Shown: one piece after another, positions 1 to 64,000 of the stretch
How positions within the stretch are numbered: the stretch's first letter is position 1
Layout: the number at the start of each line of letters is the position of its first letter
DNA from: Kosmotoga olearia TBF 19.5.1
Lineage (GTDB): Bacteria; Thermotogota; Thermotogae; Petrotogales; Kosmotogaceae
Assembly: GCF_000023325.1 (NCBI RefSeq)
Contig: NC_012785.1
Coordinates: 186,001-250,000 of the forward strand
DNA: 64,000 nt
Direction: 5' to 3'
Notes under the pieces: model-generated
The model's database searches: none
Seen by the model: the letters and a program-made list of their open reading frames with translations, nothing else
Told to the model about the DNA's origin: nothing
Position numbers and translations under genes: made by a program

Positions 1-3000
1 AGCGTTATCGGCGTAAACCATGTCTATAGGATCTTTAAGGCCGAGTCCAAGCTCTTGTTTGAAAGCTGGCTGCGTAGTGCTGTAACCCAATTTCAGAGCG
101 ATAAGATCGCCGTTATTGTTTATAACGTAAACAAGGTCTCCGTTTATTATCGGTGCAACTTCGCTGTTCAGATCAAGGTCGGTTAACCTGCGTTCGTAAA
201 CCTCATCTATTCCTTCAGCAAAGATCTTTTCTACAAGGACTCCATTTTCGATATATACAACTTTGTCTCTTTCCGGAGCTGTCGTGAAGGTATATACTTC
301 GCTATTGGAACTGCCACCTCTCGAATCAGTTGCTTTTACACGCCAGTAGTAGGTACTTCCAGCGTTAAGAATCTCTGTGAGCTTATAGCTGTCCTCTGAG
401 GTGGTGGCAACAAATGTCAGAACGTCAGGATCTTCTCCAAGGTAAATGGTATTTACGATTTCATCACCATCGGGATCTTCTGATTTCCATTCAAACTCCG
501 GTGACAGAGAAACCATTTCGCTTCCATTCTCCGGAACGCTCAATTGCACTCTTGGGGCGGCATTCCCGGTAACAAAGCTCCAGACATCTGAAACGGCTGA
601 GTCTATTCCGTCGCTGGCTTCGACTTTCCAATAATAGACTTTATTTCCACTGTATTCAGTGAAACCGTAAGTTGTTTCTGTAGCCAGATCTATCTGTTGC
701 ATATTATCGACATCTGTTCCAATGTACAGAGTGTAGAACAACGTATCACCATCAGTATCGGTTCCTTCCCAGCTGAGCACTATTTCGCCTGTCAGATCTG
801 TTGCATCGTTTTCTGGTGCAATCAACTCAACAGCCGGTGGGTTGTTCTTTGTTGTGAAGGTCCATTTAGGTGATTCAGTTGAATTTCCAAATTCATCCCG
901 CGCTACAACGTGCCAGGTGTATTTTTTGTGGCTTTCAAGCGGTGTCGTTATCGTAGCAACAGGCGTGATCAGTCCTGTGTACAGGGGTTCAGCCTGGCCG
1001 TCAAGGTAAACATCGAAAACAAGCTTTGCGTTGTCCGGATCATACGCATTCCACATTAGAACAACGTCAGTGGTTTCCACATCTTCAGACCCATCCATAG
1101 GAGTCGGATTGGAGAATTCCACAGGATTGTCCTCAACAATGAAACTGCTCACTTTTCCGTAACGCGGTTCTTCATCTTCTATCTTGATTTTCCAGTAATA
1201 TGTTCTGTTTCCTAGCAATGAATCAACAACTTCTTTAGAGAATATCTCAGGAAGGGTCAAAGATGTTTTGGATCCTACGAATTCACGGTCGATCATCTTT
1301 TCCTCACTGTCGTAAAGCACAAAAATGTAATTTACAGTCCCATCATCGCTGGTGTATTCCCATGAGAATGTGGCTGTAGCTGGATCAATTACGCTACCGT
1401 CTTCAGGTGACAGATACTCGAGGTTAGAATCAGCTGTTTCAATTCTCTCAGGCTGCTCTAACCAATTCTTTGCACCGTGAGCATCTGTAGCGACAATGTT
1501 GAGATAGTAAATACTATCAGGTGCCAGATTTTCGGCTACAAAGCTTGACAGATTGATACCGGTAGCCACCAACGTCTCAGGAACTTTGCTTGTGTCAAAA
1601 TAAACCTCAACGAAGACATCTTCGCCTTCAGGATCGGTTGCTTCCCATGTGAATTCAAGAGGAGCAACTGCACCGTATTTCCAGAGGTCTCCAGGACCGG
1701 TTATCTCTATCACCGGTTTTTCGTTACCTGTGACGAAGCTGCGTTTTTCGCTTATTCCTTTCTTGCCGATCGGATCGCTTGCTACTACCCACCAGGTATA
1801 GGTTGTATCAGGTGTCAGCGGGAAGTCAAGCTCGACCTCTTCAACGTTAGCACCAAGATCTACAACCACGGGTTCTTCTTCGCCATCAGGGAGAAGGAAC
1901 AGTTTGGCCGTGAATACAGGATCGTCCTGATCAAATACCGACCAGCTGAATTTTGATTTAATTGTTGAAACCGGAGCACCATCGAAAGGTTCTTTTAATT
2001 CAACCACCGGTGGTTCATCAAAGGTGGAGAATTCCCATACATCACTCGTGACTGTGGCAGCACCATCGGTTGCAGTTACTCTCCAGTAATAGGTGCTTCT
2101 GGGACTGAAAATGCCTTCCACTGTTATTGTTTTTTCTTCAAGGGTTGCAGAAGCTATCAAAGTTTCAAAAGTCGTGTCAGTCGCTATTTCGATTGTGTAG
2201 GTTAAGGCATCTCCGTCAGGATCATCGCAACTCCAGGCAAAGATTAGCCTATCGAAATTATCCAGATCGGTAGCACCTGGAGTGGGACTCTCAGCAATAG
2301 GTCTATTGGGTTCAGTGTTTTCTGTGAAGAACATGTGTTCTTCCGTTACAGTTGAAGCCTTCTTTGAATCAATTGCTTCAACCCTCCAGAAGTACTGTGA
2401 ACGTGCCTGAACCTTTTCAAGCTTGAAGGTGCTGTCTGGTGTTTCGTACATTTCTTCTTCGCCTTCAGCTTGTCTGATGAACACATGATAAATCACATCA
2501 TCGCCATCAGGATCGAAACAGTGCCATTCCAGAACAACGCTTCTTGGATCAATAAATGTCCCATCTTCAGGAGAAAGGATCTCAACAACAGGCGCTCTAT
2601 TGCCAACAACAAACTTTCTTTCCACGCTGCCCTGGCCACCGTAAGTATCCCTGGCAACAACCTTCAGCGAATATGTGGAAGCACTGTCAAGTCCTGTAAC
2701 AGCAATGAAATCATCCTCAAGATTTGTCGCCAGCGTGGTGTAAAGTTCTCCAACCTTCGCAATGTAAACATCGTATACAAGGCTATCACCGTCAGCATCT
2801 GTTCCAATCCAGCTAAACGTTGCGTCTCTGGAAACTTCCTGCATTTCTTCCGCTGGGTAGACAAAAGCAACTTCCGGTTCTGTATTTGACATTTCAAATG
2901 CCCACTCATCGCTCTTGATGGCCTTGCCATCATATGCACCTTCAGCGACCACATACCACTTATAGCTGGTATGGCCTTTCAGCTTTTCATCAAGTACGAA

Positions 3001-3942
3001 CTTTATGGGACTGGAAAGCTCTTCGGGGTTTTTGACGACAGGGCCAAAAACCTTTTCTCCTTCGTCAGAAACGATGTGTATCTGGAATTTCACCGGCCAA
3101 TAATAGCGGTTGTATTCGACTTTCCAGGTTAATTCAACAGGCTGTTCTCCAACAACGGAAGTATCGGCTGGACTTATCAGGGTTATACCCTTCAACCGCG
3201 GCGCCACTTCTGTTGTGAATGCATAGGTTCCGGAGATTCTTTCTCCACCGTAACCATCTTTTGCAATTACCTTCCAATAATATTTCTTGCCGAATTCGAG
3301 TTCTTCTATTGTGTAGCTTGTAGCAGATCCAACGTTCACTTTTTCGGGGTTTGTAAAACGTATGTCAGTATCAAACATCACCGTAAAAGTAAGATTATCT
3401 CCATCGGGATCTCCACCGGAAATCCATTTCAGGGTCAAACCACGTGCAGTAACGTTCGCCGAATTGTTGGCAGGAGCAACCAACTCGGGTTTATCTGGAT
3501 CGCTATTCTTGAGTTTGAAAGTCCAAATTTCACTTTCATCATATTTTCCTTTTTCGTTGAATACTTTAACTTTCCACCAATATTGCTTATGGGGCTTAAC
3601 ATTGGCTTCATAACTGAATTTCACAATGTCCTTTGCTTCCCTTGACGGGACACCTTTAACACCTTCGGCAATCTTCCGAAGAGCGTCTTTGCTTTCACCC
3701 ATCCAGATCTCTGCCGTAAGTGTTTCACTGGTTTTTTTATACATTACGTCCCAGCTTAACTCAATCGTCTTACTGTATTTCACTGTGTCATCGTTATTTC
3801 GTGGCACAGGTGATACAGCGTTGACGAGTATCTTCGGTGGTTCGGTACACGAAGACAGAGTGAAGATCATTCCAATTACCAGAATGGCGAGTAACACAAA
3901 GGATAGCGTTGGACTACTCAGACTCTTACTTTTCCTGGACAT
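1..3942 (-). CDS. Large surface lipoprotein with 12 Fn3-like repeats (3' part outside window)
   Basis: The frame is open from an ATG at 3942 to the left edge (1314 codons), so the C-terminus is missing. The N-terminus has a basic stretch, a hydrophobic helix and a lipobox (LSSC, Cys about residue 33), so it is an exported lipoprotein. Twelve fibronectin type III-like repeats of about 95-100 residues follow, each recognisable by a (T/S)YYW(K/R)V core and a closing (W/Y)xF(T/V)T strand. Around residue 1220 the sequence changes to a PQQ/WD-like propeller segment (IINGDLVYVINNNGDLIAL). A GGAGGG site lies 5 nt before the ATG. The gene follows the metallophosphoesterase by 12 nt and is probably co-transcribed. 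The role is not known; adhesion or carbohydrate binding at the cell envelope is an inference from the Fn3 array. Confidence 0.88.
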   Translation of the reverse strand, partial: MSRKSKSLSSPTLSFVLLAILVIGMIFTLSSCTEPPKILVNAVSPVPRNNDDTVKYSKTIELSWDVMYKKTSETLTAEIWMGESKDALRKIAEGVKGVPSREAKDIVKFSYEANVKPHKQYWWKVKVFNEKGKYDESEIWTFKLKNSDPDKPELVAPANNSANVTARGLTLKWISGGDPDGDNLTFTVMFDTDIRFTNPEKVNVGSATSYTIEELEFGKKYYWKVIAKDGYGGERISGTYAFTTEVAPRLKGITLISPADTSVVGEQPVELTWKVEYNRYYWPVKFQIHIVSDEGEKVFGPVVKNPEELSSPIKFVLDEKLKGHTSYKWYVVAEGAYDGKAIKSDEWAFEMSNTEPEVAFVYPAEEMQEVSRDATFSWIGTDADGDSLVYDVYIAKVGELYTTLATNLEDDFIAVTGLDSASTYSLKVVARDTYGGQGSVERKFVVGNRAPVVEILSPEDGTFIDPRSVVLEWHCFDPDGDDVIYHVFIRQAEGEEEMYETPDSTFKLEKVQARSQYFWRVEAIDSKKASTVTEEHMFFTENTEPNRPIAESPTPGATDLDNFDRLIFAWSCDDPDGDALTYTIEIATDTTFETLIASATLEEKTITVEGIFSPRSTYYWRVTATDGAATVTSDVWEFSTFDEPPVVELKEPFDGAPVSTIKSKFSWSVFDQDDPVFTAKLFLLPDGEEEPVVVDLGANVEEVELDFPLTPDTTYTWWVVASDPIGKKGISEKRSFVTGNEKPVIEITGPGDLWKYGAVAPLEFTWEATDPEGEDVFVEVYFDTSKVPETLVATGINLSSFVAENLAPDSIYYLNIVATDAHGAKNWLEQPERIETADSNLEYLSPEDGSVIDPATATFSWEYTSDDGTVNYIFVLYDSEEKMIDREFVGSKTSLTLPEIFSKEVVDSLLGNRTYYWKIKIEDEEPRYGKVSSFIVEDNPVEFSNPTPMDGSEDVETTDVVLMWNAYDPDNAKLVFDVYLDGQAEPLYTGLITPVATITTPLESHKKYTWHVVARDEFGNSTESPKWTFTTKNNPPAVELIAPENDATDLTGEIVLSWEGTDTDGDTLFYTLYIGTDVDNMQQIDLATETTYGFTEYSGNKVYYWKVEASDGIDSAVSDVWSFVTGNAAPRVQLSVPENGSEMVSLSPEFEWKSEDPDGDEIVNTIYLGEDPDVLTFVATTSEDSYKLTEILNAGSTYYWRVKATDSRGGSSNSEVYTFTTAPERDKVVYIENGVLVEKIFAEGIDEVYERRLTDLDLNSEVAPIINGDLVYVINNNGDLIALKLGYSTTQPAFKQELGLGLKDPIDMVYADNA

Positions 3943-3954
3943 TCTTATCCCTCC

Positions 3955-5235
3955 TCAGACACGTATATTTATTTCATTTGCAGTGAATTTATCACTTCCA
4001 TACCTTTGATCAGAACCAATTCCGTTTAATTTCATTACATGTCTAGATTCTATATTAAGATCTTTACCGATTTTTTGAACTATCAAATAACTCAATTGAG
4101 CTCTCTTTACAAAACTATTCGAAGATTTCCTATCCACCATTTCTACCACAGGTTGCCATGTGCCGGTATTGGCATAAAATTTCAGTTCACCATCCACCGG
4201 AATTCCTCTCAACGTATGTCTATGATTATGCCCCATAATCACCCCCTTTATATCTGTGGGAAGTACCTCAGGAACACCATTGCAGTAACCAACAAAATTA
4301 GTTTTCCTCATTACTTTCTTAAATCCTTTTTCAAAGGAGCAACCAAGAATTCGTCGAGCGCATCTATATAAATAATCGGTTTGCATAAATCGTCTGAAAC
4401 TCATGATTACACGGATTATCCATTCTCCAAATTTCATACCGCCAAAACGATTGACAAAAATCGTCGTTAGATATCTCAATCTCGGATAGTTAGTCTTCAA
4501 CCAGCTCTGCGCTTCAGGCGTCTTGAGCATTTCTATAAACGTCTTCGTCCAGAGTTCCAGAAGATCCGTATCGACGTCATAACGCTGCCTGATATGTTCA
4601 AACCATTGAAAGACATCCAGAGTAGGGTGCACAAATCGATAATCATTTATAAATGGCACCGGTGCATTCAATCTTTTCAACTTTTCTTCAAAATTTAGCA
4701 CCATGTACCGCGCCATAAAGTTCCCAAAAGGAGCCAAAAGATTACCGTTATCGTCTTTTGAGAATCTTCCCACAATGTCAAATTGGTTTCCGTGAAGGGT
4801 GAAAAGCTGCATCTCTGCGTCATAATAGAAAGGCAAAATCCTTACATTTTTTTGACCACCCAGAGCTTCTATGAGGCTGTTTCGCAATTCCGGATTTTCG
4901 AGCAGATAATGATCGTGGTTCCCGACAACATACACAATTTTCCCATACTCGGAAAATCGCCTGAAAGCGTCAAAAACACGAGTATGACGACTTTCAATGT
5001 CAGATATGAGTCTGGATGTCAATGACCTCGAAAGAATCGGATAAGGCAACAACCCGAGAGATTTAACTTCATTTGAATTAACCAGCTCTAATCCGTCACC
5101 AACAATCACAAGCTCAGAACAACCTGAAATTACAAGTGATTCTATAAGGTCGGCGAGCTCGTTATCGTATTCAAAATCGGTTTCGAATGTTCCATCACCA
5201 ATATGAAGATCCCCCAGATAAACCTTTGTTACCAT
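3955..5235 (-). CDS. Calcineurin-like metallophosphoesterase
   Basis: A 426-residue protein with the full metal-site series of the calcineurin-like phosphoesterase family: GDLHIGD near residue 8, a GDGLE variant of the GDxxE motif, GNHDHY, an isolated HGN and a late GHNHRH. It should be a dinuclear-metal phosphohydrolase; the substrate cannot be read from the sequence. There is no signal peptide. An upstream ATG at 5253 exists, but it has no ribosome binding site and overlaps the predicted -10 box. I therefore start at ATG 5235, 8 nt after the -10, which would make the mRNA essentially leaderless. It heads a two-gene unit with the Fn3 lipoprotein. Confidence 0.86.
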   Translation of the reverse strand: MVTKVYLGDLHIGDGTFETDFEYDNELADLIESLVISGCSELVIVGDGLELVNSNEVKSLGLLPYPILSRSLTSRLISDIESRHTRVFDAFRRFSEYGKIVYVVGNHDHYLLENPELRNSLIEALGGQKNVRILPFYYDAEMQLFTLHGNQFDIVGRFSKDDNGNLLAPFGNFMARYMVLNFEEKLKRLNAPVPFINDYRFVHPTLDVFQWFEHIRQRYDVDTDLLELWTKTFIEMLKTPEAQSWLKTNYPRLRYLTTIFVNRFGGMKFGEWIIRVIMSFRRFMQTDYLYRCARRILGCSFEKGFKKVMRKTNFVGYCNGVPEVLPTDIKGVIMGHNHRHTLRGIPVDGELKFYANTGTWQPVVEMVDRKSSNSFVKRAQLSYLIVQKIGKDLNIESRHVMKLNGIGSDQRYGSDKFTANEINIRV

Positions 5236-5243
5236 ACGTTGTG

Positions 5244-5272
5244 ATTTTACCATACACCGTTAAATGCGACAA
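5244..5272 (-). promoter_or_regulatory. Promoter of the metallophosphoesterase
   Basis: On the minus strand TTGTCG (5272-5267) is followed by a 17-nt spacer and TAAAAT (5249-5244), with a TG one base upstream of the -10 (extended -10). Transcription would start 1-3 nt before ATG 5235. Confidence 0.6.
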
Positions 5273-5353
5273 TTCCTAACCGTTTTCATTTTACCTCAGT
5301 ATCTTCAAATTTCCCAAAAATCATGCGACAATAATAGCGATGGGAGAGATGTC

Positions 5354-6274
5354 ATGTTTTTTTATGTGATCGATTTTCTATTTTCGATTCCCTTGATAAC
5401 TAATAGTGTTGAGGATTTTTTACTGGCATTTCTAATCAGCGGATTCGTGTCTCTTTCAATGAGGGGGTATGAATCACAGATTATCCTTGATCCCAAAGAA
5501 AGAAAAATTTCTTTCTTTGGGTCATTGGTGATGGTAACGATTCTGTTTTTTGTTTTTACCGGATCTGATATAATCATTCTTTTGCCTGCGTTATTATCCG
5601 CACTATTCCGCTATACAATCCTCTTTCGGTTCAAAAGATTTTTCAAGCTCAGACCAATGACCGTTGATCCCGGAACAGTCGAAGAAGACTTTCAGGAGCT
5701 TGTCCACGTAAAAACTTATGATGGTTTTAAGAGATTTCTCGACTTTGTTTTTGGAGTAGTTTTTCTGATTCTTTTGACTCCAATCTTTCTCATAATAGCC
5801 GTACTAATCCTGATCACTTCCGGAAGACCCGTGTTCATAACACAGGATCGCATGGGAAGAAATGAGAAGGTATTCAAAATGCTCAAGTTCAGAACGTTCA
5901 CGAACGGCGAACATCACAAGAGAATAACCAGGGTTGGCAAAATTTTGCGCCCACTGAGGCTCGATGAGCTCCCCCAGATTATCAACATCATTCTCGGCGA
6001 AATGAGCCTGGTTGGCCCCAGACCAGAACTCAAAGCCTTTCACGAGATGGGTAAAAAACACGTTCCAAACTATAAGCTTCGTTTACTGGTGAGACCCGGT
6101 CTCACCGGCTGGGCACAGATTAACTATAAATACACTACAACCCCTGAGGAATACATGATAAAAACCTCATACGATCTGTACTACGTTTTGAATCGCTCTC
6201 TGAGACTGGATATCCTGTGCTTGCTCAAAACTCCCTACGCTGTAATAAAATCTCTGGTGTCTAAAGATTTCTAG
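5354..6274 (+). CDS. Polyprenyl-phosphate sugar-phosphate transferase (bacterial sugar transferase family)
   Basis: A 306-residue membrane protein. Residues 1-100 hold several hydrophobic helices. A further helix (about 125-148) precedes the catalytic bacterial sugar transferase domain, with QDRMGRNEKVFKMLKFRT, a K/R-rich segment, LDELPQIINIILGEMSLVGPRPE and a C-terminal PGLTGWAQINY. Family members transfer a hexose-1-phosphate to undecaprenyl phosphate to begin a surface polysaccharide repeat; the sugar is unknown. An earlier in-frame ATG at 5264 lacks a ribosome binding site. ATG 5354 has GGGAGA 7 nt upstream and is preferred. No other glycan genes are adjacent. Confidence 0.88.
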   Translation: MFFYVIDFLFSIPLITNSVEDFLLAFLISGFVSLSMRGYESQIILDPKERKISFFGSLVMVTILFFVFTGSDIIILLPALLSALFRYTILFRFKRFFKLRPMTVDPGTVEEDFQELVHVKTYDGFKRFLDFVFGVVFLILLTPIFLIIAVLILITSGRPVFITQDRMGRNEKVFKMLKFRTFTNGEHHKRITRVGKILRPLRLDELPQIINIILGEMSLVGPRPELKAFHEMGKKHVPNYKLRLLVRPGLTGWAQINYKYTTTPEEYMIKTSYDLYYVLNRSLRLDILCLLKTPYAVIKSLVSKDF

Positions 6275-6288
6275 GCTGCTAATAAAAA

Positions 6289-6320
6289 AATCGGGGACAT
6301 TTGATAAAGTGTCCCCGATT
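6289..6320 (-). terminator. Intrinsic terminator of hydA
   Basis: A perfect 11-bp stem (arms 6289-6299 and 6310-6320, loop 10 nt) is followed on the minus strand by seven T residues. It lies 25 nt after the hydA stop. On the plus strand the tail is not T-rich, so it serves mainly hydA. Confidence 0.85.
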
Positions 6321-6344
6321 ATCTATCTCCCGCTCACATTGAGC

Positions 6345-8099
6345 TCAATTTACTTCTTCAAGTTCTTTCTTTCGTTCCACAACGCTCTTTTTCCTGTCGA
6401 GATAGTGCGTGTGGAGAAGCTCATGGGATATGTGGCTAAGCGGGTGCTCAAGATATTCCTCGTAGATTTTCTTGATCGCCGGGTTTTCATGAGATTTTCT
6501 GATAGGCATGTTTTCATCAATTTCGTAAATAGCCTGCATTCTTCTCTCAAGATAATCTGGTCTGGTGGATTTGGGCTGTCCTCCACCACCAATGCAACCA
6601 CCTGGACAGGCCATAATCTCCACAAAGTCATAGTAAACCTCACCAGATTTTATCTTATCCATGAGTTTGACAACATTTGCACCACCGTGGGCAACAGCAA
6701 CTTTCAGAATCTTTCCATCAAGGTCAACCTCAGCCTCTTTGACTCCCTCAAATCCACGCACAAATTCAAAATCGAGCTTCGGCAGTTCTTTGCCGGTGTA
6801 AAGCTCATAAGCCGTTCTGAGAGCTGCTTCCATAACACCACCGGTAGCACCAAATATTACAGCGGCACCGGTAGATATGCCAAGAGGAGTATCGTATTCT
6901 TCTTCAGGAAGTGATTCATAAGGAATCTTTTTCATCTTTATCAATTTTCCTAATTCTCTAGTGGTTATAACAGCATCCACAGCAACATGCCCTCTAACCA
7001 GCAATGTTTCGCGCTCTGCTTCGTCTTTCTTGGCTGTACATGGCATTACGGAAACGACAAATATATCTTTTGGATCTTTGCCTATCTTTTTGGCGAAATA
7101 GGTTTTGATAAGAGCACCGAGCATCTCATGTGGAGACTTGGCTGTGGAAAGATTTTCTCTGAATTCAGGATAGAGTTTCTCCATCAGGTTAACCCAGCCG
7201 GGACAACAGGAAGTGAACATGGGGAACTTACCGCCTTCCTTTATCCTCTGAAGAAGTTCGGATCCCTCTTCCATAATCGTGAGGTCAGCAGCAAAGTCTG
7301 TATCGAAAACATAGTCAAATCCTAACTTTCTAAGGGCTGCAACCATCTTACCCGTGGAGATCGTTCCCGGTTCTTCACCGAATTCTTCACCGAGAGCTAC
7401 ACGAACAGCCGGAGCTGTCTGCACCACCAGAACTTTTTCATGCTTATACAGTTCTTCGGCTACACGTCTGAAATCCATTCTCTCCGTGATTGCTCCAACC
7501 GGACACACCGTTGCGCACTGGCCACAGTTGATACAATCCGTAGCAGCTATTGGAGCTCCAAGCGCTGGGACTGGTATAGAATGATATCCCCTTCCTGCCA
7601 CAGAAAGAATAGAAAGTCCTTGCAATTCTTTACAGGCACGGCCACATCTTCCACAAAGAATACACTTGTTCATGTCCCTGAACAAAGAAGGGCTGGACGT
7701 GTCGTAGGGTATATTTCTGAGGTCCTTCGGGAACATATCCTTGATATCGTATCTGTAAATGAGATCCTGGAATTCACAGCGCCCGTTTGCATCACATGTC
7801 ATACAATCATTGGGATGGCTGGAAAGCAGTAAAGCCAGATTGAACCTCACGGAGCGGTTCACGCGCTCCGTATTCGTTCTTATGACCATCCCATCAGTAA
7901 CATAGGTAGCACACGCTGGAGAAAGGTTGCGTGCTCCTTCGATTTCAACCATACAAACCCTGCATGCTCCCACGATTGATAGCGCCGGATGATAACACAA
8001 CGTTGGGATTTCGATACCAATTTCACGACATACTTCGAGGACTGTTCGATTTTCTTCAACCTGATATTGTTTTCCGTTGATTGTAACGGTAACTGGCAC
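6345..8099 (-). CDS. hydA: [FeFe] hydrogenase catalytic subunit, NADH-linked type
   Basis: A 584-residue catalytic subunit. Domains in order: a plant-type [2Fe-2S] domain (Cys around 34-62), a NuoG-like Cys/His motif (HPNDCMTCDANGRC, about 95-108), two [4Fe-4S] sites (CILCGRCGRAC and CINCGQCATVC, 140-210), then the H-cluster domain. This has TSCCPGW, MPCTAKKDEAE and MACPGGCIGGGGQP, followed by the small-subunit-like tail. The first signature has G where many family members have A. The start is GTG 8099, with GGAGGTG 7 nt upstream. In Thermotoga the trimer HydABC couples NADH and ferredoxin oxidation to H2 formation; here the HydB/C partners lie 8 kb away on the other strand. It is monocistronic, with its own promoter and terminator. 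Confidence 0.95.
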   Translation of the reverse strand: MPVTVTINGKQYQVEENRTVLEVCREIGIEIPTLCYHPALSIVGACRVCMVEIEGARNLSPACATYVTDGMVIRTNTERVNRSVRFNLALLLSSHPNDCMTCDANGRCEFQDLIYRYDIKDMFPKDLRNIPYDTSSPSLFRDMNKCILCGRCGRACKELQGLSILSVAGRGYHSIPVPALGAPIAATDCINCGQCATVCPVGAITERMDFRRVAEELYKHEKVLVVQTAPAVRVALGEEFGEEPGTISTGKMVAALRKLGFDYVFDTDFAADLTIMEEGSELLQRIKEGGKFPMFTSCCPGWVNLMEKLYPEFRENLSTAKSPHEMLGALIKTYFAKKIGKDPKDIFVVSVMPCTAKKDEAERETLLVRGHVAVDAVITTRELGKLIKMKKIPYESLPEEEYDTPLGISTGAAVIFGATGGVMEAALRTAYELYTGKELPKLDFEFVRGFEGVKEAEVDLDGKILKVAVAHGGANVVKLMDKIKSGEVYYDFVEIMACPGGCIGGGGQPKSTRPDYLERRMQAIYEIDENMPIRKSHENPAIKKIYEEYLEHPLSHISHELLHTHYLDRKKSVVERKKELEEVN

Positions 8100-8138
8100 C
8101 CAGAAGCACCTCCATTCGGCAACGTAAACTCACAGTTA

Positions 8139-8156
8139 TTGTGAATTTTCTATCAA
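8139..8156. promoter_or_regulatory. Possible Rex-type operator at the hydA transcription start
   Basis: TTGTGA-N6-TATCAA matches 10 of 12 half-site positions of the Rex consensus TTGTGA-N6-TCACAA. It overlaps the predicted start of hydA transcription (about 8154). Rex is known to control hydrogenase genes in Thermotogales; binding here is inferred from the match only. Confidence 0.35.
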
Positions 8157-8160
8157 GGTT

Positions 8161-8190
8161 ATTCTACCATATCATTCTATGAAGTTACAA
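8161..8190 (-). promoter_or_regulatory. Promoter of hydA
   Basis: On the minus strand TTGTAA (8190-8185), an 18-nt spacer and TAGAAT (8166-8161), with TGG directly before the -10 (extended -10). The leader would be about 55 nt. Confidence 0.6.
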
Positions 8191-8223
8191 TGTATAAAGT
8201 TAAAATTTTCTCCAAACTAAGAA

Positions 8224-8245
8224 GGGAGGTTCGGTAGAACCTCCC
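8224..8245 (-). terminator. Probable terminator of leuS
   Basis: An 8-bp perfect stem (GGGAGGTT/AACCTCCC, loop 6 nt) lies 16 nt after the leuS stop. The T-tract on the minus strand is weak (TTCTTAGTTT). Confidence 0.65.
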
Positions 8246-8261
8246 CCACAACTTCCTGTTA

Positions 8262-10637
8262 TTACTTCACAATAATGTTAATTATTTTGTCCTGGACGTA
8301 TATAACCTTTCGTATCTCTCCTTTATTGAGGTAGTGCGCAAGCCTTTCATCGCCTTTTATCTTCTCTATAACCTCATCTTCCGAAGCTTTCTGATGAATT
8401 TTTACTTTTCCACGCATCTTACCGTTTATCTGCACCGGAATCTCCACATCCGCCATAGAAAGGTACTTGTCATATCCTGTGGGCCATCCGGCATTCAATA
8501 TAGTTCCTTTGCCGCCCTTCATTTCGTGTATTTCCTCACAAATGAAGGGTGCAAAAGGAGCAAGGAGTTTTGCCAGATCCACAACCAGCTGCCTTTCTAT
8601 GCGTTCTTCTTTAACAGCCTCATTTATAAATTCCATAATGGCAGCGATAGCCGTATTGTACTTGATATTTTCAATCGAATACTCCACCTTTTTAATGGTC
8701 TCTGCCATCTTGATCTTTAGCTGGAGAGAACTTTCACCCTCGGGTTTGTTGGCAACCTCCCATACCCTGTTGAGGAAACGTTTGATGGCATCCATTCCGC
8801 TGTCCCTGAAGTCACCGCCTTCAAGGAAGCTTCCCATAAACATAAGGTAAGTTCTTAGCGCATCAACACCGTGGGTATCGAAATAGTCGTTTGGGTTGAC
8901 GATGTTTCCCTTTGATTTGCTCATTTTCTCCCCATCTTTGATTATCAGACCGTGGCCCCTGAAGGATTTGAATGGCTCTTCAAAGTGGAGAATTCCGAGA
9001 TCATGAAGTGCCATGGTAATGAATCGCGCGTACATTAGATGTAGGTTTGCATGTTCGTTACCTCCGATGTACATATCCACCGGAAGCCATTTTTTAGCCA
9101 GCTCAGGATCGAAAGGTCTATCCTGATCGTGTGGTGATATATACCTCAAGAAATACCATGCCGAGTCAAGGAAATTATCGCTGACATCTGTCTCTCTTTT
9201 AGCCGGACCACCACATTTAGGACAGGTGGTATTGACGAACTCCTCATTCCTCGCCAGAGGGGACTTTCCGCTGCCATCCGGGATATAGTCGTCCGTTTCG
9301 GGAAGCAAAACAGGCAGATCCTCTTCAGGAACAGGAACGATACCACATTTATCACAGTATATTATTGGGATTGGTGGTCCCCAGTATCTCTGCCTTGAGA
9401 CACACCAATCGTGAAGGTGATAGGTGACGGCCGATTCTATCTTCTCGTGCACACTGTCTATATTGGCGATAAAATCCTCGCTCTTCCAGCCTGTATATGG
9501 ACCGCTGTTTATCATTATCCCCTTCTCAGTGTAGGGCAAATCCTCAGGATCACACTCGATAACCTGCTTGATTTCGAGCCCGTATTTTTTCGCAAAAGCG
9601 TAGTCCCTCTCATCATGTGCGGGAACAGCCATTACCGCACCGGTACCGTATTCCACAAGCACGTAGTCACCAACCCAGATAGGAATTCTTTCACCAGTGA
9701 GCGGGTGAATAGCATAACTTCCCGTGAACATACCAGTTTTAGGGCGCGTCTTGGACGTTCTGGTAGCGACGTCCATCTTCTTAACGCTCTCAAGGAATTC
9801 TTCAAACTGCGAAAATTTATCTTCTTTTATGAGTTTTTTAACCAACTTGTGTTCCGGAGCTAAAGTAAGGTAAGTAACACCATAGATCGTGTCTGGCCTC
9901 GTGGTGAATACCTCTATCTCAATATCGGAATTCTCAACCGGGAAACGGATCTTTGCCCCTTCAGATCTCCCAATCCAGCTACGCTGGATATTCTTTGTGG
10001 TTTCGGTCCAATCGAGTTTTTCCAGGTTTTCAAGGAGGCGGTCAGCGTATTTTGTGATCTTGAAGAACCACTGGCTCATCTCCCGCTTCGTTATTTCAGT
10101 GCTACAACGTTCACATTTTCCGTCTATAACCTGTTCGTCGGCGAGAACCGTCTTACACGAAGGGCACCAGTTGACCTCGGAGTTTTTCTTCTCTGCGAGC
10201 CCGGCTTTGTAGAGTTGAAGGAATATCCACTGGGTCCACTTGTAATATTCGGGTGAAGAGGTGTTGACTTCACTGCTCCAGTCATAGATATTCCCGATCT
10301 TTTTCAGCTGCTCATCCCTGAAGTATTTGATACTTTTGGGTGTGAGCTTTGCAGGGTGCTCGCCAACTTTTAGAGCGTAATTTTCACTGTGGATACCAAA
10401 AGCATCAAATCCTATTGGTTCAAAAACATCGTAGCCCTGAAGCTTTTTATAACGCCCGTAAACGTCTGAACCTATAAAAGAATACATATTCCCTATATGT
10501 AACCCGGAAGCCGAAGGATACGGAAACATCATGAGGTTGTAAAAGGGTTTTTTCGCGTTTTTCAAATCAACCTTGAAAGGCTCTTCTTCCTCATAATACT
10601 TTTGCCACTTCTTTTCTATCGACTTGAAATCGTACAT
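8262..10637 (-). CDS. leuS: Leucyl-tRNA synthetase
   Basis: A 791-residue class I synthetase that charges tRNA-Leu. The HIGH motif appears as HIGN within PYPSASGLHIGN (about residues 38-49), and KMSKS lies in GEKMSKSKGN (about 570). Between them is the CP1 editing domain (TTRPDTIYGVTY, AVPAHDERD). Zinc-type Cys pairs occur at CPSCK/CERC and CDKCG/CPKCGG. The C-terminal anticodon-binding region is compact. ATG 10637 has GGGAGGGG 9 nt upstream. It is transcribed from its own promoter and ends at a hairpin before hydA. Confidence 0.97.
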   Translation of the reverse strand: MYDFKSIEKKWQKYYEEEEPFKVDLKNAKKPFYNLMMFPYPSASGLHIGNMYSFIGSDVYGRYKKLQGYDVFEPIGFDAFGIHSENYALKVGEHPAKLTPKSIKYFRDEQLKKIGNIYDWSSEVNTSSPEYYKWTQWIFLQLYKAGLAEKKNSEVNWCPSCKTVLADEQVIDGKCERCSTEITKREMSQWFFKITKYADRLLENLEKLDWTETTKNIQRSWIGRSEGAKIRFPVENSDIEIEVFTTRPDTIYGVTYLTLAPEHKLVKKLIKEDKFSQFEEFLESVKKMDVATRTSKTRPKTGMFTGSYAIHPLTGERIPIWVGDYVLVEYGTGAVMAVPAHDERDYAFAKKYGLEIKQVIECDPEDLPYTEKGIMINSGPYTGWKSEDFIANIDSVHEKIESAVTYHLHDWCVSRQRYWGPPIPIIYCDKCGIVPVPEEDLPVLLPETDDYIPDGSGKSPLARNEEFVNTTCPKCGGPAKRETDVSDNFLDSAWYFLRYISPHDQDRPFDPELAKKWLPVDMYIGGNEHANLHLMYARFITMALHDLGILHFEEPFKSFRGHGLIIKDGEKMSKSKGNIVNPNDYFDTHGVDALRTYLMFMGSFLEGGDFRDSGMDAIKRFLNRVWEVANKPEGESSLQLKIKMAETIKKVEYSIENIKYNTAIAAIMEFINEAVKEERIERQLVVDLAKLLAPFAPFICEEIHEMKGGKGTILNAGWPTGYDKYLSMADVEIPVQINGKMRGKVKIHQKASEDEVIEKIKGDERLAHYLNKGEIRKVIYVQDKIINIIVK

Positions 10638-10698
10638 ACTTCGTACCCCTCCCTAAGCTGGTCAAATAATAGATTTCCGACCGAGAGCAGTTTTCAAA

Positions 10699-10707
10699 AT
10701 TATAGCA
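10699..10707 (-). promoter_or_regulatory. Promoter of leuS (extended -10)
   Basis: TGcTATAAT on the minus strand, about 55 nt before the leuS ATG; no clear -35. The leader is too short for a T-box. Confidence 0.6.
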
Positions 10708-10762
10708 CAGCTCGCACTTTTTTCCACCACAGATACGACTACAATCCATTAAATCCTGTTGT

Positions 10763-11962
10763 TCACAATCGCTGTGAAGCTTCATCTTCTTCGTGTAACC
10801 TTTTCAAAAATCTGAGCTGGATTGCATATGAAACAAGGCAAAGAAGGGCTGTCATTACCCCAAGGCTCTTTAGATCAGGCCAAAGTTCAAGAAAGAGCCC
10901 TCCGATCAACGGGCCAAAGCCAAAGATGATGCCGACCATCGCTTCGTGTATCCCGCCCTGCTTTCCGTGATCATTTTCCTGCGAGCTGAGACCGTAAAAA
11001 ATTGCGAAGGTGTAGGGAACTGCATAGGTAACACCCGCGAGAAAAGCAATCAGGAAAAACACCGCGGGAGATGGGGAAAGGAAAAAGCTCGCAGCGGTTA
11101 CAGGAAAGACGGCCATCAAAAGGAATGAAAAACCGGGATTTCCAACCCAGAAACGGAATAGAGTCAAAAGAACGAAACTTAGGAACACTCCTATGTTTGC
11201 CCCCACAATAAAGAAGCCGACCTTTTCTAAAGGCAAATTGTAGAAACTCAAAATTTTTGGAAATAGAGCCAGAACTGCCGAATAGATAATTCCGGCTATA
11301 ACAAAGGTAAGTCTATAAGTTTTCCTGTATAAACGGATTCGGGGAAAATCTATTTTCGCCCTTGTATTCAAAAGTTTTGGACTGTAAGGGCCAGGAAGGT
11401 GGTCCCCGTACTTTCTAAAGTGAGAGTAAATGAGAAAGGCAGCGAGAAAAGATAATACCATCCCATAAAGAAAAACAAGAAAGGATAAACGTTCTATCAG
11501 AAAAGGACCGAAAGCCATACCAAAAATGTTTCCGATGCTCCATGAGAGCGTAAAACGCATCGTTGTGGCAACAGGGCTAACGCCCTCGGATTTTTCGCGG
11601 CTTGAGATAAGACCCTCAATACATGGGAAAAATATTCCGAAGAACAGGTTCATAACGACAACGAATAAAAAGAGATGCCATACCTGAGACCATAGAAAAC
11701 CAACGGGTAAAAATAATCCAAAGAGCACCATGCTTACAATCAGCAGCAGTTTGAAACCTATCTTATCACCAAGTCGACCGAAGGTAAGCGTTGAAAGAAC
11801 GTAGACGATTGAACCGAGAAAATTCAAAAGGCCAATCGAAAAATAGGGGAGTTGCCAGGACGCGGCTACGGTATTGATGGATGAGGCCAACAAATAAAGA
11901 AGGACAGAAAAAAGTCCCGCAAATATATTGAATCTGTGTATGTATATTCCTCTGCCGTTTAT
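10763..11962 (-). CDS. Major facilitator superfamily permease, start codon unclear
   Basis: A 12-helix MFS transporter (about 375-400 residues) of unknown substrate. The MFS loop 2-3 signature is present as GRLGDKIGFK after the second helix. The first ATG/GTG/TTG in frame is TTG 11893, but this would remove half of helix 1 (FAGLFSVLLYLL precedes it) and has no ribosome binding site. Upstream the frame stays open to a stop at 11996. The only well-placed ribosome binding site (GGGAGG, 11978-11973) is 9 nt before an ATA at 11962; a CTG at 11971 lies too close to it. I place the start at ATA 11962 as the best reading. The gene lies just downstream of the sugar-binding protein's terminator. Confidence 0.75.
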   Translation of the reverse strand: MNGRGIYIHRFNIFAGLFSVLLYLLASSINTVAASWQLPYFSIGLLNFLGSIVYVLSTLTFGRLGDKIGFKLLLIVSMVLFGLFLPVGFLWSQVWHLFLFVVVMNLFFGIFFPCIEGLISSREKSEGVSPVATTMRFTLSWSIGNIFGMAFGPFLIERLSFLVFLYGMVLSFLAAFLIYSHFRKYGDHLPGPYSPKLLNTRAKIDFPRIRLYRKTYRLTFVIAGIIYSAVLALFPKILSFYNLPLEKVGFFIVGANIGVFLSFVLLTLFRFWVGNPGFSFLLMAVFPVTAASFFLSPSPAVFFLIAFLAGVTYAVPYTFAIFYGLSSQENDHGKQGGIHEAMVGIIFGFGPLIGGLFLELWPDLKSLGVMTALLCLVSYAIQLRFLKRLHEEDEASQRL

Positions 11963-12004
11963 TAACTCCAGCCTCCCTTTCCAAAGAAGATAAACTTAAT
12001 AAAA

Positions 12005-12029
12005 CCGGGAGGCCATGATGGCCTCCCGG
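12005..12029 (-). terminator. Terminator of the sugar-binding protein gene
   Basis: A perfect 10-bp GC-rich stem (CCGGGAGGCC/GGCCTCCCGG, loop 5 nt) followed on the minus strand by TTTTATTAAGTTT, 20 nt after the stop at 12050. Confidence 0.85.
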
Positions 12030-12049
12030 CAAATCAGAAACAATTCTAA

Positions 12050-13315
12050 TTATTCTCCAAAAATAAGGCGGTGAAGTTCAGCTTCTGCCCAGGCAAGACC
12101 TTCGTCTATGGTTCTCTTGTTGTTCATAACGTCACCGACCATCTGTCCGATGACACTTCTGACTTCATACCATTCTGCGATGTTAGGATCGGTCGTTCCC
12201 TTGGGAATCTGGTTGATTGGAACCATGGCTTCGGGGTGCTGTTTAACGTACTCTTTCCACTGAGCTGTTTCAAGAGCCGTCTTAACAGCGGGCATGTAAC
12301 CGGTCTTGACTGACCAGTAAGCCTGAATTTCTGGGCTAATGAGGAATTTCATGAATTCCCAGGCAGCTTTTTTCTGTTCTTCACTTGCGGTGGAGAACAT
12401 GATGAGGTCTGTTCCGGCAAAGGGTGGAGCTTGAGTCTTCCACAACGGAACAGGAGCCCATGCCCAACCGTGTTTACCGGTTGAAGCTCTTTCAACATAG
12501 GGTTTACTGGCGATGGTCTCGATGAACATCATGATTTTGCCGTCGCCGAAAACACCATCAAGATAACCACCCTGGGTGTAAGCAATCTTGTATGTGTGAA
12601 CCATGTCGTACATGAACTGGAGAGCTTCCTTGGCTTCAGGGGAATTGATGGTTATTTCGATGCTACCATCGTCTTTAACTTCGATGATCTTTCCCTTGTT
12701 TGCCCTGAGGAATACAACGAAGTGGTCGATGGTTGTTCTGAAACCAAATCCAAACTGATCGATTTCTCCATCGCCGTCTTTGTCTTCTGTAAGCATCATA
12801 GCATCGAAGAAGAGGTCTTCAACGGTTTCAGGCGGACGGAGCCCGTAAGCCTCGAAGGCATCGGTGTTGTAGTAAAGAACATATGTACTCTTGTTGAACG
12901 GAAGGGCGTAAACTGTGTCTCCCCATGTGATCATCTTTTTGAAAGGTGCCCAGATAGCGTCCCACTGTTCTTCAGTAAGACCGTAATCTGGATTCTTTAT
13001 GAAGCTATCGAGTTCCTGAACAACGCCTCTCGGGATGAGCTTGGCTGTCCAGTTTCCGTAAGCCTGAGAGAGAACCGGGAGATTTCCAGACTCAGCACTT
13101 GCGAGAAGTTTCTGAGACAATGCCCCGTAGTTACCAACGTAAATTGCTTTCACTTCGATATCGGGATGTGTTTCATTGAAGAGGTTAACGATTTCCTCGA
13201 GGGCTTTACCATGTCCACCGCCCATGGCATGCCAGAACTCGACTTCAATCTTCTCAGCCATGGCAAAAATGGACAATGCAAGTACCATGGTAATGACAAG
13301 AAGTAGCTTTTTCAT
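12050..13315 (-). CDS. ABC transporter sugar-binding lipoprotein/periplasmic protein (family 1, UgpB-like)
   Basis: A 421-residue exported solute-binding protein. A signal peptide (MKKLLLVITMVLALSIFAMA) ends in a likely signal peptidase I site; no lipobox is seen. The mature N-terminus (EVEFWHAMGGGHGKALEEI) and later GFRTTIDHF and FAGTDLIMF fit the family 1 extracellular solute-binding proteins that bind sugars or glycerol-3-phosphate-type ligands. AAAGGAGGT lies 7 nt before ATG 13315. No permease or ATPase gene is nearby, so it is an orphan that must use membrane components encoded elsewhere. It has its own promoter and terminator. Confidence 0.9.
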   Translation of the reverse strand: MKKLLLVITMVLALSIFAMAEKIEVEFWHAMGGGHGKALEEIVNLFNETHPDIEVKAIYVGNYGALSQKLLASAESGNLPVLSQAYGNWTAKLIPRGVVQELDSFIKNPDYGLTEEQWDAIWAPFKKMITWGDTVYALPFNKSTYVLYYNTDAFEAYGLRPPETVEDLFFDAMMLTEDKDGDGEIDQFGFGFRTTIDHFVVFLRANKGKIIEVKDDGSIEITINSPEAKEALQFMYDMVHTYKIAYTQGGYLDGVFGDGKIMMFIETIASKPYVERASTGKHGWAWAPVPLWKTQAPPFAGTDLIMFSTASEEQKKAAWEFMKFLISPEIQAYWSVKTGYMPAVKTALETAQWKEYVKQHPEAMVPINQIPKGTTDPNIAEWYEVRSVIGQMVGDVMNNKRTIDEGLAWAEAELHRLIFGE

Positions 13316-13354
13316 ACCCCTTACCTCCTTTGTTGAAGTGGCATTGCGCCAACT

Positions 13355-13363
13355 ATTATAGCA
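13355..13363 (-). promoter_or_regulatory. Promoter of the sugar-binding protein gene
   Basis: TGcTATAAT on the minus strand, overlapping the stop region of coaE; leader about 33 nt. Confidence 0.6.
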
Positions 13364-13937
13364 TTATTTCTTTTCCCCGCAAAATTTCCCTAACCTTGAT
13401 TAAGAGCTCTTGAGGCGAACCAGTATTGTCTATCGCTATGTCTGAGTATACTTTATAATTTTCCAGCTCTTTCTGCGAATTAAGAATACTGATAGCGCGT
13501 TCGCGAGGTATCCCTCTGCTAGCGAGTCTCTTAATTGCAACCTCATCAGGGCAATCAACCCAGATGATCAGATCGCATAATTTGCCCAATCCGATCTGAT
13601 GGATCAACGCTCCATCGATCAGTACGTATTTCTTCCTGGTTTTTGAAATGATCTTTTTCACTTTTTCTTTTATTAGTGGATGCACAATACTGTTGAGAAG
13701 CTTGAGTTTTCGAGAATCTTTGAAGACTATTTCACCGAGTTTTTTTCTATCGATCTTCTTTCTGCTGTTATCCAGTATCCCGGAACCGTACGTAAGTACA
13801 AGCTGGCTTTTGAGCTCCTTGAGAACCTCGTGGCCCAATCTGTCGAGATCTATCACCTTTGTTTCAGGACCGGAAAGAAGTGAAACAAGCAAAGACTTCC
13901 CGCAGCCGGCTTTTCCCGTAACGCCTATGATTTTCAT
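13356..13937 (-). CDS. coaE: Dephospho-CoA kinase
   Basis: A 193-residue kinase for the last step of CoA synthesis, ATP-dependent phosphorylation of dephospho-CoA. The P-loop GKAGCGKS is at residues 8-15, DLDRLGHEV follows near 30 and VHPLIKEKV near 87. IWVDCPDEVAIKRLASRG is the usual CoaE lid region. It is last in the apt-pgi-88 aa-coaE operon, and its ATG overlaps the preceding stop. The downstream gene's promoter lies at its 3' end. Confidence 0.93.
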   Translation of the reverse strand: MKIIGVTGKAGCGKSLLVSLLSGPETKVIDLDRLGHEVLKELKSQLVLTYGSGILDNSRKKIDRKKLGEIVFKDSRKLKLLNSIVHPLIKEKVKKIISKTRKKYVLIDGALIHQIGLGKLCDLIIWVDCPDEVAIKRLASRGIPRERAISILNSQKELENYKVYSDIAIDNTGSPQELLIKVREILRGKEIML

Positions 13938-14203
13938 CAGAGTACCTTCTGCCCCTTTTCTATGGCTTTTGAAACGGCCGCTGCTATTTCGCTGTTCGTT
14001 GAACCGATTGCCTCTTTCTCTTCCGGCGACAGAACGACAACATCGGCTTCCAGATCATCAAGGCTCTGGAGAACTTCTATGACCTTTTCTGGTTCCTGAG
14101 AAACTATTACATAGAAAGGTACTTCGTCTCCTTCTAAATGGTAGAATTCCTCAAGTTTATACTCTTTAAGGCATTCCACCAGATAATTAACCATATCGTT
14201 CAT
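13937..14203 (-). CDS. Small conserved-looking protein of unknown function
   Basis: 88 residues, acidic and soluble, with no membrane segment or Cys motif. It is predicted mixed alpha/beta (YVIVSQEPEKVIEVLQSL, then DVVVLSPEEKEA). I do not recognise a family. The ATG at 14203 overlaps the pgi stop (ATGA) and has GGAGG 8 nt upstream; a GTG at 14218 lies inside that ribosome binding site and is rejected. It is translationally coupled to both pgi and coaE, which supports its being a real gene. Confidence 0.8.
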   Translation of the reverse strand: MNDMVNYLVECLKEYKLEEFYHLEGDEVPFYVIVSQEPEKVIEVLQSLDDLEADVVVLSPEEKEAIGSTNSEIAAAVSKAIEKGQKVL

Positions 14204-15561
14204 AATTCGAACCTCCACTTTTTCTCAGAAAACTTGCCGGCAAAGGCTTCGTACCCTTTTCTTCCCATGAGCGAATAGGTGATCTTTTTTCCAAGCTCGA
14301 CGCCGGGCTGATCGTAAGGATTTATGTTGAGCATTGCCCCCATTACAGCGGTCAGAAGCTCATAATATATGATAAACTCTCCAACGCTGGATTCTGACAG
14401 TTCGTCGAATCTCAACGTGAGATTCGGTACACCGTTTTCAGTCAGTGCCATGGCCGTACCTTCCTGTTCTGAGTTGAGAAGCTCCGATAGACTTTTCCCA
14501 CCAAGATACGACAGCGCTTCAATTTCAGAATGAAGCTCGGGAATCTGTAAATCCCCCGGGAATTTCTCAAGCTTTAAAAAGGTGACTATCTTATCCTTGG
14601 GCCCCTCGTTGTACAGCTGAATCTGTGAGTGCTGATCCACAGCACCAAGGGCCTTTACCGGAGTTTGACCGGTATTAACCACATTTCCATCCAGATCGTA
14701 CTTCTTTCCCAACGATTCAGCCCACAGCTGCCTGTACCAGTCCGCAAGAAGGTAAAGCTGATTCGAGTAAGGCATCATAACAGAGATGCTTTTTCCATCT
14801 TTCAGATAAGAATAATGGAGAAGCGCGTTTACCAGAACAGGATTGGTATCGGCACTGCTCTCAGAATAACGTTTGACACCGTTACGAGCGCCTTCATAGA
14901 GCTTTCTTATATCTATTCCTTCAGCCATGGCAGAAAATAGCCCAACGGGTGTCAACACACTGAAACGTCCGCCAACATCCTGAGGGATAGTCAGTGTCCT
15001 TATGCCTTCTTCTTTCGCTATCTGCCGCAAGACTCCTTTCTCAGGATCGGTGGTGAAAATCAGGTGTTCGCTTATATCTAATCCTCGCTTTTCGAGTATT
15101 CCTCTCACCACGAGATAATTCGCCATGGCTTCAGCTGTCGTTCCGGATTTGGAAATAACGTTAAACAGCGTTCGGTCAAGATCGATCTGTTCAATAACGC
15201 TGCCAACAAAATGCGGATCAACATTATCAACGACAAATACCCTGAGATTTCCTTCTCTTTCTTCCTCGCTCAGAAGGTTCCAGTTCATGGGCTTCAAAGA
15301 TGCATGAAGTGCAAGGTTACCGAGAGCCGAACCACCGATTCCCACAACAACAAGCGTATCAAAGTTTTTTACCCAATCCTTCAGGGCTTCAACCTCATCA
15401 AGATATTCATCGGTTTTGAGGATCCTCAGAAATCCCGGCTCTGATTCGATTACATCCAAAAGAGATCTTTTGGCGAATTCCCTGTTATTAAAAACCTCAT
15501 CCTTTGAAAGACCTGTTCCTAGATTCTCTTTAAAGGCGAAGGAAAAATCAAACTTTAGCAT
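14200..15561 (-). CDS. pgi: Glucose-6-phosphate isomerase
   Basis: 453 residues; interconverts glucose-6-phosphate and fructose-6-phosphate. Motifs: GIGGSALGNLALHA (about 75-90), SKSGTTAEAMANYLV (about 140), the catalytic-region GGRFSVLTPVG (about 200) and DQHSQIQLYNEGPKD (about 315). This is the short bacterial form. A GTG at 15573 lies inside the ribosome binding site (GAGGTGAGG), so ATG 15561 is chosen. It sits 13 nt after apt and overlaps the next gene. Confidence 0.95.
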   Translation of the reverse strand: MLKFDFSFAFKENLGTGLSKDEVFNNREFAKRSLLDVIESEPGFLRILKTDEYLDEVEALKDWVKNFDTLVVVGIGGSALGNLALHASLKPMNWNLLSEEEREGNLRVFVVDNVDPHFVGSVIEQIDLDRTLFNVISKSGTTAEAMANYLVVRGILEKRGLDISEHLIFTTDPEKGVLRQIAKEEGIRTLTIPQDVGGRFSVLTPVGLFSAMAEGIDIRKLYEGARNGVKRYSESSADTNPVLVNALLHYSYLKDGKSISVMMPYSNQLYLLADWYRQLWAESLGKKYDLDGNVVNTGQTPVKALGAVDQHSQIQLYNEGPKDKIVTFLKLEKFPGDLQIPELHSEIEALSYLGGKSLSELLNSEQEGTAMALTENGVPNLTLRFDELSESSVGEFIIYYELLTAVMGAMLNINPYDQPGVELGKKITYSLMGRKGYEAFAGKFSEKKWRFEL

Positions 15562-15574
15562 ATAGAACCTCACC

Positions 15575-16087
15575 TCAATAGGTTATGATGCTTCTCACTT
15601 CATAACCTGAAAGTTTCTTTCTTGGTTCAAGGAAGGAAAGTTCGACCAGAGATACTATTCCGCTGATGGTCCCCCCAACCTTTTCTACCATCTCTGCTAT
15701 AGCTTTCATCGTTCCACCGGTTGCCAGAACGTCATCCACGATCAAAACCTTATCGCCTTCTTTTATTGCATCTGTATGCATCTCGAGGGTCGCCGTTCCA
15801 TACTCGAGTGAATATTCCACAGATACGGTTTTGTAAGGGAGTTTTCCGGGTTTTCTTATAGGAACAAATCCTTTTTCAAGTTCAAGTGCCAGAGGTGCCG
15901 CAAAAATGAAACCACGGGCTTCCGGAGCAACGATGAGATTAAACTCAAAGTCTTTTACAAGTTCTTTCAAACTTGAAATACAAACTTTGAAAGCACCGGG
16001 GTCTTTTAACATCGGGGTGACATCTTTGAAAATAATTCCGGGTTTTGGAAAATCAGGAATGTCGCGTATAAAGTCTTTAAGATTCAC
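15575..16087 (-). CDS. apt: Adenine phosphoribosyltransferase
   Basis: 170 residues, the normal length of the family; makes AMP from adenine and PRPP. IRDIPDFPKPGIIFKDVTP at the N-terminus and the PRPP loop VLIVDDVLATGGTM (about 115-128) are diagnostic. The start is GTG 16087, preceded by GGGGAGGAG. An upstream in-frame start at 16141 would add 18 residues ahead of that ribosome binding site and is rejected. First gene of the apt-pgi operon, divergent from the hydCB cluster. Confidence 0.95.
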   Translation of the reverse strand: MNLKDFIRDIPDFPKPGIIFKDVTPMLKDPGAFKVCISSLKELVKDFEFNLIVAPEARGFIFAAPLALELEKGFVPIRKPGKLPYKTVSVEYSLEYGTATLEMHTDAIKEGDKVLIVDDVLATGGTMKAIAEMVEKVGGTISGIVSLVELSFLEPRKKLSGYEVRSIITY

Positions 16088-16124
16088 ACTATCTCCTCCC
16101 CTTAATTCTCTACCAACAAAGCTT

Positions 16125-16133
16125 ATTTTAACA
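16125..16133 (-). promoter_or_regulatory. Promoter of the apt-pgi-coaE operon
   Basis: TGtTAAAAT on the minus strand, about 38 nt before the apt GTG. It lies back to back with the hydC promoter, 29 nt away. Confidence 0.55.
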
Positions 16134-16162
16134 CAAGGCAAAATCCATTTTTTATAGTTGCA

Positions 16163-16171
16163 TGTTATAAT
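16163..16171 (+). promoter_or_regulatory. Promoter of the hydC-hydB cluster
   Basis: A perfect extended -10, TGtTATAAT, without a recognisable -35. Transcription would start near 16178, leaving an A/T-rich leader of about 65 nt. Confidence 0.65.
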
Positions 16172-16243
16172 CCAAGTGAAATAAATAACATAAATAATAA
16201 CATAGCCCTATCGTATAAGAATTTACTCAAGGAGGTGCAGGGT

Positions 16244-16738
16244 TTGTCACACGTTGGTTGCGAGGATCATGAAAAATTATACACCCAATTGAATGAGTAC
16301 ATAGACCAGGTAAAAGAAGAACCGGGTGTGCTCATCAACGTTCTTCACAAAGCTCAGGAACTTTTTGGTTACCTCTCTGAAGAACTCCAACAGCATGTTG
16401 CTGATAAGTTAGGTGTGCCTCTCAGTCAGGTACATGGAGTCGTGACGTTCTACAACTTCTTCACCACCAAACCGAAGGGGAAACACCAGGTCAAAATCTG
16501 CCTCGGAACCGCTTGTTACGTTAGAGGGGCAGATAGAATTCTCGAACGCTTCAAAGAAGAACTCGGGGTGGATTTAGATGAACCCACAAGTGACGGCCTT
16601 TTTTCCTTACACGGTGTAAGGTGCCTCGGCGCCTGCAGTATGGCACCCGTTGTTCTCGTTGGGGAACGCGACTTTTATGGTAAAGTAACACCAGATGAGG
16701 TTTCAGCGATAATCAAAAAGTACAGGGGGGAGAAGTAA
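16244..16738 (+). CDS. hydC: Hydrogenase subunit HydC, NuoE-like [2Fe-2S] protein
   Basis: 164 residues. Thioredoxin-fold [2Fe-2S] subunit of the NuoE/HydC/HndA family; the four ligands are in CLGTACY and CLGACS. VHGVVTFYNFF is the usual family segment. The start is TTG 16244, 8 nt after GGAGG. A GTG at 16235 overlaps that ribosome binding site and is rejected. It passes electrons between the HydB flavin site and HydA. Its stop overlaps the next ATG (TAATG). Confidence 0.92.
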   Translation: MSHVGCEDHEKLYTQLNEYIDQVKEEPGVLINVLHKAQELFGYLSEELQQHVADKLGVPLSQVHGVVTFYNFFTTKPKGKHQVKICLGTACYVRGADRILERFKEELGVDLDEPTSDGLFSLHGVRCLGACSMAPVVLVGERDFYGKVTPDEVSAIIKKYRGEK

Positions 16739-17115
16739 TGGCAAAGATCAAGAGCCTCGAAGAACTCATGAAAATAAAGGAGAACGCACTGAAAGAATTG
16801 AAAATGAGGGACTCTGAAAAACGCGGAAAAATTATCGTGGCCATGGGTACCTGCGGAATCGCTGCTGGTGCCAAAGAAACACTGAAAGCCATCGTAGAAA
16901 CTCTTAACGAAAAAGGAATAGATGATATAGCTGTTGTTCAGTCCGGCTGTTTCGGGCTCTGTGACGTCGAACCTACGATCGAAGTACATATGGAAAATTC
17001 TGAGCCTATCATCTACGGCCATGTAACCCCGGCACAGGCAAAGAGAATAATAGAACAGCACGTTATTGAAGGAAAAGTTGTAGGCGATCTCATAGTGAAG
17101 CGTGGAGAACTCTAA
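16738..17115 (+). CDS. HndB-like small thioredoxin-fold ferredoxin
   Basis: 125 residues with MGTCGIAAGAKETL (about 35-50) and GCFGLCDVEPTIEV (about 73-86). These match the HndB subunit of Desulfovibrio-type HndABCD hydrogenases and the N-terminal domain of HydB. Three Cys are visible at the cluster site, which is usual for HndB. The gene order hydC-this-hydB equals hndA-hndB-hndC. It probably binds a [2Fe-2S] cluster as an electron relay; that is family knowledge, not visible here. Confidence 0.85.
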   Translation: MAKIKSLEELMKIKENALKELKMRDSEKRGKIIVAMGTCGIAAGAKETLKAIVETLNEKGIDDIAVVQSGCFGLCDVEPTIEVHMENSEPIIYGHVTPAQAKRIIEQHVIEGKVVGDLIVKRGEL

Positions 17116-17130
17116 GAAGAGGTGATTTAA

Positions 17131-18930
17131 GTGCCCACAGTAGAAAACACGATCCTTATCTGTGCAGGTGGAGCCTGTATTTCGGCCGGTGAAAAAAGTG
17201 TCAAAGACGCTCTTCAGGATTTGTTGAAAGAATATGCTCTTGATTCTGTCGTTAAGATAATTGAGACAGGTTGTATGGGCGCCTGCGACCTTGGCCCGAT
17301 AATTATTGTTTATCCCGAGGGTATTTTCTATCAGAAACTCACCCCGGAAAACGTTAGAAGGGTCGTCGAGGAGCACCTCCTGAAAGGCCGTATTGTTGAA
17401 GACATGCTCTATAAGGGCGAATTTGGCGAGGTTAAAGCAAAACCTCAGGAAGAGCTACCGTTCTTCACCAAGCAGGTTAAGATAGCAACGAGAAACCTCG
17501 GGGTCATCGATCCGCTCTCGATAGATGAATACATAGCCCGTGATGGTTATTTTGCTCTCCACAAAGCAATCAAAGAGATGACACCGGAAGAAGTAATATC
17601 TGAGGTCAAAAAAAGCGAGCTGCGCGGTCGCGGCGGCGCTGGATTTCCAACAGGCTTGAAATGGGAATTCGTTAGGAAGGCAAAGGGCGATATTAAATAC
17701 GTCATCTGTAACGCAGATGAAGGAGACCCTGGAGCCTTTATGGACAGAGCTATTCTTGAAGGAGACCCACACAGCGTCGTCGAAGCCATGACGATAGCCG
17801 CTTACGCGGTGGGGGCTCAAAAAGGATTCATTTACGTAAGAGCTGAGTACCCTCTGGCTATCGAACGATTCTCTAAAGCCCTTGAAACTGCACGCGAATA
17901 TGGTTTCCTGGGAAAGAACATACTTGGAACCGGGTTTAGCTTTGATATAGAAATCAGAATTGGTGCCGGTGCCTTTGTTTGTGGAGAAGAAACTGCACTT
18001 ATAAACTCTATTGAAGGTAAACGCGGTGTTCCAAGGGTAAAACCTCCATATCCAGCGACTTACGGTCTCTGGGGCAAACCCACCCTTATAAACAACGTTG
18101 AAACTTATGCAAATATAGCCCCCATCATTTTGCACGGTGGCGACTGGTTTGCTCAGTATGGAGTCGAAGGCTCGAGAGGAACAAAGGTCTTCGCTCTGGC
18201 AGGTAAAATAAAGAACACCGGGCTTGTTGAAGTGCCCATGGGAATTACCCTCAGAGAACTTATATATGAAATAGGCGGCGGCGTTCCAGATGGTAAGAAA
18301 CTGAAGGCGGTCCAGACTGGTGGCCCAAGCGGTGGGTGTATCCCCGAAGAACATCTCGATACTCCCATAACCTATGACAACTTGAAGAAACTTGGGACGA
18401 TTATCGGTTCTGGCGGAATGATAGTTATGGATGAAGATGATTGTATGGTTGACGTCGCAAAATTCTTCCTTGAGTTCACCGTTGAAGAGTCCTGTGGCCA
18501 GTGTACCCCATGCCGCGACGGTACTAAAAAGATGCTTGAGATACTGGAGAAGATCACCGCTGGTGAAGGAACTGAAGAAGATTTAGAGGTTCTCAAAGAA
18601 CTTGGAGAACACATAATGAAGACCTCTCTATGTGGGCTCGGACAAACAGCGCCACAGCCGGTGGTTTCAACGATGAGGTATTTCTGGGACGAATACATTG
18701 CCCATGTAAAAGAGAAGCGTTGTCCAGCCAAGCGCTGCAAGGAACTCACCAGAGTTGTCATAGATGAAGAGAAGTGTGTGGGATGTACCGCGTGTGCCCG
18801 CGTGTGCCCGGTGAACGGCATAATTGGGGATATAAGGAAACCCCACAGGATAGATCCAGAAATATGTACGCGATGCGGAAGCTGTATCGAGGTTTGTAGA
18901 TTCGACGCTATAAAGAAGGTTTCTCCATAA
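17131..18930 (+). CDS. hydB: Hydrogenase subunit HydB, NuoF-like flavoprotein
   Basis: 599 residues. An N-terminal thioredoxin-fold [2Fe-2S] domain (CAGGAC and CMGAC, residues 11-55) precedes the NuoF core: GRGGAGFPTGLKW (FMN/NADH) and CNADEGDPGAF, then [4Fe-4S] ligands ESCGQCTPC and SLCGLGQ. A C-terminal 2[4Fe-4S] ferredoxin domain (CVGCTACARVC, CTRCGSCIEVC) ends the protein. This is the complete NAD(H)- and ferredoxin-reacting subunit of bifurcating hydrogenases. GTG 17131 follows GAGGTG. The gene is closed by a strong terminator. Confidence 0.95.
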   Translation: MPTVENTILICAGGACISAGEKSVKDALQDLLKEYALDSVVKIIETGCMGACDLGPIIIVYPEGIFYQKLTPENVRRVVEEHLLKGRIVEDMLYKGEFGEVKAKPQEELPFFTKQVKIATRNLGVIDPLSIDEYIARDGYFALHKAIKEMTPEEVISEVKKSELRGRGGAGFPTGLKWEFVRKAKGDIKYVICNADEGDPGAFMDRAILEGDPHSVVEAMTIAAYAVGAQKGFIYVRAEYPLAIERFSKALETAREYGFLGKNILGTGFSFDIEIRIGAGAFVCGEETALINSIEGKRGVPRVKPPYPATYGLWGKPTLINNVETYANIAPIILHGGDWFAQYGVEGSRGTKVFALAGKIKNTGLVEVPMGITLRELIYEIGGGVPDGKKLKAVQTGGPSGGCIPEEHLDTPITYDNLKKLGTIIGSGGMIVMDEDDCMVDVAKFFLEFTVEESCGQCTPCRDGTKKMLEILEKITAGEGTEEDLEVLKELGEHIMKTSLCGLGQTAPQPVVSTMRYFWDEYIAHVKEKRCPAKRCKELTRVVIDEEKCVGCTACARVCPVNGIIGDIRKPHRIDPEICTRCGSCIEVCRFDAIKKVSP

Positions 18931-18936
18931 ATTCTC

Positions 18937-18968
18937 CTGCAAAACCCCACCGGGGTTTTGCAGTTTTT
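18937..18968 (+). terminator. Terminator of the hydC-hydB operon
   Basis: A perfect 12-bp stem (arms 18937-18948 and 18952-18963, loop 3 nt) followed by five T, 6 nt after the hydB stop. Confidence 0.92.
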
Positions 18969-19001
18969 AGTTATTAATAGTGGGTGAAAGGAGGAGCATG
19001 A

Positions 19002-19505
19002 ATGGCTGTTGAGGAAGTGAAAGAAACGGTCGCCAGTATATATGAAAAAGTAATGAGCGAAAGCCTTGAAAAGGGTGACATCCTGATAAATACGCTTCAT
19101 GCCATTCAGGATTATTATGGAAATTACATACCATTGGAAGCTACCGAAGCTTTGAGAGACATTATGGGAATCCCTCTGTCAAAGATCTACGAGGTCCTCA
19201 CCTTCTACACCATGTTCTCAACAGAGAAACGCGGTAAGTACATTATACGCGTTTGCAAGAGCCTTCCATGCCACGTAACCGGTGGAGAGAAGGTTGTAGA
19301 AGCACTGAAAGATACCCTTGGTATCGATTTCGGTAACACGACCGAAGACGGTTTGTTTACACTTGAAGAAAGCAGCTGTCTGGGGTTGTGCGGTGTGTCC
19401 CCGGTAATGATGATCAATGATGAAGCTTACGGAAATCTGACTCCCGATAAAGTAGAAAAAATCATCAATGAAATACGCGAAAAGGAAAGAAGTGATGCCA
19501 GATGA
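19002..19505 (+). CDS. Second NuoE-like [2Fe-2S] protein
   Basis: 167 residues, paralogous to HydC. The four [2Fe-2S] ligands are kept in CKSLPC and CLGLCG. YEVLTFYTMF corresponds to the family segment of HydC. GGAGG lies 7 nt before ATG 19002. It follows the hydB terminator, so it is separately expressed or fed by read-through, and overlaps the NuoF-like gene by 4 nt. Together they form a diaphorase-like pair, similar in layout to NuoE/NuoF pairs seen elsewhere in Thermotogae. Confidence 0.9.
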   Translation: MAVEEVKETVASIYEKVMSESLEKGDILINTLHAIQDYYGNYIPLEATEALRDIMGIPLSKIYEVLTFYTMFSTEKRGKYIIRVCKSLPCHVTGGEKVVEALKDTLGIDFGNTTEDGLFTLEESSCLGLCGVSPVMMINDEAYGNLTPDKVEKIINEIREKERSDAR

Positions 19506-21121
19506 AACCGATTACTGTGCTGGTCTCGGTGGATTCAAACAGCGTTTTGCTCGGTGCGAGGCACTTCAAGAATCATCTTGTGGGTCTGGTGAAGAAATAT
19601 AACCTGGACGGTATCGTTGAGGTGCTGGAAACAGGAAGCTTTGGGCGCTACGACGAAGGTGCTCTATTCCTGCTTCTACCAGACAACATCTTCTACAAAA
19701 TAAACTCTGAAGCAGACGTGGAAAGATTTGTTGAAGAGCAGCTTTTGAAAGGCCGAAGGGTTGAAGATCTCATTGTAGAAGAGCTTGAAGGATCTGAAAC
19801 CATCGAAGCCCGAACGATCACGAAGGAAGAGCGTATCGTTCTGAAACGTGCCGGCGAGATAAACCCGAAAAACATAGATGAATACATCGCTTTCGATGGT
19901 TATCAGGGTCTAGCAAAAGCCCTTCAAATGAGCCCTGAAGACGTTATAAAAGAAGTAAAGGAAAGCGGGCTCAGGGGACGTGGTGGAGCCGGATTCCCCG
20001 CAGGATTGAAATGGGAGTTCACATACAAGGTTGATGCTAAAGAGAAGTACGTCATATGTAACGCCGATGAAGGTGAACCTGGTACCTTTAAAGACAGATT
20101 GATAATGGAAGGTGACCCCCACTCTGTTATAGAAGGTATGGCCATCACCGCGTACGCTGTTGGCGCGAACAAGGGGTACATCTATATCAGAGGTGAATAC
20201 TTTGAATCAGTCAACAATCTGAGAATTGCCATTTCCCAGGCCTACGATTACGGATTGCTGGGTGAAAACATATTGGGCACCAACTTCTCCTTTGACCTAT
20301 CAGTTAGATTAGGTGCGGGTGCATACGTTTGTGGTGAAGAAACTGCCTTGATCGAGTCAATTGAAGGCCATGCTGGAAGGCCGAGATTGAAACCACCGTA
20401 TCCACCGGTGAAAGGCCTGTACCAGAAACCAACCGTAGTCAACAACGTTGAAACCTTCGCGAACGTTCCGTGGATAGTCCTCAACGGCGCGGAATGGTTC
20501 CGTTCTATTGGAACGGAAAGTTCACCCGGTACCAAGGTGTACTCACTCTGTGGAAACCTCGTTAGAAGAGGAATCACGGAGGTACCTATGGGAACCACGG
20601 TCGCAGAACTGATCTACAAACATGGTGGCGGAATAGCCAACGGAAGAAACCTTAAGATGGTTCAAACTGGTGGCGCTGCTGGTACTTTCATAAAACCAGA
20701 TGAAATAAACACGCCACTGGATTTCAATTCTTTTAGAGATTACGGTGTCGCACTTGGTTCAGGTGTTATTCTGGCTGTTGATGACACTCACTGTGCCGTT
20801 GACGTGGCTCTGAACCTGATGGAATTCTTCGCTCACGAATCCTGTGGCAAATGTTCACCTTGTCGTGAAGGTACAAAACTCATAGTCAATATTCTCAAAG
20901 AAATCAGCAAAGGTCGCGGAACAAAAGAAATGATTGGCCAGCTTTATGACATAGCTGAAACGATGCAGAATTCGGCATTTTGTGGCCTTGGCCAATCCGT
21001 TCCGGTACCTCTCAGATCCCTGCTTGATCGTTTCAGGGATGAGATTGAAGCCCATATTGGCGCCGAAAGCTGTCCTGTGGGTGTTTGTAAGTTCGAAAAG
21101 AAAAAGAAGAAAAGAAAATAA
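19502..21121 (+). CDS. Second NuoF-like flavoprotein with degenerate N-terminal cluster site
   Basis: 539 residues. The NuoF core is intact: GRGGAGFPAGLKW, CNADEGEPGTF, ESCGKCSPC and SAFCGLGQ, so FMN, NADH and one [4Fe-4S] cluster are expected. Compared with HydB, all four Cys of the N-terminal thioredoxin-fold domain are lost (VDSNSVLLGARHF and GSFGRYDEG in their place). The C-terminal ferredoxin domain is absent; the protein ends in a lysine-rich tail. It could oxidise NADH with the NuoE-like partner, but the electron acceptor is not encoded here. Confidence 0.9.
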   Translation: MKPITVLVSVDSNSVLLGARHFKNHLVGLVKKYNLDGIVEVLETGSFGRYDEGALFLLLPDNIFYKINSEADVERFVEEQLLKGRRVEDLIVEELEGSETIEARTITKEERIVLKRAGEINPKNIDEYIAFDGYQGLAKALQMSPEDVIKEVKESGLRGRGGAGFPAGLKWEFTYKVDAKEKYVICNADEGEPGTFKDRLIMEGDPHSVIEGMAITAYAVGANKGYIYIRGEYFESVNNLRIAISQAYDYGLLGENILGTNFSFDLSVRLGAGAYVCGEETALIESIEGHAGRPRLKPPYPPVKGLYQKPTVVNNVETFANVPWIVLNGAEWFRSIGTESSPGTKVYSLCGNLVRRGITEVPMGTTVAELIYKHGGGIANGRNLKMVQTGGAAGTFIKPDEINTPLDFNSFRDYGVALGSGVILAVDDTHCAVDVALNLMEFFAHESCGKCSPCREGTKLIVNILKEISKGRGTKEMIGQLYDIAETMQNSAFCGLGQSVPVPLRSLLDRFRDEIEAHIGAESCPVGVCKFEKKKKKRK

Positions 21122-21145
21122 TCTTTCCGTACAACTTTTTAACAA

Positions 21146-21175
21146 AAGAGGTCGGACTTCCCGGCCTCTTATTTT
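21146..21175 (+). terminator. Terminator after the second NuoEF pair
   Basis: A 10-bp stem with one G-U pair (21146-21155/21161-21170, loop 5 nt), then ATTTT. The next promoter begins inside its T-tract. Confidence 0.82.
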
Positions 21176-21183
21176 GATATAAT
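21175..21183 (+). promoter_or_regulatory. Promoter of the transglycosylase-amylase-exporter operon
   Basis: TGaTATAAT abutting the preceding terminator. The -10 ends 9 nt before ATG 21193, so the transcript is nearly leaderless. Confidence 0.6.
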
Positions 21184-21192
21184 ACGACAAGT

Positions 21193-22014
21193 ATGTCTGG
21201 AGAAAAAAAGTACGATTTACCTGTTTTTTTACTGATTTTATCCATAATTGTGGGACTTGCCGCAATTATATGGTATATGCCTACTAACCCAAGGATCCTT
21301 ACCGGAAAACAAACCGAAAAGATCCGGCGTCTTTCGGTTTTGTATAATGCTGGTCTGAATTCGGATTGTGGGGCAATCCTATCCAATGAATCTTACGATT
21401 ATGATGACAGCGTCCTCGAGGCATATCGCTACTTCTTCGGAATAAACCGGAAACCAATCGTGATGCTAGCAGGAATTAAAACAGTCGATAACAAAGGAAA
21501 GAAAATATTTTCGTCCAATCCCGTCATAGAATCGTACGTCAACAAAAACATGAGAAAGGTTATGCCAGAGCTTCGCAAAAGGATAGAAAGAGCTGTTCTT
21601 TCTTTGAACAGTTTTTCAAAATCCGATACGACATTCAAAAAAAGAATAGCACAGGAGATATATCACGCGATTATGGACTTCTCCAGCGCAAAGGTTGCGT
21701 TGACGATCAATAATGAAACCATAGATCTTGACCTTTCAAAAGTCGATCCATATCTTGTGGCTTCCATAATGCTCGTAGAATCGATGATGAACCCATACGC
21801 AGTGGCTGAAGAGAGAAGCATTAAACAGGATTTCTCCGATACTATATACTCGCGAGGCTTGATGCAAATCTACGAAACAACCTTCTGGCAGCTCAAGAGC
21901 TGGATAAACAATTCTGAACTCGATATGACCGTAGATGATCTGTGGTCAATAAGGAACAATATTTTTCTGGGAATGGTGTACTTGGCGTACGCCCAAACTT
22001 TGATCGAAAGGTAG
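21193..22014 (+). CDS. Membrane-anchored lytic transglycosylase-like protein
   Basis: 273 residues. An N-terminal hydrophobic helix (about 10-28) anchors it or acts as an uncleaved signal. The C-terminal half resembles SLT-type lysozyme-fold domains: LVASIMLVESMMNPYAV, with a likely catalytic Glu, and SRGLMQIYETTFW. Family members cleave peptidoglycan between MurNAc and GlcNAc. The residues 40-170 region is unassigned. There is no ribosome binding site before the ATG, in line with a leaderless start. It is followed 5 nt later by the amylase gene. Confidence 0.8.
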   Translation: MSGEKKYDLPVFLLILSIIVGLAAIIWYMPTNPRILTGKQTEKIRRLSVLYNAGLNSDCGAILSNESYDYDDSVLEAYRYFFGINRKPIVMLAGIKTVDNKGKKIFSSNPVIESYVNKNMRKVMPELRKRIERAVLSLNSFSKSDTTFKKRIAQEIYHAIMDFSSAKVALTINNETIDLDLSKVDPYLVASIMLVESMMNPYAVAEERSIKQDFSDTIYSRGLMQIYETTFWQLKSWINNSELDMTVDDLWSIRNNIFLGMVYLAYAQTLIER

Positions 22015-22019
22015 ATATT

Positions 22020-23510
22020 ATGTTTGATTGGCATACTTCCAAAGTTGTTTATCAGATTTTCCCGGATAGATTCAATATAGGCGATGGAAAAACAGCCAAA
22101 CAAAAGGAAAATGAAGGCCTCTATCCGCTTCCAGGCCAGAGAACGGTTGATTGGAAGGAAAAACCAAAAAGAACCGGTGACAGAACCCAGCAGCTTCTAT
22201 TTTGGGGTGGAGACTTAAAAGGAATAACAGAAAAAATCGATTACATAAAGTCGCTTGGAGCCGAAATAATTTATCTCACTCCCATCTTCTATGCCCATAC
22301 GAACCACAAATACGACACCATAGATTTTTTCAGGATAGACCCTGCCTTCGGAACACTCCAGGATTTCAAGGAACTCTGCGAAACCGCTCACCAGAAGGAT
22401 TTAAAAATAATCCTCGACGGTGTTTTCAACCATGTGGGGTTTGCTTCAAAATGGTTCAACGGATTGAACCTGTTTCCTGAAAAAGGAGCCTACCAATCCC
22501 CGAATTCTCCATATCGGGATTATTTCTACTTTTCGGGAGATAAATATAGGAGCTGGGTAAACTCCGGTTCTTTGCCAGAACTCAACCTTGATAACCCGGA
22601 ACTCCAGGAGATCCTGTTTACCGGTAAAAACTCGGTGGTAAAGTACTGGCTAAAGCAGGGTGCAGATGGCTGGCGAATTGATTGTGCACACGATATAGGA
22701 AATCTCAACCACATAATAGTTGAAGCAGCAAAAAGTGTTAAACCTGATGCACTCATAATTGGTGAGGTCTGGAATTATCCAAAGGGCTGGAACGAATTCG
22801 CAAGGCTCGATGGCATAATGAACTACCATTTCAGGTCCCTGGTGATAGATTTGCTGAAAGCGGACATGCCGGTTGAAACAGTAGCGAAAATAATGAAAGA
22901 TACCGTTGAGGACTGCGGTATTGATTATCTCTCAAAGTGCTGGAATATGCTCTCCTCACACGATGTCCCGCGTTTGTCAAATCTTTTCGACAACGAAAGA
23001 GATATTCGACTCGCTATCGCTCTCCAATTCAGCTTTCCAGGAGTTCCAATGATCTACTACGGAGAAGAGCTTGAGATGACCGGCGGAGAGGATCCTGAAA
23101 ACCGCGATGCGATGCGATGGGAAAATCTGAGCAACTCACCAGAACGGCTTAACTTCTACAAGAAATTGACTGAAATACGCAAGAAAAAAATTGCCCTACA
23201 AATAGGAAGCTTTGGCATTCTCTATACCTCGCAACCCGACAGGACAATCGTATTCAAACGCTCGACGGAAAGAATAGACGATCTGCTACTGATAGCTTTT
23301 AATCTTTCCTTTGAAAAGGTTCAATTCAAAACCTACATAAATGAAAGCACTTTAATGACGGGAACTCTTTTCAGGGATCTGTTCACCGGCGAAACGTTCC
23401 GAACGGACGTGTCGAACATCACCCTCCAGGTTGAACCACGATCCTTCAGAATTCTTGAGCCCATTATCGAAAGAGTCCCGGACAGGTACACACCATATAA
23501 GAGGGTGTAG
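22020..23510 (+). CDS. GH13 alpha-amylase family glycosidase (cyclomaltodextrinase/neopullulanase-like)
   Basis: 496 residues, no signal peptide, so probably cytoplasmic. The GH13 regions are in order: DGVFNHVG (about 120), GWRIDCAHD with the nucleophile Asp (about 220), IIGEVWN with the acid/base Glu (about 250), and SSHDVPR (about 310). YQIFPDRF at the N-terminus is typical of maltodextrin-degrading enzymes. ATG 22020 has AAAGGT 7 nt upstream. A 26-codon longer start at 21942 lies inside the transglycosylase gene and is rejected. It likely hydrolyses imported maltodextrins. Confidence 0.9.
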   Translation: MFDWHTSKVVYQIFPDRFNIGDGKTAKQKENEGLYPLPGQRTVDWKEKPKRTGDRTQQLLFWGGDLKGITEKIDYIKSLGAEIIYLTPIFYAHTNHKYDTIDFFRIDPAFGTLQDFKELCETAHQKDLKIILDGVFNHVGFASKWFNGLNLFPEKGAYQSPNSPYRDYFYFSGDKYRSWVNSGSLPELNLDNPELQEILFTGKNSVVKYWLKQGADGWRIDCAHDIGNLNHIIVEAAKSVKPDALIIGEVWNYPKGWNEFARLDGIMNYHFRSLVIDLLKADMPVETVAKIMKDTVEDCGIDYLSKCWNMLSSHDVPRLSNLFDNERDIRLAIALQFSFPGVPMIYYGEELEMTGGEDPENRDAMRWENLSNSPERLNFYKKLTEIRKKKIALQIGSFGILYTSQPDRTIVFKRSTERIDDLLLIAFNLSFEKVQFKTYINESTLMTGTLFRDLFTGETFRTDVSNITLQVEPRSFRILEPIIERVPDRYTPYKRV

Positions 23511-23514
23511 CACT

Positions 23515-24432
23515 GTGAATAAAAGAGTTACCGCAACACTCCTGCTGGCAACTACTGCCATCATCTGGGGAGAATCATATCTTTTTACAAAGGTGGCTGT
23601 AGAAAGCATGCCACCAATGACCCTTGCGCTCTTCAGGTTTATCGTGGCTGTGGCTGTTTTTATTCCAGTACAAATCAAAAAAGGCGTGTGCCCGAAAAGA
23701 ACAACCAAGCAACGCTTCAATATCGCGATGGCCGGGTTTTTCGGGGTTACCCTTTATTTTCTTTTCGAAAACTACGGGTTGCGCCTTACAAGCGCTTCAG
23801 ACGCTTCTCTGCTGGTCTCATCTGCCCCGATTCTAACGATGATCCTGTACGACATCCTACACAGAAAATTCGATGGTCTCGAATATTTAGGGAGTACCAT
23901 TGCCTTTATAGGAATATCCATAGTGATTTATGGCGGGCAATTCTCTGAGGGTTCAAGCGTGCTGGGAAATTCCCTTTCATTTCTCGCAGCGCTTTCATGG
24001 GCAGGTTATACGTACTTTTTCGATAAAGTGAAAGACTCCTCCATAGCTACGATTGTACAGCTGATGGTGTGGGGTATAGTTTTCATCACGCCCTTCAGCA
24101 TTATAGAGGTCTTCTTTTTGAAAGATCCGGTGATTTTTTCAGTAGAAGCTGTTTCAGGAGTACTGTATCTGGGAATACTGGCATCCGCCCTTGGATACCT
24201 GATGTGGGGAAAGGGAATACATCTCTGGGGAGGAAAAGCGGCCACCCTCTGGGTGTACACAATCCCCGTTTTCACCATCTTAGGCGACATCATATTCTTG
24301 AAACATCGCCCTTCGCTTTTCTTCTACGTTGGCGCATTACTGGTAGGAATGGGAATGTCTATCGCTATATGGCGTCAAAGGAAACACCTTCAAGTTCAAG
24401 AAGAAAACGCTTCCACTCAAGGCCTGCACTGA
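23515..24432 (+). CDS. EamA/DMT-family transporter
   Basis: 305 residues with about ten hydrophobic helices in two homologous halves, as in the EamA family of drug/metabolite exporters. The first half contains IIWGESYLFTKVAVESM PP-type TM1 and TM2 features, the second AALSWAGYTYFFDK. The substrate is unknown. GTG 23515 follows GAGGGTG. An earlier start at 23431 lies within the amylase gene and is rejected. The last 68 nt overlap the convergent ogt gene. Confidence 0.87.
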   Translation: MNKRVTATLLLATTAIIWGESYLFTKVAVESMPPMTLALFRFIVAVAVFIPVQIKKGVCPKRTTKQRFNIAMAGFFGVTLYFLFENYGLRLTSASDASLLVSSAPILTMILYDILHRKFDGLEYLGSTIAFIGISIVIYGGQFSEGSSVLGNSLSFLAALSWAGYTYFFDKVKDSSIATIVQLMVWGIVFITPFSIIEVFFLKDPVIFSVEAVSGVLYLGILASALGYLMWGKGIHLWGGKAATLWVYTIPVFTILGDIIFLKHRPSLFFYVGALLVGMGMSIAIWRQRKHLQVQEENASTQGLH

Positions 24433-24826
24433 ACCCCCCGATACCTCTCGCTGAAACAACCCTGTGACACGGAATGACAATGGGCAGCGGGTTGCGCTTC
24501 ATAATCTGTCCAACAGCCCTGGCAGCCCCCGGGCTTCCTGCCGCTTTTGCAACCTCACCGTAGGTGACAACCCTTCCAAAAGGAATCTCCTTAACGTACA
24601 AAAGAACCTTCTTTTTAAACCCGGCATAAGGCAAATACAGTGGAAAGTCAAAGGTTTTTCTGCACCCTTCGAGGTATTCCTGGATTTGCGTGGTAAAAGG
24701 AGGCAGAGACTTTGGAGCCAGTTTGCTGTCAAACACAAGCTCTATCCTCGAAAGCATTCCATAATCAGCATGCAAAAGAATAGCACCTATCTCCGTGGTT
24801 ACAACTCCAAGCTCCGTGGCCATCAC
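24365..24826 (-). CDS. ogt: Methylated-DNA--protein-cysteine methyltransferase
   Basis: 153 residues; removes alkyl groups from O6-alkylguanine by transfer to its own Cys. The active site PCHRVV (about 117-122) is preceded by GRVVTYGEVA and the helix-turn-helix region GSPGAARAVGQIMKRNP. Start uncertain between GTG 24826 and ATG 24823, since AGAGG is very close to both. It lies 10 nt after smc and probably shares its transcript. The C-terminal coding sequence overlaps the 3' end of the EamA gene on the other strand. Confidence 0.93.
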   Translation of the reverse strand: MMATELGVVTTEIGAILLHADYGMLSRIELVFDSKLAPKSLPPFTTQIQEYLEGCRKTFDFPLYLPYAGFKKKVLLYVKEIPFGRVVTYGEVAKAAGSPGAARAVGQIMKRNPLPIVIPCHRVVSARGIGGFSAGLEWKRFLLELEGVSFDAI

Positions 24827-24836
24827 CTCTAAAAAA

Positions 24837-27800
24837 TCAACCTATAACGGACTCGATGGTCCCGAGTTTAACGGGTATAACTCTGGAAATTCCGTCTGTC
24901 ATCGTGATACCATGAAGAACATACGCAACTTCCATCACAATCTTGTTGTGGGTTATTACAAGAAACTGCGTGTCCTCGCCATGCCTTCTCAGCATATTCT
25001 TGAATCGCTCGGCGTTGAAATCATCTAGCGGGGCATCCACCTCATCCAGAACATAGAAAGGACTGGGTTTGATGCTCAAAAGCGCGAACACCAGGGCTAT
25101 TCCTACCAGGGCCTTTTCCCCACCGGAAAAGAGCTGAAGCTTCTGGAATTTTCTACCTGGCCGTCTGACAGAGATCTCAAGCCCTGATTCCAGCAAATCC
25201 TCGCCCGGGATTATACGGATCTCGCCTTCACCGCCGTCAAAAATCTCCGATATATATTTTCCAAAATTCTCGTTAACCTTTTCATATGTGCTTTTGAAAC
25301 GATTTCTCGCTTCTTCGTCGATCTTTTCTATCAGTTTAATTAGCTTCTGGCGTGCCTCTTCCAGATCTTCCTTTTGAACCATCAATTCCTGATACTCAGC
25401 GTCAACCAGCTTGTATTCTTCGATGGCATCGAGGTCAACACTACCGAGGAATTTAAGCTTGTTTTCCAGCTCCTCAAGTTCCATCCGGGTCTTTTCCAGC
25501 TCTTCATCGCTCAGCACCGGTATCTCGCCTTCAACCTCTCCAAGTTCTTTTTCCAGCTGCTCTAGCCGCATCTTCGATTCCTGGATTAAAAGGTCAAACT
25601 GATGAAGCTTCTCTCTCTTCTGTTCTCTCTCACTCTTGAGGGCTTCGATCTCACTCTCAAGCTCCTGCAGGGCATTGAGACGTTCTTCCTTTCCCTGCCT
25701 TTGATCCCTGATGCTCGAAAAGAGCGCTTCGGTTTCCCGCTTGACCGATTGGAGCTCCCTATCCTGATCGGCAACCTGCTTCCTGAGCTTTTCCGCTTCA
25801 TTCTCCAGCTCTTCGATCTCTCTCTCGAGTACAATTATCGCTTCGGAGTTCTCGCGTTTCTTCTGGCTTATAGCAGATAGCTCTTTCGTGTACTGTTCCT
25901 GCTTTTCGTACAATCCTGAAAGTTTCAACTTCCTGTCAACTATCTGGTTCTGGATCTCCTCAAGTTTCTTCTTTTCTTCTTTCAGTTCCTGAGAGAAGGT
26001 TTGAAGCTCTTTCTCGAATTCCTTTTTCTGCTGGTTGAGGGTCTTAAATTCCTCTTCCAGTTCTTCCCTCTTATTCAGGCTATCGTTCAGTTTCTTCGTG
26101 TACTCTTCCTTCAGCTTATCGAGTTCGCTAATTTCGCTTTCAAGCTCATTAGCCGTCTTCAAAAGTTCGTGAATCATCCTGTTGATGGCTGCACCCTTTG
26201 AAATGATCCCGTTCAATTCCTCATTGAGAACCCTGATATATCCCCTGAGTTCCTGAATCTCGTCCTTGATCTTAACCGATTCACGTTGCATTCGTTCCAT
26301 AGCTTTTTGCAGATCTTTCTCTTTCTGTTCAAGCTCCTGAATTCTGCGCTTTCTGGTAACGAGGTCCAGCCTGACATCGTTTCCGATGTATCCACCGGTT
26401 ATCGCTCCACCGGCCGAAAGAAGCTGTCCGTCCAAAGACACTATCCTCCCCTGGAACCCTAGGTTCTTACGAATATCTATAGCGTCATCCAGAGATTTCA
26501 CCACAATAGCGCTACCAAAGAGATACTCGGGAACGATTTTGAACTCCTCTGCAACATCAACAACTTTAGCAGCATAACCGAGAAATCCCGGATGATTTTC
26601 AACCGCTTTGAATCTCTTGAAATTACCCTTCAGCATATCCAGAGGTAAAAGCGTTAACCTTCCGATTTTATGCTGCTTCAAAAAGGCAACAATTCTTTTC
26701 GCGGTTATTGAGCTCTCAACCACAACATCCTGCATTCTGGAACCCAGAAGGACACTGACAGCCGTCTCAAAGGTTTTGGGAATTTCGACAAGGTTGGCAA
26801 CAACATCGATGAGCCCATCAAAATCGTCGCTCCTCGAGAAAATTTCTCGAACCGCTCTTGAAAAACCCTGATACTCCAGTTGCTGTCTCTCCAGGGTATT
26901 TCTTTCAATCTGGGAACGTCGAAGCTCCTCCATGGATTGGGCTATCTTTTCTTTGAGTTCCTCGAGTTGATTCTCGAGAGTGTCTCTTCTTTCCTTTGAG
27001 AGTGCTATGTTTTCCTCCAGCTCTTTTTGTTTCTCCGTACTCTCTTTTCCCTGAGCCGCCAGCTCCTCTATCTCTTTTTTCAGGTCTTCAAGACGCTCTC
27101 CCTTGGATTGAAGTTGAGAACCTATAAGATTCAACCTCTTCTGGGTGTCTTCTCTAACATTACTGAGCCTCTCCAGCTCGTTCTCTATCTTAGACATCCT
27201 CTTCACTACGGAATCGAGTTCTTCCTGCAGTTTCAGCCAGTCTTTCTCCTTTTCGCTGTACTTATGTACCATGGAATCTTTAATACTCTCAAGCTCTTTC
27301 AATTCCTTTTCTTCGTCTTCAATCTGCTGTTTCATCCCATCACTTATGAGTTTTAACTCATCTTTCCTCTTCTCAAGGTCTTCAACCTCTGCCTTCAACG
27401 TGTCTAATTTCGTGCTAACCTCTATTAGCTTACTTTCCTTATCGCTAAGTTTCTTTGAGTACATCTCCTTCAACTCAAGTAGATCGTTTTGCCTTTTCTT
27501 GTACTCTTCGAGCAACCGGGTAAAACCCTCTATTTCTTTGTCCATCTCGGAGAATTCCTGTCTCAGGGTTGACCATTTTGATTCATGCTCTATGAGCTTT
27601 CTCTGCAATTCCTTGAGTTCGTCGCTTACCTTTTCGTGCCCCTCCATGTGCGTGTTCAGGATCTCCCTTTCTACTCGCACGGCGTTACCATAATAAAGGG
27701 TCCTTACCTCCTTGAGTCTTTCGGTATATTCAAGGTATTTTTCTGCTCTCTTCGCCTTGAGGTACAGAGACTTTCTCTGCTTTCCAAGTTCAAAGAGAAT

Positions 27801-28358
27801 GTCCTCTATACGGTTTAGATTCGCTTCAGTTTCCGATAGCTTGGCGAGAGACTGTTTCTTCTTTTCCTTGTAAATCGCGGTTCCCGCTGCTTCTTCAATC
27901 AAAGCCCTCAATTCATATGGGGAAGCGGTAACGACCTTGTCCACCTGTCCCTGGCCCACTATTGAATATATATCCATACCGACACCGGTACCCTGAAAGA
28001 TCTCTTTTATATCCCTCAGTCGCGATGGCTTGTCATTTATACTGTATTGAGACAATCCATCTCTCGTTATCTCACGGCCGATAGTAATCAAACCGCGTTC
28101 ATCCTCAAAGGTGAGTTTGACAACAGCCGAATTGGCAGGCGGATTCTTTTCGGAACCGGCGAAGATTACGTCTTCACGATTGTCCGCCCTTATGGTTTTC
28201 ATTGACTGTTCACCAAAAACCCAGCGGATGGCATCCACGATGTTTGACTTCCCGCTGCCGTTTGGACCCACTATGGCCGTTATACCTTTACTTATATCTA
28301 TCTTTGTCGGATAAGCGAAACTCTTAAAACCTTTTATGAATATAGAAACGAGTCTCAT
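24837..28358 (-). CDS. smc: Chromosome segregation ATPase SMC
   Basis: 1173 residues, standard SMC length. The N-terminal head has Walker A GPNGSGKSN (about 31-39). A long coiled coil runs to a hinge at about 500-660 (VLLGSRMQDVVVE, GGAITGG), and a second coiled coil returns. The C-terminal head has signature LFSGGEKALVG and Walker B FYVLDEVDAPLDD. The protein dimerises at the hinge to compact and segregate chromosomes. GGGGGT lies 6 nt before ATG 28358, 11 nt after the radical SAM gene. Confidence 0.97.
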   Translation of the reverse strand: MRLVSIFIKGFKSFAYPTKIDISKGITAIVGPNGSGKSNIVDAIRWVFGEQSMKTIRADNREDVIFAGSEKNPPANSAVVKLTFEDERGLITIGREITRDGLSQYSINDKPSRLRDIKEIFQGTGVGMDIYSIVGQGQVDKVVTASPYELRALIEEAAGTAIYKEKKKQSLAKLSETEANLNRIEDILFELGKQRKSLYLKAKRAEKYLEYTERLKEVRTLYYGNAVRVEREILNTHMEGHEKVSDELKELQRKLIEHESKWSTLRQEFSEMDKEIEGFTRLLEEYKKRQNDLLELKEMYSKKLSDKESKLIEVSTKLDTLKAEVEDLEKRKDELKLISDGMKQQIEDEEKELKELESIKDSMVHKYSEKEKDWLKLQEELDSVVKRMSKIENELERLSNVREDTQKRLNLIGSQLQSKGERLEDLKKEIEELAAQGKESTEKQKELEENIALSKERRDTLENQLEELKEKIAQSMEELRRSQIERNTLERQQLEYQGFSRAVREIFSRSDDFDGLIDVVANLVEIPKTFETAVSVLLGSRMQDVVVESSITAKRIVAFLKQHKIGRLTLLPLDMLKGNFKRFKAVENHPGFLGYAAKVVDVAEEFKIVPEYLFGSAIVVKSLDDAIDIRKNLGFQGRIVSLDGQLLSAGGAITGGYIGNDVRLDLVTRKRRIQELEQKEKDLQKAMERMQRESVKIKDEIQELRGYIRVLNEELNGIISKGAAINRMIHELLKTANELESEISELDKLKEEYTKKLNDSLNKREELEEEFKTLNQQKKEFEKELQTFSQELKEEKKKLEEIQNQIVDRKLKLSGLYEKQEQYTKELSAISQKKRENSEAIIVLEREIEELENEAEKLRKQVADQDRELQSVKRETEALFSSIRDQRQGKEERLNALQELESEIEALKSEREQKREKLHQFDLLIQESKMRLEQLEKELGEVEGEIPVLSDEELEKTRMELEELENKLKFLGSVDLDAIEEYKLVDAEYQELMVQKEDLEEARQKLIKLIEKIDEEARNRFKSTYEKVNENFGKYISEIFDGGEGEIRIIPGEDLLESGLEISVRRPGRKFQKLQLFSGGEKALVGIALVFALLSIKPSPFYVLDEVDAPLDDFNAERFKNMLRRHGEDTQFLVITHNKIVMEVAYVLHGITMTDGISRVIPVKLGTIESVIG

Positions 28359-28369
28359 GACTGTACCCC

Positions 28370-29419
28370 CTAATTCGCCAGCAATATCCCGGAAACTTCA
28401 GAGCGAAAGAGCTCATCTAAAGACTCAACCAACACAATTTTCATGAGTTCTCTTAGATTTAGTTCCGGAGCACTGGCCCTTTCGAAAATCACTTCCATTC
28501 CTTCTTCTTTTGCTCTATTCAAAACACATTTTTTATGCCCGGTGAAAAACTGCTTCGTTCCTTCATCCACCTTAAGTATAATTTTATCACCCCGTCTTTT
28601 TTTTAAAACCCTCAGTATTTCCAGCGCCACCCAATTCTTAACCAATTCCCCCATCGCAGGATGGTACGGGCCGGCTACGACATTGTTCACTTCATCACCG
28701 TAAAGACAGATACCTATCCTATTTATCTTCACACCACCCAGGCTAATAATCACGTACATTTTCCACAGTATATTTAACGCCTCTCCCAGATCCTGAGGCT
28801 TGTACTTCCCTTCGTGATACATGCTTTCTAACGTGCTGTTCTTAAGGACAACGGTGGGATGAATACGACAGGTCGAAGCCTTCAACTTTACGACCTCTAC
28901 CGCGGATCTGATATTCTTTTCCTCGCTATCCCCTGGCAAACCTGTCATAAGATGTATCCCGAAAGGAATTTTCGCCTCTTTCAGAAGTTCACAGGCAGTA
29001 TATATCTCCTTAACCCCGTGAGGCCGGTTGGCAAGCCTCAGGACCTCCTCATCGAAGGATTGCGCACCAATTTCGACAAGGGAGATCGGATAATCCGATA
29101 GAATCTCCACCTTACGTTGGGTTATCTCCTCTGGAGAGGTGGAAAAACGGATAGCTTTTGCCTTTCCGGATTTTATTATCTCCATCGCTAAATCCAGATA
29201 ATCATGCATGAGCCATTCAGGCAAGCCTGTGAAAGTCCCACCGTAAAAAGCGAGCTCCACGTTCTCCCTGTCAGCGAAAAACGCAAGATATCTATCAACC
29301 TCGTTAAAAATCTCATCCTTTGTCGGAATCCTTCCGAGTCCTGTAGCTGAATATTCATTACAGAAAACACAGCGCCGTTTACATCCGGCATGAGGAAGAA
29401 AAATCGGTATGATGTTCAT
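28370..29419 (-). CDS. Radical SAM protein, Elp3-like core
   Basis: 349 residues. The cluster motif is CKRRCVFC (CX3CX2C, about 12-19), with AFYGGTFTGLP (about 60) and GIHLMTGLPGDSEE, as in the Elp3/MiaB-like radical SAM group. No acetyltransferase domain is present, so this is not a full Elp3; the substrate is unknown. The frame stays open for 70 codons upstream, but these run through a non-coding palindrome array. I start at ATG 29419, only 6 nt after a TATAAT box and with no ribosome binding site, implying a leaderless mRNA. First gene of radical SAM-smc-ogt. Confidence 0.88.
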   Translation of the reverse strand: MNIIPIFLPHAGCKRRCVFCNEYSATGLGRIPTKDEIFNEVDRYLAFFADRENVELAFYGGTFTGLPEWLMHDYLDLAMEIIKSGKAKAIRFSTSPEEITQRKVEILSDYPISLVEIGAQSFDEEVLRLANRPHGVKEIYTACELLKEAKIPFGIHLMTGLPGDSEEKNIRSAVEVVKLKASTCRIHPTVVLKNSTLESMYHEGKYKPQDLGEALNILWKMYVIISLGGVKINRIGICLYGDEVNNVVAGPYHPAMGELVKNWVALEILRVLKKRRGDKIILKVDEGTKQFFTGHKKCVLNRAKEEGMEVIFERASAPELNLRELMKIVLVESLDELFRSEVSGILLAN

Positions 29420-29425
29420 ATTGAT

Positions 29426-29431
29426 ATTATA
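29426..29431 (-). promoter_or_regulatory. -10 box of the radical SAM-smc-ogt operon
   Basis: A perfect TATAAT on the minus strand, 6 nt before ATG 29419. The expected +1 is the A of the ATG. No clear -35. Confidence 0.5.
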
Positions 29432-29459
29432 CAATGAAAGGGGATAGAGAAGTGGGAGC

Positions 29460-29577
29460 GAATCCCTTTGGGATTGGTGCGAACTCCTTCGGAGTTGTCC
29501 CGAACCACTACGTGGTTGTCTCGAACCGCTTCGCGGTTGATACGACCGGCTTTGCCGGTGATTAGCGCCTTCGGCGG
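29460..29577. repeat. Tandem 21-bp palindromic array A1
   Basis: Five full units and a partial one start exactly every 21 bp (29460, 29481, 29502, 29523, 29544, 29565). Each is a 17-bp palindrome with a 3-nt loop plus a 4-nt linker. Stems differ but remain self-complementary: ATCCC/GGGAT, ACTCC/GGAGT, ACCAC/GTGGT, ACCGC/GCGGT, CCGGC/GCCGG. The loop is TTT, TTC or TAC, always closed by C-G. Confidence 0.93.
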
Positions 29578-29591
29578 AAAGAACCAAAAGC

Positions 29592-29619
29592 GGGTATAGG
29601 GTCTGGGGTATAGGGTATA
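29592..29619. repeat. Heptamer tandem repeat (GGGTATA type)
   Basis: Four consecutive 7-bp units: GGGTATA, GGGTCTG, GGGTATA, GGGTATA. Eleven to twelve bp later comes GGGAACCGAG, as also seen near 40311. Confidence 0.9.
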
Positions 29620-29634
29620 GAGAAAACATTGGGA

Positions 29635-29661
29635 ACCGAGATTCGAGATTCGAGAACCGAT
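29635..29661. repeat. Heptamer tandem repeat (NNCGAGA type)
   Basis: ACCGAGA, TTCGAGA, TTCGAGA and a near match, in strict 7-bp phase. Further partial copies occur at 29747-29760. The 29662-29745 stretch has further short palindromes (for example GGCTGCTGAGCAGCC) and no gene. Confidence 0.85.
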
Positions 29662-29761
29662 GGCTGCTGAGCAGCCGAGGCTTGCAACGCTGTCAGCTGA
29701 TGGAGCGACGCTCGAAGACTGAGGCTAGCAGACGCTGATTAAAAGCCGAGATTCGAGAACC

Positions 29762-29863
29762 GGTAAGCACGCTGCGCGTGGGTAAGCCCAGCTACGCTGG
29801 GGGTTAGCCTGACTACGTCAGGGGTACGCACTCCTTCAGAGTGGGTAAAGACCGCTTCGCGGT
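29762..29863. repeat. Palindromic array A2 with GGTAAG linkers
   Basis: Five hairpin units separated by GGTAAG, GGTTAG, GGTACG or GGTAAAG. Linkers begin at 29762, 29781, 29802, 29823 and 29844, the last four exactly 21 bp apart. Stems: CACGC/GCGTG, CCCAGC/GCTGGG, CCTGAC/GTCAGG, CACTC/GAGTG, ACCGC/GCGGT. It contains an uninterrupted counterpart of the intron insertion site (GGGTAAG followed by CCC). Confidence 0.9.
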
Positions 29864-29877
29864 TGAGAAAAGCAGTC

Positions 29878-29943
29878 ATTCTGGAAATCTCTTATCCAGA
29901 ATCTGAGCTTTTTTGATGATTAGATCCTGAATCAAGTTCAGGA
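29878..29943. repeat. Dispersed inverted repeats
   Basis: ATTCTGGA...TCCAGAAT (29878-29902) and TCCTGAA-TCAAG-TTCAGGA (29925-29943). Variants recur at about 32752-32806 and 40433-40452. The rest of 29944-30067 shows no gene. Confidence 0.8.
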
Positions 29944-30067
29944 TGACAGGTTGACTAAGGAGTGAAATTATTGACACAGATAATCCAAGCATCATTCGAA
30001 TTTTGAGATAAGTTTTAACACCCAGAGTCTCAGAATCGGATCTATTATTTTATAAGAGCCGTTTTTT

Positions 30068-30384
30068 CTACAATATCCATAGTTTGCACGTTTCAAGAGC
30101 TCTTTTAACACTTCCGGCGTTTATTGGTAACTCGTAAGGTGAAATACCGTGAACAAGTTTCTTAAGAACCTGTCTCTGATTTGTGGTCAAATTGTCCCAG
30201 AGCGTTTGAAAAGCACCTGATTCGAGATTTATTACCTTTTCAATTGCACTGGTGATATGCTTGTCAGACAATCGGCCGGCTCTTTTAGCCGCGTTCCACG
30301 CGTAAAATGCTACTGCCTGAATATAATATGGATGTCCTTCAACCTTAGTAACGACTTTTCTTACTCAAATACAAACGGATTCAT
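30068..30384 (-). pseudogene. Remnant of an archaeal-type AAA ATPase gene with internal deletion
   Basis: ATG 30384 begins MNPFVFE, the usual opening of PF01637-like ATPases, then stops. In another frame, downstream codons from about 30350 give KVEGHPYYIQAVAFYAW, followed by LWDNLTTNQRQVLKKLVHG and SVKRALETCKLWIL. These are the end of the ATPase core and the winged-helix tail. The Walker A and B regions are missing altogether, so most of the gene was deleted and the ends joined out of frame. A second broken ATPase lies at 33.8 kb. The assignment is from sequence pattern only. 30385-30514 has no convincing gene. Confidence 0.7.
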
Positions 30385-30514
30385 AACTCAGCCACCTTAC
30401 TTCGCATTATGCGAACTCGCAGATTGCGAAATATTTGTATCACAGTTGGTGGTTTTGGCGTTTGGGTTGCTTTCAGCAATGCCACCGGGAAGCGATTAAA
30501 CCGCTTAATAAACA

Positions 30515-30534
30515 GGGCACAGCACGCTGTGCCC
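30515..30534. repeat. Palindrome GGGCACAG/CTGTGCCC
   Basis: A perfect 8-bp stem with loop CACG. On the minus strand it is followed by TGTTTATT and lies about 100 nt after the LVIVD gene, so it may also act as a weak terminator. Confidence 0.6.
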
Positions 30535-30630
30535 CTACAATAGCGATTCTAGGATCACGGTTATCATTTTAAGCATCATTTTTTCAACTGCGAAGCAATC
30601 TTCTCCAATCTCGCTCTATTGCCTCATGAT

Positions 30631-32505
30631 TTAATTACCACATATTCCGTAAAGCGTGATCCAAGGCATATCATTTACTAATTTGGGATTTGATGGGTCG
30701 GATATATCTAAGATAACCAGACCGTTATCCCAGTTAGCCACGTACGCGTAGTCTTCCGCTACCGTTACCCTATATACAAAACCATTCAAATCAAAACTAC
30801 CTATCTCCACAGGATTTGACTGATCAGATATGTCTATCATCACAAGACCGTTGTCTCCGTCTGCTATATATGCATAGTCTCCTGATACCTCTACTCCACA
30901 TGCCCAACCATTCGTGTCATAATGACCAACCAGTATGGGATTTGATGGATCGGATATATCCATCACAACCAGGCCATTTCCCCAATCGGCCACGTATGCG
31001 AAATCTCCTTCCACCGTTACTCCACATGCATAACCATCTGTATCATAATGACAAACCGGTATCGGATTTGACGGATCAGATATATCCATCACCACCAGAC
31101 TGCTCATATCCGCTACATACGCGTAGTCTCCCGCTACTGTTACTCCATTTGCCCAACCATCCGTGTCATAATGACCAATTTGGACAGGATTTGTCGGTTC
31201 GGATATGCCTATCACTACAAGCCCGTTATAATCGTCCGCCACGTATGCGTAATCTCCTACCACCGTTACTCCGCATGCATAACCAGCAGTGTCATAACGA
31301 CCAACCAGTATGGGATTTGATGGATCGGATATATCTATCACCACCAGACCGTTCTCCCAGTCCGCCACGTATGCGTAATCTCCTTCCACCGTTACTCCAC
31401 ATGCGTCACCAGCAGTGTCATAGTGACCTACCTTAACAGAATCAGATACGTCGATTACCACAAGACCGTTATCCCCGTCTGCCACATACGCATAGTTTCC
31501 TGATACCACTACTTCACTTGCCCACCTACCTGTGTCATAATGACCAATTTGCACTGGATTTGTCGGATCGGATATATCTATCACCACAAGGCCGTTACCA
31601 CCGTCTGCCACGTATGCGTAGTTCCCGACTACGGTTACTCCATATGCTTCATCAGCTGTGTCATAGCAGCCTACCTCTACAGGACTTGACGATTCAGATA
31701 TATCGATTACCACAAGACCGTTATCATCGTCCGCCACGTACGCATAGTCTCCTGATACCGTTACTCCATATGCACTACCATCCGTGTCATAACGACCAAC
31801 CAGTATGGGACTTGATGGATCGGATATATCTATCACCACCAGACCGTTCTCCCAGTCCGCCACGTATGCGTAATCTCCTACCACCGTTACTCCGCATGCA
31901 TAACCAACTGTGTCATAATGACCAATCTGTAAGAGATTTGTCGGATCGGATATATCTATGATAACCAGACCATTATCATTATCCGCCACATATGCGTAGT
32001 TCCCGACTACGGTTACTCCATACGCAGCACCAGCCGTGTCATAGTGGCCTACCTCCGCAGGATTTGACGGTTCAGATATATCGATTACCACAAGACCGTT
32101 ATCATTGTCCGCCACATATGCGTAGTTCCCGACTACGGTTACTCCATATGCAGCATCAGCCGTGTCATAGTGGCCTACCTCCGCAGGATTTGACGGTTCA
32201 GATATATCGATTACCACAAGACCATTATAATCGTCCGCCACGTACGCATAGCCTCCTGATACCGTTACCCCATATGCACAACCATCCGTGTCATAATAGC
32301 TAACCAGTATGGGATTTTCCGGGTCACTAACCTCAAATATTAACAACCCTTCAACTCCACCCGCGGCATATACGTACTGCTTTTCTGCTTCATCATTGCC
32401 ATCGGGATTGTTAAAACCTGGACAAGCTGTTAACAGAAACAATACCAGGGTAACTACCATCACCAACTTCCAACTTTTGAACCCTTTTCTGACTACACAA
32501 CTCAT
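30631..32505 (-). CDS. LVIVD-repeat lipoprotein (beta-propeller type)
   Basis: 624 residues. A basic start, a hydrophobic helix (about 17-26) and lipobox LLTAC predict an exported lipoprotein. The rest is about 14 tandem repeats of 42-43 residues with the pattern YAYVAD...NGLVVIDISDPSNP...GHYDT, the LVIVD repeat (PF08309), expected to form beta-propeller blades. The repeats are nearly identical also at DNA level. ATG 32505 is preceded by GGGGGATGGGG. An upstream ATG at 32595 lies before the promoter's -10 and is rejected. It is monocistronic within the repeat-rich region. Function unknown; surface display or ligand binding is an inference. Confidence 0.92.
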   Translation of the reverse strand: MSCVVRKGFKSWKLVMVVTLVLFLLTACPGFNNPDGNDEAEKQYVYAAGGVEGLLIFEVSDPENPILVSYYDTDGCAYGVTVSGGYAYVADDYNGLVVIDISEPSNPAEVGHYDTADAAYGVTVVGNYAYVADNDNGLVVIDISEPSNPAEVGHYDTAGAAYGVTVVGNYAYVADNDNGLVIIDISDPTNLLQIGHYDTVGYACGVTVVGDYAYVADWENGLVVIDISDPSSPILVGRYDTDGSAYGVTVSGDYAYVADDDNGLVVIDISESSSPVEVGCYDTADEAYGVTVVGNYAYVADGGNGLVVIDISDPTNPVQIGHYDTGRWASEVVVSGNYAYVADGDNGLVVIDVSDSVKVGHYDTAGDACGVTVEGDYAYVADWENGLVVIDISDPSNPILVGRYDTAGYACGVTVVGDYAYVADDYNGLVVIGISEPTNPVQIGHYDTDGWANGVTVAGDYAYVADMSSLVVMDISDPSNPIPVCHYDTDGYACGVTVEGDFAYVADWGNGLVVMDISDPSNPILVGHYDTNGWACGVEVSGDYAYIADGDNGLVMIDISDQSNPVEIGSFDLNGFVYRVTVAEDYAYVANWDNGLVILDISDPSNPKLVNDMPWITLYGICGN

Positions 32506-32542
32506 CGATACCCCATCCCCCTTCTTTGAAGTATAAAGTTTT

Positions 32543-32551
32543 ATTATAACA
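32543..32551 (-). promoter_or_regulatory. Promoter of the LVIVD lipoprotein gene
   Basis: TGtTATAAT on the minus strand, about 38 nt before ATG 32505; no clear -35. Confidence 0.6.
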
Positions 32552-32614
32552 TCACAAACGTTATTTTCTGTTATTAATAACACACTTGCATTCAAGATTC
32601 GATTTGTGAGCTGT

Positions 32615-32714
32615 GCGCTGCTGCGCAGTTGATACGACCGGCTGAGCCGGTGTTACGAACTCCTGTGGAGTTGATACGACCGGCTTCGCCGGTGATTAGC
32701 GCCTTCGGCGGTTC
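32615..32714. repeat. Tandem 21-bp palindromic array B
   Basis: Units start at 32615, 32636, 32657, 32678 and 32699, in exact 21-bp phase. Stems CCGGC/GCCGG (twice, with different loops TGA and TTC) and ACTCC/GGAGT with loop TGT. The tail GCGCCTTCGGCGG equals that of array A1. 32715-32876 continues with dispersed inverted repeats and further hairpins leading into the intron. Confidence 0.9.
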
Positions 32715-32876
32715 AAACCCTCAGACTTGAAAGTCTGTTCTGTCAACCTGAACTTGATTCAGGATCTCGTACTGAAAACAAGATTCTGGATAAGACACTC
32801 CAGAATGACAGTTTTTTTCAACTGCGCAGCAGTTCGCACCCCTGACGTAGTCAGGCTTACCCACAGCGTAGCAGGG

Positions 32877-33644
32877 ATCGAGTAGGAGGGGGGGATCCCC
32901 CCCGTCCTCTCACAGAACCGTGCGTACGGGCCAACGTACACGGCTCCTGGATTGAGTATCGGATTCTCCGACGATGGTAGAATACCATCATACTACCTCC
33001 GCATGGCCTTCAGAATAAGTCGCATATAACAGAATCGGTTTCTTCTTCCACACAGGCATCGGTTTTCTACCCCTTTCGAGGAATATACCCAACCCTATAA
33101 TGGATTACTTGCCTGCCCCAGCCATTTCAGACCACCGTCGGCATTTCAGCCTCCGTTACGGGCTCCTGTTATACTCGCTTTCCTTTGTGCCATTTCCTCA
33201 ATCCTTCCCCCCTTCGCAAGTAACAGACCCTTTCGGTTCCTGTTACCCCCATCGCTCAAGGCGATAGTCCCTTCTCCTTTCAGAGAGGTTCAACACTACT
33301 ACGGGTTCGTCTGCCATCCTCCTCCGCTTCACCAGTCCTTGGGTCTCCCCTTGTTCCGGCTTACCCATTTTGGGACGAGTGAGGACTTCCCCGGGTAAGA
33401 CATACAGCTTTCATCCGAATCCTGCCATCCCAACCTGTAGAGTTGGAGCTCGGGCTTCCCCATGTAAGGCAAGGTTACCCTCTCTACCGGCCAACACTGG
33501 TTCACTTTCGTTCAGTTCCGGATTTTGCCTTAGGCTTCCTTCAGATTCACCGTTACCAGTGACACCCTTGCCCTCAGCTAATGCTTATCTCGCTCCCCGC
33601 ATTCGGGACTTTCACCCTATAGTTGTATGTCATGCCGGGCACAC
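32877..33644 (-). mobile_element. ORF-less group II intron, 768 nt
   Basis: On the minus strand the 5' end is GTGTG (33644), followed by CCCGGCATG and the conserved ATAGGGTGAAAGTCCC. Domain V (32946-32915) has the AGC triad in an 8-bp stem GAGCCGTG/CACGGTTC, a 2-nt CG bulge, and an upper TACG/CGTA stem. Domain VI shows GAG-AGG pairing with CCT-A-CTC, leaving the branch A bulged, and ends CTCGAT at 32877. EBS1 (33399-33393, CTTACCC) pairs over 7 nt with the 5' exon end GGGTAAG. No reverse transcriptase or maturase is encoded, so splicing or mobility would need a protein from elsewhere. It splits a palindrome array whose uninterrupted counterpart is at about 29780. Confidence 0.9.
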
Positions 33645-33713
33645 CTTACCCACGCGCAGCGTGCTCACCAGCCGCGTAGCGGCACTCTCGGATCTCGATT
33701 CTCGGCTCTCGGT
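33645..33713. repeat. 5'-exon part of the split palindrome array, plus heptamers
   Basis: Minus-strand hairpins CACGC/GCGTG and GCCGC/GCGGC precede the intron. At 33686-33713 are four exact heptamers of the NNCGAGA type (minus strand ACCGAGA, GCCGAGA, ATCGAGA, TCCGAGA). 33714-33805 holds a short palindrome and no gene. Confidence 0.85.
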
Positions 33714-33805
33714 TTTTATACAGCATGCTGTGCCCTCGTGTGGTTCCATCGTGGCAACAAAATGTGTCATAATGGTGTCATCATGAAACCACAGAGGTGG
33801 ATTCT

Positions 33806-34968
33806 ATGCATAAAAATGAAATCGTTGAACGTCTGGAAAGTTTTCAACAAAGGTTATTACAGCTGCTTCCACAGAAATTCAGGCCTGTATTCGATTCAAT
33901 TACCCTCGACGCAAGAGCTTATTTAATAACCGGACCAAGAGGTGTTGGAAAACCCCATTTTTGCTATCCAGTATAAAAAACGTTCATGGTTTATATTTTT
34001 CCGCAGATAACCCAATTACACTTTCTATTCCTCTCTTCGATCTTGTCGAAGCAATCTTTATGCTAGGATACGAACAGGTTTTTATCGATGAAATACACAA
34101 CGCTAAAGACTGGAGCATACATGTAAAAGCATTGTACGATTCTTTTCCAAACAAAAAAATCGTTATAAGCGACAGCAGTAGCGTGCTTCTCAGAAGAGGA
34201 TTAGGTGATCTCTCAAGAAGGTTCCTGATAAAACGAATCCCTTTAATGTCTTTAAGAGAATACATCTATCTGAAGACAAATGTAACCCTGCCATGTTTTG
34301 ACCCCTTTAGCTCAACACCTTCGGAAATGCTCACAAGCGTAAAAAATATCAACATAATGAAGGCATACCGGGATTATCTGAAAGAAGGGTTCAGACCAAT
34401 TTTCTTAGAAGACTCCTATCCTGAAAGGCTCTGGAATATAATCGAAAAAATCATCTACAAAGATATCCCCTTCTTTGTCCCTCAACTTGCCGAAAACCAC
34501 CTCCGTTTCATGAATGCGGTCATTGGACATCTCGCAGTATCTAAAATACCGACAGTCAATGTCAACAGCCTGTGCAGCAAATGGGAACTCGGAAAGAGGA
34601 AACTATACCAACTGCTCACCGCTATGGAACATACAGGATTGATAAGGATCATAAGAAAGAAAAACGACACAAAGGTAAACTCAATCGGTGCAAAGATCTT
34701 TCTCGAAGAGCCATCGATTTATTACCTTTTCGATGGCGAAATCGGAAACATCCGTGAATGCTACGTAACCACTCTTCTGCAAGAAAGCGGTAAAGCGGTA
34801 TACGCATCAGATAATGAACAAAATGCTGATTTCATCGTCGATGGAATAAAACTTGAAGTCGGAGGAAAAAACAAAAACATAAAGGAAGCAGACTTCGTTA
34901 TAAAAGATGATATCGATGTTCCCGTAAGAAACACCTTGCCAATGTGGACCCTCGGTTTTATGTATTAA
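33806..34968 (+). pseudogene. AAA ATPase (AAA_14/DUF4143-like) with frameshift in Walker A
   Basis: ATG 33806 has AGAGGTGG upstream. The first frame encodes about 50 residues ending ITGPRGVGK, then PHFCYPV and a stop. The second frame takes up the family sequence at once: PFLLSSIKNVHGLYF, then FIDEIHNAKDWSIHVKALYD (Walker B), SVLLRRGLGDLSRRF and a C-terminal LEVGGKNKNIKEADF. Restoring one A in GGAAAACCCC (33947-33956) gives GVGKTPFLL and one intact frame of about 387 residues. So it is a one-base deletion at the ATP-binding loop, a recent pseudogene unless the frameshift is a sequencing error or programmed. These ATPases often occur in many copies; their role is unclear. Confidence 0.85.
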
Positions 34969-35074
34969 GATTCACTTCGCGAAGCCTGTGCTCTGCCTCT
35001 CATCCCTTCACCCCCTTTTCTTTCATACTATCACTTCGTTATCTCTTGTCCTATTTCTTTAGGGGGTGATTACG

Positions 35075-35235
35075 GAGACAACCACGTAGTGGTTCGGAAC
35101 AACTCCGAAGGAGTTCGCGTCCGCTGCCCTGCAGCGCACAGCGTCCGCAAGCGTCAACGTCGTGAGCCTCCTGAGCGCTGCTCACACTTCCGCCGCGTAG
35201 CGGCACTCTCGGATCTCGGTTCTCAGATTCTCGGT
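35075..35235. repeat. Palindromic array D and heptamers, minus orientation
   Basis: Two exact 21-bp units (35075-35095, 35096-35116) read on the minus strand as ACTCC/GGAGT then ACCAC/GTGGT, the same order and linkers as in array A1. Irregular hairpins continue to 35204. Heptamers of the NNCGAGA type occupy 35207-35235. The whole 34969-35281 gap holds no gene. Confidence 0.85.
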
Positions 35236-35244
35236 TTTATGTAG

Positions 35245-35250
35245 TATAAT
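35245..35250 (+). promoter_or_regulatory. -10 box upstream of ccdA
   Basis: A perfect TATAAT about 31 nt before ATG 35282, directly after the heptamer repeats; weak -35. Confidence 0.5.
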
Positions 35251-35281
35251 AGATATAAACCATAATACCGGGGGTAGGTAT

Positions 35282-36016
35282 ATGAACGAATTTACTCTGG
35301 CTGCAACGGCATCAAACCTCTTGCAAAGCCCGGGAGGTATTTCACCACTCATAAGTGTGAGCGTCAGCTATAGCAGCGCGATTCTCGGTGGGCTGCTTTC
35401 CTTTTTCTCGCCGTGTGTTTTGCCGCTGATCCCCATTTTCTTCGGGGTTCTGATGGCAGGTGCAGAAAGCGCAAAAGTGCGGTTTTTTAGAGGTTTGTCG
35501 TTCACCATTGGAATGTCTCTCTTTTTCTTCCTGTTGGGTACAGGTGCCGGAGGCCTGGGACAATTCATAAGAAGAAACGAAACGCTGATGAACATCCTCT
35601 CTGGCTCGCTGTTCATCGCCTTTGCTTTTATGTACTTATTTGAGGTAGGATTTAAGGGAGTGAGGGTAAACGCGTGGAAATTCAGCGGCAGTGTCTTTAG
35701 CGGTTTTCTTTTAGGTTCAGTTCTCGGCCTGATCTGGGTTCCATGTGCTGGCCCGATACTCGGCTCAATCCTGGTACTTGCTGCCAATCAGGGAACAGCT
35801 GCTAAAGGCGGAATGCTTCTTCTCACTTACTCTCTTGGTTTGAGCATACCTTTTCTGACCCTGAGCGGCGTTGTAGCAAAAATAACGTCCAGATTAAGTT
35901 TTGGAGGGGAATCGAAAGCCAGAAGGATTGTGAGGATCATCGTTTTCATACTGCTATTCGGTGCAGGAATTTTGACTCTCTTTGGCAAATTGAATCTATT
36001 GCAGTTTACAGCTTAG
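35282..36016 (+). CDS. ccdA: CcdA-type thiol-disulfide transmembrane transporter
   Basis: 244 residues with six or seven hydrophobic helices. The paired redox Cys are in FFSPCVLPLIPIF (about 42) and IWVPCAGPILGS (about 155), as in CcdA, the short DsbD-like family that carries electrons from cytoplasmic thioredoxin across the membrane. GGGGGTAGGT lies just before ATG 35282. The next gene, 13 nt downstream, is an exported thioredoxin-fold protein and its likely acceptor. Confidence 0.92.
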   Translation: MNEFTLAATASNLLQSPGGISPLISVSVSYSSAILGGLLSFFSPCVLPLIPIFFGVLMAGAESAKVRFFRGLSFTIGMSLFFFLLGTGAGGLGQFIRRNETLMNILSGSLFIAFAFMYLFEVGFKGVRVNAWKFSGSVFSGFLLGSVLGLIWVPCAGPILGSILVLAANQGTAAKGGMLLLTYSLGLSIPFLTLSGVVAKITSRLSFGGESKARRIVRIIVFILLFGAGILTLFGKLNLLQFTA

Positions 36017-36028
36017 GAGGTAGGTAGA

Positions 36029-36706
36029 ATGAAAAAGATAATGGTTCTATTTTCAGTGCTGGTTATTGCAACACTATCGCTGGCATACATCGGAAAACTC
36101 GATGATTTCAATGTTGGTATGAAACTCGCAAAGCTTGAAAAAAAGCAATTGATTGTAATGTTCTCGGACCCTTCCTGCTTTTACTGCACGAAATTCCAGA
36201 AGGAAACGCTTGTGAACGATAAAGTACAAGAACTTCTCAAAGCCGGGTATATATTCGTGGAAATATATCCCGGAGAAGAAGAGGCTACCATAGAGGTTAA
36301 CGGAAAGACCTATAACTTTTCGTACTCAGAACTCTATGCCGCTTTTGAGGTCAGAGGCACACCAACGTTCTGGTTCTTCGATGAAAACGGTACTCCTATA
36401 ACAAACCTACCGGGTTACGCTCCAGCGGATATCTTTGTAAAGGTACTACAATATATGGGTGAAAAGGCGTATATGAAAGGCATTACCTTCGATGCCTATA
36501 CAAAGCAGAATATCGACTATATTGGAGAAAGTAAATTGATCAAGCTCACAAAGAAAGAAGCGGATTTCGTTCTTGAAAATGATCCTTTAGCCAGGACGTA
36601 CACCGGAGAATTTGACAGATACACCATCTGGGTAACGGAAAATGAAGCGCTTGCCAGTGAACTCATATCCAAAGGAGCTTTCAGGGTTATCCTGGTAATT
36701 GAATAA
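36029..36706 (+). CDS. Exported thioredoxin-like protein with CFYC motif
   Basis: 225 residues. A signal peptide (residues 1-19, ending SLA) is followed by a thioredoxin-fold domain. FSDPSCFYCTKFQKE gives the redox CxxC (about 50-53) and RGTPTFWFF the cis-Pro loop (about 112). Residues 150-225 form an extra C-terminal domain I cannot assign (YIGESKLIKLTKKEADF...ISKGAFRVILV). AGGAGGT precedes the ATG, and the gene is coupled to ccdA. It probably works as an extracytoplasmic thiol reductase kept reduced by CcdA. Confidence 0.88.
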   Translation: MKKIMVLFSVLVIATLSLAYIGKLDDFNVGMKLAKLEKKQLIVMFSDPSCFYCTKFQKETLVNDKVQELLKAGYIFVEIYPGEEEATIEVNGKTYNFSYSELYAAFEVRGTPTFWFFDENGTPITNLPGYAPADIFVKVLQYMGEKAYMKGITFDAYTKQNIDYIGESKLIKLTKKEADFVLENDPLARTYTGEFDRYTIWVTENEALASELISKGAFRVILVIE

Positions 36707-36783
36707 CAACTCAATACTGTACGGCTTTCCCTCGAAAAAACGCCTATAACTAGCTATTACTCCTGAACACACAGCTGTTGTGT

Positions 36784-36817
36784 TATACTACATGTGTGAG
36801 AAAAATTGTTCTCACAC
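36784..36817 (+). promoter_or_regulatory. Promoter and palindromic operator of the VIT1-type transporter
   Basis: TGtTATACT (-10 at 36784-36789, TG at 36781-36782) is followed by a perfect 9-bp inverted repeat, GTGTGAGAA-N6-TTCTCACAC (36794-36817), at the predicted transcription start. It looks like a repressor site; the regulator is unknown. The leader is about 130 nt, with complementary segments at 36841-36846 and 36895-36900. Confidence 0.6.
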
Positions 36818-36926
36818 TGTTATTGCTGTACATCAACAAAATTGACAAATACCGTATCCTGAAAATAACAGCAAAGATATTATGCAAAAAATACGTCAAT
36901 AGAAAATCCAAAGGGGGAGAAAAGAA

Positions 36927-37742
36927 ATGTCCTTCAAGAAAACCAGGATTCAACTTGCACGGGAAGCCTTCAAGAGAAGAGACCTTTCCTTACACCAGAT
37001 GGCCCACGACCCCAAAAAGATCGGTCAGGAGCCCTGGCACAAAACGGAAGCGGGAAGATACATAGGATCCGCTGTATATGGTGCCAGTGATGGCATAGTG
37101 ACTACCTTTGCAGTTGTCGCCGGTGTCGCCGGAGCTCAGCTTGACCCAAAAATAGTTCTCATAATGGGGTTCGCCAACCTCTTCGCTGATGGATTTTCCA
37201 TGGCTGTTGGAGATTACCTCTCAGAAAAATCCGAACAGGACTATATAAAGAGCGAACGTGAGCGTGAAGCCTGGGAAGTGGATGTTAACCCGGAAGGTGA
37301 ACGCGAAGAAATAAGAGAGATATACAAACGAAAAGGTTTGAAGGGTGAAAAGCTCGAACAGATGGTTGAATTGATCACATCGGACAAAGAATTGTGGATT
37401 GACACCATGATGAAGGAAGAGCTCGGGATCATGGAAGATGAAGGAAGTTCTCCACTGAAAAGCGCTATCGTAACCTTCCTCTCTTTCGTTATCGCGGGAT
37501 TCATGCCTTTAGTGGCTTACGTCTTCGCTTCTCTCGTACCCTTTTTCTCTCAGAACATGTTTTTATCAGCGAGCTTAATAACGGCAGCAACTCTGTTTGT
37601 CGTTGGATCGCTGCGGCAGATGGTTACTGGAGTAAACTGGCTCATAGGCGGGCTTGAAATGTTGCTTGTGGGCGGACTTTCGGCAACGGTGGCTTACGGT
37701 ATCGGGTATCTTTTAAGAACGGTATTCAACGTTGTAATTTGA
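36927..37742 (+). CDS. VIT1/CCC1-family divalent metal transporter
   Basis: 271 residues. YGASDGIVTTFAVVAGVAGA and GFANLFADGFSMAVGDYLS (about 50-95) form the metal-handling N-terminal helices of the VIT1/CCC1 family. A charged cytoplasmic segment (YIKSEREREAWEVD...) follows, then three C-terminal helices. The family moves Fe2+ or Mn2+ out of the cytosol. AAAGGGGGAGAAAAG precedes the ATG. The palindrome upstream suggests metal- or stress-responsive control. The last 17 nt overlap the convergent macro-domain gene. Confidence 0.9.
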   Translation: MSFKKTRIQLAREAFKRRDLSLHQMAHDPKKIGQEPWHKTEAGRYIGSAVYGASDGIVTTFAVVAGVAGAQLDPKIVLIMGFANLFADGFSMAVGDYLSEKSEQDYIKSEREREAWEVDVNPEGEREEIREIYKRKGLKGEKLEQMVELITSDKELWIDTMMKEELGIMEDEGSSPLKSAIVTFLSFVIAGFMPLVAYVFASLVPFFSQNMFLSASLITAATLFVVGSLRQMVTGVNWLIGGLEMLLVGGLSATVAYGIGYLLRTVFNVVI

Positions 37743-38289
37743 AAAACTCCTCCGATACCTTTTCAAAAACCTCCGTCGTAGCTCTATCGATATTACAGAC
37801 ACGTATCAGCGATAAGGGCGTATCCTTGTAATTTTCAAAGTAATATTCAACAGCCCTGAAAAAGCAACGTGCGCAAAGATCCTTTGGAACACCAAATATA
37901 CCTGAAGATACCGCTGGAACTGACAGGGTTTTGACACCAAGTTTTCCGGCGGTTTTAAACGCATTTAAAAAGCTCTCATAGAGAAGCTCTTCCACGTTCT
38001 CCTGTCCGTAACGGGGACCGTGAACGTGAATGATGTACTTAGGATGAAGACTCCCGGCACCGGTAACAGCCACCTCTGAAACCTCAAGAGGGCCGTTTTT
38101 TCTGATAATCCTATCACTCTCTTCCTGTATTATCTTCCCCCCAGCCCTTAAAATGGCGCCAGCAACCCCGCCGCCGTGCCTGAGATAACCGTTGGCGGCG
38201 TTCACTATGGCATCCACTTCTTCTTTAGTTATATCGCCCTGTACTATCTGAATTATTTTTCCATCCTCCAATACAATACTCTTCACCAT
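37726..38289 (-). CDS. Macro-domain ADP-ribose binding protein
   Basis: 187 residues, a stand-alone macro domain. IVNAANGYLRHGGGVAGAI (about 30-50), HVHGPRYG and VPAVSSGIFGVPKD form the ADP-ribose pocket. Relatives remove ADP-ribose from proteins or hydrolyse O-acetyl-ADP-ribose. Three ATGs follow GGGGGG in a row; the third, 38289, has the best spacing, while 38295 abuts the ribosome binding site. The upstream 38296-38581 gap has no good gene, though a minus-strand frame of about 50 codons without a start codon (about 38385-38535) looks partly membrane-like. Confidence 0.9.
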   Translation of the reverse strand: MVKSIVLEDGKIIQIVQGDITKEEVDAIVNAANGYLRHGGGVAGAILRAGGKIIQEESDRIIRKNGPLEVSEVAVTGAGSLHPKYIIHVHGPRYGQENVEELLYESFLNAFKTAGKLGVKTLSVPAVSSGIFGVPKDLCARCFFRAVEYYFENYKDTPLSLIRVCNIDRATTEVFEKVSEEFFKLQR

Positions 38290-38581
38290 CATCATCCCCC
38301 CAAAGAATCGATAAGTTCAGAAACAAGTTATCAGCCCGCCGCAGTAAAACACCGGCGCAATCCTCATTCGCTCTTTCTCCTGAGATTGCTAACCATCTTA
38401 AAATCTATATTATCCATCCAACTTTTCTTTTCGATTGCTTCCTTTTCCCTCATCTCAAGCCCTGTCTGTTCAATTCTTATTATAAGATATTCCGTTACAT
38501 AAATGAACAGTAAAAATGTTCTCTATCTCAGGCGATGATGTGTTGTATCCTGCCAATGAAACCTCTACTTTTCGGCAACTA

Positions 38582-38625
38582 AAATAAAAAATCTGGCGAA
38601 CCACTCTATGAGTGACTCGCCAGAT
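38582..38625 (-). terminator. Terminator of amt
   Basis: A 9-bp outer stem ATCTGGCGA/TCGCCAGAT with an inner CACTC/GAGTG stem, then TTTTTTATTTT on the minus strand, 38 nt after the amt stop. Confidence 0.92.
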
Positions 38626-38662
38626 ATACTCTATCGCGTATGACTTGCACTAAAAAATCAAT

Positions 38663-39874
38663 TTATTCAACATAAGCCTCTTCACCGAATTCAAACAGGT
38701 CTAGACCATTCGTCTCTGTCTCTTCTGAAACCCGCACTGTGGTGATCTTGTTAATAAGCCAGAGGGCTACATATGTGAACACAAATGCATAAACCGCGGT
38801 TACTGTAACAGCAACAAATTCTTTGAGAAAGAAGGACGCATCTCCAAAGAAAAGACCATTCGCACCATTCGGATTAATGTTGGTGCTGGCAAACAGACCT
38901 AACAATAAAATACCAACGTATCCTCCCATTCCATGGACTCCCCAAACATCCAGAGCATCATCCCATCCTTTTTTATTTTTGTATGCGATGGCTGCATACC
39001 CAATGAGAGAAGCAATTATTCCAATCAACATCGATGACTGTACGTTTACATATCCCGCAGCAGGGGTTATTGTAGCGAGACCTGCGACAGCACCTGTAAG
39101 CATCCCCAAAACTTTCGGCTTTTTCTCAAATATCACCGCGAGAATCAACCATGTTATTGCCGCGAAGGATGCCGCAACATCGGTGTTTAAGAATGCTGAA
39201 ACTGTTACGGAGTCCACTCTCAATTCACTTCCAGCATTAAAACCATACCATCCGAACCATAGCAACGCCGTGCCCAGAGCAACCAAAGGTATGCTATGTG
39301 GTCTCGTGTTTTTAACTTTCCTCTTTCCTACAAAGAATACCGATGCAAGAGCTGCAAAACCTGCGCTCGCGTGTACGACTATACCTCCTGCAAAGTCAAG
39401 AACTCCCCACTGCTGAAAGAGGCCTCCACCCCATACCATATGCACCAGCGGGAAATATACGAAAAGAAGCCAAACCGTCAGGAATATCATATACGCCTTG
39501 AAACGAACCCTATCTGCGAAAGCACCTGTAATCAATGCAGGGGTTATTATGGCAAACATCATCTGGTACGCCACAAACACCAGCATGGGAATTCCCATAT
39601 TGGAACCAAAAGCTGTGCTGAGGCTAATACCATGGAGAAATAAATACTTCCCGTCTCCAATTATTCCACCGATATCTCCACCAAAGCACATCGTAAATCC
39701 AACGGTAACCCACAAGATGGTTGTCCATCCCATTGATACAAAACTCTGCATCATTATCGTAAGCACATTTTTTCTGCTCACGAGTCCACCATAAAAGAAA
39801 GCCAGACCGGGTGTCATCAACATAACAAGGCTTGTCGCAACAAGCATGAAACCCGTATTCCCTGTGTCAAACAC
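38663..39874 (-). CDS. amt: Ammonium transporter Amt
   Basis: 403 residues, about 11 helices. Family marks: LMTPGLAFFYGGL near the N-terminus, GGGLFQQWGVLDFAGGIVVH in the middle (conserved pore His region) and DDALDVWGVHGMGG near 310. It conducts NH4+/NH3 for nitrogen assimilation. GTG 39874 has AGAGGTG 6 nt upstream and gives the usual Amt N-terminus. A TTG at 39904 is an alternative start. No glnK lies beside it, unlike most amt genes. A 40-codon leader ORF ends across the GTG start. Confidence 0.93.
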   Translation of the reverse strand: MFDTGNTGFMLVATSLVMLMTPGLAFFYGGLVSRKNVLTIMMQSFVSMGWTTILWVTVGFTMCFGGDIGGIIGDGKYLFLHGISLSTAFGSNMGIPMLVFVAYQMMFAIITPALITGAFADRVRFKAYMIFLTVWLLFVYFPLVHMVWGGGLFQQWGVLDFAGGIVVHASAGFAALASVFFVGKRKVKNTRPHSIPLVALGTALLWFGWYGFNAGSELRVDSVTVSAFLNTDVAASFAAITWLILAVIFEKKPKVLGMLTGAVAGLATITPAAGYVNVQSSMLIGIIASLIGYAAIAYKNKKGWDDALDVWGVHGMGGYVGILLLGLFASTNINPNGANGLFFGDASFFLKEFVAVTVTAVYAFVFTYVALWLINKITTVRVSEETETNGLDLFEFGEEAYVE

Positions 39875-39989
39875 TTTCTTCACCTCTTCCGTTAATTTTT
39901 TCAACCATTACTCCGTATAACCCGCACACGCTTGAACTCAATCTTGAATACATATTCTTATGACTAACATTGATTTTTCTCGGGAACAT
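39867..39989 (-). CDS. Possible 40-codon leader ORF upstream of amt
   Basis: ATG 39989 is preceded by a very strong ribosome binding site (GGGAGGTG, 3 nt spacing from the G). The ORF encodes 40 residues (MFPRKINVSHKN...GRGEESV), basic and without a known domain. Its TGA (39869-39867) lies 3 nt inside the amt GTG (39874-39872), an arrangement typical of translational coupling. It may be a leader peptide that controls amt or a small protein. Only the ribosome binding site and geometry support it. Confidence 0.5.
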   Translation of the reverse strand: MFPRKINVSHKNMYSRLSSSVCGLYGVMVEKINGRGEESV

Positions 39990-40273
39990 TCTCACCTCCC
40001 TCACTGAGAGAAACACATCAACGTACAGCATCCATACTACGAACCAATATTCTCAATCATAGCGGTAAATACAGCCAGCTAAACACCCTTATCATCTTTA
40101 AGCTCATGTAGATCATTACAACTATGAAAGCGTATTTTAACTGTTTAGCGGGGAGATGGTGCACTATAATTACAAACATATATATGCTAATTCACCCTTC
40201 CATATTTTATTCCTTCATTGTTTTCATTTTTGTTTTGATTTGTAGTAAAAAAGGGTTAAGAGCAGGAAAAACC
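39990..40273. other. A/T-rich upstream region of amt
   Basis: No gene seen. It contains possible minus-strand promoter elements (TTAGCA-N16-TATAGT at about 40174-40201) and leads into the repeat array at 40274. Confidence 0.5.
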
Positions 40274-40301
40274 GTTGTAGGTTGTGGGTTGTAGGTTGTA
40301 G
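40274..40301. repeat. Heptamer tandem repeat (GTTGTAG type)
   Basis: Four exact 7-bp units: GTTGTAG, GTTGTGG, GTTGTAG, GTTGTAG. Nine bp later comes GGGAACCGAG, the same follow-on sequence as at 29631. Confidence 0.9.
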
Positions 40302-40342
40302 GTGACGTTCGGGAACCGAGAAGGCTGCTTCGCAGGAGACAC

Positions 40343-40426
40343 GAATCCCTTCGGGATTGTCACGAACTCCTGCGGAGTTGTTTCGAACCACTTCGTGGTT
40401 GTCTCGAACCGCTTCGCAGTTGATAA
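40343..40426. repeat. Tandem 21-bp palindromic array E
   Basis: Four units at 40343, 40364, 40385 and 40406, in exact 21-bp phase. Stem order ATCCC, ACTCC, ACCAC, ACCGC is identical to array A1. The loops are TTC, TGC, TTC and TTC, and unit 4 has one mismatch. A TCCTGAA/TTCAGGA inverted repeat follows at about 40434-40452. Confidence 0.92.
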
Positions 40427-40508
40427 GGAGAGATCCTGAATCAAGTTCAGGATGACGGGTTGTGGAGTAGAACGAAAAACCAACAACGGTTTTTCTATAC
40501 CCTGTGTA

Positions 40509-41816
40509 TCACTCGAATTTCTTCAATCCTTTCCATAGCTGTTCAAGGCGGGCTTTTACGCTCTTTTCCCTGCCGTTTTCCGTGGGTTTGTAGAAAACCA
40601 TGTTTTTTATTTTGTCTGGCAAATACAGCTCCCGGGAAAAACCACCGAAATCATGGGGGTAGTTGTAGTCTTTCCCGTAACCCATTTTCTTCATCATGTC
40701 TGTAACCGGGTTTCGCAGTTTCAAGGGGACCTCTAAGTTGGGATGTTTTTTTATGACTTCCTGAGCGGCTTTCTGCGCGAGATATACAGAGTTGCTCTTT
40801 GAGGCAACGGAAAGATAGATCGCCGCCTCGGAAAGATTCAGGGTACATTCGGGAAGGCCCACCCTCTCCACAGCCTGAAAAGCTGCCACAGCGACCAGCA
40901 GGGCCATGGGATCGGCCAATCCTATATCTTCAGAAGCAAGTATAACCATCCTTCGGGCTATGAATTTTGGATCCTCGCCCGCTTCAATCATGCGCATCAT
41001 GTAATAAACGGCGGCATCCGGATCGCTGCCGCGCATGCTTTTTATGAAAGCTGAGATGAGGTCATAATGTTCTTCTCCAGCTTTTCTGTAACGCTTATGG
41101 GATATGATGGGCAGTTCGTCGAGTATGTCAACATTCAGTTCTTTGTAGCCCATGGCGGCGGCGTTTTCATAGAGCGTTTCAAGAAAATTCAGTGCGACCC
41201 GCGCATCTCCGCCGGCATTTTCTGCCAATATCCTTATAAGCTCTTCTGATATGGCTATGTCCAGCGATGAAAGTCTTTCGTCTTTCTCAAGGGCTCTGTG
41301 AAGGAGTTGAACCGTATCTTCCGGTGAAAGCTGCCTTAACACGAGCAACCGGCACCGGGAAAGAAGCGCTGGATTGACTTCGAAACTCGGATTTTCCGTA
41401 GTAGCACCGATCAGGGTAACTGTTCCATCTTCAACCACTGGAAGGAAGACATCCTGCTGCGTTTTGTTGAGCCTGTGGATTTCATCTACGAAGAGGACGA
41501 GATGTTTACCGTATTTCCTTAGTTGCCTCGCCCTCTCGAAGATTTTCTTTAGATCCGCTGTTCCCTGCAGGCTTGCGCTGAAAGCGACGAACTCGTATTT
41601 GTCATCTGCCAACGACTCTTTAATGAGCCTCGCGATCGTTGTTTTACCCGATCCCGGAGGGCCAAACAGGATCATTGAGAACACATATCCGCTTTCTACT
41701 GCCCGGCGGATTATCCCGTTTTTTCCGGTAAGGTGTTCCTGGCCAACCAGATCGTCAAAGTTGCGGGGCCTCAGGCGCTCACTCAGAGGCACCCATTTCT
41801 GTTCTGAAGAACTCAA
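40509..41816 (-). CDS. rarA: Replication-associated recombination protein A
   Basis: 435 residues, RarA/MgsA AAA+ ATPase acting at stalled replication forks. LVGQEHLTG precedes Walker A GPPGSGKTT (about 52-60). FVDEIHRLNKTQQD is Walker B, followed by LIGATTENPSFEVNPALLSRC (sensor 1 and Arg finger region). The C-terminal MgsA-type tetramerisation region includes SMRGSDPDAAVYYM. The start is TTG 41816, 38 nt inside the epimerase gene; a GTG at 41792 is possible. Last gene of the asnS operon. Confidence 0.94.
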   Translation of the reverse strand: MSSSEQKWVPLSERLRPRNFDDLVGQEHLTGKNGIIRRAVESGYVFSMILFGPPGSGKTTIARLIKESLADDKYEFVAFSASLQGTADLKKIFERARQLRKYGKHLVLFVDEIHRLNKTQQDVFLPVVEDGTVTLIGATTENPSFEVNPALLSRCRLLVLRQLSPEDTVQLLHRALEKDERLSSLDIAISEELIRILAENAGGDARVALNFLETLYENAAAMGYKELNVDILDELPIISHKRYRKAGEEHYDLISAFIKSMRGSDPDAAVYYMMRMIEAGEDPKFIARRMVILASEDIGLADPMALLVAVAAFQAVERVGLPECTLNLSEAAIYLSVASKSNSVYLAQKAAQEVIKKHPNLEVPLKLRNPVTDMMKKMGYGKDYNYPHDFGGFSRELYLPDKIKNMVFYKPTENGREKSVKARLEQLWKGLKKFE

Positions 41817-42720
41817 CTGTTTTCACCAGCCCATCTTCGAGTTTCACAGTGGGTTCCCAGCCCATGAGCTCTTTCGCTTTGTCCCACTTCAAAATGGATT
41901 TTCTCAAATCGCCGGGTCTCGGGTCAGCATACACCGGTTCTTTCTGGTAACCTGTAATCTCTTTCAACAAAGCGAAGAGTTCGTTTACAGATGTTCCGAT
42001 ACCCGTGCCTATGTTTATAACTTCGTTTTCCACTTTCTCCATGGCGAGGACGTTCGCGTGTGCAACATCGCCGGCATAAACATAATCCCGGACATTTTCA
42101 CCGTCACCGAAGATAATGACCTCGTCGTTAGCCAGCATCCTCTTTGAAAAGATCGCGACCACGCCAGCCTCGCCGTGAGGATCCTGCCTTTCGCCGTAAA
42201 CGTTGGCGTATCTCAACGCAACGTATTTGAGCCCGTACTGCTCGCTGTAAAACCTCAGATAATTCTCAACGGAAAACTTGGCTATGCCGTACGGCGAAAA
42301 AGGCTTCGGGAATTCTTTCTCCGATGTGGGAATTTCCGAGACATCATCTCCATAGATAGCGCCGCCGGTAGAAGAAAAGATGAATTTCTCGACGCCGTAC
42401 TTAACCGAAAGGTTGAGCAGGTTCAACGTCCCTAATATGTTGATCCTTGCATCTTCGATGGGATCTTTCACGGATTGCGATACGCTTATCTGTGCCGCCA
42501 GGTGAAAGACATAACGGGGCTTATGGAGCATGAAGACGCGTTCCATCATCTCGAGATCCGTTATATCCTGCTGGTAAAACAACGCTCTTGGGTCGAGATT
42601 TTCGATTTTTCCTGAGGAAAGATTATCGATAACGATGGGCCCCATATTCTTCTCAATCAGCTCGTTAACAACGTGAGATCCTATAAAACCTGCACCGCCT
42701 GTAACCACAATATTTTCCAT
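41779..42720 (-). CDS. NAD-dependent epimerase, UDP-glucose 4-epimerase-like
   Basis: 313 residues, extended short-chain dehydrogenase. The N-terminal NAD loop is TGGAGFIGS (7-15), then FHLAAQISVSQSV, SSTGGAIYG (about 122) and the catalytic YGIAK (about 149). GERQDPHGEAGVVAIF and FGDGENVRDYVYAGDVA are typical of GalE/nucleotide-sugar 4-epimerases. It probably supplies UDP-galactose or a similar sugar for surface glycans, in keeping with the envelope genes nearby. AGGAGGGTTAAA precedes the ATG. Confidence 0.9.
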   Translation of the reverse strand: MENIVVTGGAGFIGSHVVNELIEKNMGPIVIDNLSSGKIENLDPRALFYQQDITDLEMMERVFMLHKPRYVFHLAAQISVSQSVKDPIEDARINILGTLNLLNLSVKYGVEKFIFSSTGGAIYGDDVSEIPTSEKEFPKPFSPYGIAKFSVENYLRFYSEQYGLKYVALRYANVYGERQDPHGEAGVVAIFSKRMLANDEVIIFGDGENVRDYVYAGDVAHANVLAMEKVENEVINIGTGIGTSVNELFALLKEITGYQKEPVYADPRPGDLRKSILKWDKAKELMGWEPTVKLEDGLVKTVEFFRTEMGASE

Positions 42721-42730
42721 TTTAACCCTC

Positions 42731-43354
42731 CTAATCCTCCAAAGAAATCTCTCTTCCGTTTATCACCTGATCGTACATTTTTCTCACCTTCTGTATATCC
42801 TCCCAGGTAAGCCTTTTTGGGGAACCCGGTGCCGTGGACGGGTTCCTCAAAAGATAGCTGGGATGGAACATTCCAAAGACCTTTATGCCCCCATGCCAAT
42901 CGAAGAGTTTTCCCCTGTATTTGGTAATCTGGACCTTTTCCGATTCGAGAAATGCTGCCAGAGCAGTCGCACCAAGACACACGATGAGTTTGGGTTTTAT
43001 CACCGCAAGCTGTGATAAAAGATAAGGCTCACAGGCCTTCATCTCCTGGAGGGTTGGAGTCCTGTTGTTTGGCGGTCTGCATTTCACTATATTGGTGATA
43101 TAAACATCCTCTCTCGAAAGTCCCACTGATTCCAGTATTTTTGTGAGGAGTTTTCCCGCTCTACCAACAAAAGGGCGTCCGGTGGCATCTTCATCTGCTC
43201 CAGGGCCTTCTCCTACAAAGACCACCGGCGAATCCAGAGAGCCTTCACCCGGAACAACGTTTGTTCTGGTCAGATGGAGAGGGCACAGGTTGCACTCCTC
43301 GATTTTTCGTATTATTCCCATCATAAGTTCCTTCTTTTTCACATATTCGGTCAT
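42731..43354 (-). CDS. Type-4 (iron-sulfur) uracil-DNA glycosylase
   Basis: 207 residues. Removes uracil from DNA in thermophiles. GEGPGADEDATGRPFVGRAG is the family active-site region (about 45-65). The [4Fe-4S] ligands are CNLC at the N-terminus, KCRPPNNRTP, CEPYL, and HPSYLLRNP closes the uracil pocket. ATG 43354 with upstream GAGGTGG is chosen; an earlier start at 43420 would overlap the preceding gene and lacks family sequence. Confidence 0.93.
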   Translation of the reverse strand: MTEYVKKKELMMGIIRKIEECNLCPLHLTRTNVVPGEGSLDSPVVFVGEGPGADEDATGRPFVGRAGKLLTKILESVGLSREDVYITNIVKCRPPNNRTPTLQEMKACEPYLLSQLAVIKPKLIVCLGATALAAFLESEKVQITKYRGKLFDWHGGIKVFGMFHPSYLLRNPSTAPGSPKRLTWEDIQKVRKMYDQVINGREISLED

Positions 43355-43373
43355 TATAACTTCCACCTCTCGA

Positions 43374-46300
43374 TCAGAACTTGAATTTAAAGAACGGTTT
43401 ATAGCCTTGCGAAAGCCCAAAGACGAGATATCTGTCGGGCATCGCTTTGATGTAATATTTTAACCCGAGGAAATTCAAAACATCCGCTAAAGAAGTAGCA
43501 CTGAGGTTAAGTTCCAGAATTCCTTCTAAAGCCATACAATGCAAATCTATATACAGAGGTTTTTCTTTTCTGTAAAGCTCAGACCAGTCTAAATATGATC
43601 CCGGAGATAGCCCTATCTGGAGATAACTTTCTCCTTCTTTTAACTGCAATTTGATATGCCGGAGCAGGCTCTTTCCCAGTCGAAGATCGTTCATACTCAG
43701 TATAAAGTAATTCTTCAGGGTTTCCTCTTTTCCAAAACTAACGCTAATACCGTAATTCTCAAAGGATTTGCCTTTACCGCTAACAAGGGTTTTGCCATCG
43801 AAAACAACCTTCTGAACGCCTATCGCATATTCGTATTCTCCTGTCGGCTCTCCCGTTGAGGAAGCTGAAGCGCTTGCCAGATAAAAATCTTCCAATTTCA
43901 CATTGCTAAATTTGAGGCTCGCGATATCCGTATAGAAAAACTTTACGTACTTTGGTGTGGTGGTATATAACACCTCAAAGGTGCTGAAATACTTCGCAGG
44001 GAAGGCTTTATAATTGTCGTATTTGCTGAATCTCGCATACCCCGTCGTAAAATCTATAACGGCTTTGTTTATCGAGAAAGCTGGCGTACTGAATTCACCC
44101 AGCTCCAACCTTATCCTATCAAAATAATTCTTTTTTCTGTACACGTATGGATAGGAAAACTTCAGCGATGTTTTGAAATCATCACCGATACGCAGTGTGG
44201 TATTCAGGGAGATCTTATTTTCATCTTCACCATCCTGATCGATATCAGCTGTCCAGCCAAGATCGAAGGTGAAACCATAAGATCCTTCTTTATATTCTAT
44301 CTTCTCGTTTCCCTCAATATTTCCAAAACTTCCTGTTGACCAGTCGTAAACGGTCTTCATTTTGTGACTAAAGGATCCGGCGGCAAGGCTAAACTCCAAA
44401 GAGGTTTCCGTTGCACTCAATCCCTGCAATTCACTATCGGTCTTGTAACTTAATGAAACCGGATCTTTAGCTATTTTTCCTGATATCTCCAGTGTTCCCG
44501 TACCGAAGAAGGAAGCATCTCTTGTGGGGAAGAGTCCGCTGTAATCTACATTCATGTTGTAATTTACATCAACAATTCCTGTTTTGAGCTTTGCGGTTAA
44601 CCTGCCGGGATGGATCAACTCCATATCATTGAATATCCCGGAGAACAGATCCGATGGGCTCGCAACAGCGGTGGGGTTGTACTCAATACCGGCAGAAAAG
44701 CCCTTCAACGGGGTTAAATTGAAAGAATTCTTCAGACTCAATTCCATTCTGTCTTCGCTGAAGTAATCTGAAATGCTTGAAAGATCAAAGCTATCCGAAG
44801 CATCCTTTGTCAGTTTCCAGCTGAACTTCGGAACAATGAAACTGGAAAACTCTACCCCTTTAAACTCGTAATCCAGCAGTTTAAGCGTTTTAGATAGGGC
44901 ATTATCCGCTGTTAACGCCCAGCTGTTGTCTTGATACAGGGTATAGATTATACTGGAATTGAAGTCTAACCAGCCTTTGTAGCTTATCTTAAAGGGTTCT
45001 ATCCAGAAGAGTTTTGGGTGTTCCTGTTGATAAGAGTTGTCTGTGGAATAGTCCAGAGCGTAGTTACCGCTGATTTTCAGTTTCGAGTCCTTTGACGCAT
45101 AACTGAATCTGTTCTTCCCGATGCTTTTCGTTGTGTAAGGCATTTTGATGTTCGCGGTCATATCAGAAGCGTCGAAGGTACTTTCAATATCACCGGTTGT
45201 GGTGAAACGCCCTAACTTCATCTCATAACGTTTGGCCTCAAGAATGAAATCTTCGATGTTTTCAGGCGCTAAAATCTCTCCCCAATCTGAGGATGTCGAC
45301 TCAAGCTTGAAATTGAATGATTGCAATTTTGTGGTGAATACATCTGTATCCAGTTTCAAACCGGTCAATGACAACGTTCCGGTGACAGTGTATGTTGGTG
45401 TCGGTATATCAGATGTTTGGGTTTCCTCATATTCGATGGAACTTTTTGCATTCAGGGATCCAGACAGCGTTTTCATGGTGAAAGATCCTGAACCGACTTT
45501 CATCGAAAAGTTCGCCGGTACCGAAAGTTTTGAAAGAGCTGCGTTCCAGAGATAAAGTTCCGCATCTTCTCTTTCAAACAATGCTCCGGAGAATCCAAGG
45601 GAGTACTCAAGATTCTTCGAACGGTTGCTTCCGGTGAGGTTAAACAGATAAAGCTCATCCATTCCGAAATCGCTCATCAAGGTGAAAGCATCTGCGGCAA
45701 CGGATTTGCTGCCCACTTTTTTATTTGCAAAGGAGATCCTCTTAAAAGGTTCTTTTAGTAGTTCTGAAGGTGTTCCGGATACGGCGAGAAGGTTCAGCCT
45801 GTAATTCGGGAGGAATCCCGGTTCATAAAGTGCGTATCCACCCCAGCTTGCCGGCGAACCATCTCCGTACTGTCCAAGCAATCTCAACGTTCCCAATTCT
45901 GGGGCCGGCTCAACTTTTGCGGAAAGCGTGAAGATATCTTCTGTTGTTTGCCAGTTTCTTTCCCAGGACAGAGCGAGAAGGAGCCAATCGATATCGAGAT
46001 AACGCAAGGTGGTGATCGTTTTCCATTCCTGAATCGAGCTCAAATCAATCTGAAATGGCCGTCTTTCGGGATCGTCCAAAGAAAAATAGTACCAGGGAAG
46101 GTAAAAGACCGGCACATCGAGGATCTTCATAAGCAGGTTCTTCACGATCACGTATTTTCCCGGTTCAATCTCAGCGGAACTGACGGCAAAGCGATAATGA
46201 GGATGATCTTTAAGGTCACATGTCGTTAGATAGCCTTCTTTGAGCATCAACGTAGGAGTGGGTTCCATGGTGGATTCGGCAAGTTCCCCATAAACAAAAA

Positions 46301-47774
46301 AAGGGATCTTCTCCTCACTTTTATCGGATATTTTGAACTCGGTACGGGTTCGTACCTTCATCACTTCGATAGTCTCTTTGGTAAGATCAATTACAAGCCT
46401 CTGAGCTTCTATTATCTTTTCATCGCTGTGCATCACGACATTTCCCCAGAAGGAAATGGAAAGAGGTGTTTCATCTTTGAGTAATATAGAAGCATTTGAA
46501 GCACTGACTGTAGCGTTGAAACCCTCTGAAGTATATGTGAATTCCACACCATTGGTAAGGTATATCTCCCTACCCGAGCCGCTGACATCCCCGGCGGTGA
46601 TACTCACCTTAGCACTAAAAGCAACTGTAAAAGAGAATATGAAGAGAAGCAGTACACCGAATCTGAAAAACCTCGAGAGGAATTCCCCCAATCTGTAAGA
46701 AGCCCTTGTGTCTATCAACAAGTATGTGATGATGCCGGTGATGGCAAAAATTATATTCGGAATCCAGGGGGCATAGGCTGGATTCAAAAGATCCTCTTTT
46801 CCCATGGCGCTCAACCACGCACCCGATCCTTGATAGATGACGATCAAAATAAAAGTCAGGATAACCGACCAGGACTTTGAACGAAGGTTGAAGATCAACG
46901 AAAGGGGAACACCTATCATGACTATGACAAGCGGAGCAAGGGATAGAGAGTATTTTTCTTGAAGGGCAACCATCAGCGATGATGTTCTAACACCCAGTCT
47001 TGAAAAGGACGCGATTTTCTTTTTCAGCTCCGCGCTTGTCATCTCCCTGGGGGATTTCGATTGCCTTATGTATTCCTGTATATCTGAGCCAAAATCCAGT
47101 TCGAGGGATTCAAAGCTCATATCGAAAGTCAGAAATCCTTTGGAATCCAGCTCGAAAACCCTTCCGTCGTGCATTATCCACTTATCGCCCTCTTTGGTCG
47201 CGCTTTTTGCACTGGTTACGCGCGTCTTCCCCCCGGAAAGGTCATAGAGCAATATTTTCTTCAGTTCGCCGGTTTCAGGATCTATCTTCTTTATGTACAG
47301 ATATCTCCCTTTACCGTCTTCCATGAAAGCGTTCTCCTTTAATGTAACCTCGGGTCTACGGTATATAAATCTCGCCTGCGCTTCGTAGGCTTTTCTGTTG
47401 GCGTAAGGTACAATATAGTCGTTAAAGAGATAAGTAATACCGCTCAAAAGAACCGCAAAAATGACAAAGGGCAAAACCACGGTTTTCAAGGTAATACCGT
47501 GGGTCTGAAGGGCAATCAATTCATTATCCGATTGCATCCTCGAAAGTGTCCAGAATATAGCAAGCAAAACACCGACCGGTATCCCGAGAACAATAAAGTA
47601 AGGGAGATTGTAGTATATAAGCAGAAAGAGTTTATCTATTCCAACCTTGTACCTGACAATTAAGTCTGAAAGCTGATAAAGGAGCTCCAGACTCACAAAA
47701 ATCAGAAATCCCCCGAGACCTATAAAAAAAGCACCCATGGACTGCTTGAAAATATATTTGATGAGTATCCGCAA
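43374..47774 (-). CDS. Fusion of LptF/LptG permease with LptD-like outer-membrane protein
   Basis: 1466 residues. Residues 1-355 are a complete LptF/G (YjgP/YjgQ) permease: three N-terminal helices, a periplasmic domain (about 120-260) and three C-terminal helices. Residues 368-388 (RFFRFGVLLLFIFSFTVAFSA) look like an internal signal peptide with a possible signal peptidase site. From about 389 comes an OstA/LptA-like beta domain (ITAGDVSGSGREIYLTNGVEF), then LptD-like barrel sequence with alternating strands. The chain ends FKFKF, a terminal Phe as in outer-membrane proteins. It would link the inner-membrane export pump to an outer-membrane translocon in one gene. No frameshift is seen. It lies 24 nt after the PhoU-like gene. 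Confidence 0.88.
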   Translation of the reverse strand: MRILIKYIFKQSMGAFFIGLGGFLIFVSLELLYQLSDLIVRYKVGIDKLFLLIYYNLPYFIVLGIPVGVLLAIFWTLSRMQSDNELIALQTHGITLKTVVLPFVIFAVLLSGITYLFNDYIVPYANRKAYEAQARFIYRRPEVTLKENAFMEDGKGRYLYIKKIDPETGELKKILLYDLSGGKTRVTSAKSATKEGDKWIMHDGRVFELDSKGFLTFDMSFESLELDFGSDIQEYIRQSKSPREMTSAELKKKIASFSRLGVRTSSLMVALQEKYSLSLAPLVIVMIGVPLSLIFNLRSKSWSVILTFILIVIYQGSGAWLSAMGKEDLLNPAYAPWIPNIIFAITGIITYLLIDTRASYRLGEFLSRFFRFGVLLLFIFSFTVAFSAKVSITAGDVSGSGREIYLTNGVEFTYTSEGFNATVSASNASILLKDETPLSISFWGNVVMHSDEKIIEAQRLVIDLTKETIEVMKVRTRTEFKISDKSEEKIPFFVYGELAESTMEPTPTLMLKEGYLTTCDLKDHPHYRFAVSSAEIEPGKYVIVKNLLMKILDVPVFYLPWYYFSLDDPERRPFQIDLSSIQEWKTITTLRYLDIDWLLLALSWERNWQTTEDIFTLSAKVEPAPELGTLRLLGQYGDGSPASWGGYALYEPGFLPNYRLNLLAVSGTPSELLKEPFKRISFANKKVGSKSVAADAFTLMSDFGMDELYLFNLTGSNRSKNLEYSLGFSGALFEREDAELYLWNAALSKLSVPANFSMKVGSGSFTMKTLSGSLNAKSSIEYEETQTSDIPTPTYTVTGTLSLTGLKLDTDVFTTKLQSFNFKLESTSSDWGEILAPENIEDFILEAKRYEMKLGRFTTTGDIESTFDASDMTANIKMPYTTKSIGKNRFSYASKDSKLKISGNYALDYSTDNSYQQEHPKLFWIEPFKISYKGWLDFNSSIIYTLYQDNSWALTADNALSKTLKLLDYEFKGVEFSSFIVPKFSWKLTKDASDSFDLSSISDYFSEDRMELSLKNSFNLTPLKGFSAGIEYNPTAVASPSDLFSGIFNDMELIHPGRLTAKLKTGIVDVNYNMNVDYSGLFPTRDASFFGTGTLEISGKIAKDPVSLSYKTDSELQGLSATETSLEFSLAAGSFSHKMKTVYDWSTGSFGNIEGNEKIEYKEGSYGFTFDLGWTADIDQDGEDENKISLNTTLRIGDDFKTSLKFSYPYVYRKKNYFDRIRLELGEFSTPAFSINKAVIDFTTGYARFSKYDNYKAFPAKYFSTFEVLYTTTPKYVKFFYTDIASLKFSNVKLEDFYLASASASSTGEPTGEYEYAIGVQKVVFDGKTLVSGKGKSFENYGISVSFGKEETLKNYFILSMNDLRLGKSLLRHIKLQLKEGESYLQIGLSPGSYLDWSELYRKEKPLYIDLHCMALEGILELNLSATSLADVLNFLGLKYYIKAMPDRYLVFGLSQGYKPFFKFKF

Positions 47775-47798
47775 GATTCGTCCCCCTCTGAATCTAGC

Positions 47799-48491
47799 CT
47801 ATACACTACCGTTTTCCGATACTTCTTCCAGCGTGTCGTTAGCGCAGTGGTAGTATTTTCCCTTTGCTACATACATACTGCTCTCTATGATTTCAGTGCA
47901 GAGATCCCCTATCTCTTCAAGAAGCCTGAATATAGTCAGCAATTCGATTGCCCTTGAAACAAGTTTGGGAGATTCTTCCATAACGATCTTGAGCTCTTTT
48001 TCAACCTTATCCAGCATTTTATCAACCCTATCGTCCTGCTCGCAGATCATTTGAGCATCGCTGAGGGAAGGATTTATAAGGTTATCTACCGCGTCAGCCA
48101 GCATCTTGTCCACTGTATCTATCATCTTTTTCAGGGTTTCATAAAAACCGATTGGTGGATGCTTCGTAAGAAGAAGTGATTTGTTCGCCAGCGTAATGCA
48201 CTTCTCTCCGATCATCCTCAACGTACGGGTTATATTGGCAGCCATTACAAGAAACCTCAATTCCCTTCCCATGGGCGTCAACGTTCCCACAAGCCCGACG
48301 ACTTTATTCTCAACAGAAAAGGCATGCTGATCCAGTATCGAAATGGAGTATAGGACATCCCGCGCATGATGTTCATTTCTGCTTAAAATAGCCAGAGAAC
48401 ATTTAGAAAAGAGGTTCTGGACGTAACGCGCCATATTTATTATTTCATGCTTGGTTTCCTCGATCTTTCTCAGCCCTTTTTTAGAGATCAT
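47799..48491 (-). CDS. PhoU-domain protein
   Basis: 230 residues, all-helical. It contains two PhoU-like three-helix segments with VDKMLADAVDNL and DDRVDKMLDKVEKEL, and E/D-rich metal-binding style motifs (LLEEIGDLCTEI). PhoU proteins modulate phosphate uptake or signalling, but no pst genes are near, so the function is open. ATG 48491 has GGGAGG 8 nt upstream inside the end of nadK; a start at 48515 is therefore rejected. Confidence 0.82.
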   Translation of the reverse strand: MISKKGLRKIEETKHEIINMARYVQNLFSKCSLAILSRNEHHARDVLYSISILDQHAFSVENKVVGLVGTLTPMGRELRFLVMAANITRTLRMIGEKCITLANKSLLLTKHPPIGFYETLKKMIDTVDKMLADAVDNLINPSLSDAQMICEQDDRVDKMLDKVEKELKIVMEESPKLVSRAIELLTIFRLLEEIGDLCTEIIESSMYVAKGKYYHCANDTLEEVSENGSV

Positions 48492-49305
48492 CTTTAAGCC
48501 TCCCGCCAAAGGCAAGCTTTCTCTTCAATACACGTACAAAATCAAAACCGGCATCCCTTAAGAGTTTCACTTTTTTATCGGAAATTCCCGCAACGATTTC
48601 ATCGCCGTCCCGCAGCACGGCTGTCAGTATTCCATCAAGGTAGAGTTTCATCGGGGCATTCTTTCCGTCAATCACGGTAACCTTTGTTTTTCTTGTGGAA
48701 TCCACTATTATCGACCCGACAAAGGGGTTGTGAGGGGCAACGGGTGTTACCTGATAAACCTTTGCCATCGGATCTACCAGAGCACCGCCAATAGAAAGGT
48801 TGTAAGCCGTTGAACCAGTACCCGTGGACAGAATCACGCCATCACCGACGATCCTGTAAGCTGAAAAACCTTCGATTTCTACCTCTAAAGAGGTTGTACG
48901 GCTCGGATCGCCCCTTTCCACGGCACAATCATTGAGAACCTTATAACGTTTCTCTTTAAAACTCACCTCAAGGAGATAGCGCTCTTCCATATGAAGCCTA
49001 TTGTCAACAAACTTTCCTATGGCAGTTTCCAGTTCTCCGAGCTCAAAAGCCGCTAAAAAGCCAACACTACCGACCTTAAAGCTCAAAATCGGGAGATCGC
49101 GCTCAACAGCAAAGGGAACGGCTCTCAAAACCGTTCCATCGCCACCAAAGGTCATGATCACTTCTGGTTCGTAATCGTGATTTTGCTTCCCGGAAAAGGT
49201 ATCACCGATGAAAACATCTATGTTGAAAGATCCCAGAAAGGAAATTATCTTCTGAATCATCTCTTCATCGAGTCGTTTGTGGTTGAAAAACACAATGGCT
49301 TTCAA
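48481..49305 (-). CDS. nadK: NAD kinase
   Basis: 274 residues. Phosphorylates NAD to NADP. FGGDGTVLRAV (about 53-63) is the conserved GGDG site, and LSTGTGSTAYNLSIGG (about 155-170) the NAD-binding motif. DGVILSTGTGS region and VTPVAPHNPF are normal. The start is TTG 49305, after GAGGTGA. It overlaps the next gene by 11 nt. Confidence 0.95.
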   Translation of the reverse strand: MKAIVFFNHKRLDEEMIQKIISFLGSFNIDVFIGDTFSGKQNHDYEPEVIMTFGGDGTVLRAVPFAVERDLPILSFKVGSVGFLAAFELGELETAIGKFVDNRLHMEERYLLEVSFKEKRYKVLNDCAVERGDPSRTTSLEVEIEGFSAYRIVGDGVILSTGTGSTAYNLSIGGALVDPMAKVYQVTPVAPHNPFVGSIIVDSTRKTKVTVIDGKNAPMKLYLDGILTAVLRDGDEIVAGISDKKVKLLRDAGFDFVRVLKRKLAFGGRLKDDL

Positions 49306-49314
49306 TTGATCACC

Positions 49315-49632
49315 TCACAAACCGGAAGCAGCACGGATAACATACGACAGGTCAAAGAGAGAACCCACCAGGAACTGATCTATAAAAACCAGCACGAGTA
49401 TGGCAACAAGAGGCGTATAATCCACAATTCCACTTCTCAAAAAAGGAAAGACCTTTCTCAATGGTCTTTCAACAAGGTCACTCATGGCCTGAAAAAACAT
49501 TCTGAAATTGCCGTAGTAATTTGGATTCAACCAGCTGAACAGAGCTGAAGCGATAACCGCGAAGATCTCAAACTCCACGAGAATCCTCAACACAAGAGCA
49601 ACAGCATAAACAAGATTCGCAAGTACGAACAT
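49315..49632 (-). CDS. YggT-family membrane protein
   Basis: 105 residues with two hydrophobic helical segments flanking a conserved loop: SALFSWLNPNYYGNF, then SDLVERPLRKVFPFLRSGIVDYTPLVAIL. This is the YggT family, a small membrane protein often found near division or cell-envelope genes and sometimes linked to osmotic tolerance. GGAGGAGGG precedes ATG 49632. Confidence 0.9.
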   Translation of the reverse strand: MFVLANLVYAVALVLRILVEFEIFAVIASALFSWLNPNYYGNFRMFFQAMSDLVERPLRKVFPFLRSGIVDYTPLVAILVLVFIDQFLVGSLFDLSYVIRAASGL

Positions 49633-49644
49633 TTTCCCTCCTCC

Positions 49645-50673
49645 TTAGTCCCCTGTACTATCCCATAATGGACCGATCCCGTTAAATCTCGCAATACCGA
49701 GATGGCGGTAAGCTTTTTTCGTTGCCATACGGCCTCTGTTCGTCCGAACTATGAAACCGCTTTGCAGCAGATACGGTTCATATACCTCGCTTATCGTATC
49801 AGCTTCGATACCCACCGAGGCCGCGATGGCTTTGAGACCAGCAGGTCCGCCTTCGTAATTCTCAATAAGAACCCTCAAGATCTTCCTGTCCATATCGTCG
49901 AGGCCCTCAGCGTCGATCCCCATGATCTTCATGGCATCCTCTACGGTCTTAGAGAGAATCTTCCCCGTACCATCAACGGTAGCCAGATCCCTGACACGCC
50001 TCAAAAGCCTGTTGGCGATTCTGGGCGTGCCTCTGGACCGGGAAGCGAGAAGCTCGGCAGCTTCGTCATCTATCTTCACTTCAAGCAGTCGCGCCGATCT
50101 CTTTATTATCTGCTTCAGCTCATCCGGAGTATAAAACTCGAGTTCGAGAACCATGCCGAACCTGTTCCTGAGCGGTGCGCCGATCAAACCCGAACGCGTT
50201 GTTGCCCCTACGAGCGTGAAAGGAGCGAGATCGAGCCTTATGGAACGCGCACTGGGGCCTTTCCCGATCATAATATCCAGCTTAAAATCTTCCATCGCAG
50301 AGTAAAGGATCTCTTCGATAGCACGGCCAAGGCGATGTATCTCATCGATAAACAACACATCGCCTTCCTCAAGGCTGGTAAGTATGGCAGCGAGATCGCC
50401 CTGCTTTTCTATGACGGGCCCGCTGGTAACGTAGATGTTCGTTCCCATCTCGTTGGCGATGATGTGGGCTAGGGTAGTTTTACCGAGCCCGGGTGGCCCC
50501 GCAAGCAAAACATGATCCAGGGCTTCGTTCCTGACTTTCGCTGCCTCTATGGAAATCTTCAGCCTCTGTTTGACGTTCCTTTGGCCTATATATTCATCCA
50601 GCCTTTGAGGCCTTAATGTCCGCGTTAACTGTTCTTCACCTATATCTTTTGGGGTAAGAAATCGTTCTTCCAT
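49645..50673 (-). CDS. ruvB: Holliday junction branch-migration helicase RuvB
   Basis: 342 residues, full length. Walker A is [12 protein letters not shown] (about 57-68), Walker [10 protein letters not shown] (about 106), and [20 protein letters not shown] holds sensor 1 and the Arg finger. The C-terminal winged helix contains [17 protein letters not shown]. It drives branch migration with RuvA, which is not in this window. GTGAGGAGATAAA precedes the ATG, 9 nt after asnS. Confidence 0.97.
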
Positions 50674-50682
50674 TTTATCTCC

Positions 50683-51981
50683 TCACGGATGAATTCTGTA
50701 AAGCGTTCTTGCAAAGGGAATCGCTTCCCTGACGTGCTCCAGTCCGGCTATCCAGGCCACGACCCTCTCGATCCCCATGCCGAATCCGCTGTGCGGCACA
50801 GAGCCGTATTCACGCAAATCGAGATACCAGCTGTAGGATTCCACATCAAGGCCAAACTCCTTGATACGCTCTATAAGCAGTTCTTTATCCCAAATCCTCT
50901 CAGAAGCGCCGATTATCTCGCCGTAGCCTTCCGGAGCCAGCATATCGTCACAGAGAACCACGTCGGGATTCTCAGGATCGGGCTGCATGTAAAAGGCCTT
51001 CATCTTTCTCGGGTAGCGCTCGACTATAACAGGCTTATCGAATTCCTCAGCTATTGCCGTTTCCTCGTCACCGCCGATGTCGTCTCCCCAATTAACGTTG
51101 AATCCCTTCTTCTGAAGGAGCTTTATCGCGTCGGTGTAGGTGATTCTGGGGAACGGCGCTTCGATCTTCTCGAGTTTAGAGATATCCCTTCCAATGGCGT
51201 GCAGATGATTAGCAGCACGTTCGATGGTCTTCTGGACAACGTACGAAACGAGTTCTTCCTGAAGTTTCATGTTGTCCTCATGCTGGTAGTAGGCAACCTC
51301 CGCTTCGTTCATCCAGAATTCTATAAGATGCCTTCTCGTTTTTGACTTCTCCGCCCTAAAGGTCGGTCCAAGGTTATAAACCTTCCCAAGAGCCATACAG
51401 GCGGCCTCAAGGTAAAGCTGCCCTGTCTGGGCGAGGTACGCCTTGCCGTAGTCAAAATAATCGATTTCGAAACAGTTTCCCGCACTTTCACCGATAGACC
51501 CGGTGAATATTGGTGTGTCGATAAGAACAAAACCGCGCTCGTTATAGAAATCCCTCACGGCCCTGATTATCTCATGTCTGATGTGCAGGATATGGAATTG
51601 TCTCTTTGATCTCAACCAGAGATGTCGATGGTCCATGAGATAATCGATCCCGTGGTCGGGCTTGTTTATCGGGAAATCCTTTTCAGGCTGGTGAACCACT
51701 TCTATTTCATCAATGAGCAGTTCAACACCTTCGGGAGCCCTGGGATCTTCCCTGACGATTCCGCGAGCGATTATGCTCGACTCCATCTTCAGCTTTTTCG
51801 CCAGTTTGAAGAGTTCCTCGGAAACCGAAGAGCGTTCGACAATTCCCTGAACGAAACCGGAACCGTCTCTCAAAGCGAGAAAGTGTATCTTACCACTCGA
51901 ACGTTTTCTCCTGAGCCAGCCGCGTATCTCGACCCTTTCGCCGATGTGGTCTTTCAGATCACGTATATAAACCCAGTTCAT
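50683..51981 (-). CDS. asnS: Asparaginyl-tRNA synthetase
   Basis: 432 residues, class IIb synthetase. An N-terminal OB-fold anticodon-binding domain (VEIRGWLRRKRSSGKIHFLAL) is followed by motif 2 (FRAEKSKTRRHLIEFWMNEAE) and motif 3 (GFGMGIERVVAWIAGL). The short form lacking a GAD insert, together with a separate aspS in this window, supports AsnRS. GGAGGTG lies 5 nt before ATG 51981. First gene of the nine-gene operon ending in rarA. Confidence 0.95.
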   Translation of the reverse strand: MNWVYIRDLKDHIGERVEIRGWLRRKRSSGKIHFLALRDGSGFVQGIVERSSVSEELFKLAKKLKMESSIIARGIVREDPRAPEGVELLIDEIEVVHQPEKDFPINKPDHGIDYLMDHRHLWLRSKRQFHILHIRHEIIRAVRDFYNERGFVLIDTPIFTGSIGESAGNCFEIDYFDYGKAYLAQTGQLYLEAACMALGKVYNLGPTFRAEKSKTRRHLIEFWMNEAEVAYYQHEDNMKLQEELVSYVVQKTIERAANHLHAIGRDISKLEKIEAPFPRITYTDAIKLLQKKGFNVNWGDDIGGDEETAIAEEFDKPVIVERYPRKMKAFYMQPDPENPDVVLCDDMLAPEGYGEIIGASERIWDKELLIERIKEFGLDVESYSWYLDLREYGSVPHSGFGMGIERVVAWIAGLEHVREAIPFARTLYRIHP

Positions 51982-52025
51982 TCAAACACCTCCAGATCCG
52001 CGTTCTTTTCCCGTTCCTTTCTTAG

Positions 52026-52034
52026 ATTATAACA
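52026..52034 (-). promoter_or_regulatory. Promoter of the asnS-rarA operon
   Basis: TGtTATAAT on the minus strand, starting 6 nt after the upstream terminator stem; about 45 nt before ATG 51981. Confidence 0.65.
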
Positions 52035-52039
52035 AAAAA

Positions 52040-52059
52040 CCCCGGGACATTTCCCGGGG
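52040..52059 (-). terminator. Terminator of the SLH-protein gene
   Basis: A perfect 8-bp stem CCCCGGGA/TCCCGGGG, loop CATT, followed by six T on the minus strand. It also has six T on the plus strand and could work both ways. Confidence 0.9.
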
Positions 52060-52087
52060 ATTTTTTATGTAAGATTGTCTTTGTTGT

Positions 52088-53485
52088 TTACGGTGATGGT
52101 GGATACCAAAATGCAATAATACCAATCACAATTCCTGCAATTCCAAAGACAATTCCTCCAAATCCTACCCAAAAAGCTGTCTCCGTTCTCTTTTTGATTT
52201 CTTCAAGATTAATGTTCTCCGGCACGTCTTTCCTAAGTTCCACAAGCTGACTACTCAATTCAGTTACAGTACTATTCAAAGTATCAACATCATCCACCAA
52301 GAATTTTAAGGCATTTTCAATCTCAGGCGTGTTTTTGTTAAGCTTCGCAACAATACTTTTCAAAGTCTCAACATCTGATTTTAATCCTTCCAGTGTATCC
52401 ACTTTATTTCCCGAAAACATTAAAGCCTTATCAATAGATTCTACTTTTTTTTCTACTTCCTTTTCCAGATCAGTAGTGCTAGTTTTCAGGTTTTCAAGTT
52501 CACTTATCAAAGGAGCAAGACTATCTTTGGAAACAGAGGATTCCTCCACCTTATCCAAACGCTTCTTTAATCCCAGAACCTCCATCTGAAGCCCTGAAAT
52601 GCTCGTGTTCATTTCTTCAAGATCTTTGACTGTGGCGTAGTCTTCGAGTTTGCTGCCAAGATCCTTCCAGGTAACAAACTCAGAGAGCTTAGCCTCTACC
52701 CCGGTCATCCTGTCTTCAAGGGCCTTGAACTCTTCTGTTTTAACAAAACTGCCCGTTAAATTCCAGAGCGACTCAACCTTGTTTTCCAGGGTTGCGACTC
52801 TATTTCCAGCAGCTGTGATTCTTTTGGAAAGCCCGCTGATCTCATTGGAGTGGCCGAGAACGCTTTCATTCAGCGTTTTCAGATTGACCTCGATCTCTGA
52901 TAACGTGGCATTCAGTGTCTTTTCGAGAACATTGACGTTCTCAGACAATTCACTGAATTTCCCCTCCAGATCGCGCTTTAGCTCGGCAACGCTTTCACCA
53001 AAACTCTGGAGTTTATCAAAGAATTTCTTTAAATCGGTTCCTTCTCCCAGAGCCGGTATAATCCCTTTGCTCTGAAGATCAGCAACCTCTTTTTCGAGTT
53101 TTTCCAGCCTGCCGAGAATATCGGCAAGATCGATGTATTCGCCTTTCTGGTCTTTGAGAATCGTTTCGAAAATGCCGAGCTGTTCTCTGATCTTTTCGAT
53201 TGCCTCGCCTGAAACCGCTTCAGACGCTCCAGAAACACCCTTTTCTTCCAGATAGGTGAGAAATTTGTCAAGAAGAACTGCCGCCTGGTAACGCGTCAGC
53301 GGATCGTCCCCTTTGAAGTAGTAAAGTCCTCCCTCAGATATACCGCTCAAAATACCGAGATCTGTCAGCCTGACGATGGAATCATAGGCCCAATGACTCG
53401 GAGAAACATCCGTATAAACGGCCGCAAAAGCAAATCCTGCAAGCAACACGAAAATCATTAAGGGAGCCAGGATCTTTAATTTCAT
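52088..53485 (-). CDS. Omp-alpha-like SLH/coiled-coil outer-membrane spacer protein
   Basis: 465 residues. A signal peptide (1-20, ending AFA) precedes a single SLH domain (YTDVSPSHWAYDSIVRL to PLTRYQAAVLLDKFL, about 22-80). A long heptad coiled coil (about 115-430) and a C-terminal hydrophobic helix (GFGGIVFGIAGIVIGIIAFW) follow. This is the layout of Omp-alpha of Thermotoga maritima, which holds the toga away from the cell: SLH on peptidoglycan/inner side, helix in the outer membrane. ATG 53485 has GGGAGGTG upstream; a TTG at 53500 lies just before that site and is rejected. Confidence 0.92.
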   Translation of the reverse strand: MKLKILAPLMIFVLLAGFAFAAVYTDVSPSHWAYDSIVRLTDLGILSGISEGGLYYFKGDDPLTRYQAAVLLDKFLTYLEEKGVSGASEAVSGEAIEKIREQLGIFETILKDQKGEYIDLADILGRLEKLEKEVADLQSKGIIPALGEGTDLKKFFDKLQSFGESVAELKRDLEGKFSELSENVNVLEKTLNATLSEIEVNLKTLNESVLGHSNEISGLSKRITAAGNRVATLENKVESLWNLTGSFVKTEEFKALEDRMTGVEAKLSEFVTWKDLGSKLEDYATVKDLEEMNTSISGLQMEVLGLKKRLDKVEESSVSKDSLAPLISELENLKTSTTDLEKEVEKKVESIDKALMFSGNKVDTLEGLKSDVETLKSIVAKLNKNTPEIENALKFLVDDVDTLNSTVTELSSQLVELRKDVPENINLEEIKKRTETAFWVGFGGIVFGIAGIVIGIIAFWYPPSP

Positions 53486-53517
53486 ACATTCACCTCCCAA
53501 TGGTATATTCGCTTAAA

Positions 53518-53526
53518 ATTCTACCA
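53518..53526 (-). promoter_or_regulatory. Promoter of the Omp-alpha-like gene
   Basis: TGgTAGAAT on the minus strand, the same extended -10 as hydA; about 33 nt before the ATG. Confidence 0.55.
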
Positions 53527-53555
53527 TAAAACGTCACGCCTATTGTGGCCAATCG

Positions 53556-53564
53556 TGGTAATAT
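53556..53564 (+). promoter_or_regulatory. Possible promoter of the aspS operon
   Basis: TGgTAATAT about 22 nt before the aspS TTG, divergent from the Omp-alpha-like promoter; weak -35. Confidence 0.4.
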
Positions 53565-53586
53565 TTAAAATCAGGAGGTGGCAACA

Positions 53587-55362
53587 TTGAAGAAGAGAAC
53601 ACATACCTGCGGAGAGTTGAGAAGTGAACACGCTGGAAAAACCGTCGTGTTGAACGGCTGGGTTGATAGGATCAGAGACCTCGGCGGCATAAAGTTCATT
53701 TTGCTCAGGGACCGTTACGGTTTCACTCAGGTCGTTTTTGATCCATCCAACGAGGATGTCTATAAGACGGCGCTGCAACTCGGTATCGAATATACTATAT
53801 CTGTAACGGGCATCGTACGTGAGAGACCGAAGGATGCTGTTAACCCGAAGATGCCAACAGGCAAGATAGAGGTTCTGGCTACCGAAGTCGAGATCCTTTC
53901 GGAATCAGATACACCACCCATATACGTTAATATCGATGATGACTCATCTGAAGAGCTAAAACTCAAATACCGATATCTTAATTTGAGAAAGCCGAAGATG
54001 CAGAGAAATATAATCTTCAGGCATAAAGTGGTTCAGGCGGTCCGAAATTATCTCAACAAGAACAATTTTCTCGAGATAGAAACACCGGTCCTAACAAAAT
54101 CAACTCCAGAAGGCGCAAGGGATTTTCTGGTCCCTTCGAGGTTAAGGCCCGGCAAGTTTTATGCTTTACCCCAATCACCCCAACTTTTCAAACAACTCCT
54201 GATGGTTGCGGGTTTTGACAGGTATTACCAGATTGCTAAATGTTACCGCGATGAGGATTTCAGAGCTGACAGGCAACCGGAATTCACCCAGATAGATCTT
54301 GAGATGTCCTTTGCCGACAGCGAAGACGTCTTTGCCATCGTTGAAGGTATGCTTTCCCACACCTTCAAAGAAACTCTGAATGTTGGGCTAACGACACCTT
54401 TCCCCAGGTTAACGTATGAAGAAGCCATGGAAATGTACGGCTCCGATAGACCCGACAGGCGTTACGGAATGGAGCTTCACGATGTGTCTGAAGCCTTTGT
54501 CGGAACCGGGTTCAGGGTTATATCGGAAGCCCTGGGACGCGGCGAGATCGTTAAAGGATTTCTCGCAAAGGGGCTTTCATCGAAGTTCTCGCGAAAGAGG
54601 CTGGACGAATACACGGCTTTTGTAAAAGAAAACGGACTTGGCGGATTGATATGGATAAAGGTTGAAGACGAACTGAGATCGAGCATATTAAAACACTGCC
54701 CCGATGAAATAAAGAAAGTTGTTGAGCGTTTCAATGCGAAAATTGGGGACATAATCTTCCTCGCTATTGGAAAGAGAGAAACTGTGTCTAAAGCGCTGGG
54801 CAAGCTGCGAGAAAAACTGATCTCTGAGGAAAAACCGGAGGTTACAGGCTTTGACATACTCTGGGTAACCGATTTTCCAATGTTCTCTTACAACGAGGAA
54901 GAAGGCAGGATAGAAGCGGAGCACCATCCCTTCACAATGCCGAACCTTGGAGACCTGGACAAATTCGGTAAAACTGAGCCATTGAAGGTCAGGTCTCACG
55001 CTTACGACCTGGTGATAAATGGCTACGAACTGGCAAGCGGAAGCGTCAGAATTCACCGTAGGGATATCCAGAACAGGATATTCGAGATGATCGGTTTAAC
55101 CCACGAGGAAGCTCAAGAAAAATTCGGGTTTCTTCTTGAAGCCTTTAAATATGGCCCACCACCACACGCCGGCATCGCGTTCGGCCTGGACAGATTGGTG
55201 GCTATAATGGTTGGAACCAGTTCCATACGCGATGTTATCGCTTTCCCGAAAGCGGCAAGCGGTAACGATCCTATGACCGGAGCCCCATCAGAGGTATCAG
55301 AACGTCAACTTGAGGAACTGAGAATCAAGATAATCGATGAAAAGGATGGGAAGAAAAGATGA
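53587..55362 (+). CDS. aspS: Aspartyl-tRNA synthetase
   Basis: 591 residues, the bacterial long form. OB-fold (VVLNGWVDRIRDLGGIKFILLRDR), motif 1 region, motif 2 (CYRDEDFRADRQPEFTQID), a GAD insert (about 285-420) and motif 3 (GIAFGLDRLVAIMVG). The start is TTG 53587, 6 nt after GGAGGTG; a GTG at 53578 lies in that site and is rejected. First of six overlapping genes; its stop overlaps the cmk ATG. Confidence 0.96.
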   Translation: MKKRTHTCGELRSEHAGKTVVLNGWVDRIRDLGGIKFILLRDRYGFTQVVFDPSNEDVYKTALQLGIEYTISVTGIVRERPKDAVNPKMPTGKIEVLATEVEILSESDTPPIYVNIDDDSSEELKLKYRYLNLRKPKMQRNIIFRHKVVQAVRNYLNKNNFLEIETPVLTKSTPEGARDFLVPSRLRPGKFYALPQSPQLFKQLLMVAGFDRYYQIAKCYRDEDFRADRQPEFTQIDLEMSFADSEDVFAIVEGMLSHTFKETLNVGLTTPFPRLTYEEAMEMYGSDRPDRRYGMELHDVSEAFVGTGFRVISEALGRGEIVKGFLAKGLSSKFSRKRLDEYTAFVKENGLGGLIWIKVEDELRSSILKHCPDEIKKVVERFNAKIGDIIFLAIGKRETVSKALGKLREKLISEEKPEVTGFDILWVTDFPMFSYNEEEGRIEAEHHPFTMPNLGDLDKFGKTEPLKVRSHAYDLVINGYELASGSVRIHRRDIQNRIFEMIGLTHEEAQEKFGFLLEAFKYGPPPHAGIAFGLDRLVAIMVGTSSIRDVIAFPKAASGNDPMTGAPSEVSERQLEELRIKIIDEKDGKKR

Positions 55363-56009
55363 AGATCGCAATTGATGGGCCCGCCGGTTCCGGAAAATCA
55401 ACCGTCGCAAAGATGCTTGCTGAACGGTTGGGATTCACCTATGTGGATACGGGCGCTATGTACAGAGCCGTCGCCTGGAAGCTAAAGCAGCACGACATTG
55501 ATCCTGATAATACCGACGCCCTTCGTGAATTGTTAGAGAATACGCAATTTTCCATCTCTGACAGCGTTCTCTGTATGGACGGAAGGAAAATCGGCGACGA
55601 GATCCGTACGCCGGAGATCTCCAGACTCTCCTCGGATGTCGCTAAAATAGCGGAAGTAAGGCATTTCCTCACCGCCGAACAGCGCCGGATAGCTGAGAAG
55701 GGTAATGTTATAATGGAGGGGCGCGATATCGGAACGGTAGTTATACCGGATGCGGATCTGAAGTTCTTCATTACAGCTTCTCCGGAAGAGCGCGCCAGGA
55801 GAAGATACGAACAGCTGAAAAGGCTTGGAATCGAGGCAAATTATGATAGAATCCTGAACGAGTTGATCCAGAGAGATCGAAATGATTCTTCCCGGGAAAT
55901 AGCGCCTTTAAAACCCGCGAAAGACGCTATCATAATCGACACAACGAATATGACAATAGACGAGGTTCTCGATCTGCTTGTTAGAAAGGTCAGGGATAAA
56001 GGTACATGA
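55359..56009 (+). CDS. cmk: Cytidylate kinase
   Basis: 216 residues; phosphorylates CMP and dCMP. P-loop DGPAGSGKST (6-15), then YVDTGAMYRAVAWK and the NMP-binding MEGRDIGTVV (about 125). Overlaps aspS by 4 nt and ispH by 4 nt, so translation is coupled. A cmk-ispH-rpsA order is common in Gram-positives and Thermotogae. Confidence 0.96.
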   Translation: MKIAIDGPAGSGKSTVAKMLAERLGFTYVDTGAMYRAVAWKLKQHDIDPDNTDALRELLENTQFSISDSVLCMDGRKIGDEIRTPEISRLSSDVAKIAEVRHFLTAEQRRIAEKGNVIMEGRDIGTVVIPDADLKFFITASPEERARRRYEQLKRLGIEANYDRILNELIQRDRNDSSREIAPLKPAKDAIIIDTTNMTIDEVLDLLVRKVRDKGT

Positions 56010-56902
56010 AGATCGTTCTCGCTGAATCACTGGGTTTTTGTTACGGCGTGAATAGAGCCGTTGAAGCGACGAAAAGGCTTTTGAAGGAAAAACGCGATGC
56101 CCGGGTAATCGGTGATATTGTTCACAATGAAATTGTGATGAAAAAACTTAAAGATATGGGATTGAAGGTTTACCCGGATCTTTCTTCAATCGATTTCTCT
56201 GATACAGCTGAGAATTCCGTGGCGATAATCAGGGCTCACGGCGCTTCACCCGATGTTGAGGATTTTCTAAAAAGGCGTTTTGGGTATGTTGTGGATTTAA
56301 CCTGCCCGATAGTGTACAATGTATTTAGTTTGGCGAAAGACCTTGAAAAAAAAGGTTATTTTATAGTTATATTCGGAAAAAAAGACCACGCAGAGGTTAA
56401 AGCCCTGTGTGGAAGGCTAAATGATTACCTGATCGTTGAACCGGGTTATGATTTTGAAACCATAAAGGCTTTTTTAAGAGAAAAAAAGCCCAAGAAAGTT
56501 GCCCTGATTTCCCAAACAACCATGAACAGCGAGAGTTTTGAAAAATTGGCAGAAAAGCTGTTAAAATTGGAAGGCATCGAAGTTTCTGTGAATAACACCA
56601 TCTGCAATGTAACCATAAACCGCGAAAAGATGGCGATTCACTTAGCACAAACCTGTGATGCTGTGGTGGTTGTTGGTGGTAAAAGAAGTTCAAATACAGG
56701 GAAGCTCGCGAAGATTGTCGAAAGCCATGGCAAAAGGGCTTTTCACGTTCAGAATCCGGAGCAGCTTCCGGATTTGTCTATTTATAGAAAAGTCGGTATC
56801 ATAAGCGGAACATCAACACCGAAGGAACAAATCCTGAAAATCTTGGATTACATAAAATTTACCTATGAAGGGGAGGTTATCCGTAATGGAGGAGAAGTAT
56901 AA
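56006..56902 (+). CDS. ispH: 4-hydroxy-3-methylbut-2-enyl diphosphate reductase
   Basis: 298 residues; last step of the MEP isoprenoid pathway, forming IPP and DMAPP. The three [4Fe-4S] Cys lie in GFCYGVNRA (about 12), DLTCPIVYN (about 99) and TICNVTINRE (about 195). HGASPD, SQTTMNSESF and SGTSTPKEQI are the other conserved blocks. Overlaps cmk by 4 nt and rpsA by 17 nt. Confidence 0.95.
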   Translation: MKIVLAESLGFCYGVNRAVEATKRLLKEKRDARVIGDIVHNEIVMKKLKDMGLKVYPDLSSIDFSDTAENSVAIIRAHGASPDVEDFLKRRFGYVVDLTCPIVYNVFSLAKDLEKKGYFIVIFGKKDHAEVKALCGRLNDYLIVEPGYDFETIKAFLREKKPKKVALISQTTMNSESFEKLAEKLLKLEGIEVSVNNTICNVTINREKMAIHLAQTCDAVVVVGGKRSSNTGKLAKIVESHGKRAFHVQNPEQLPDLSIYRKVGIISGTSTPKEQILKILDYIKFTYEGEVIRNGGEV

Positions 56903-58603
56903 CGGACAGAACGAAGAAAACCTCAGCATGGAGGATATTCTGAAACAGATGGATGAGGTTGATGAAAGAAGGGGGAGAAGCAAAACCGCTGAAGTTCATT
57001 CGATTCAACCAGACGGGTTGCTGGTGATCCTCGAAGGAAAGTTAGATGGATTCGCTCCTGAAAGCGAGCTTGTAAAACCTCTAAAAGAGTACAACATCGG
57101 TGATAAAATAGAGGTCCAGATAATGAAAGTCGACGAAGATGAAGGGAGAAGCGTCGTCTCCGAAAAGCGTATCTACTTCCGAACTGCTCTAAAAAAGGTA
57201 GAAAACGCATACAAAAGCGGCGAACCGGTTACAGGAACCATCCTTGGTGAAACCAAAGGCGGTTACAACGTAAAGCTACTTAATGTCGTTCCGGCTTTCC
57301 TTCCAGGCTCTCAGTCTGGAATTAGGCGCGGCAGACCGATTCCCGAAGGCGAACAGGAATTCAAGGTCATAAACTTCAGAAAGAAGAAACGCGGTACCAA
57401 TATCGTGGTTTCTTTAACCGCATTCAAGGAAGAAAAAGTGAAGGCTTACTTTGAAGCCCTTGAGACGGGTTCAACCGTCGAAGGAACCATCGAAAGCATC
57501 AAAGATTTCGGCGCCTTTGTTAGATTAACCAACGAGGTTGTCGGTTTGATCCCCGCGTCTGAGGTGAGCTGGGACCCATCACAAAAGGTTCATGACGTCC
57601 TCAATGTTGGTGATAAGGTAACAGTCAAGGTTATCGACGTTGACCCCGAGAAAAAGAAGATTTCTCTGAGTTTGAAACAGTTGCAGGAAGATCCGTGGAA
57701 CACCGTTGAAGAGAAATATCCCGTTGGTTCCGTCGTTGAAGGTGTTGTAAAGTCAATCGTTCCCTTTGGCTTCTTTGTCATGATTGAACCCGGTGTCGAA
57801 GGATTGGTACATATCTCCGAGGTTTTCTGGGGTAATGTTAGAAGAGACCTCAAAGAACTTATAAGAGAAGGAGACAGGGTCAAGGTTAAAATTAAGGATA
57901 TAGACAAAGAGAAGCGAACTCTTTCCCTGAGCTACCGCGAAGCACTGGGAGACCCCTGGGACAACATCGAGGAAAAATACAAAGTCGGGGAAATCGTCGA
58001 TGGTAAAGTCGTTAAGGTTCTCCCAACGGGTGCCATCGTGGAGCTTGAGGAATACGTTTCTGGCTTTGTCCCCGTTTCCGAAATGTCCTGGAATTTTGTT
58101 GACAGGGTCGAAGACGTTGTCAAGGAATCCAGCGAAGTGAAAACAAAGATCCTGAGCATAGACAAAGAAAATCGACGCATGAGATTGAGTCTAAAACAGG
58201 CTACGGAAGATCCGTGGCAAAAGGTACACACTGAACTTAAGGTTGGCGATTACGTAGAAGGAAAAATCACACGGTTGATAAAATCCGGTGCTGTCGTAAT
58301 GGTTGATGGTTATGGTGTCGAAGCCTTCCTCCCTGCTTCTCAGGTAGCGATGAAGCGAGTTGAAAACCTGGAAGATGCCATAAAGATCGGAGAACACAGG
58401 CGTTTCAAGATCATTCGCCTCGTTTATGATCCAGAAAAGGATGTAAGGAATATGGTTGTTTCCATAAAGCAGCTGTTGCTGGATAAGGAAAAAGAGGAGA
58501 CTCAAAAAGCTTTAGAAGAGCTTTCAGGCGAAGAGAGTTCCACGCTTTCCCTTGGTGAGAAGTTGAAGGAACATCTTGAGAAAAACTCGGAGGGAGAAAA
58601 GTA

Positions 58604-58604
<1 letters not shown>
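56886..58604 (+). CDS. rpsA: Ribosomal protein S1 (six S1 domains)
   Basis: 572 residues. Six consecutive S1 RNA-binding repeats, with cores such as VEGTIESIKDFGAFV, VEGVVKSIVPFGFFV and VDGKVVKVLPTGAIV, the typical S1 arrangement. The acidic N-terminus (MEEKYNGQNEENLSMEDIL) is typical for binding the ribosome. It unfolds mRNA at initiation. ATG 56886 has GGGGAGG 9 nt upstream, inside ispH; an ATG at 56865 lies before that site. The stop overlaps the der GTG. Confidence 0.94.
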
Positions 58605-60564
<1,960 letters not shown>

Positions 60565-60569
60565 ATTTA

Positions 60570-60986
60570 TTATTTATGTTCAGTCTGTGTATGTTCTTTA
60601 TACACCCGTATTCTTAAAAGATGTCTCTGCATTTTTGCGTTTGCACGTGCGCGTTTTCTCGCGTCCCTCTCCACTTTCAAAATCTCTTCCGCACGTTTTA
60701 CGCGTTCTTCTGCTCTATGAATATCGATATCTTCCGGACGTTCGGCAGCGTCAGCCACTATAAGCGTCTTCTCACGCGTGTTCAGAATGTAACCGCCGTG
60801 AACGGCGAAAAGGAGTCTTTCTCCTTTGCTTTTGATCTCTATTACATCGACCGCCAGCTGTGCAACGATGGGAGCGCGTTGTGGCAAAAAGCCCATCTCT
60901 CCAAAAGGTGTCCTGAAAGAAAGATATTCAGCTTCGCCTTCCCATACTTTGGCATAGGGCGTCACAATCGAAACATTCAGGGACAT
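60570..60986 (-). CDS. atpC: ATP synthase epsilon subunit
   Basis: 138 residues. N-terminal beta-barrel with the typical SFRTPFGEMGFLPQRAPIVAQL and FAVHGGYILN, then a C-terminal helical pair rich in Arg/Ala. It belongs to the F1 rotor stalk and can inhibit ATP hydrolysis. Last gene of the atp operon, 5 nt after atpD. Confidence 0.95.
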   Translation of the reverse strand: MSLNVSIVTPYAKVWEGEAEYLSFRTPFGEMGFLPQRAPIVAQLAVDVIEIKSKGERLLFAVHGGYILNTREKTLIVADAAERPEDIDIHRAEERVKRAEEILKVERDARKRARANAKMQRHLLRIRVYKEHTQTEHK

Positions 60987-60991
60987 GCGCC

Positions 60992-62458
<1,467 letters not shown>

Positions 62459-63298
62459 TTACCCTTTTAAGGCCTCGGCGCTGTTCACAATTTCGATAAT
62501 CTCCTGCGTGATGGTTGCCTGTCTTACTTTGTTTCTCTCCAGCGTCAATCTTTCGATCAGTTTTTGGGCATTTTCCGTTGCGCTCTTCATCGCATTTTGT
62601 CTGGAGAACAGCTCACCGACTTTTGTTTCGTAGGTGGCCCTCAGGATTTCAGAAATGATCCATGAATTCAGCATTTCAGGGAAAATTACCGATACTTCAG
62701 GCTCAAAGTCGTACATATCTTCATCTTTTTCTTCCTCTGCTATCGGCTCCAGAGGCAGAAGCCTCAGGGTTTTGGGTAGCTGAACAATCGGGTTCTTGAA
62801 TTCGCTGTAAACCACTTTGAATCCCGAAGCGTTTAGCTCTTCTTTGATTGCCAGGACCTCATCGACAATTATTGCGGCTTCATCGACATCGGGAACATCG
62901 TAGAAACGCGTAAAAGCCTTTTTAAACAGTTTGTGCTTTTTATAATGCAATTCGGCCTTCAAGCCAACCGTGACTATGGCTTTTATGTTCCCTTTGGATA
63001 TCTCGATATCCGCATGTCTCAGGATCTCACTGCTGAAAGCCCCACACAATCCCATATCCGTGGAAACGACAAGCAATACATCGCCTTCACCGGGAAATTT
63101 AGGGAATGTGTCGAGATTTCTTATAACACGCTTCAGGATTTCTTTCATGCTGTCAGCATAATTCCGTGTATATGCCAGTCCCTTCTCAACTTTCTTCAGC
63201 TTAGCACGGGCGACCATCTCCATCGCCCTGGTGATTTGCATCGTTGATTCGGTAGCATCTATTCTCTTTTTTATGGCACGGAGTTTACCTTTGCTCAT
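62459..63298 (-). CDS. atpG: ATP synthase gamma subunit
   Basis: 279 residues; central rotor shaft. The N-terminal helix carries IKKRIDATESTMQITRAMEMVARAKL in pieces typical of the family, DMGLCGAFSSEI lies near 80, and the C-terminal helix ends RQATITQEIIEIVNSAEAL. Between atpA and atpD in the standard order. Confidence 0.96.
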   Translation of the reverse strand: MSKGKLRAIKKRIDATESTMQITRAMEMVARAKLKKVEKGLAYTRNYADSMKEILKRVIRNLDTFPKFPGEGDVLLVVSTDMGLCGAFSSEILRHADIEISKGNIKAIVTVGLKAELHYKKHKLFKKAFTRFYDVPDVDEAAIIVDEVLAIKEELNASGFKVVYSEFKNPIVQLPKTLRLLPLEPIAEEEKDEDMYDFEPEVSVIFPEMLNSWIISEILRATYETKVGELFSRQNAMKSATENAQKLIERLTLERNKVRQATITQEIIEIVNSAEALKG

Positions 63299-63308
63299 GA
63301 TACCACCT

Positions 63309-64000
63309 TCACGAGACGAACGCCTGACGCACGTCTTCTACCGCCTTTTTCAATCCTGCTTCTATCTCTTCGGTCATATCCTTTTTCTCTCTGATGGCTT
63401 TGAGCACGTCGGCATATTTTTGCCTCATGGTTTGCAACAGTTGTTTCTCGAACTGCCTGATCTTATCGGTTGGCAGATCATCCAGGTATCCCCTTGTACC
63501 TGCATAAAGAACCGCTATCTGTTCTTCAACCGGCATTGGGGAATACTGTTCCTGCTTCAAGAGCTCCGTGAGTTTTTCACCACGTATGAGCTGCGCCTGC
63601 GTGGCTTTGTCCAATTCAGTTGAGAACTGGGCAAAGGCGAGGAGCTCACGGTACTGGGCAAGGTCAAGCCTCAAGCTACCGGCTATCTTTTTCATGGCCT
63701 TTATCTGAGCGGAACCGCCGACACGGGATACTGAAAGCCCTACGTTTATAGCAGGTCTGTTACCGGCATAGAAGAGGTTCGGGTCCAGATAAATCTGACC
63801 GTCGGTGATGGAAATAACGTTTGTCGGGATATAGGCACTAACGTCGTTTGCCAGGGTCTCAATAATCGGCAACGCCGTTAACGATCCGCCACCGTGTTCC
63901 TCGTTGAGCCTTGCCGCTCTCTCCAAAAGTCTCGAATGGAGATAGAAAACATCTCCAGGATACGCTTCACGTCCTGGCGGCCTTCTTAGGAGAAGCGATA
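63309..64000 (-). CDS. atpA: ATP synthase alpha subunit (C-terminal part, cut by window edge)
   Basis: About 230 C-terminal residues; the start lies beyond 64000. [39 protein letters not shown] and [18 protein letters not shown] (with the Arg finger) are diagnostic of the alpha subunit, the non-catalytic nucleotide-binding partner of beta. It precedes atpG by 10 nt. An internal ATG at 63926 is not the start; the frame is open to the edge. Confidence 0.96.

Follow-up and report, generated by a model that had tools for sequence, protein, structure and literature searches.

The contig NC_012785.1 of Kosmotoga olearia TBF 19.5.1 carries, within the 64,000-nucleotide stretch analysed here (the window, positions 186,001-250,000 of the contig; coordinates below are window positions), a row of short hairpins whose stems all differ and are each matched by their own complement. 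This raises the questions of what is kept in such a row, the fold or the bases, and what kind of element it is. An earlier note on this DNA had described six units in 21-bp phase, each a 17-bp palindrome with a 4-nt linker. We found five perfect hairpins at 29461-29559 (+), each with a 6-bp stem and a 3-nt loop, with all stems different and with centres at 29468, 29489, 29510, 29531 and 29552, that is, in exact 21-bp steps. Self-complementary units with differing stems in 21-bp phase are thus confirmed for five units; the repeat unit is a 15-nt hairpin (6+3+6) followed by a 6-nt linker, and the sixth unit has only a 4-bp core and lies out of phase, at 19 bp. This CGCC end unit recurs at the ends of arrays of the focal kind. 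The focal array, in order, consists of the following parts.

29461..29475, + strand: hairpin unit 1, AATCCC-TTT-GGGATT; its stem type has 31 perfect copies in 864 kb
29482..29496, + strand: hairpin unit 2, AACTCC-TTC-GGAGTT; the most frequent type, 38 perfect copies in 864 kb
29503..29517, + strand: hairpin unit 3, AACCAC-TAC-GTGGTT; 31 perfect copies in 864 kb
29524..29538, + strand: hairpin unit 4, AACCGC-TTC-GCGGTT; a paired variant of AACTGC
29545..29559, + strand: hairpin unit 5, ACCGGC-TTT-GCCGGT
29566..29576, + strand: end unit, CGCC-TTC-GGCG; 4-bp core stem, 19 bp beyond unit 5

Similar arrays had been listed nearby, and those at 32615, 35075 and 40343 are indeed of the same kind. The one at 29762 belongs to a second class of stems, and the one at 33645 is real but represents only a 5′ half; the matching 3′ half of this array is found at 32820-32876, with an intron between the two. 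The arrays at 29461 and 40344 have the order 1-2-3-4 in common.

29768..29863, + strand: second array, with class-2 stems CACGC, CCCAGC, CCTGAC, CACTCC (one mismatch) and ACCGC
32637..32693, + strand: array ACCGGC-AACTCC-ACCGGC in 21-bp phase, then the CGCC end unit
32820..32876, - strand: 3′ half of a class-2 array, CCCTGC-CCTGAC-AACTGC, split by the intron
32877..33644, - strand: ORF-less group II intron of 768 bp (Rfam RF02001 and RF00029), within the array between a linker and the next hairpin
33651..33683, - strand: 5′ half of the split array, GCCGC and CACGC hairpins
35080..35115, - strand: two-unit array AACTCC-AACCAC
40344..40421, + strand: four-unit array AATCCC-AACTCC-AACCAC-AACCGC/GCAGTT, with one mismatch in the last stem

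The long ORF of a radical SAM gene (28370-29629, - strand) stays open across the focal array because the 21-bp unit keeps the frame; the gene likely starts at MNIIPIF near 29419, a short way downstream of a TATAAT box. Protein coding of the array itself was rejected: units of 21 bp leave frames open, yet the variable sites (linker positions 2-4 and the loop centre) hit all codon positions.

The genome was sampled over 1.204 Mb (52%) in evenly spaced stretches, 864 kb being read first and 17 further stretches added. This sample contains 99 arrays with 319 units, which make up 0.59% of the sampled DNA. A second-order Markov control yielded 307 perfect 6-bp triloop hairpins, against 577 in 864 kb of the genome, and nearly all of the surplus belongs to one loop class, C-TNC-G, which is C-GNA-G on the other strand: C-GAA-G occurred 104 times against 4 in the control, C-GCA-G 50 against 0, and C-GTA-G 39 against 1. 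A chance origin of the hairpin set is excluded. The spacing is equally narrow, with 113 pairs of 6-bp triloop hairpins at 21 bp, 58 at 42 bp and 24 at 63 bp, no other spacing in the 16-69 bp range occurring more than three times; in the 1.204 Mb, all 101 pairs of perfect neighbours less than 30 bp apart lie at exactly 21 bp. Loop frequency follows the order GAA, GCA, GTA, GGA (131, 77, 52 and 9 in 1.204 Mb). PMC6479982, citing Yoshizawa 1997 and Hirao 1994, describes C-G-closed GNA loops as extraordinarily stable DNA minihairpins, with GAA above GTA; folding energy tables give no credit for the GNA loop, and both strands score alike in them. The linkers read GNNNNG, mostly GNNNCG, GGTAAG or GCTATG; no common tag was found in them, and the GTAG/GGAG foot of the hairpin is absent. 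Arrays are scarce at 1.55-2.30 Mb of the genome (6 of 57 clusters), and none occurs in the sampled stretches at 0.60-0.84 Mb.

The stem types recur across arrays in a fixed order: AATCCC, (ACCGGC), AACTCC, AACCAC, AACTGC or AACCGC, and the GCGCC end unit. Further classes follow the orders GCACGC-CCCAGC-CCTGAC-CACTCC and CGCTGC-CTGGGC/CTGAGC-CGTGAC-CGCAAC. The step from AACTCC to AACCAC was counted 23 times forward and never in reverse, and that from AATCCC to AACTCC 18 times and never; only one pair type among the 182 heterotypic neighbours occurs both ways, and same-type neighbours were seen once in 183, against 10.8 expected under random order. Because the stem types recur in fixed order, the arrays are copies of ordered cassettes.

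We then examined middle units, not inspected beforehand, that are flanked on either side by perfect units spaced 42 bp from each other. Forty-three of 47 such central units were perfect and the other four lacked one pair, so that stems are not broken at the neutral rate, in a test that needs intact neighbours and is therefore biased to intact arrays. The earlier reading, by which the hairpin is what is kept and not the bases themselves, has to be amended here, since the stem sequence is also fixed per slot: the AACTCC slot between AATCCC and AACCAC showed zero stem variation in 14 unselected copies. In these copies heterozygosity was 0.62, 0.50 and 0.46 at linker positions 2, 3 and 4 and 0.46 at the loop centre; the linker ends and the loop T and C were constant. 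The variable linker and loop sites suggest that the AACTCC-slot copies are not all recent. Moreover, two copies of a 319-bp element in the genome are 90.9% identical, and their stems differ at 4 of 130 sites against 19 of 161 for the other sites and loop centres (Fisher p=0.008). Recent copies in a related genome, G002 (G000 is the genome of the window and G001-G018 are labels of related genomes), have most loop and linker bases in common, so these bases are inherited and not redrawn. A diversity-generating retroelement as the source of the variable loop and linker bases was rejected, given that recent copies inherit the bases and that conserved bases of the same kind adjoin the variable ones.

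A first pair-counting alignment was circular, its rows having been chosen for perfect stems, and was replaced by one of the slot before the GCGCC end unit in three genomes, picked by the end-unit anchor alone with the focal stem unselected. It comprised 35 anchored loci, of which four were omitted because the focal unit was truncated or out of frame, and gave 23 distinct units. Standard pairs filled 97.1% of pair cells compared with 62.4% in shuffles, which upholds the claim that pairing is maintained. Fifty cells were changed on both sides compared with 17.3 in shuffles, a signal that partly reflects slots of different origin in one position and shows the hairpin nature of all slots more than it counts events. 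A double change in this slot is CATTCC/GGAATG in G002 against CGTTCC/GGAACG in G003, and half-changed stems also occur (AACCGC/GCAGTT, CTGGAC/GCCCAG). The pair-preserving changes separate slots and lineages and so are old. Compensation had been placed inside each array; because the differing stems form one set of fixed order, the compensations go back to an ancestor and were passed on to every array, and independent compensation in each array is ruled out by the conserved stem order.

The array family is limited to the bacterial family of the window (Kosmotogaceae), mainly to two genera. A two-unit covariance model had no match in 89 of 103 Thermotogota genomes; it matched 87 times in G000, 46 in G002, 30 in G003 and 12 in G004, and at most twice in Mesotoga-type genomes. 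One exact class-1 pattern, scanned against 84,980 species, was found only in three Thermotogota MAG contigs. Arrays almost identical to those of G000 lie on contigs of two MAGs (G001 C111, G018 C46, JARRBB010000088.1 and JASGMR010000122.1); the array contigs in G001 and G018 probably strayed into these bins from a close relative and do not count here as evidence for a wide distribution. Conservation at the orthologous site was rejected, as no array lies beside the orthologous radical SAM gene in any of 16 relatives.

The family appears to move as composite elements of 120-320 bp. Nine near-identical composites of about 118 bp (AGCTGC-GCACGC-ACTGGC-AACTCC-ACCAGC) were found at unrelated places in G002; G003 has five, each made of two facing arrays, and G000 has the 319-bp pair. 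Most composites are flanked by inverted runs of GAGA/TCTC words, which are degenerate; neither a target duplication nor an empty site could be resolved. Runs of 8-10-bp words (GAGAATCC, GAGAACCGAGA) border the arrays of G000, G002 and G003; on the opposite side the words are inverted, and their number varies from copy to copy. The dispersed copies point to copying of the arrays; a spread by plasmids or phages was dropped, as no plasmid or phage matched the arrays. By rough gene calls, 91 of 93 arrays lie outside predicted genes. No replication-strand bias was detected (31 against 26 clusters, with the origin placed near 1.1 Mb by cumulative skew and the strands counted by hand).

The intron that splits the array in the window belongs to a set that is tied to the arrays. 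A search by the 5′ end identified 11 full copies in G000, and all 11 lie exactly 6 nt after an array hairpin; since arrays make up so little of the DNA, this docking is not chance. One of the 11 is opposite in orientation to its array, and in all other readable cases the next base 3′ of the intron is the start of a hairpin. Longer copies (about 2.0 kb) carry a maturase (RT model TIGR04416, 422 bits). Terminator hairpins and attC sites are known insertion points of group IIC introns (PMC4424553), and insertion sequences are known to target REPs (PMC1525189); the fixed distance 3′ of a stem-loop that marks group IIC targets is seen here in every copy, the assignment to class C itself being putative. 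G002 and G003 have arrays without such introns, and hence the intron is a user and not the maker of the arrays. In the Mesotoga-type genomes G005 and G007 (loci L196-L224), introns 87-89% identical to those of G000 were found 3 nt downstream of a CGTC-type REP hairpin in 17 of the 18 copies read. We thus have a group II intron that docks in this genome at a single repeat family, and relatives of it in sister genomes that use another hairpin repeat, which bears on the target choice of such introns.

How the arrays relate to known repeats was then considered. They resemble BIMEs and REPs in being short extragenic hairpins of high copy number, with several types and short, defined linkers in ordered mosaics that serve as targets of mobile elements (PMC1525189). 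They differ in that units are all head-to-tail and not alternating, only whole arrays facing each other at times, and in the triloop, the strict 21-bp step, about a dozen ordered stem types and the missing GTAG/GGAG tag. CGTC-3 REPs have been reported for K. olearia and M. prima, with a 9-bp stem and a 5-nt loop, mostly as inverted dimers with negligible head-to-tail dimers, CGTC REPs in general having stems of 8-9 bp and loops of 4-5 nt (PMC3733652); the arrays, in contrast, have a 6-bp stem and a 3-nt loop and lack the CGTC tag. Hairpins of the ATCCTGAATCAAGTTCAGGAT-GAC type (ATCCTGAATCAAGTTCAGGATGAC) adjoin arrays at 29924-29944, 32747-32763 and 40433-40453, and we read these as the CGTC-3 REPs of K. 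olearia (PMC3733652). Integron attC arrays and CALINs, which are group IIC hairpin targets, are likewise rows of hairpins with varied stems and introns beside the stem (PMC4424553), but here the units are of 21 bp and conserved in sequence by slot, and no cassettes or integrase came to notice. The composites recall MITE- or REPIN-like elements in size and inverted ends, with the difference that the ends are degenerate GAGA words, target duplications were not resolved and no partner transposase was found. No Rfam family matched the arrays at the gathering score (best sub-threshold E about 1), and no T run follows the units, which, with arrays also lying between divergent genes, does not fit intrinsic terminators. 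The statement that no named element has this design therefore holds for Rfam and for the literature searched, which was chiefly open-access, so that an earlier description may exist. Taken together, the arrays appear to be an extragenic palindrome family in a form not found described; the tests for REPs, CGTC REPs and BIMEs (tag, orientation, transposase) fail in part.

We consider it fairly probable that the focal array is a copy of a dispersed, non-autonomous, BIME/REP-like extragenic hairpin cassette of novel architecture, confined to Kosmotoga-type bacteria and acting as DNA. Such a cassette would consist of head-to-tail hairpins with a 6-bp stem and a C-GNA-G loop (on the strand opposite to the one given) in 21-bp steps, equal to two turns of B-DNA, and whole cassettes, often two facing arrays between inverted GAGA/TCTC runs, would be copied to new intergenic sites. 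The ordered near-identical copies at different places show this cassette copying. An ancestral 21-bp unit may have been duplicated, its slots then diverging through changes on both sides of pairs. Adjacent stems, if cross-paired, typically have two mismatches of six, and unlike neighbours would not easily cross-pair, slip or recombine, each folding by itself. Each slot would then be held by constraint on pairing and sequence, acting through mobility or binding, or by selection among mobile copies. The hairpins would form and act at the DNA level, to which the loop chemistry, the lack of a clear strand bias and the exclusive docking of the intron all point. Against this reading, the stem sequence is conserved within slots beyond the needs of a structure-only role, and the arrays may have a cellular role, for example as a protein-binding scaffold.

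If the arrays were instead transcribed, with the hairpins acting in RNA at mRNA ends, in stability, in protein binding or as small RNA, the 21-nt modules would suit such a role, and the + strand RNA does fold well locally; in co-directional gaps, 19 of 30 region-strand counts have TNC on the coding strand. However, this 19:11 ratio is not significant, and array regions are divergent in 12 cases, in line with background, alongside 25 co-directional and 11 convergent ones. An RNA hairpin would tolerate G.U, yet half-changed pairs among the distinct inner stems of three genomes favour G.T on neither strand (12 A.C against 11 G.T on the TNC strand). With an RNA folding energy for the focal array of only z=-1.6 on the other strand against z=-3.6 for the DNA fold, and without an Rfam match, we regard an RNA-level element as unlikely. 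A dimeric nucleoid protein or regulator binding each 15-bp palindrome as duplex on one helix face is an explanation to which we give similarly little weight: two-fold symmetric sites two helical turns apart, the free central base, the flanking G on both sides and the sequence conservation per slot would fit it, but the loop T and C are conserved although asymmetric and unneeded in a symmetric duplex site, about 20 stem sequences would demand as many specificities, and arrays were not found at orthologous promoters.

Upkeep by mutation alone, in which one arm is rewritten from the other by template switching or quasipalindrome correction, requires no selection for structure. The earlier note had allowed for a novel palindrome-making process, for which there is no need, as template switching, which may have acted on these arrays, is already known to create or restore perfect stems (PMC8794818). 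The very stable GNA loops would aid fold-back, and the paired changes between slots and lineages (CATTCC/CGTTCC in the slot preceding the end unit; AACTCC varied to AACTCT or AACTCA) are of the kind it would leave. But the process keeps symmetry and not sequence, so that old same-slot copies should show paired changes and intact arrays show none, and it leaves the 21-bp step, the common loop and the conserved order unexplained; we judge it improbable as the main cause. True REP/RAYT elements, mobilised by the genome's Y1 (HUH) tyrosine transposase, are a very improbable account. Two Y1 genes, 95% identical over 839 bp (L045 1177-1905 and L046 1177-1887, near 1,355,579 and 1,341,980 of G000), have array sequence just downstream, and their best model is REP_Tyr_transpos, albeit under the cut-off (68 against 80 bits). 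Neither copy is flanked by arrays as a RAYT gene is by its own repeats: the 5′ end has instead a GGGACAGACTCC-type (GGGACAG-type) motif, which resembles the GGGGWSAS termini known from TIR-associated transposases (PMC3733652), and the Y1 genes look like members of that group. The arrays have no GTAG tag, and the occurrence of Y1 does not track array number from genome to genome, since G004 (83% complete) has arrays and no Y1 match and several Mesotoga-type genomes have Y1 with at most two array matches. Y1 as the mover of the arrays is thus not supported, and no transposase tied to them was found.

Returning to the dispersed DNA cassette, a stronger version may be put forward tentatively, although we doubt it: the arrays could be a new extragenic class of ordered orthogonal hairpins with a conserved stem per slot, a shared super-stable C-GNA-G loop and a selected helical phase, folding independently on one DNA face as a scaffold for a protein or a mobilising enzyme. 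The ordered unlike stems suggest a design rule, namely that neighbours must not cross-pair, which we did not find described for REPs or BIMEs. The arrays offer a large natural hairpin set that allows copy-by-copy comparison of stem, loop, linker and spacing, and with them one can test directly whether palindromes are kept perfect by selection or by a copying process. Between the arrays, the window also contains a 654-aa ORF (30631-32595, - strand) with about 13 repeats of 126 bp (LVVIDISDPSNP...), which reads as a beta-propeller-like repeat protein.
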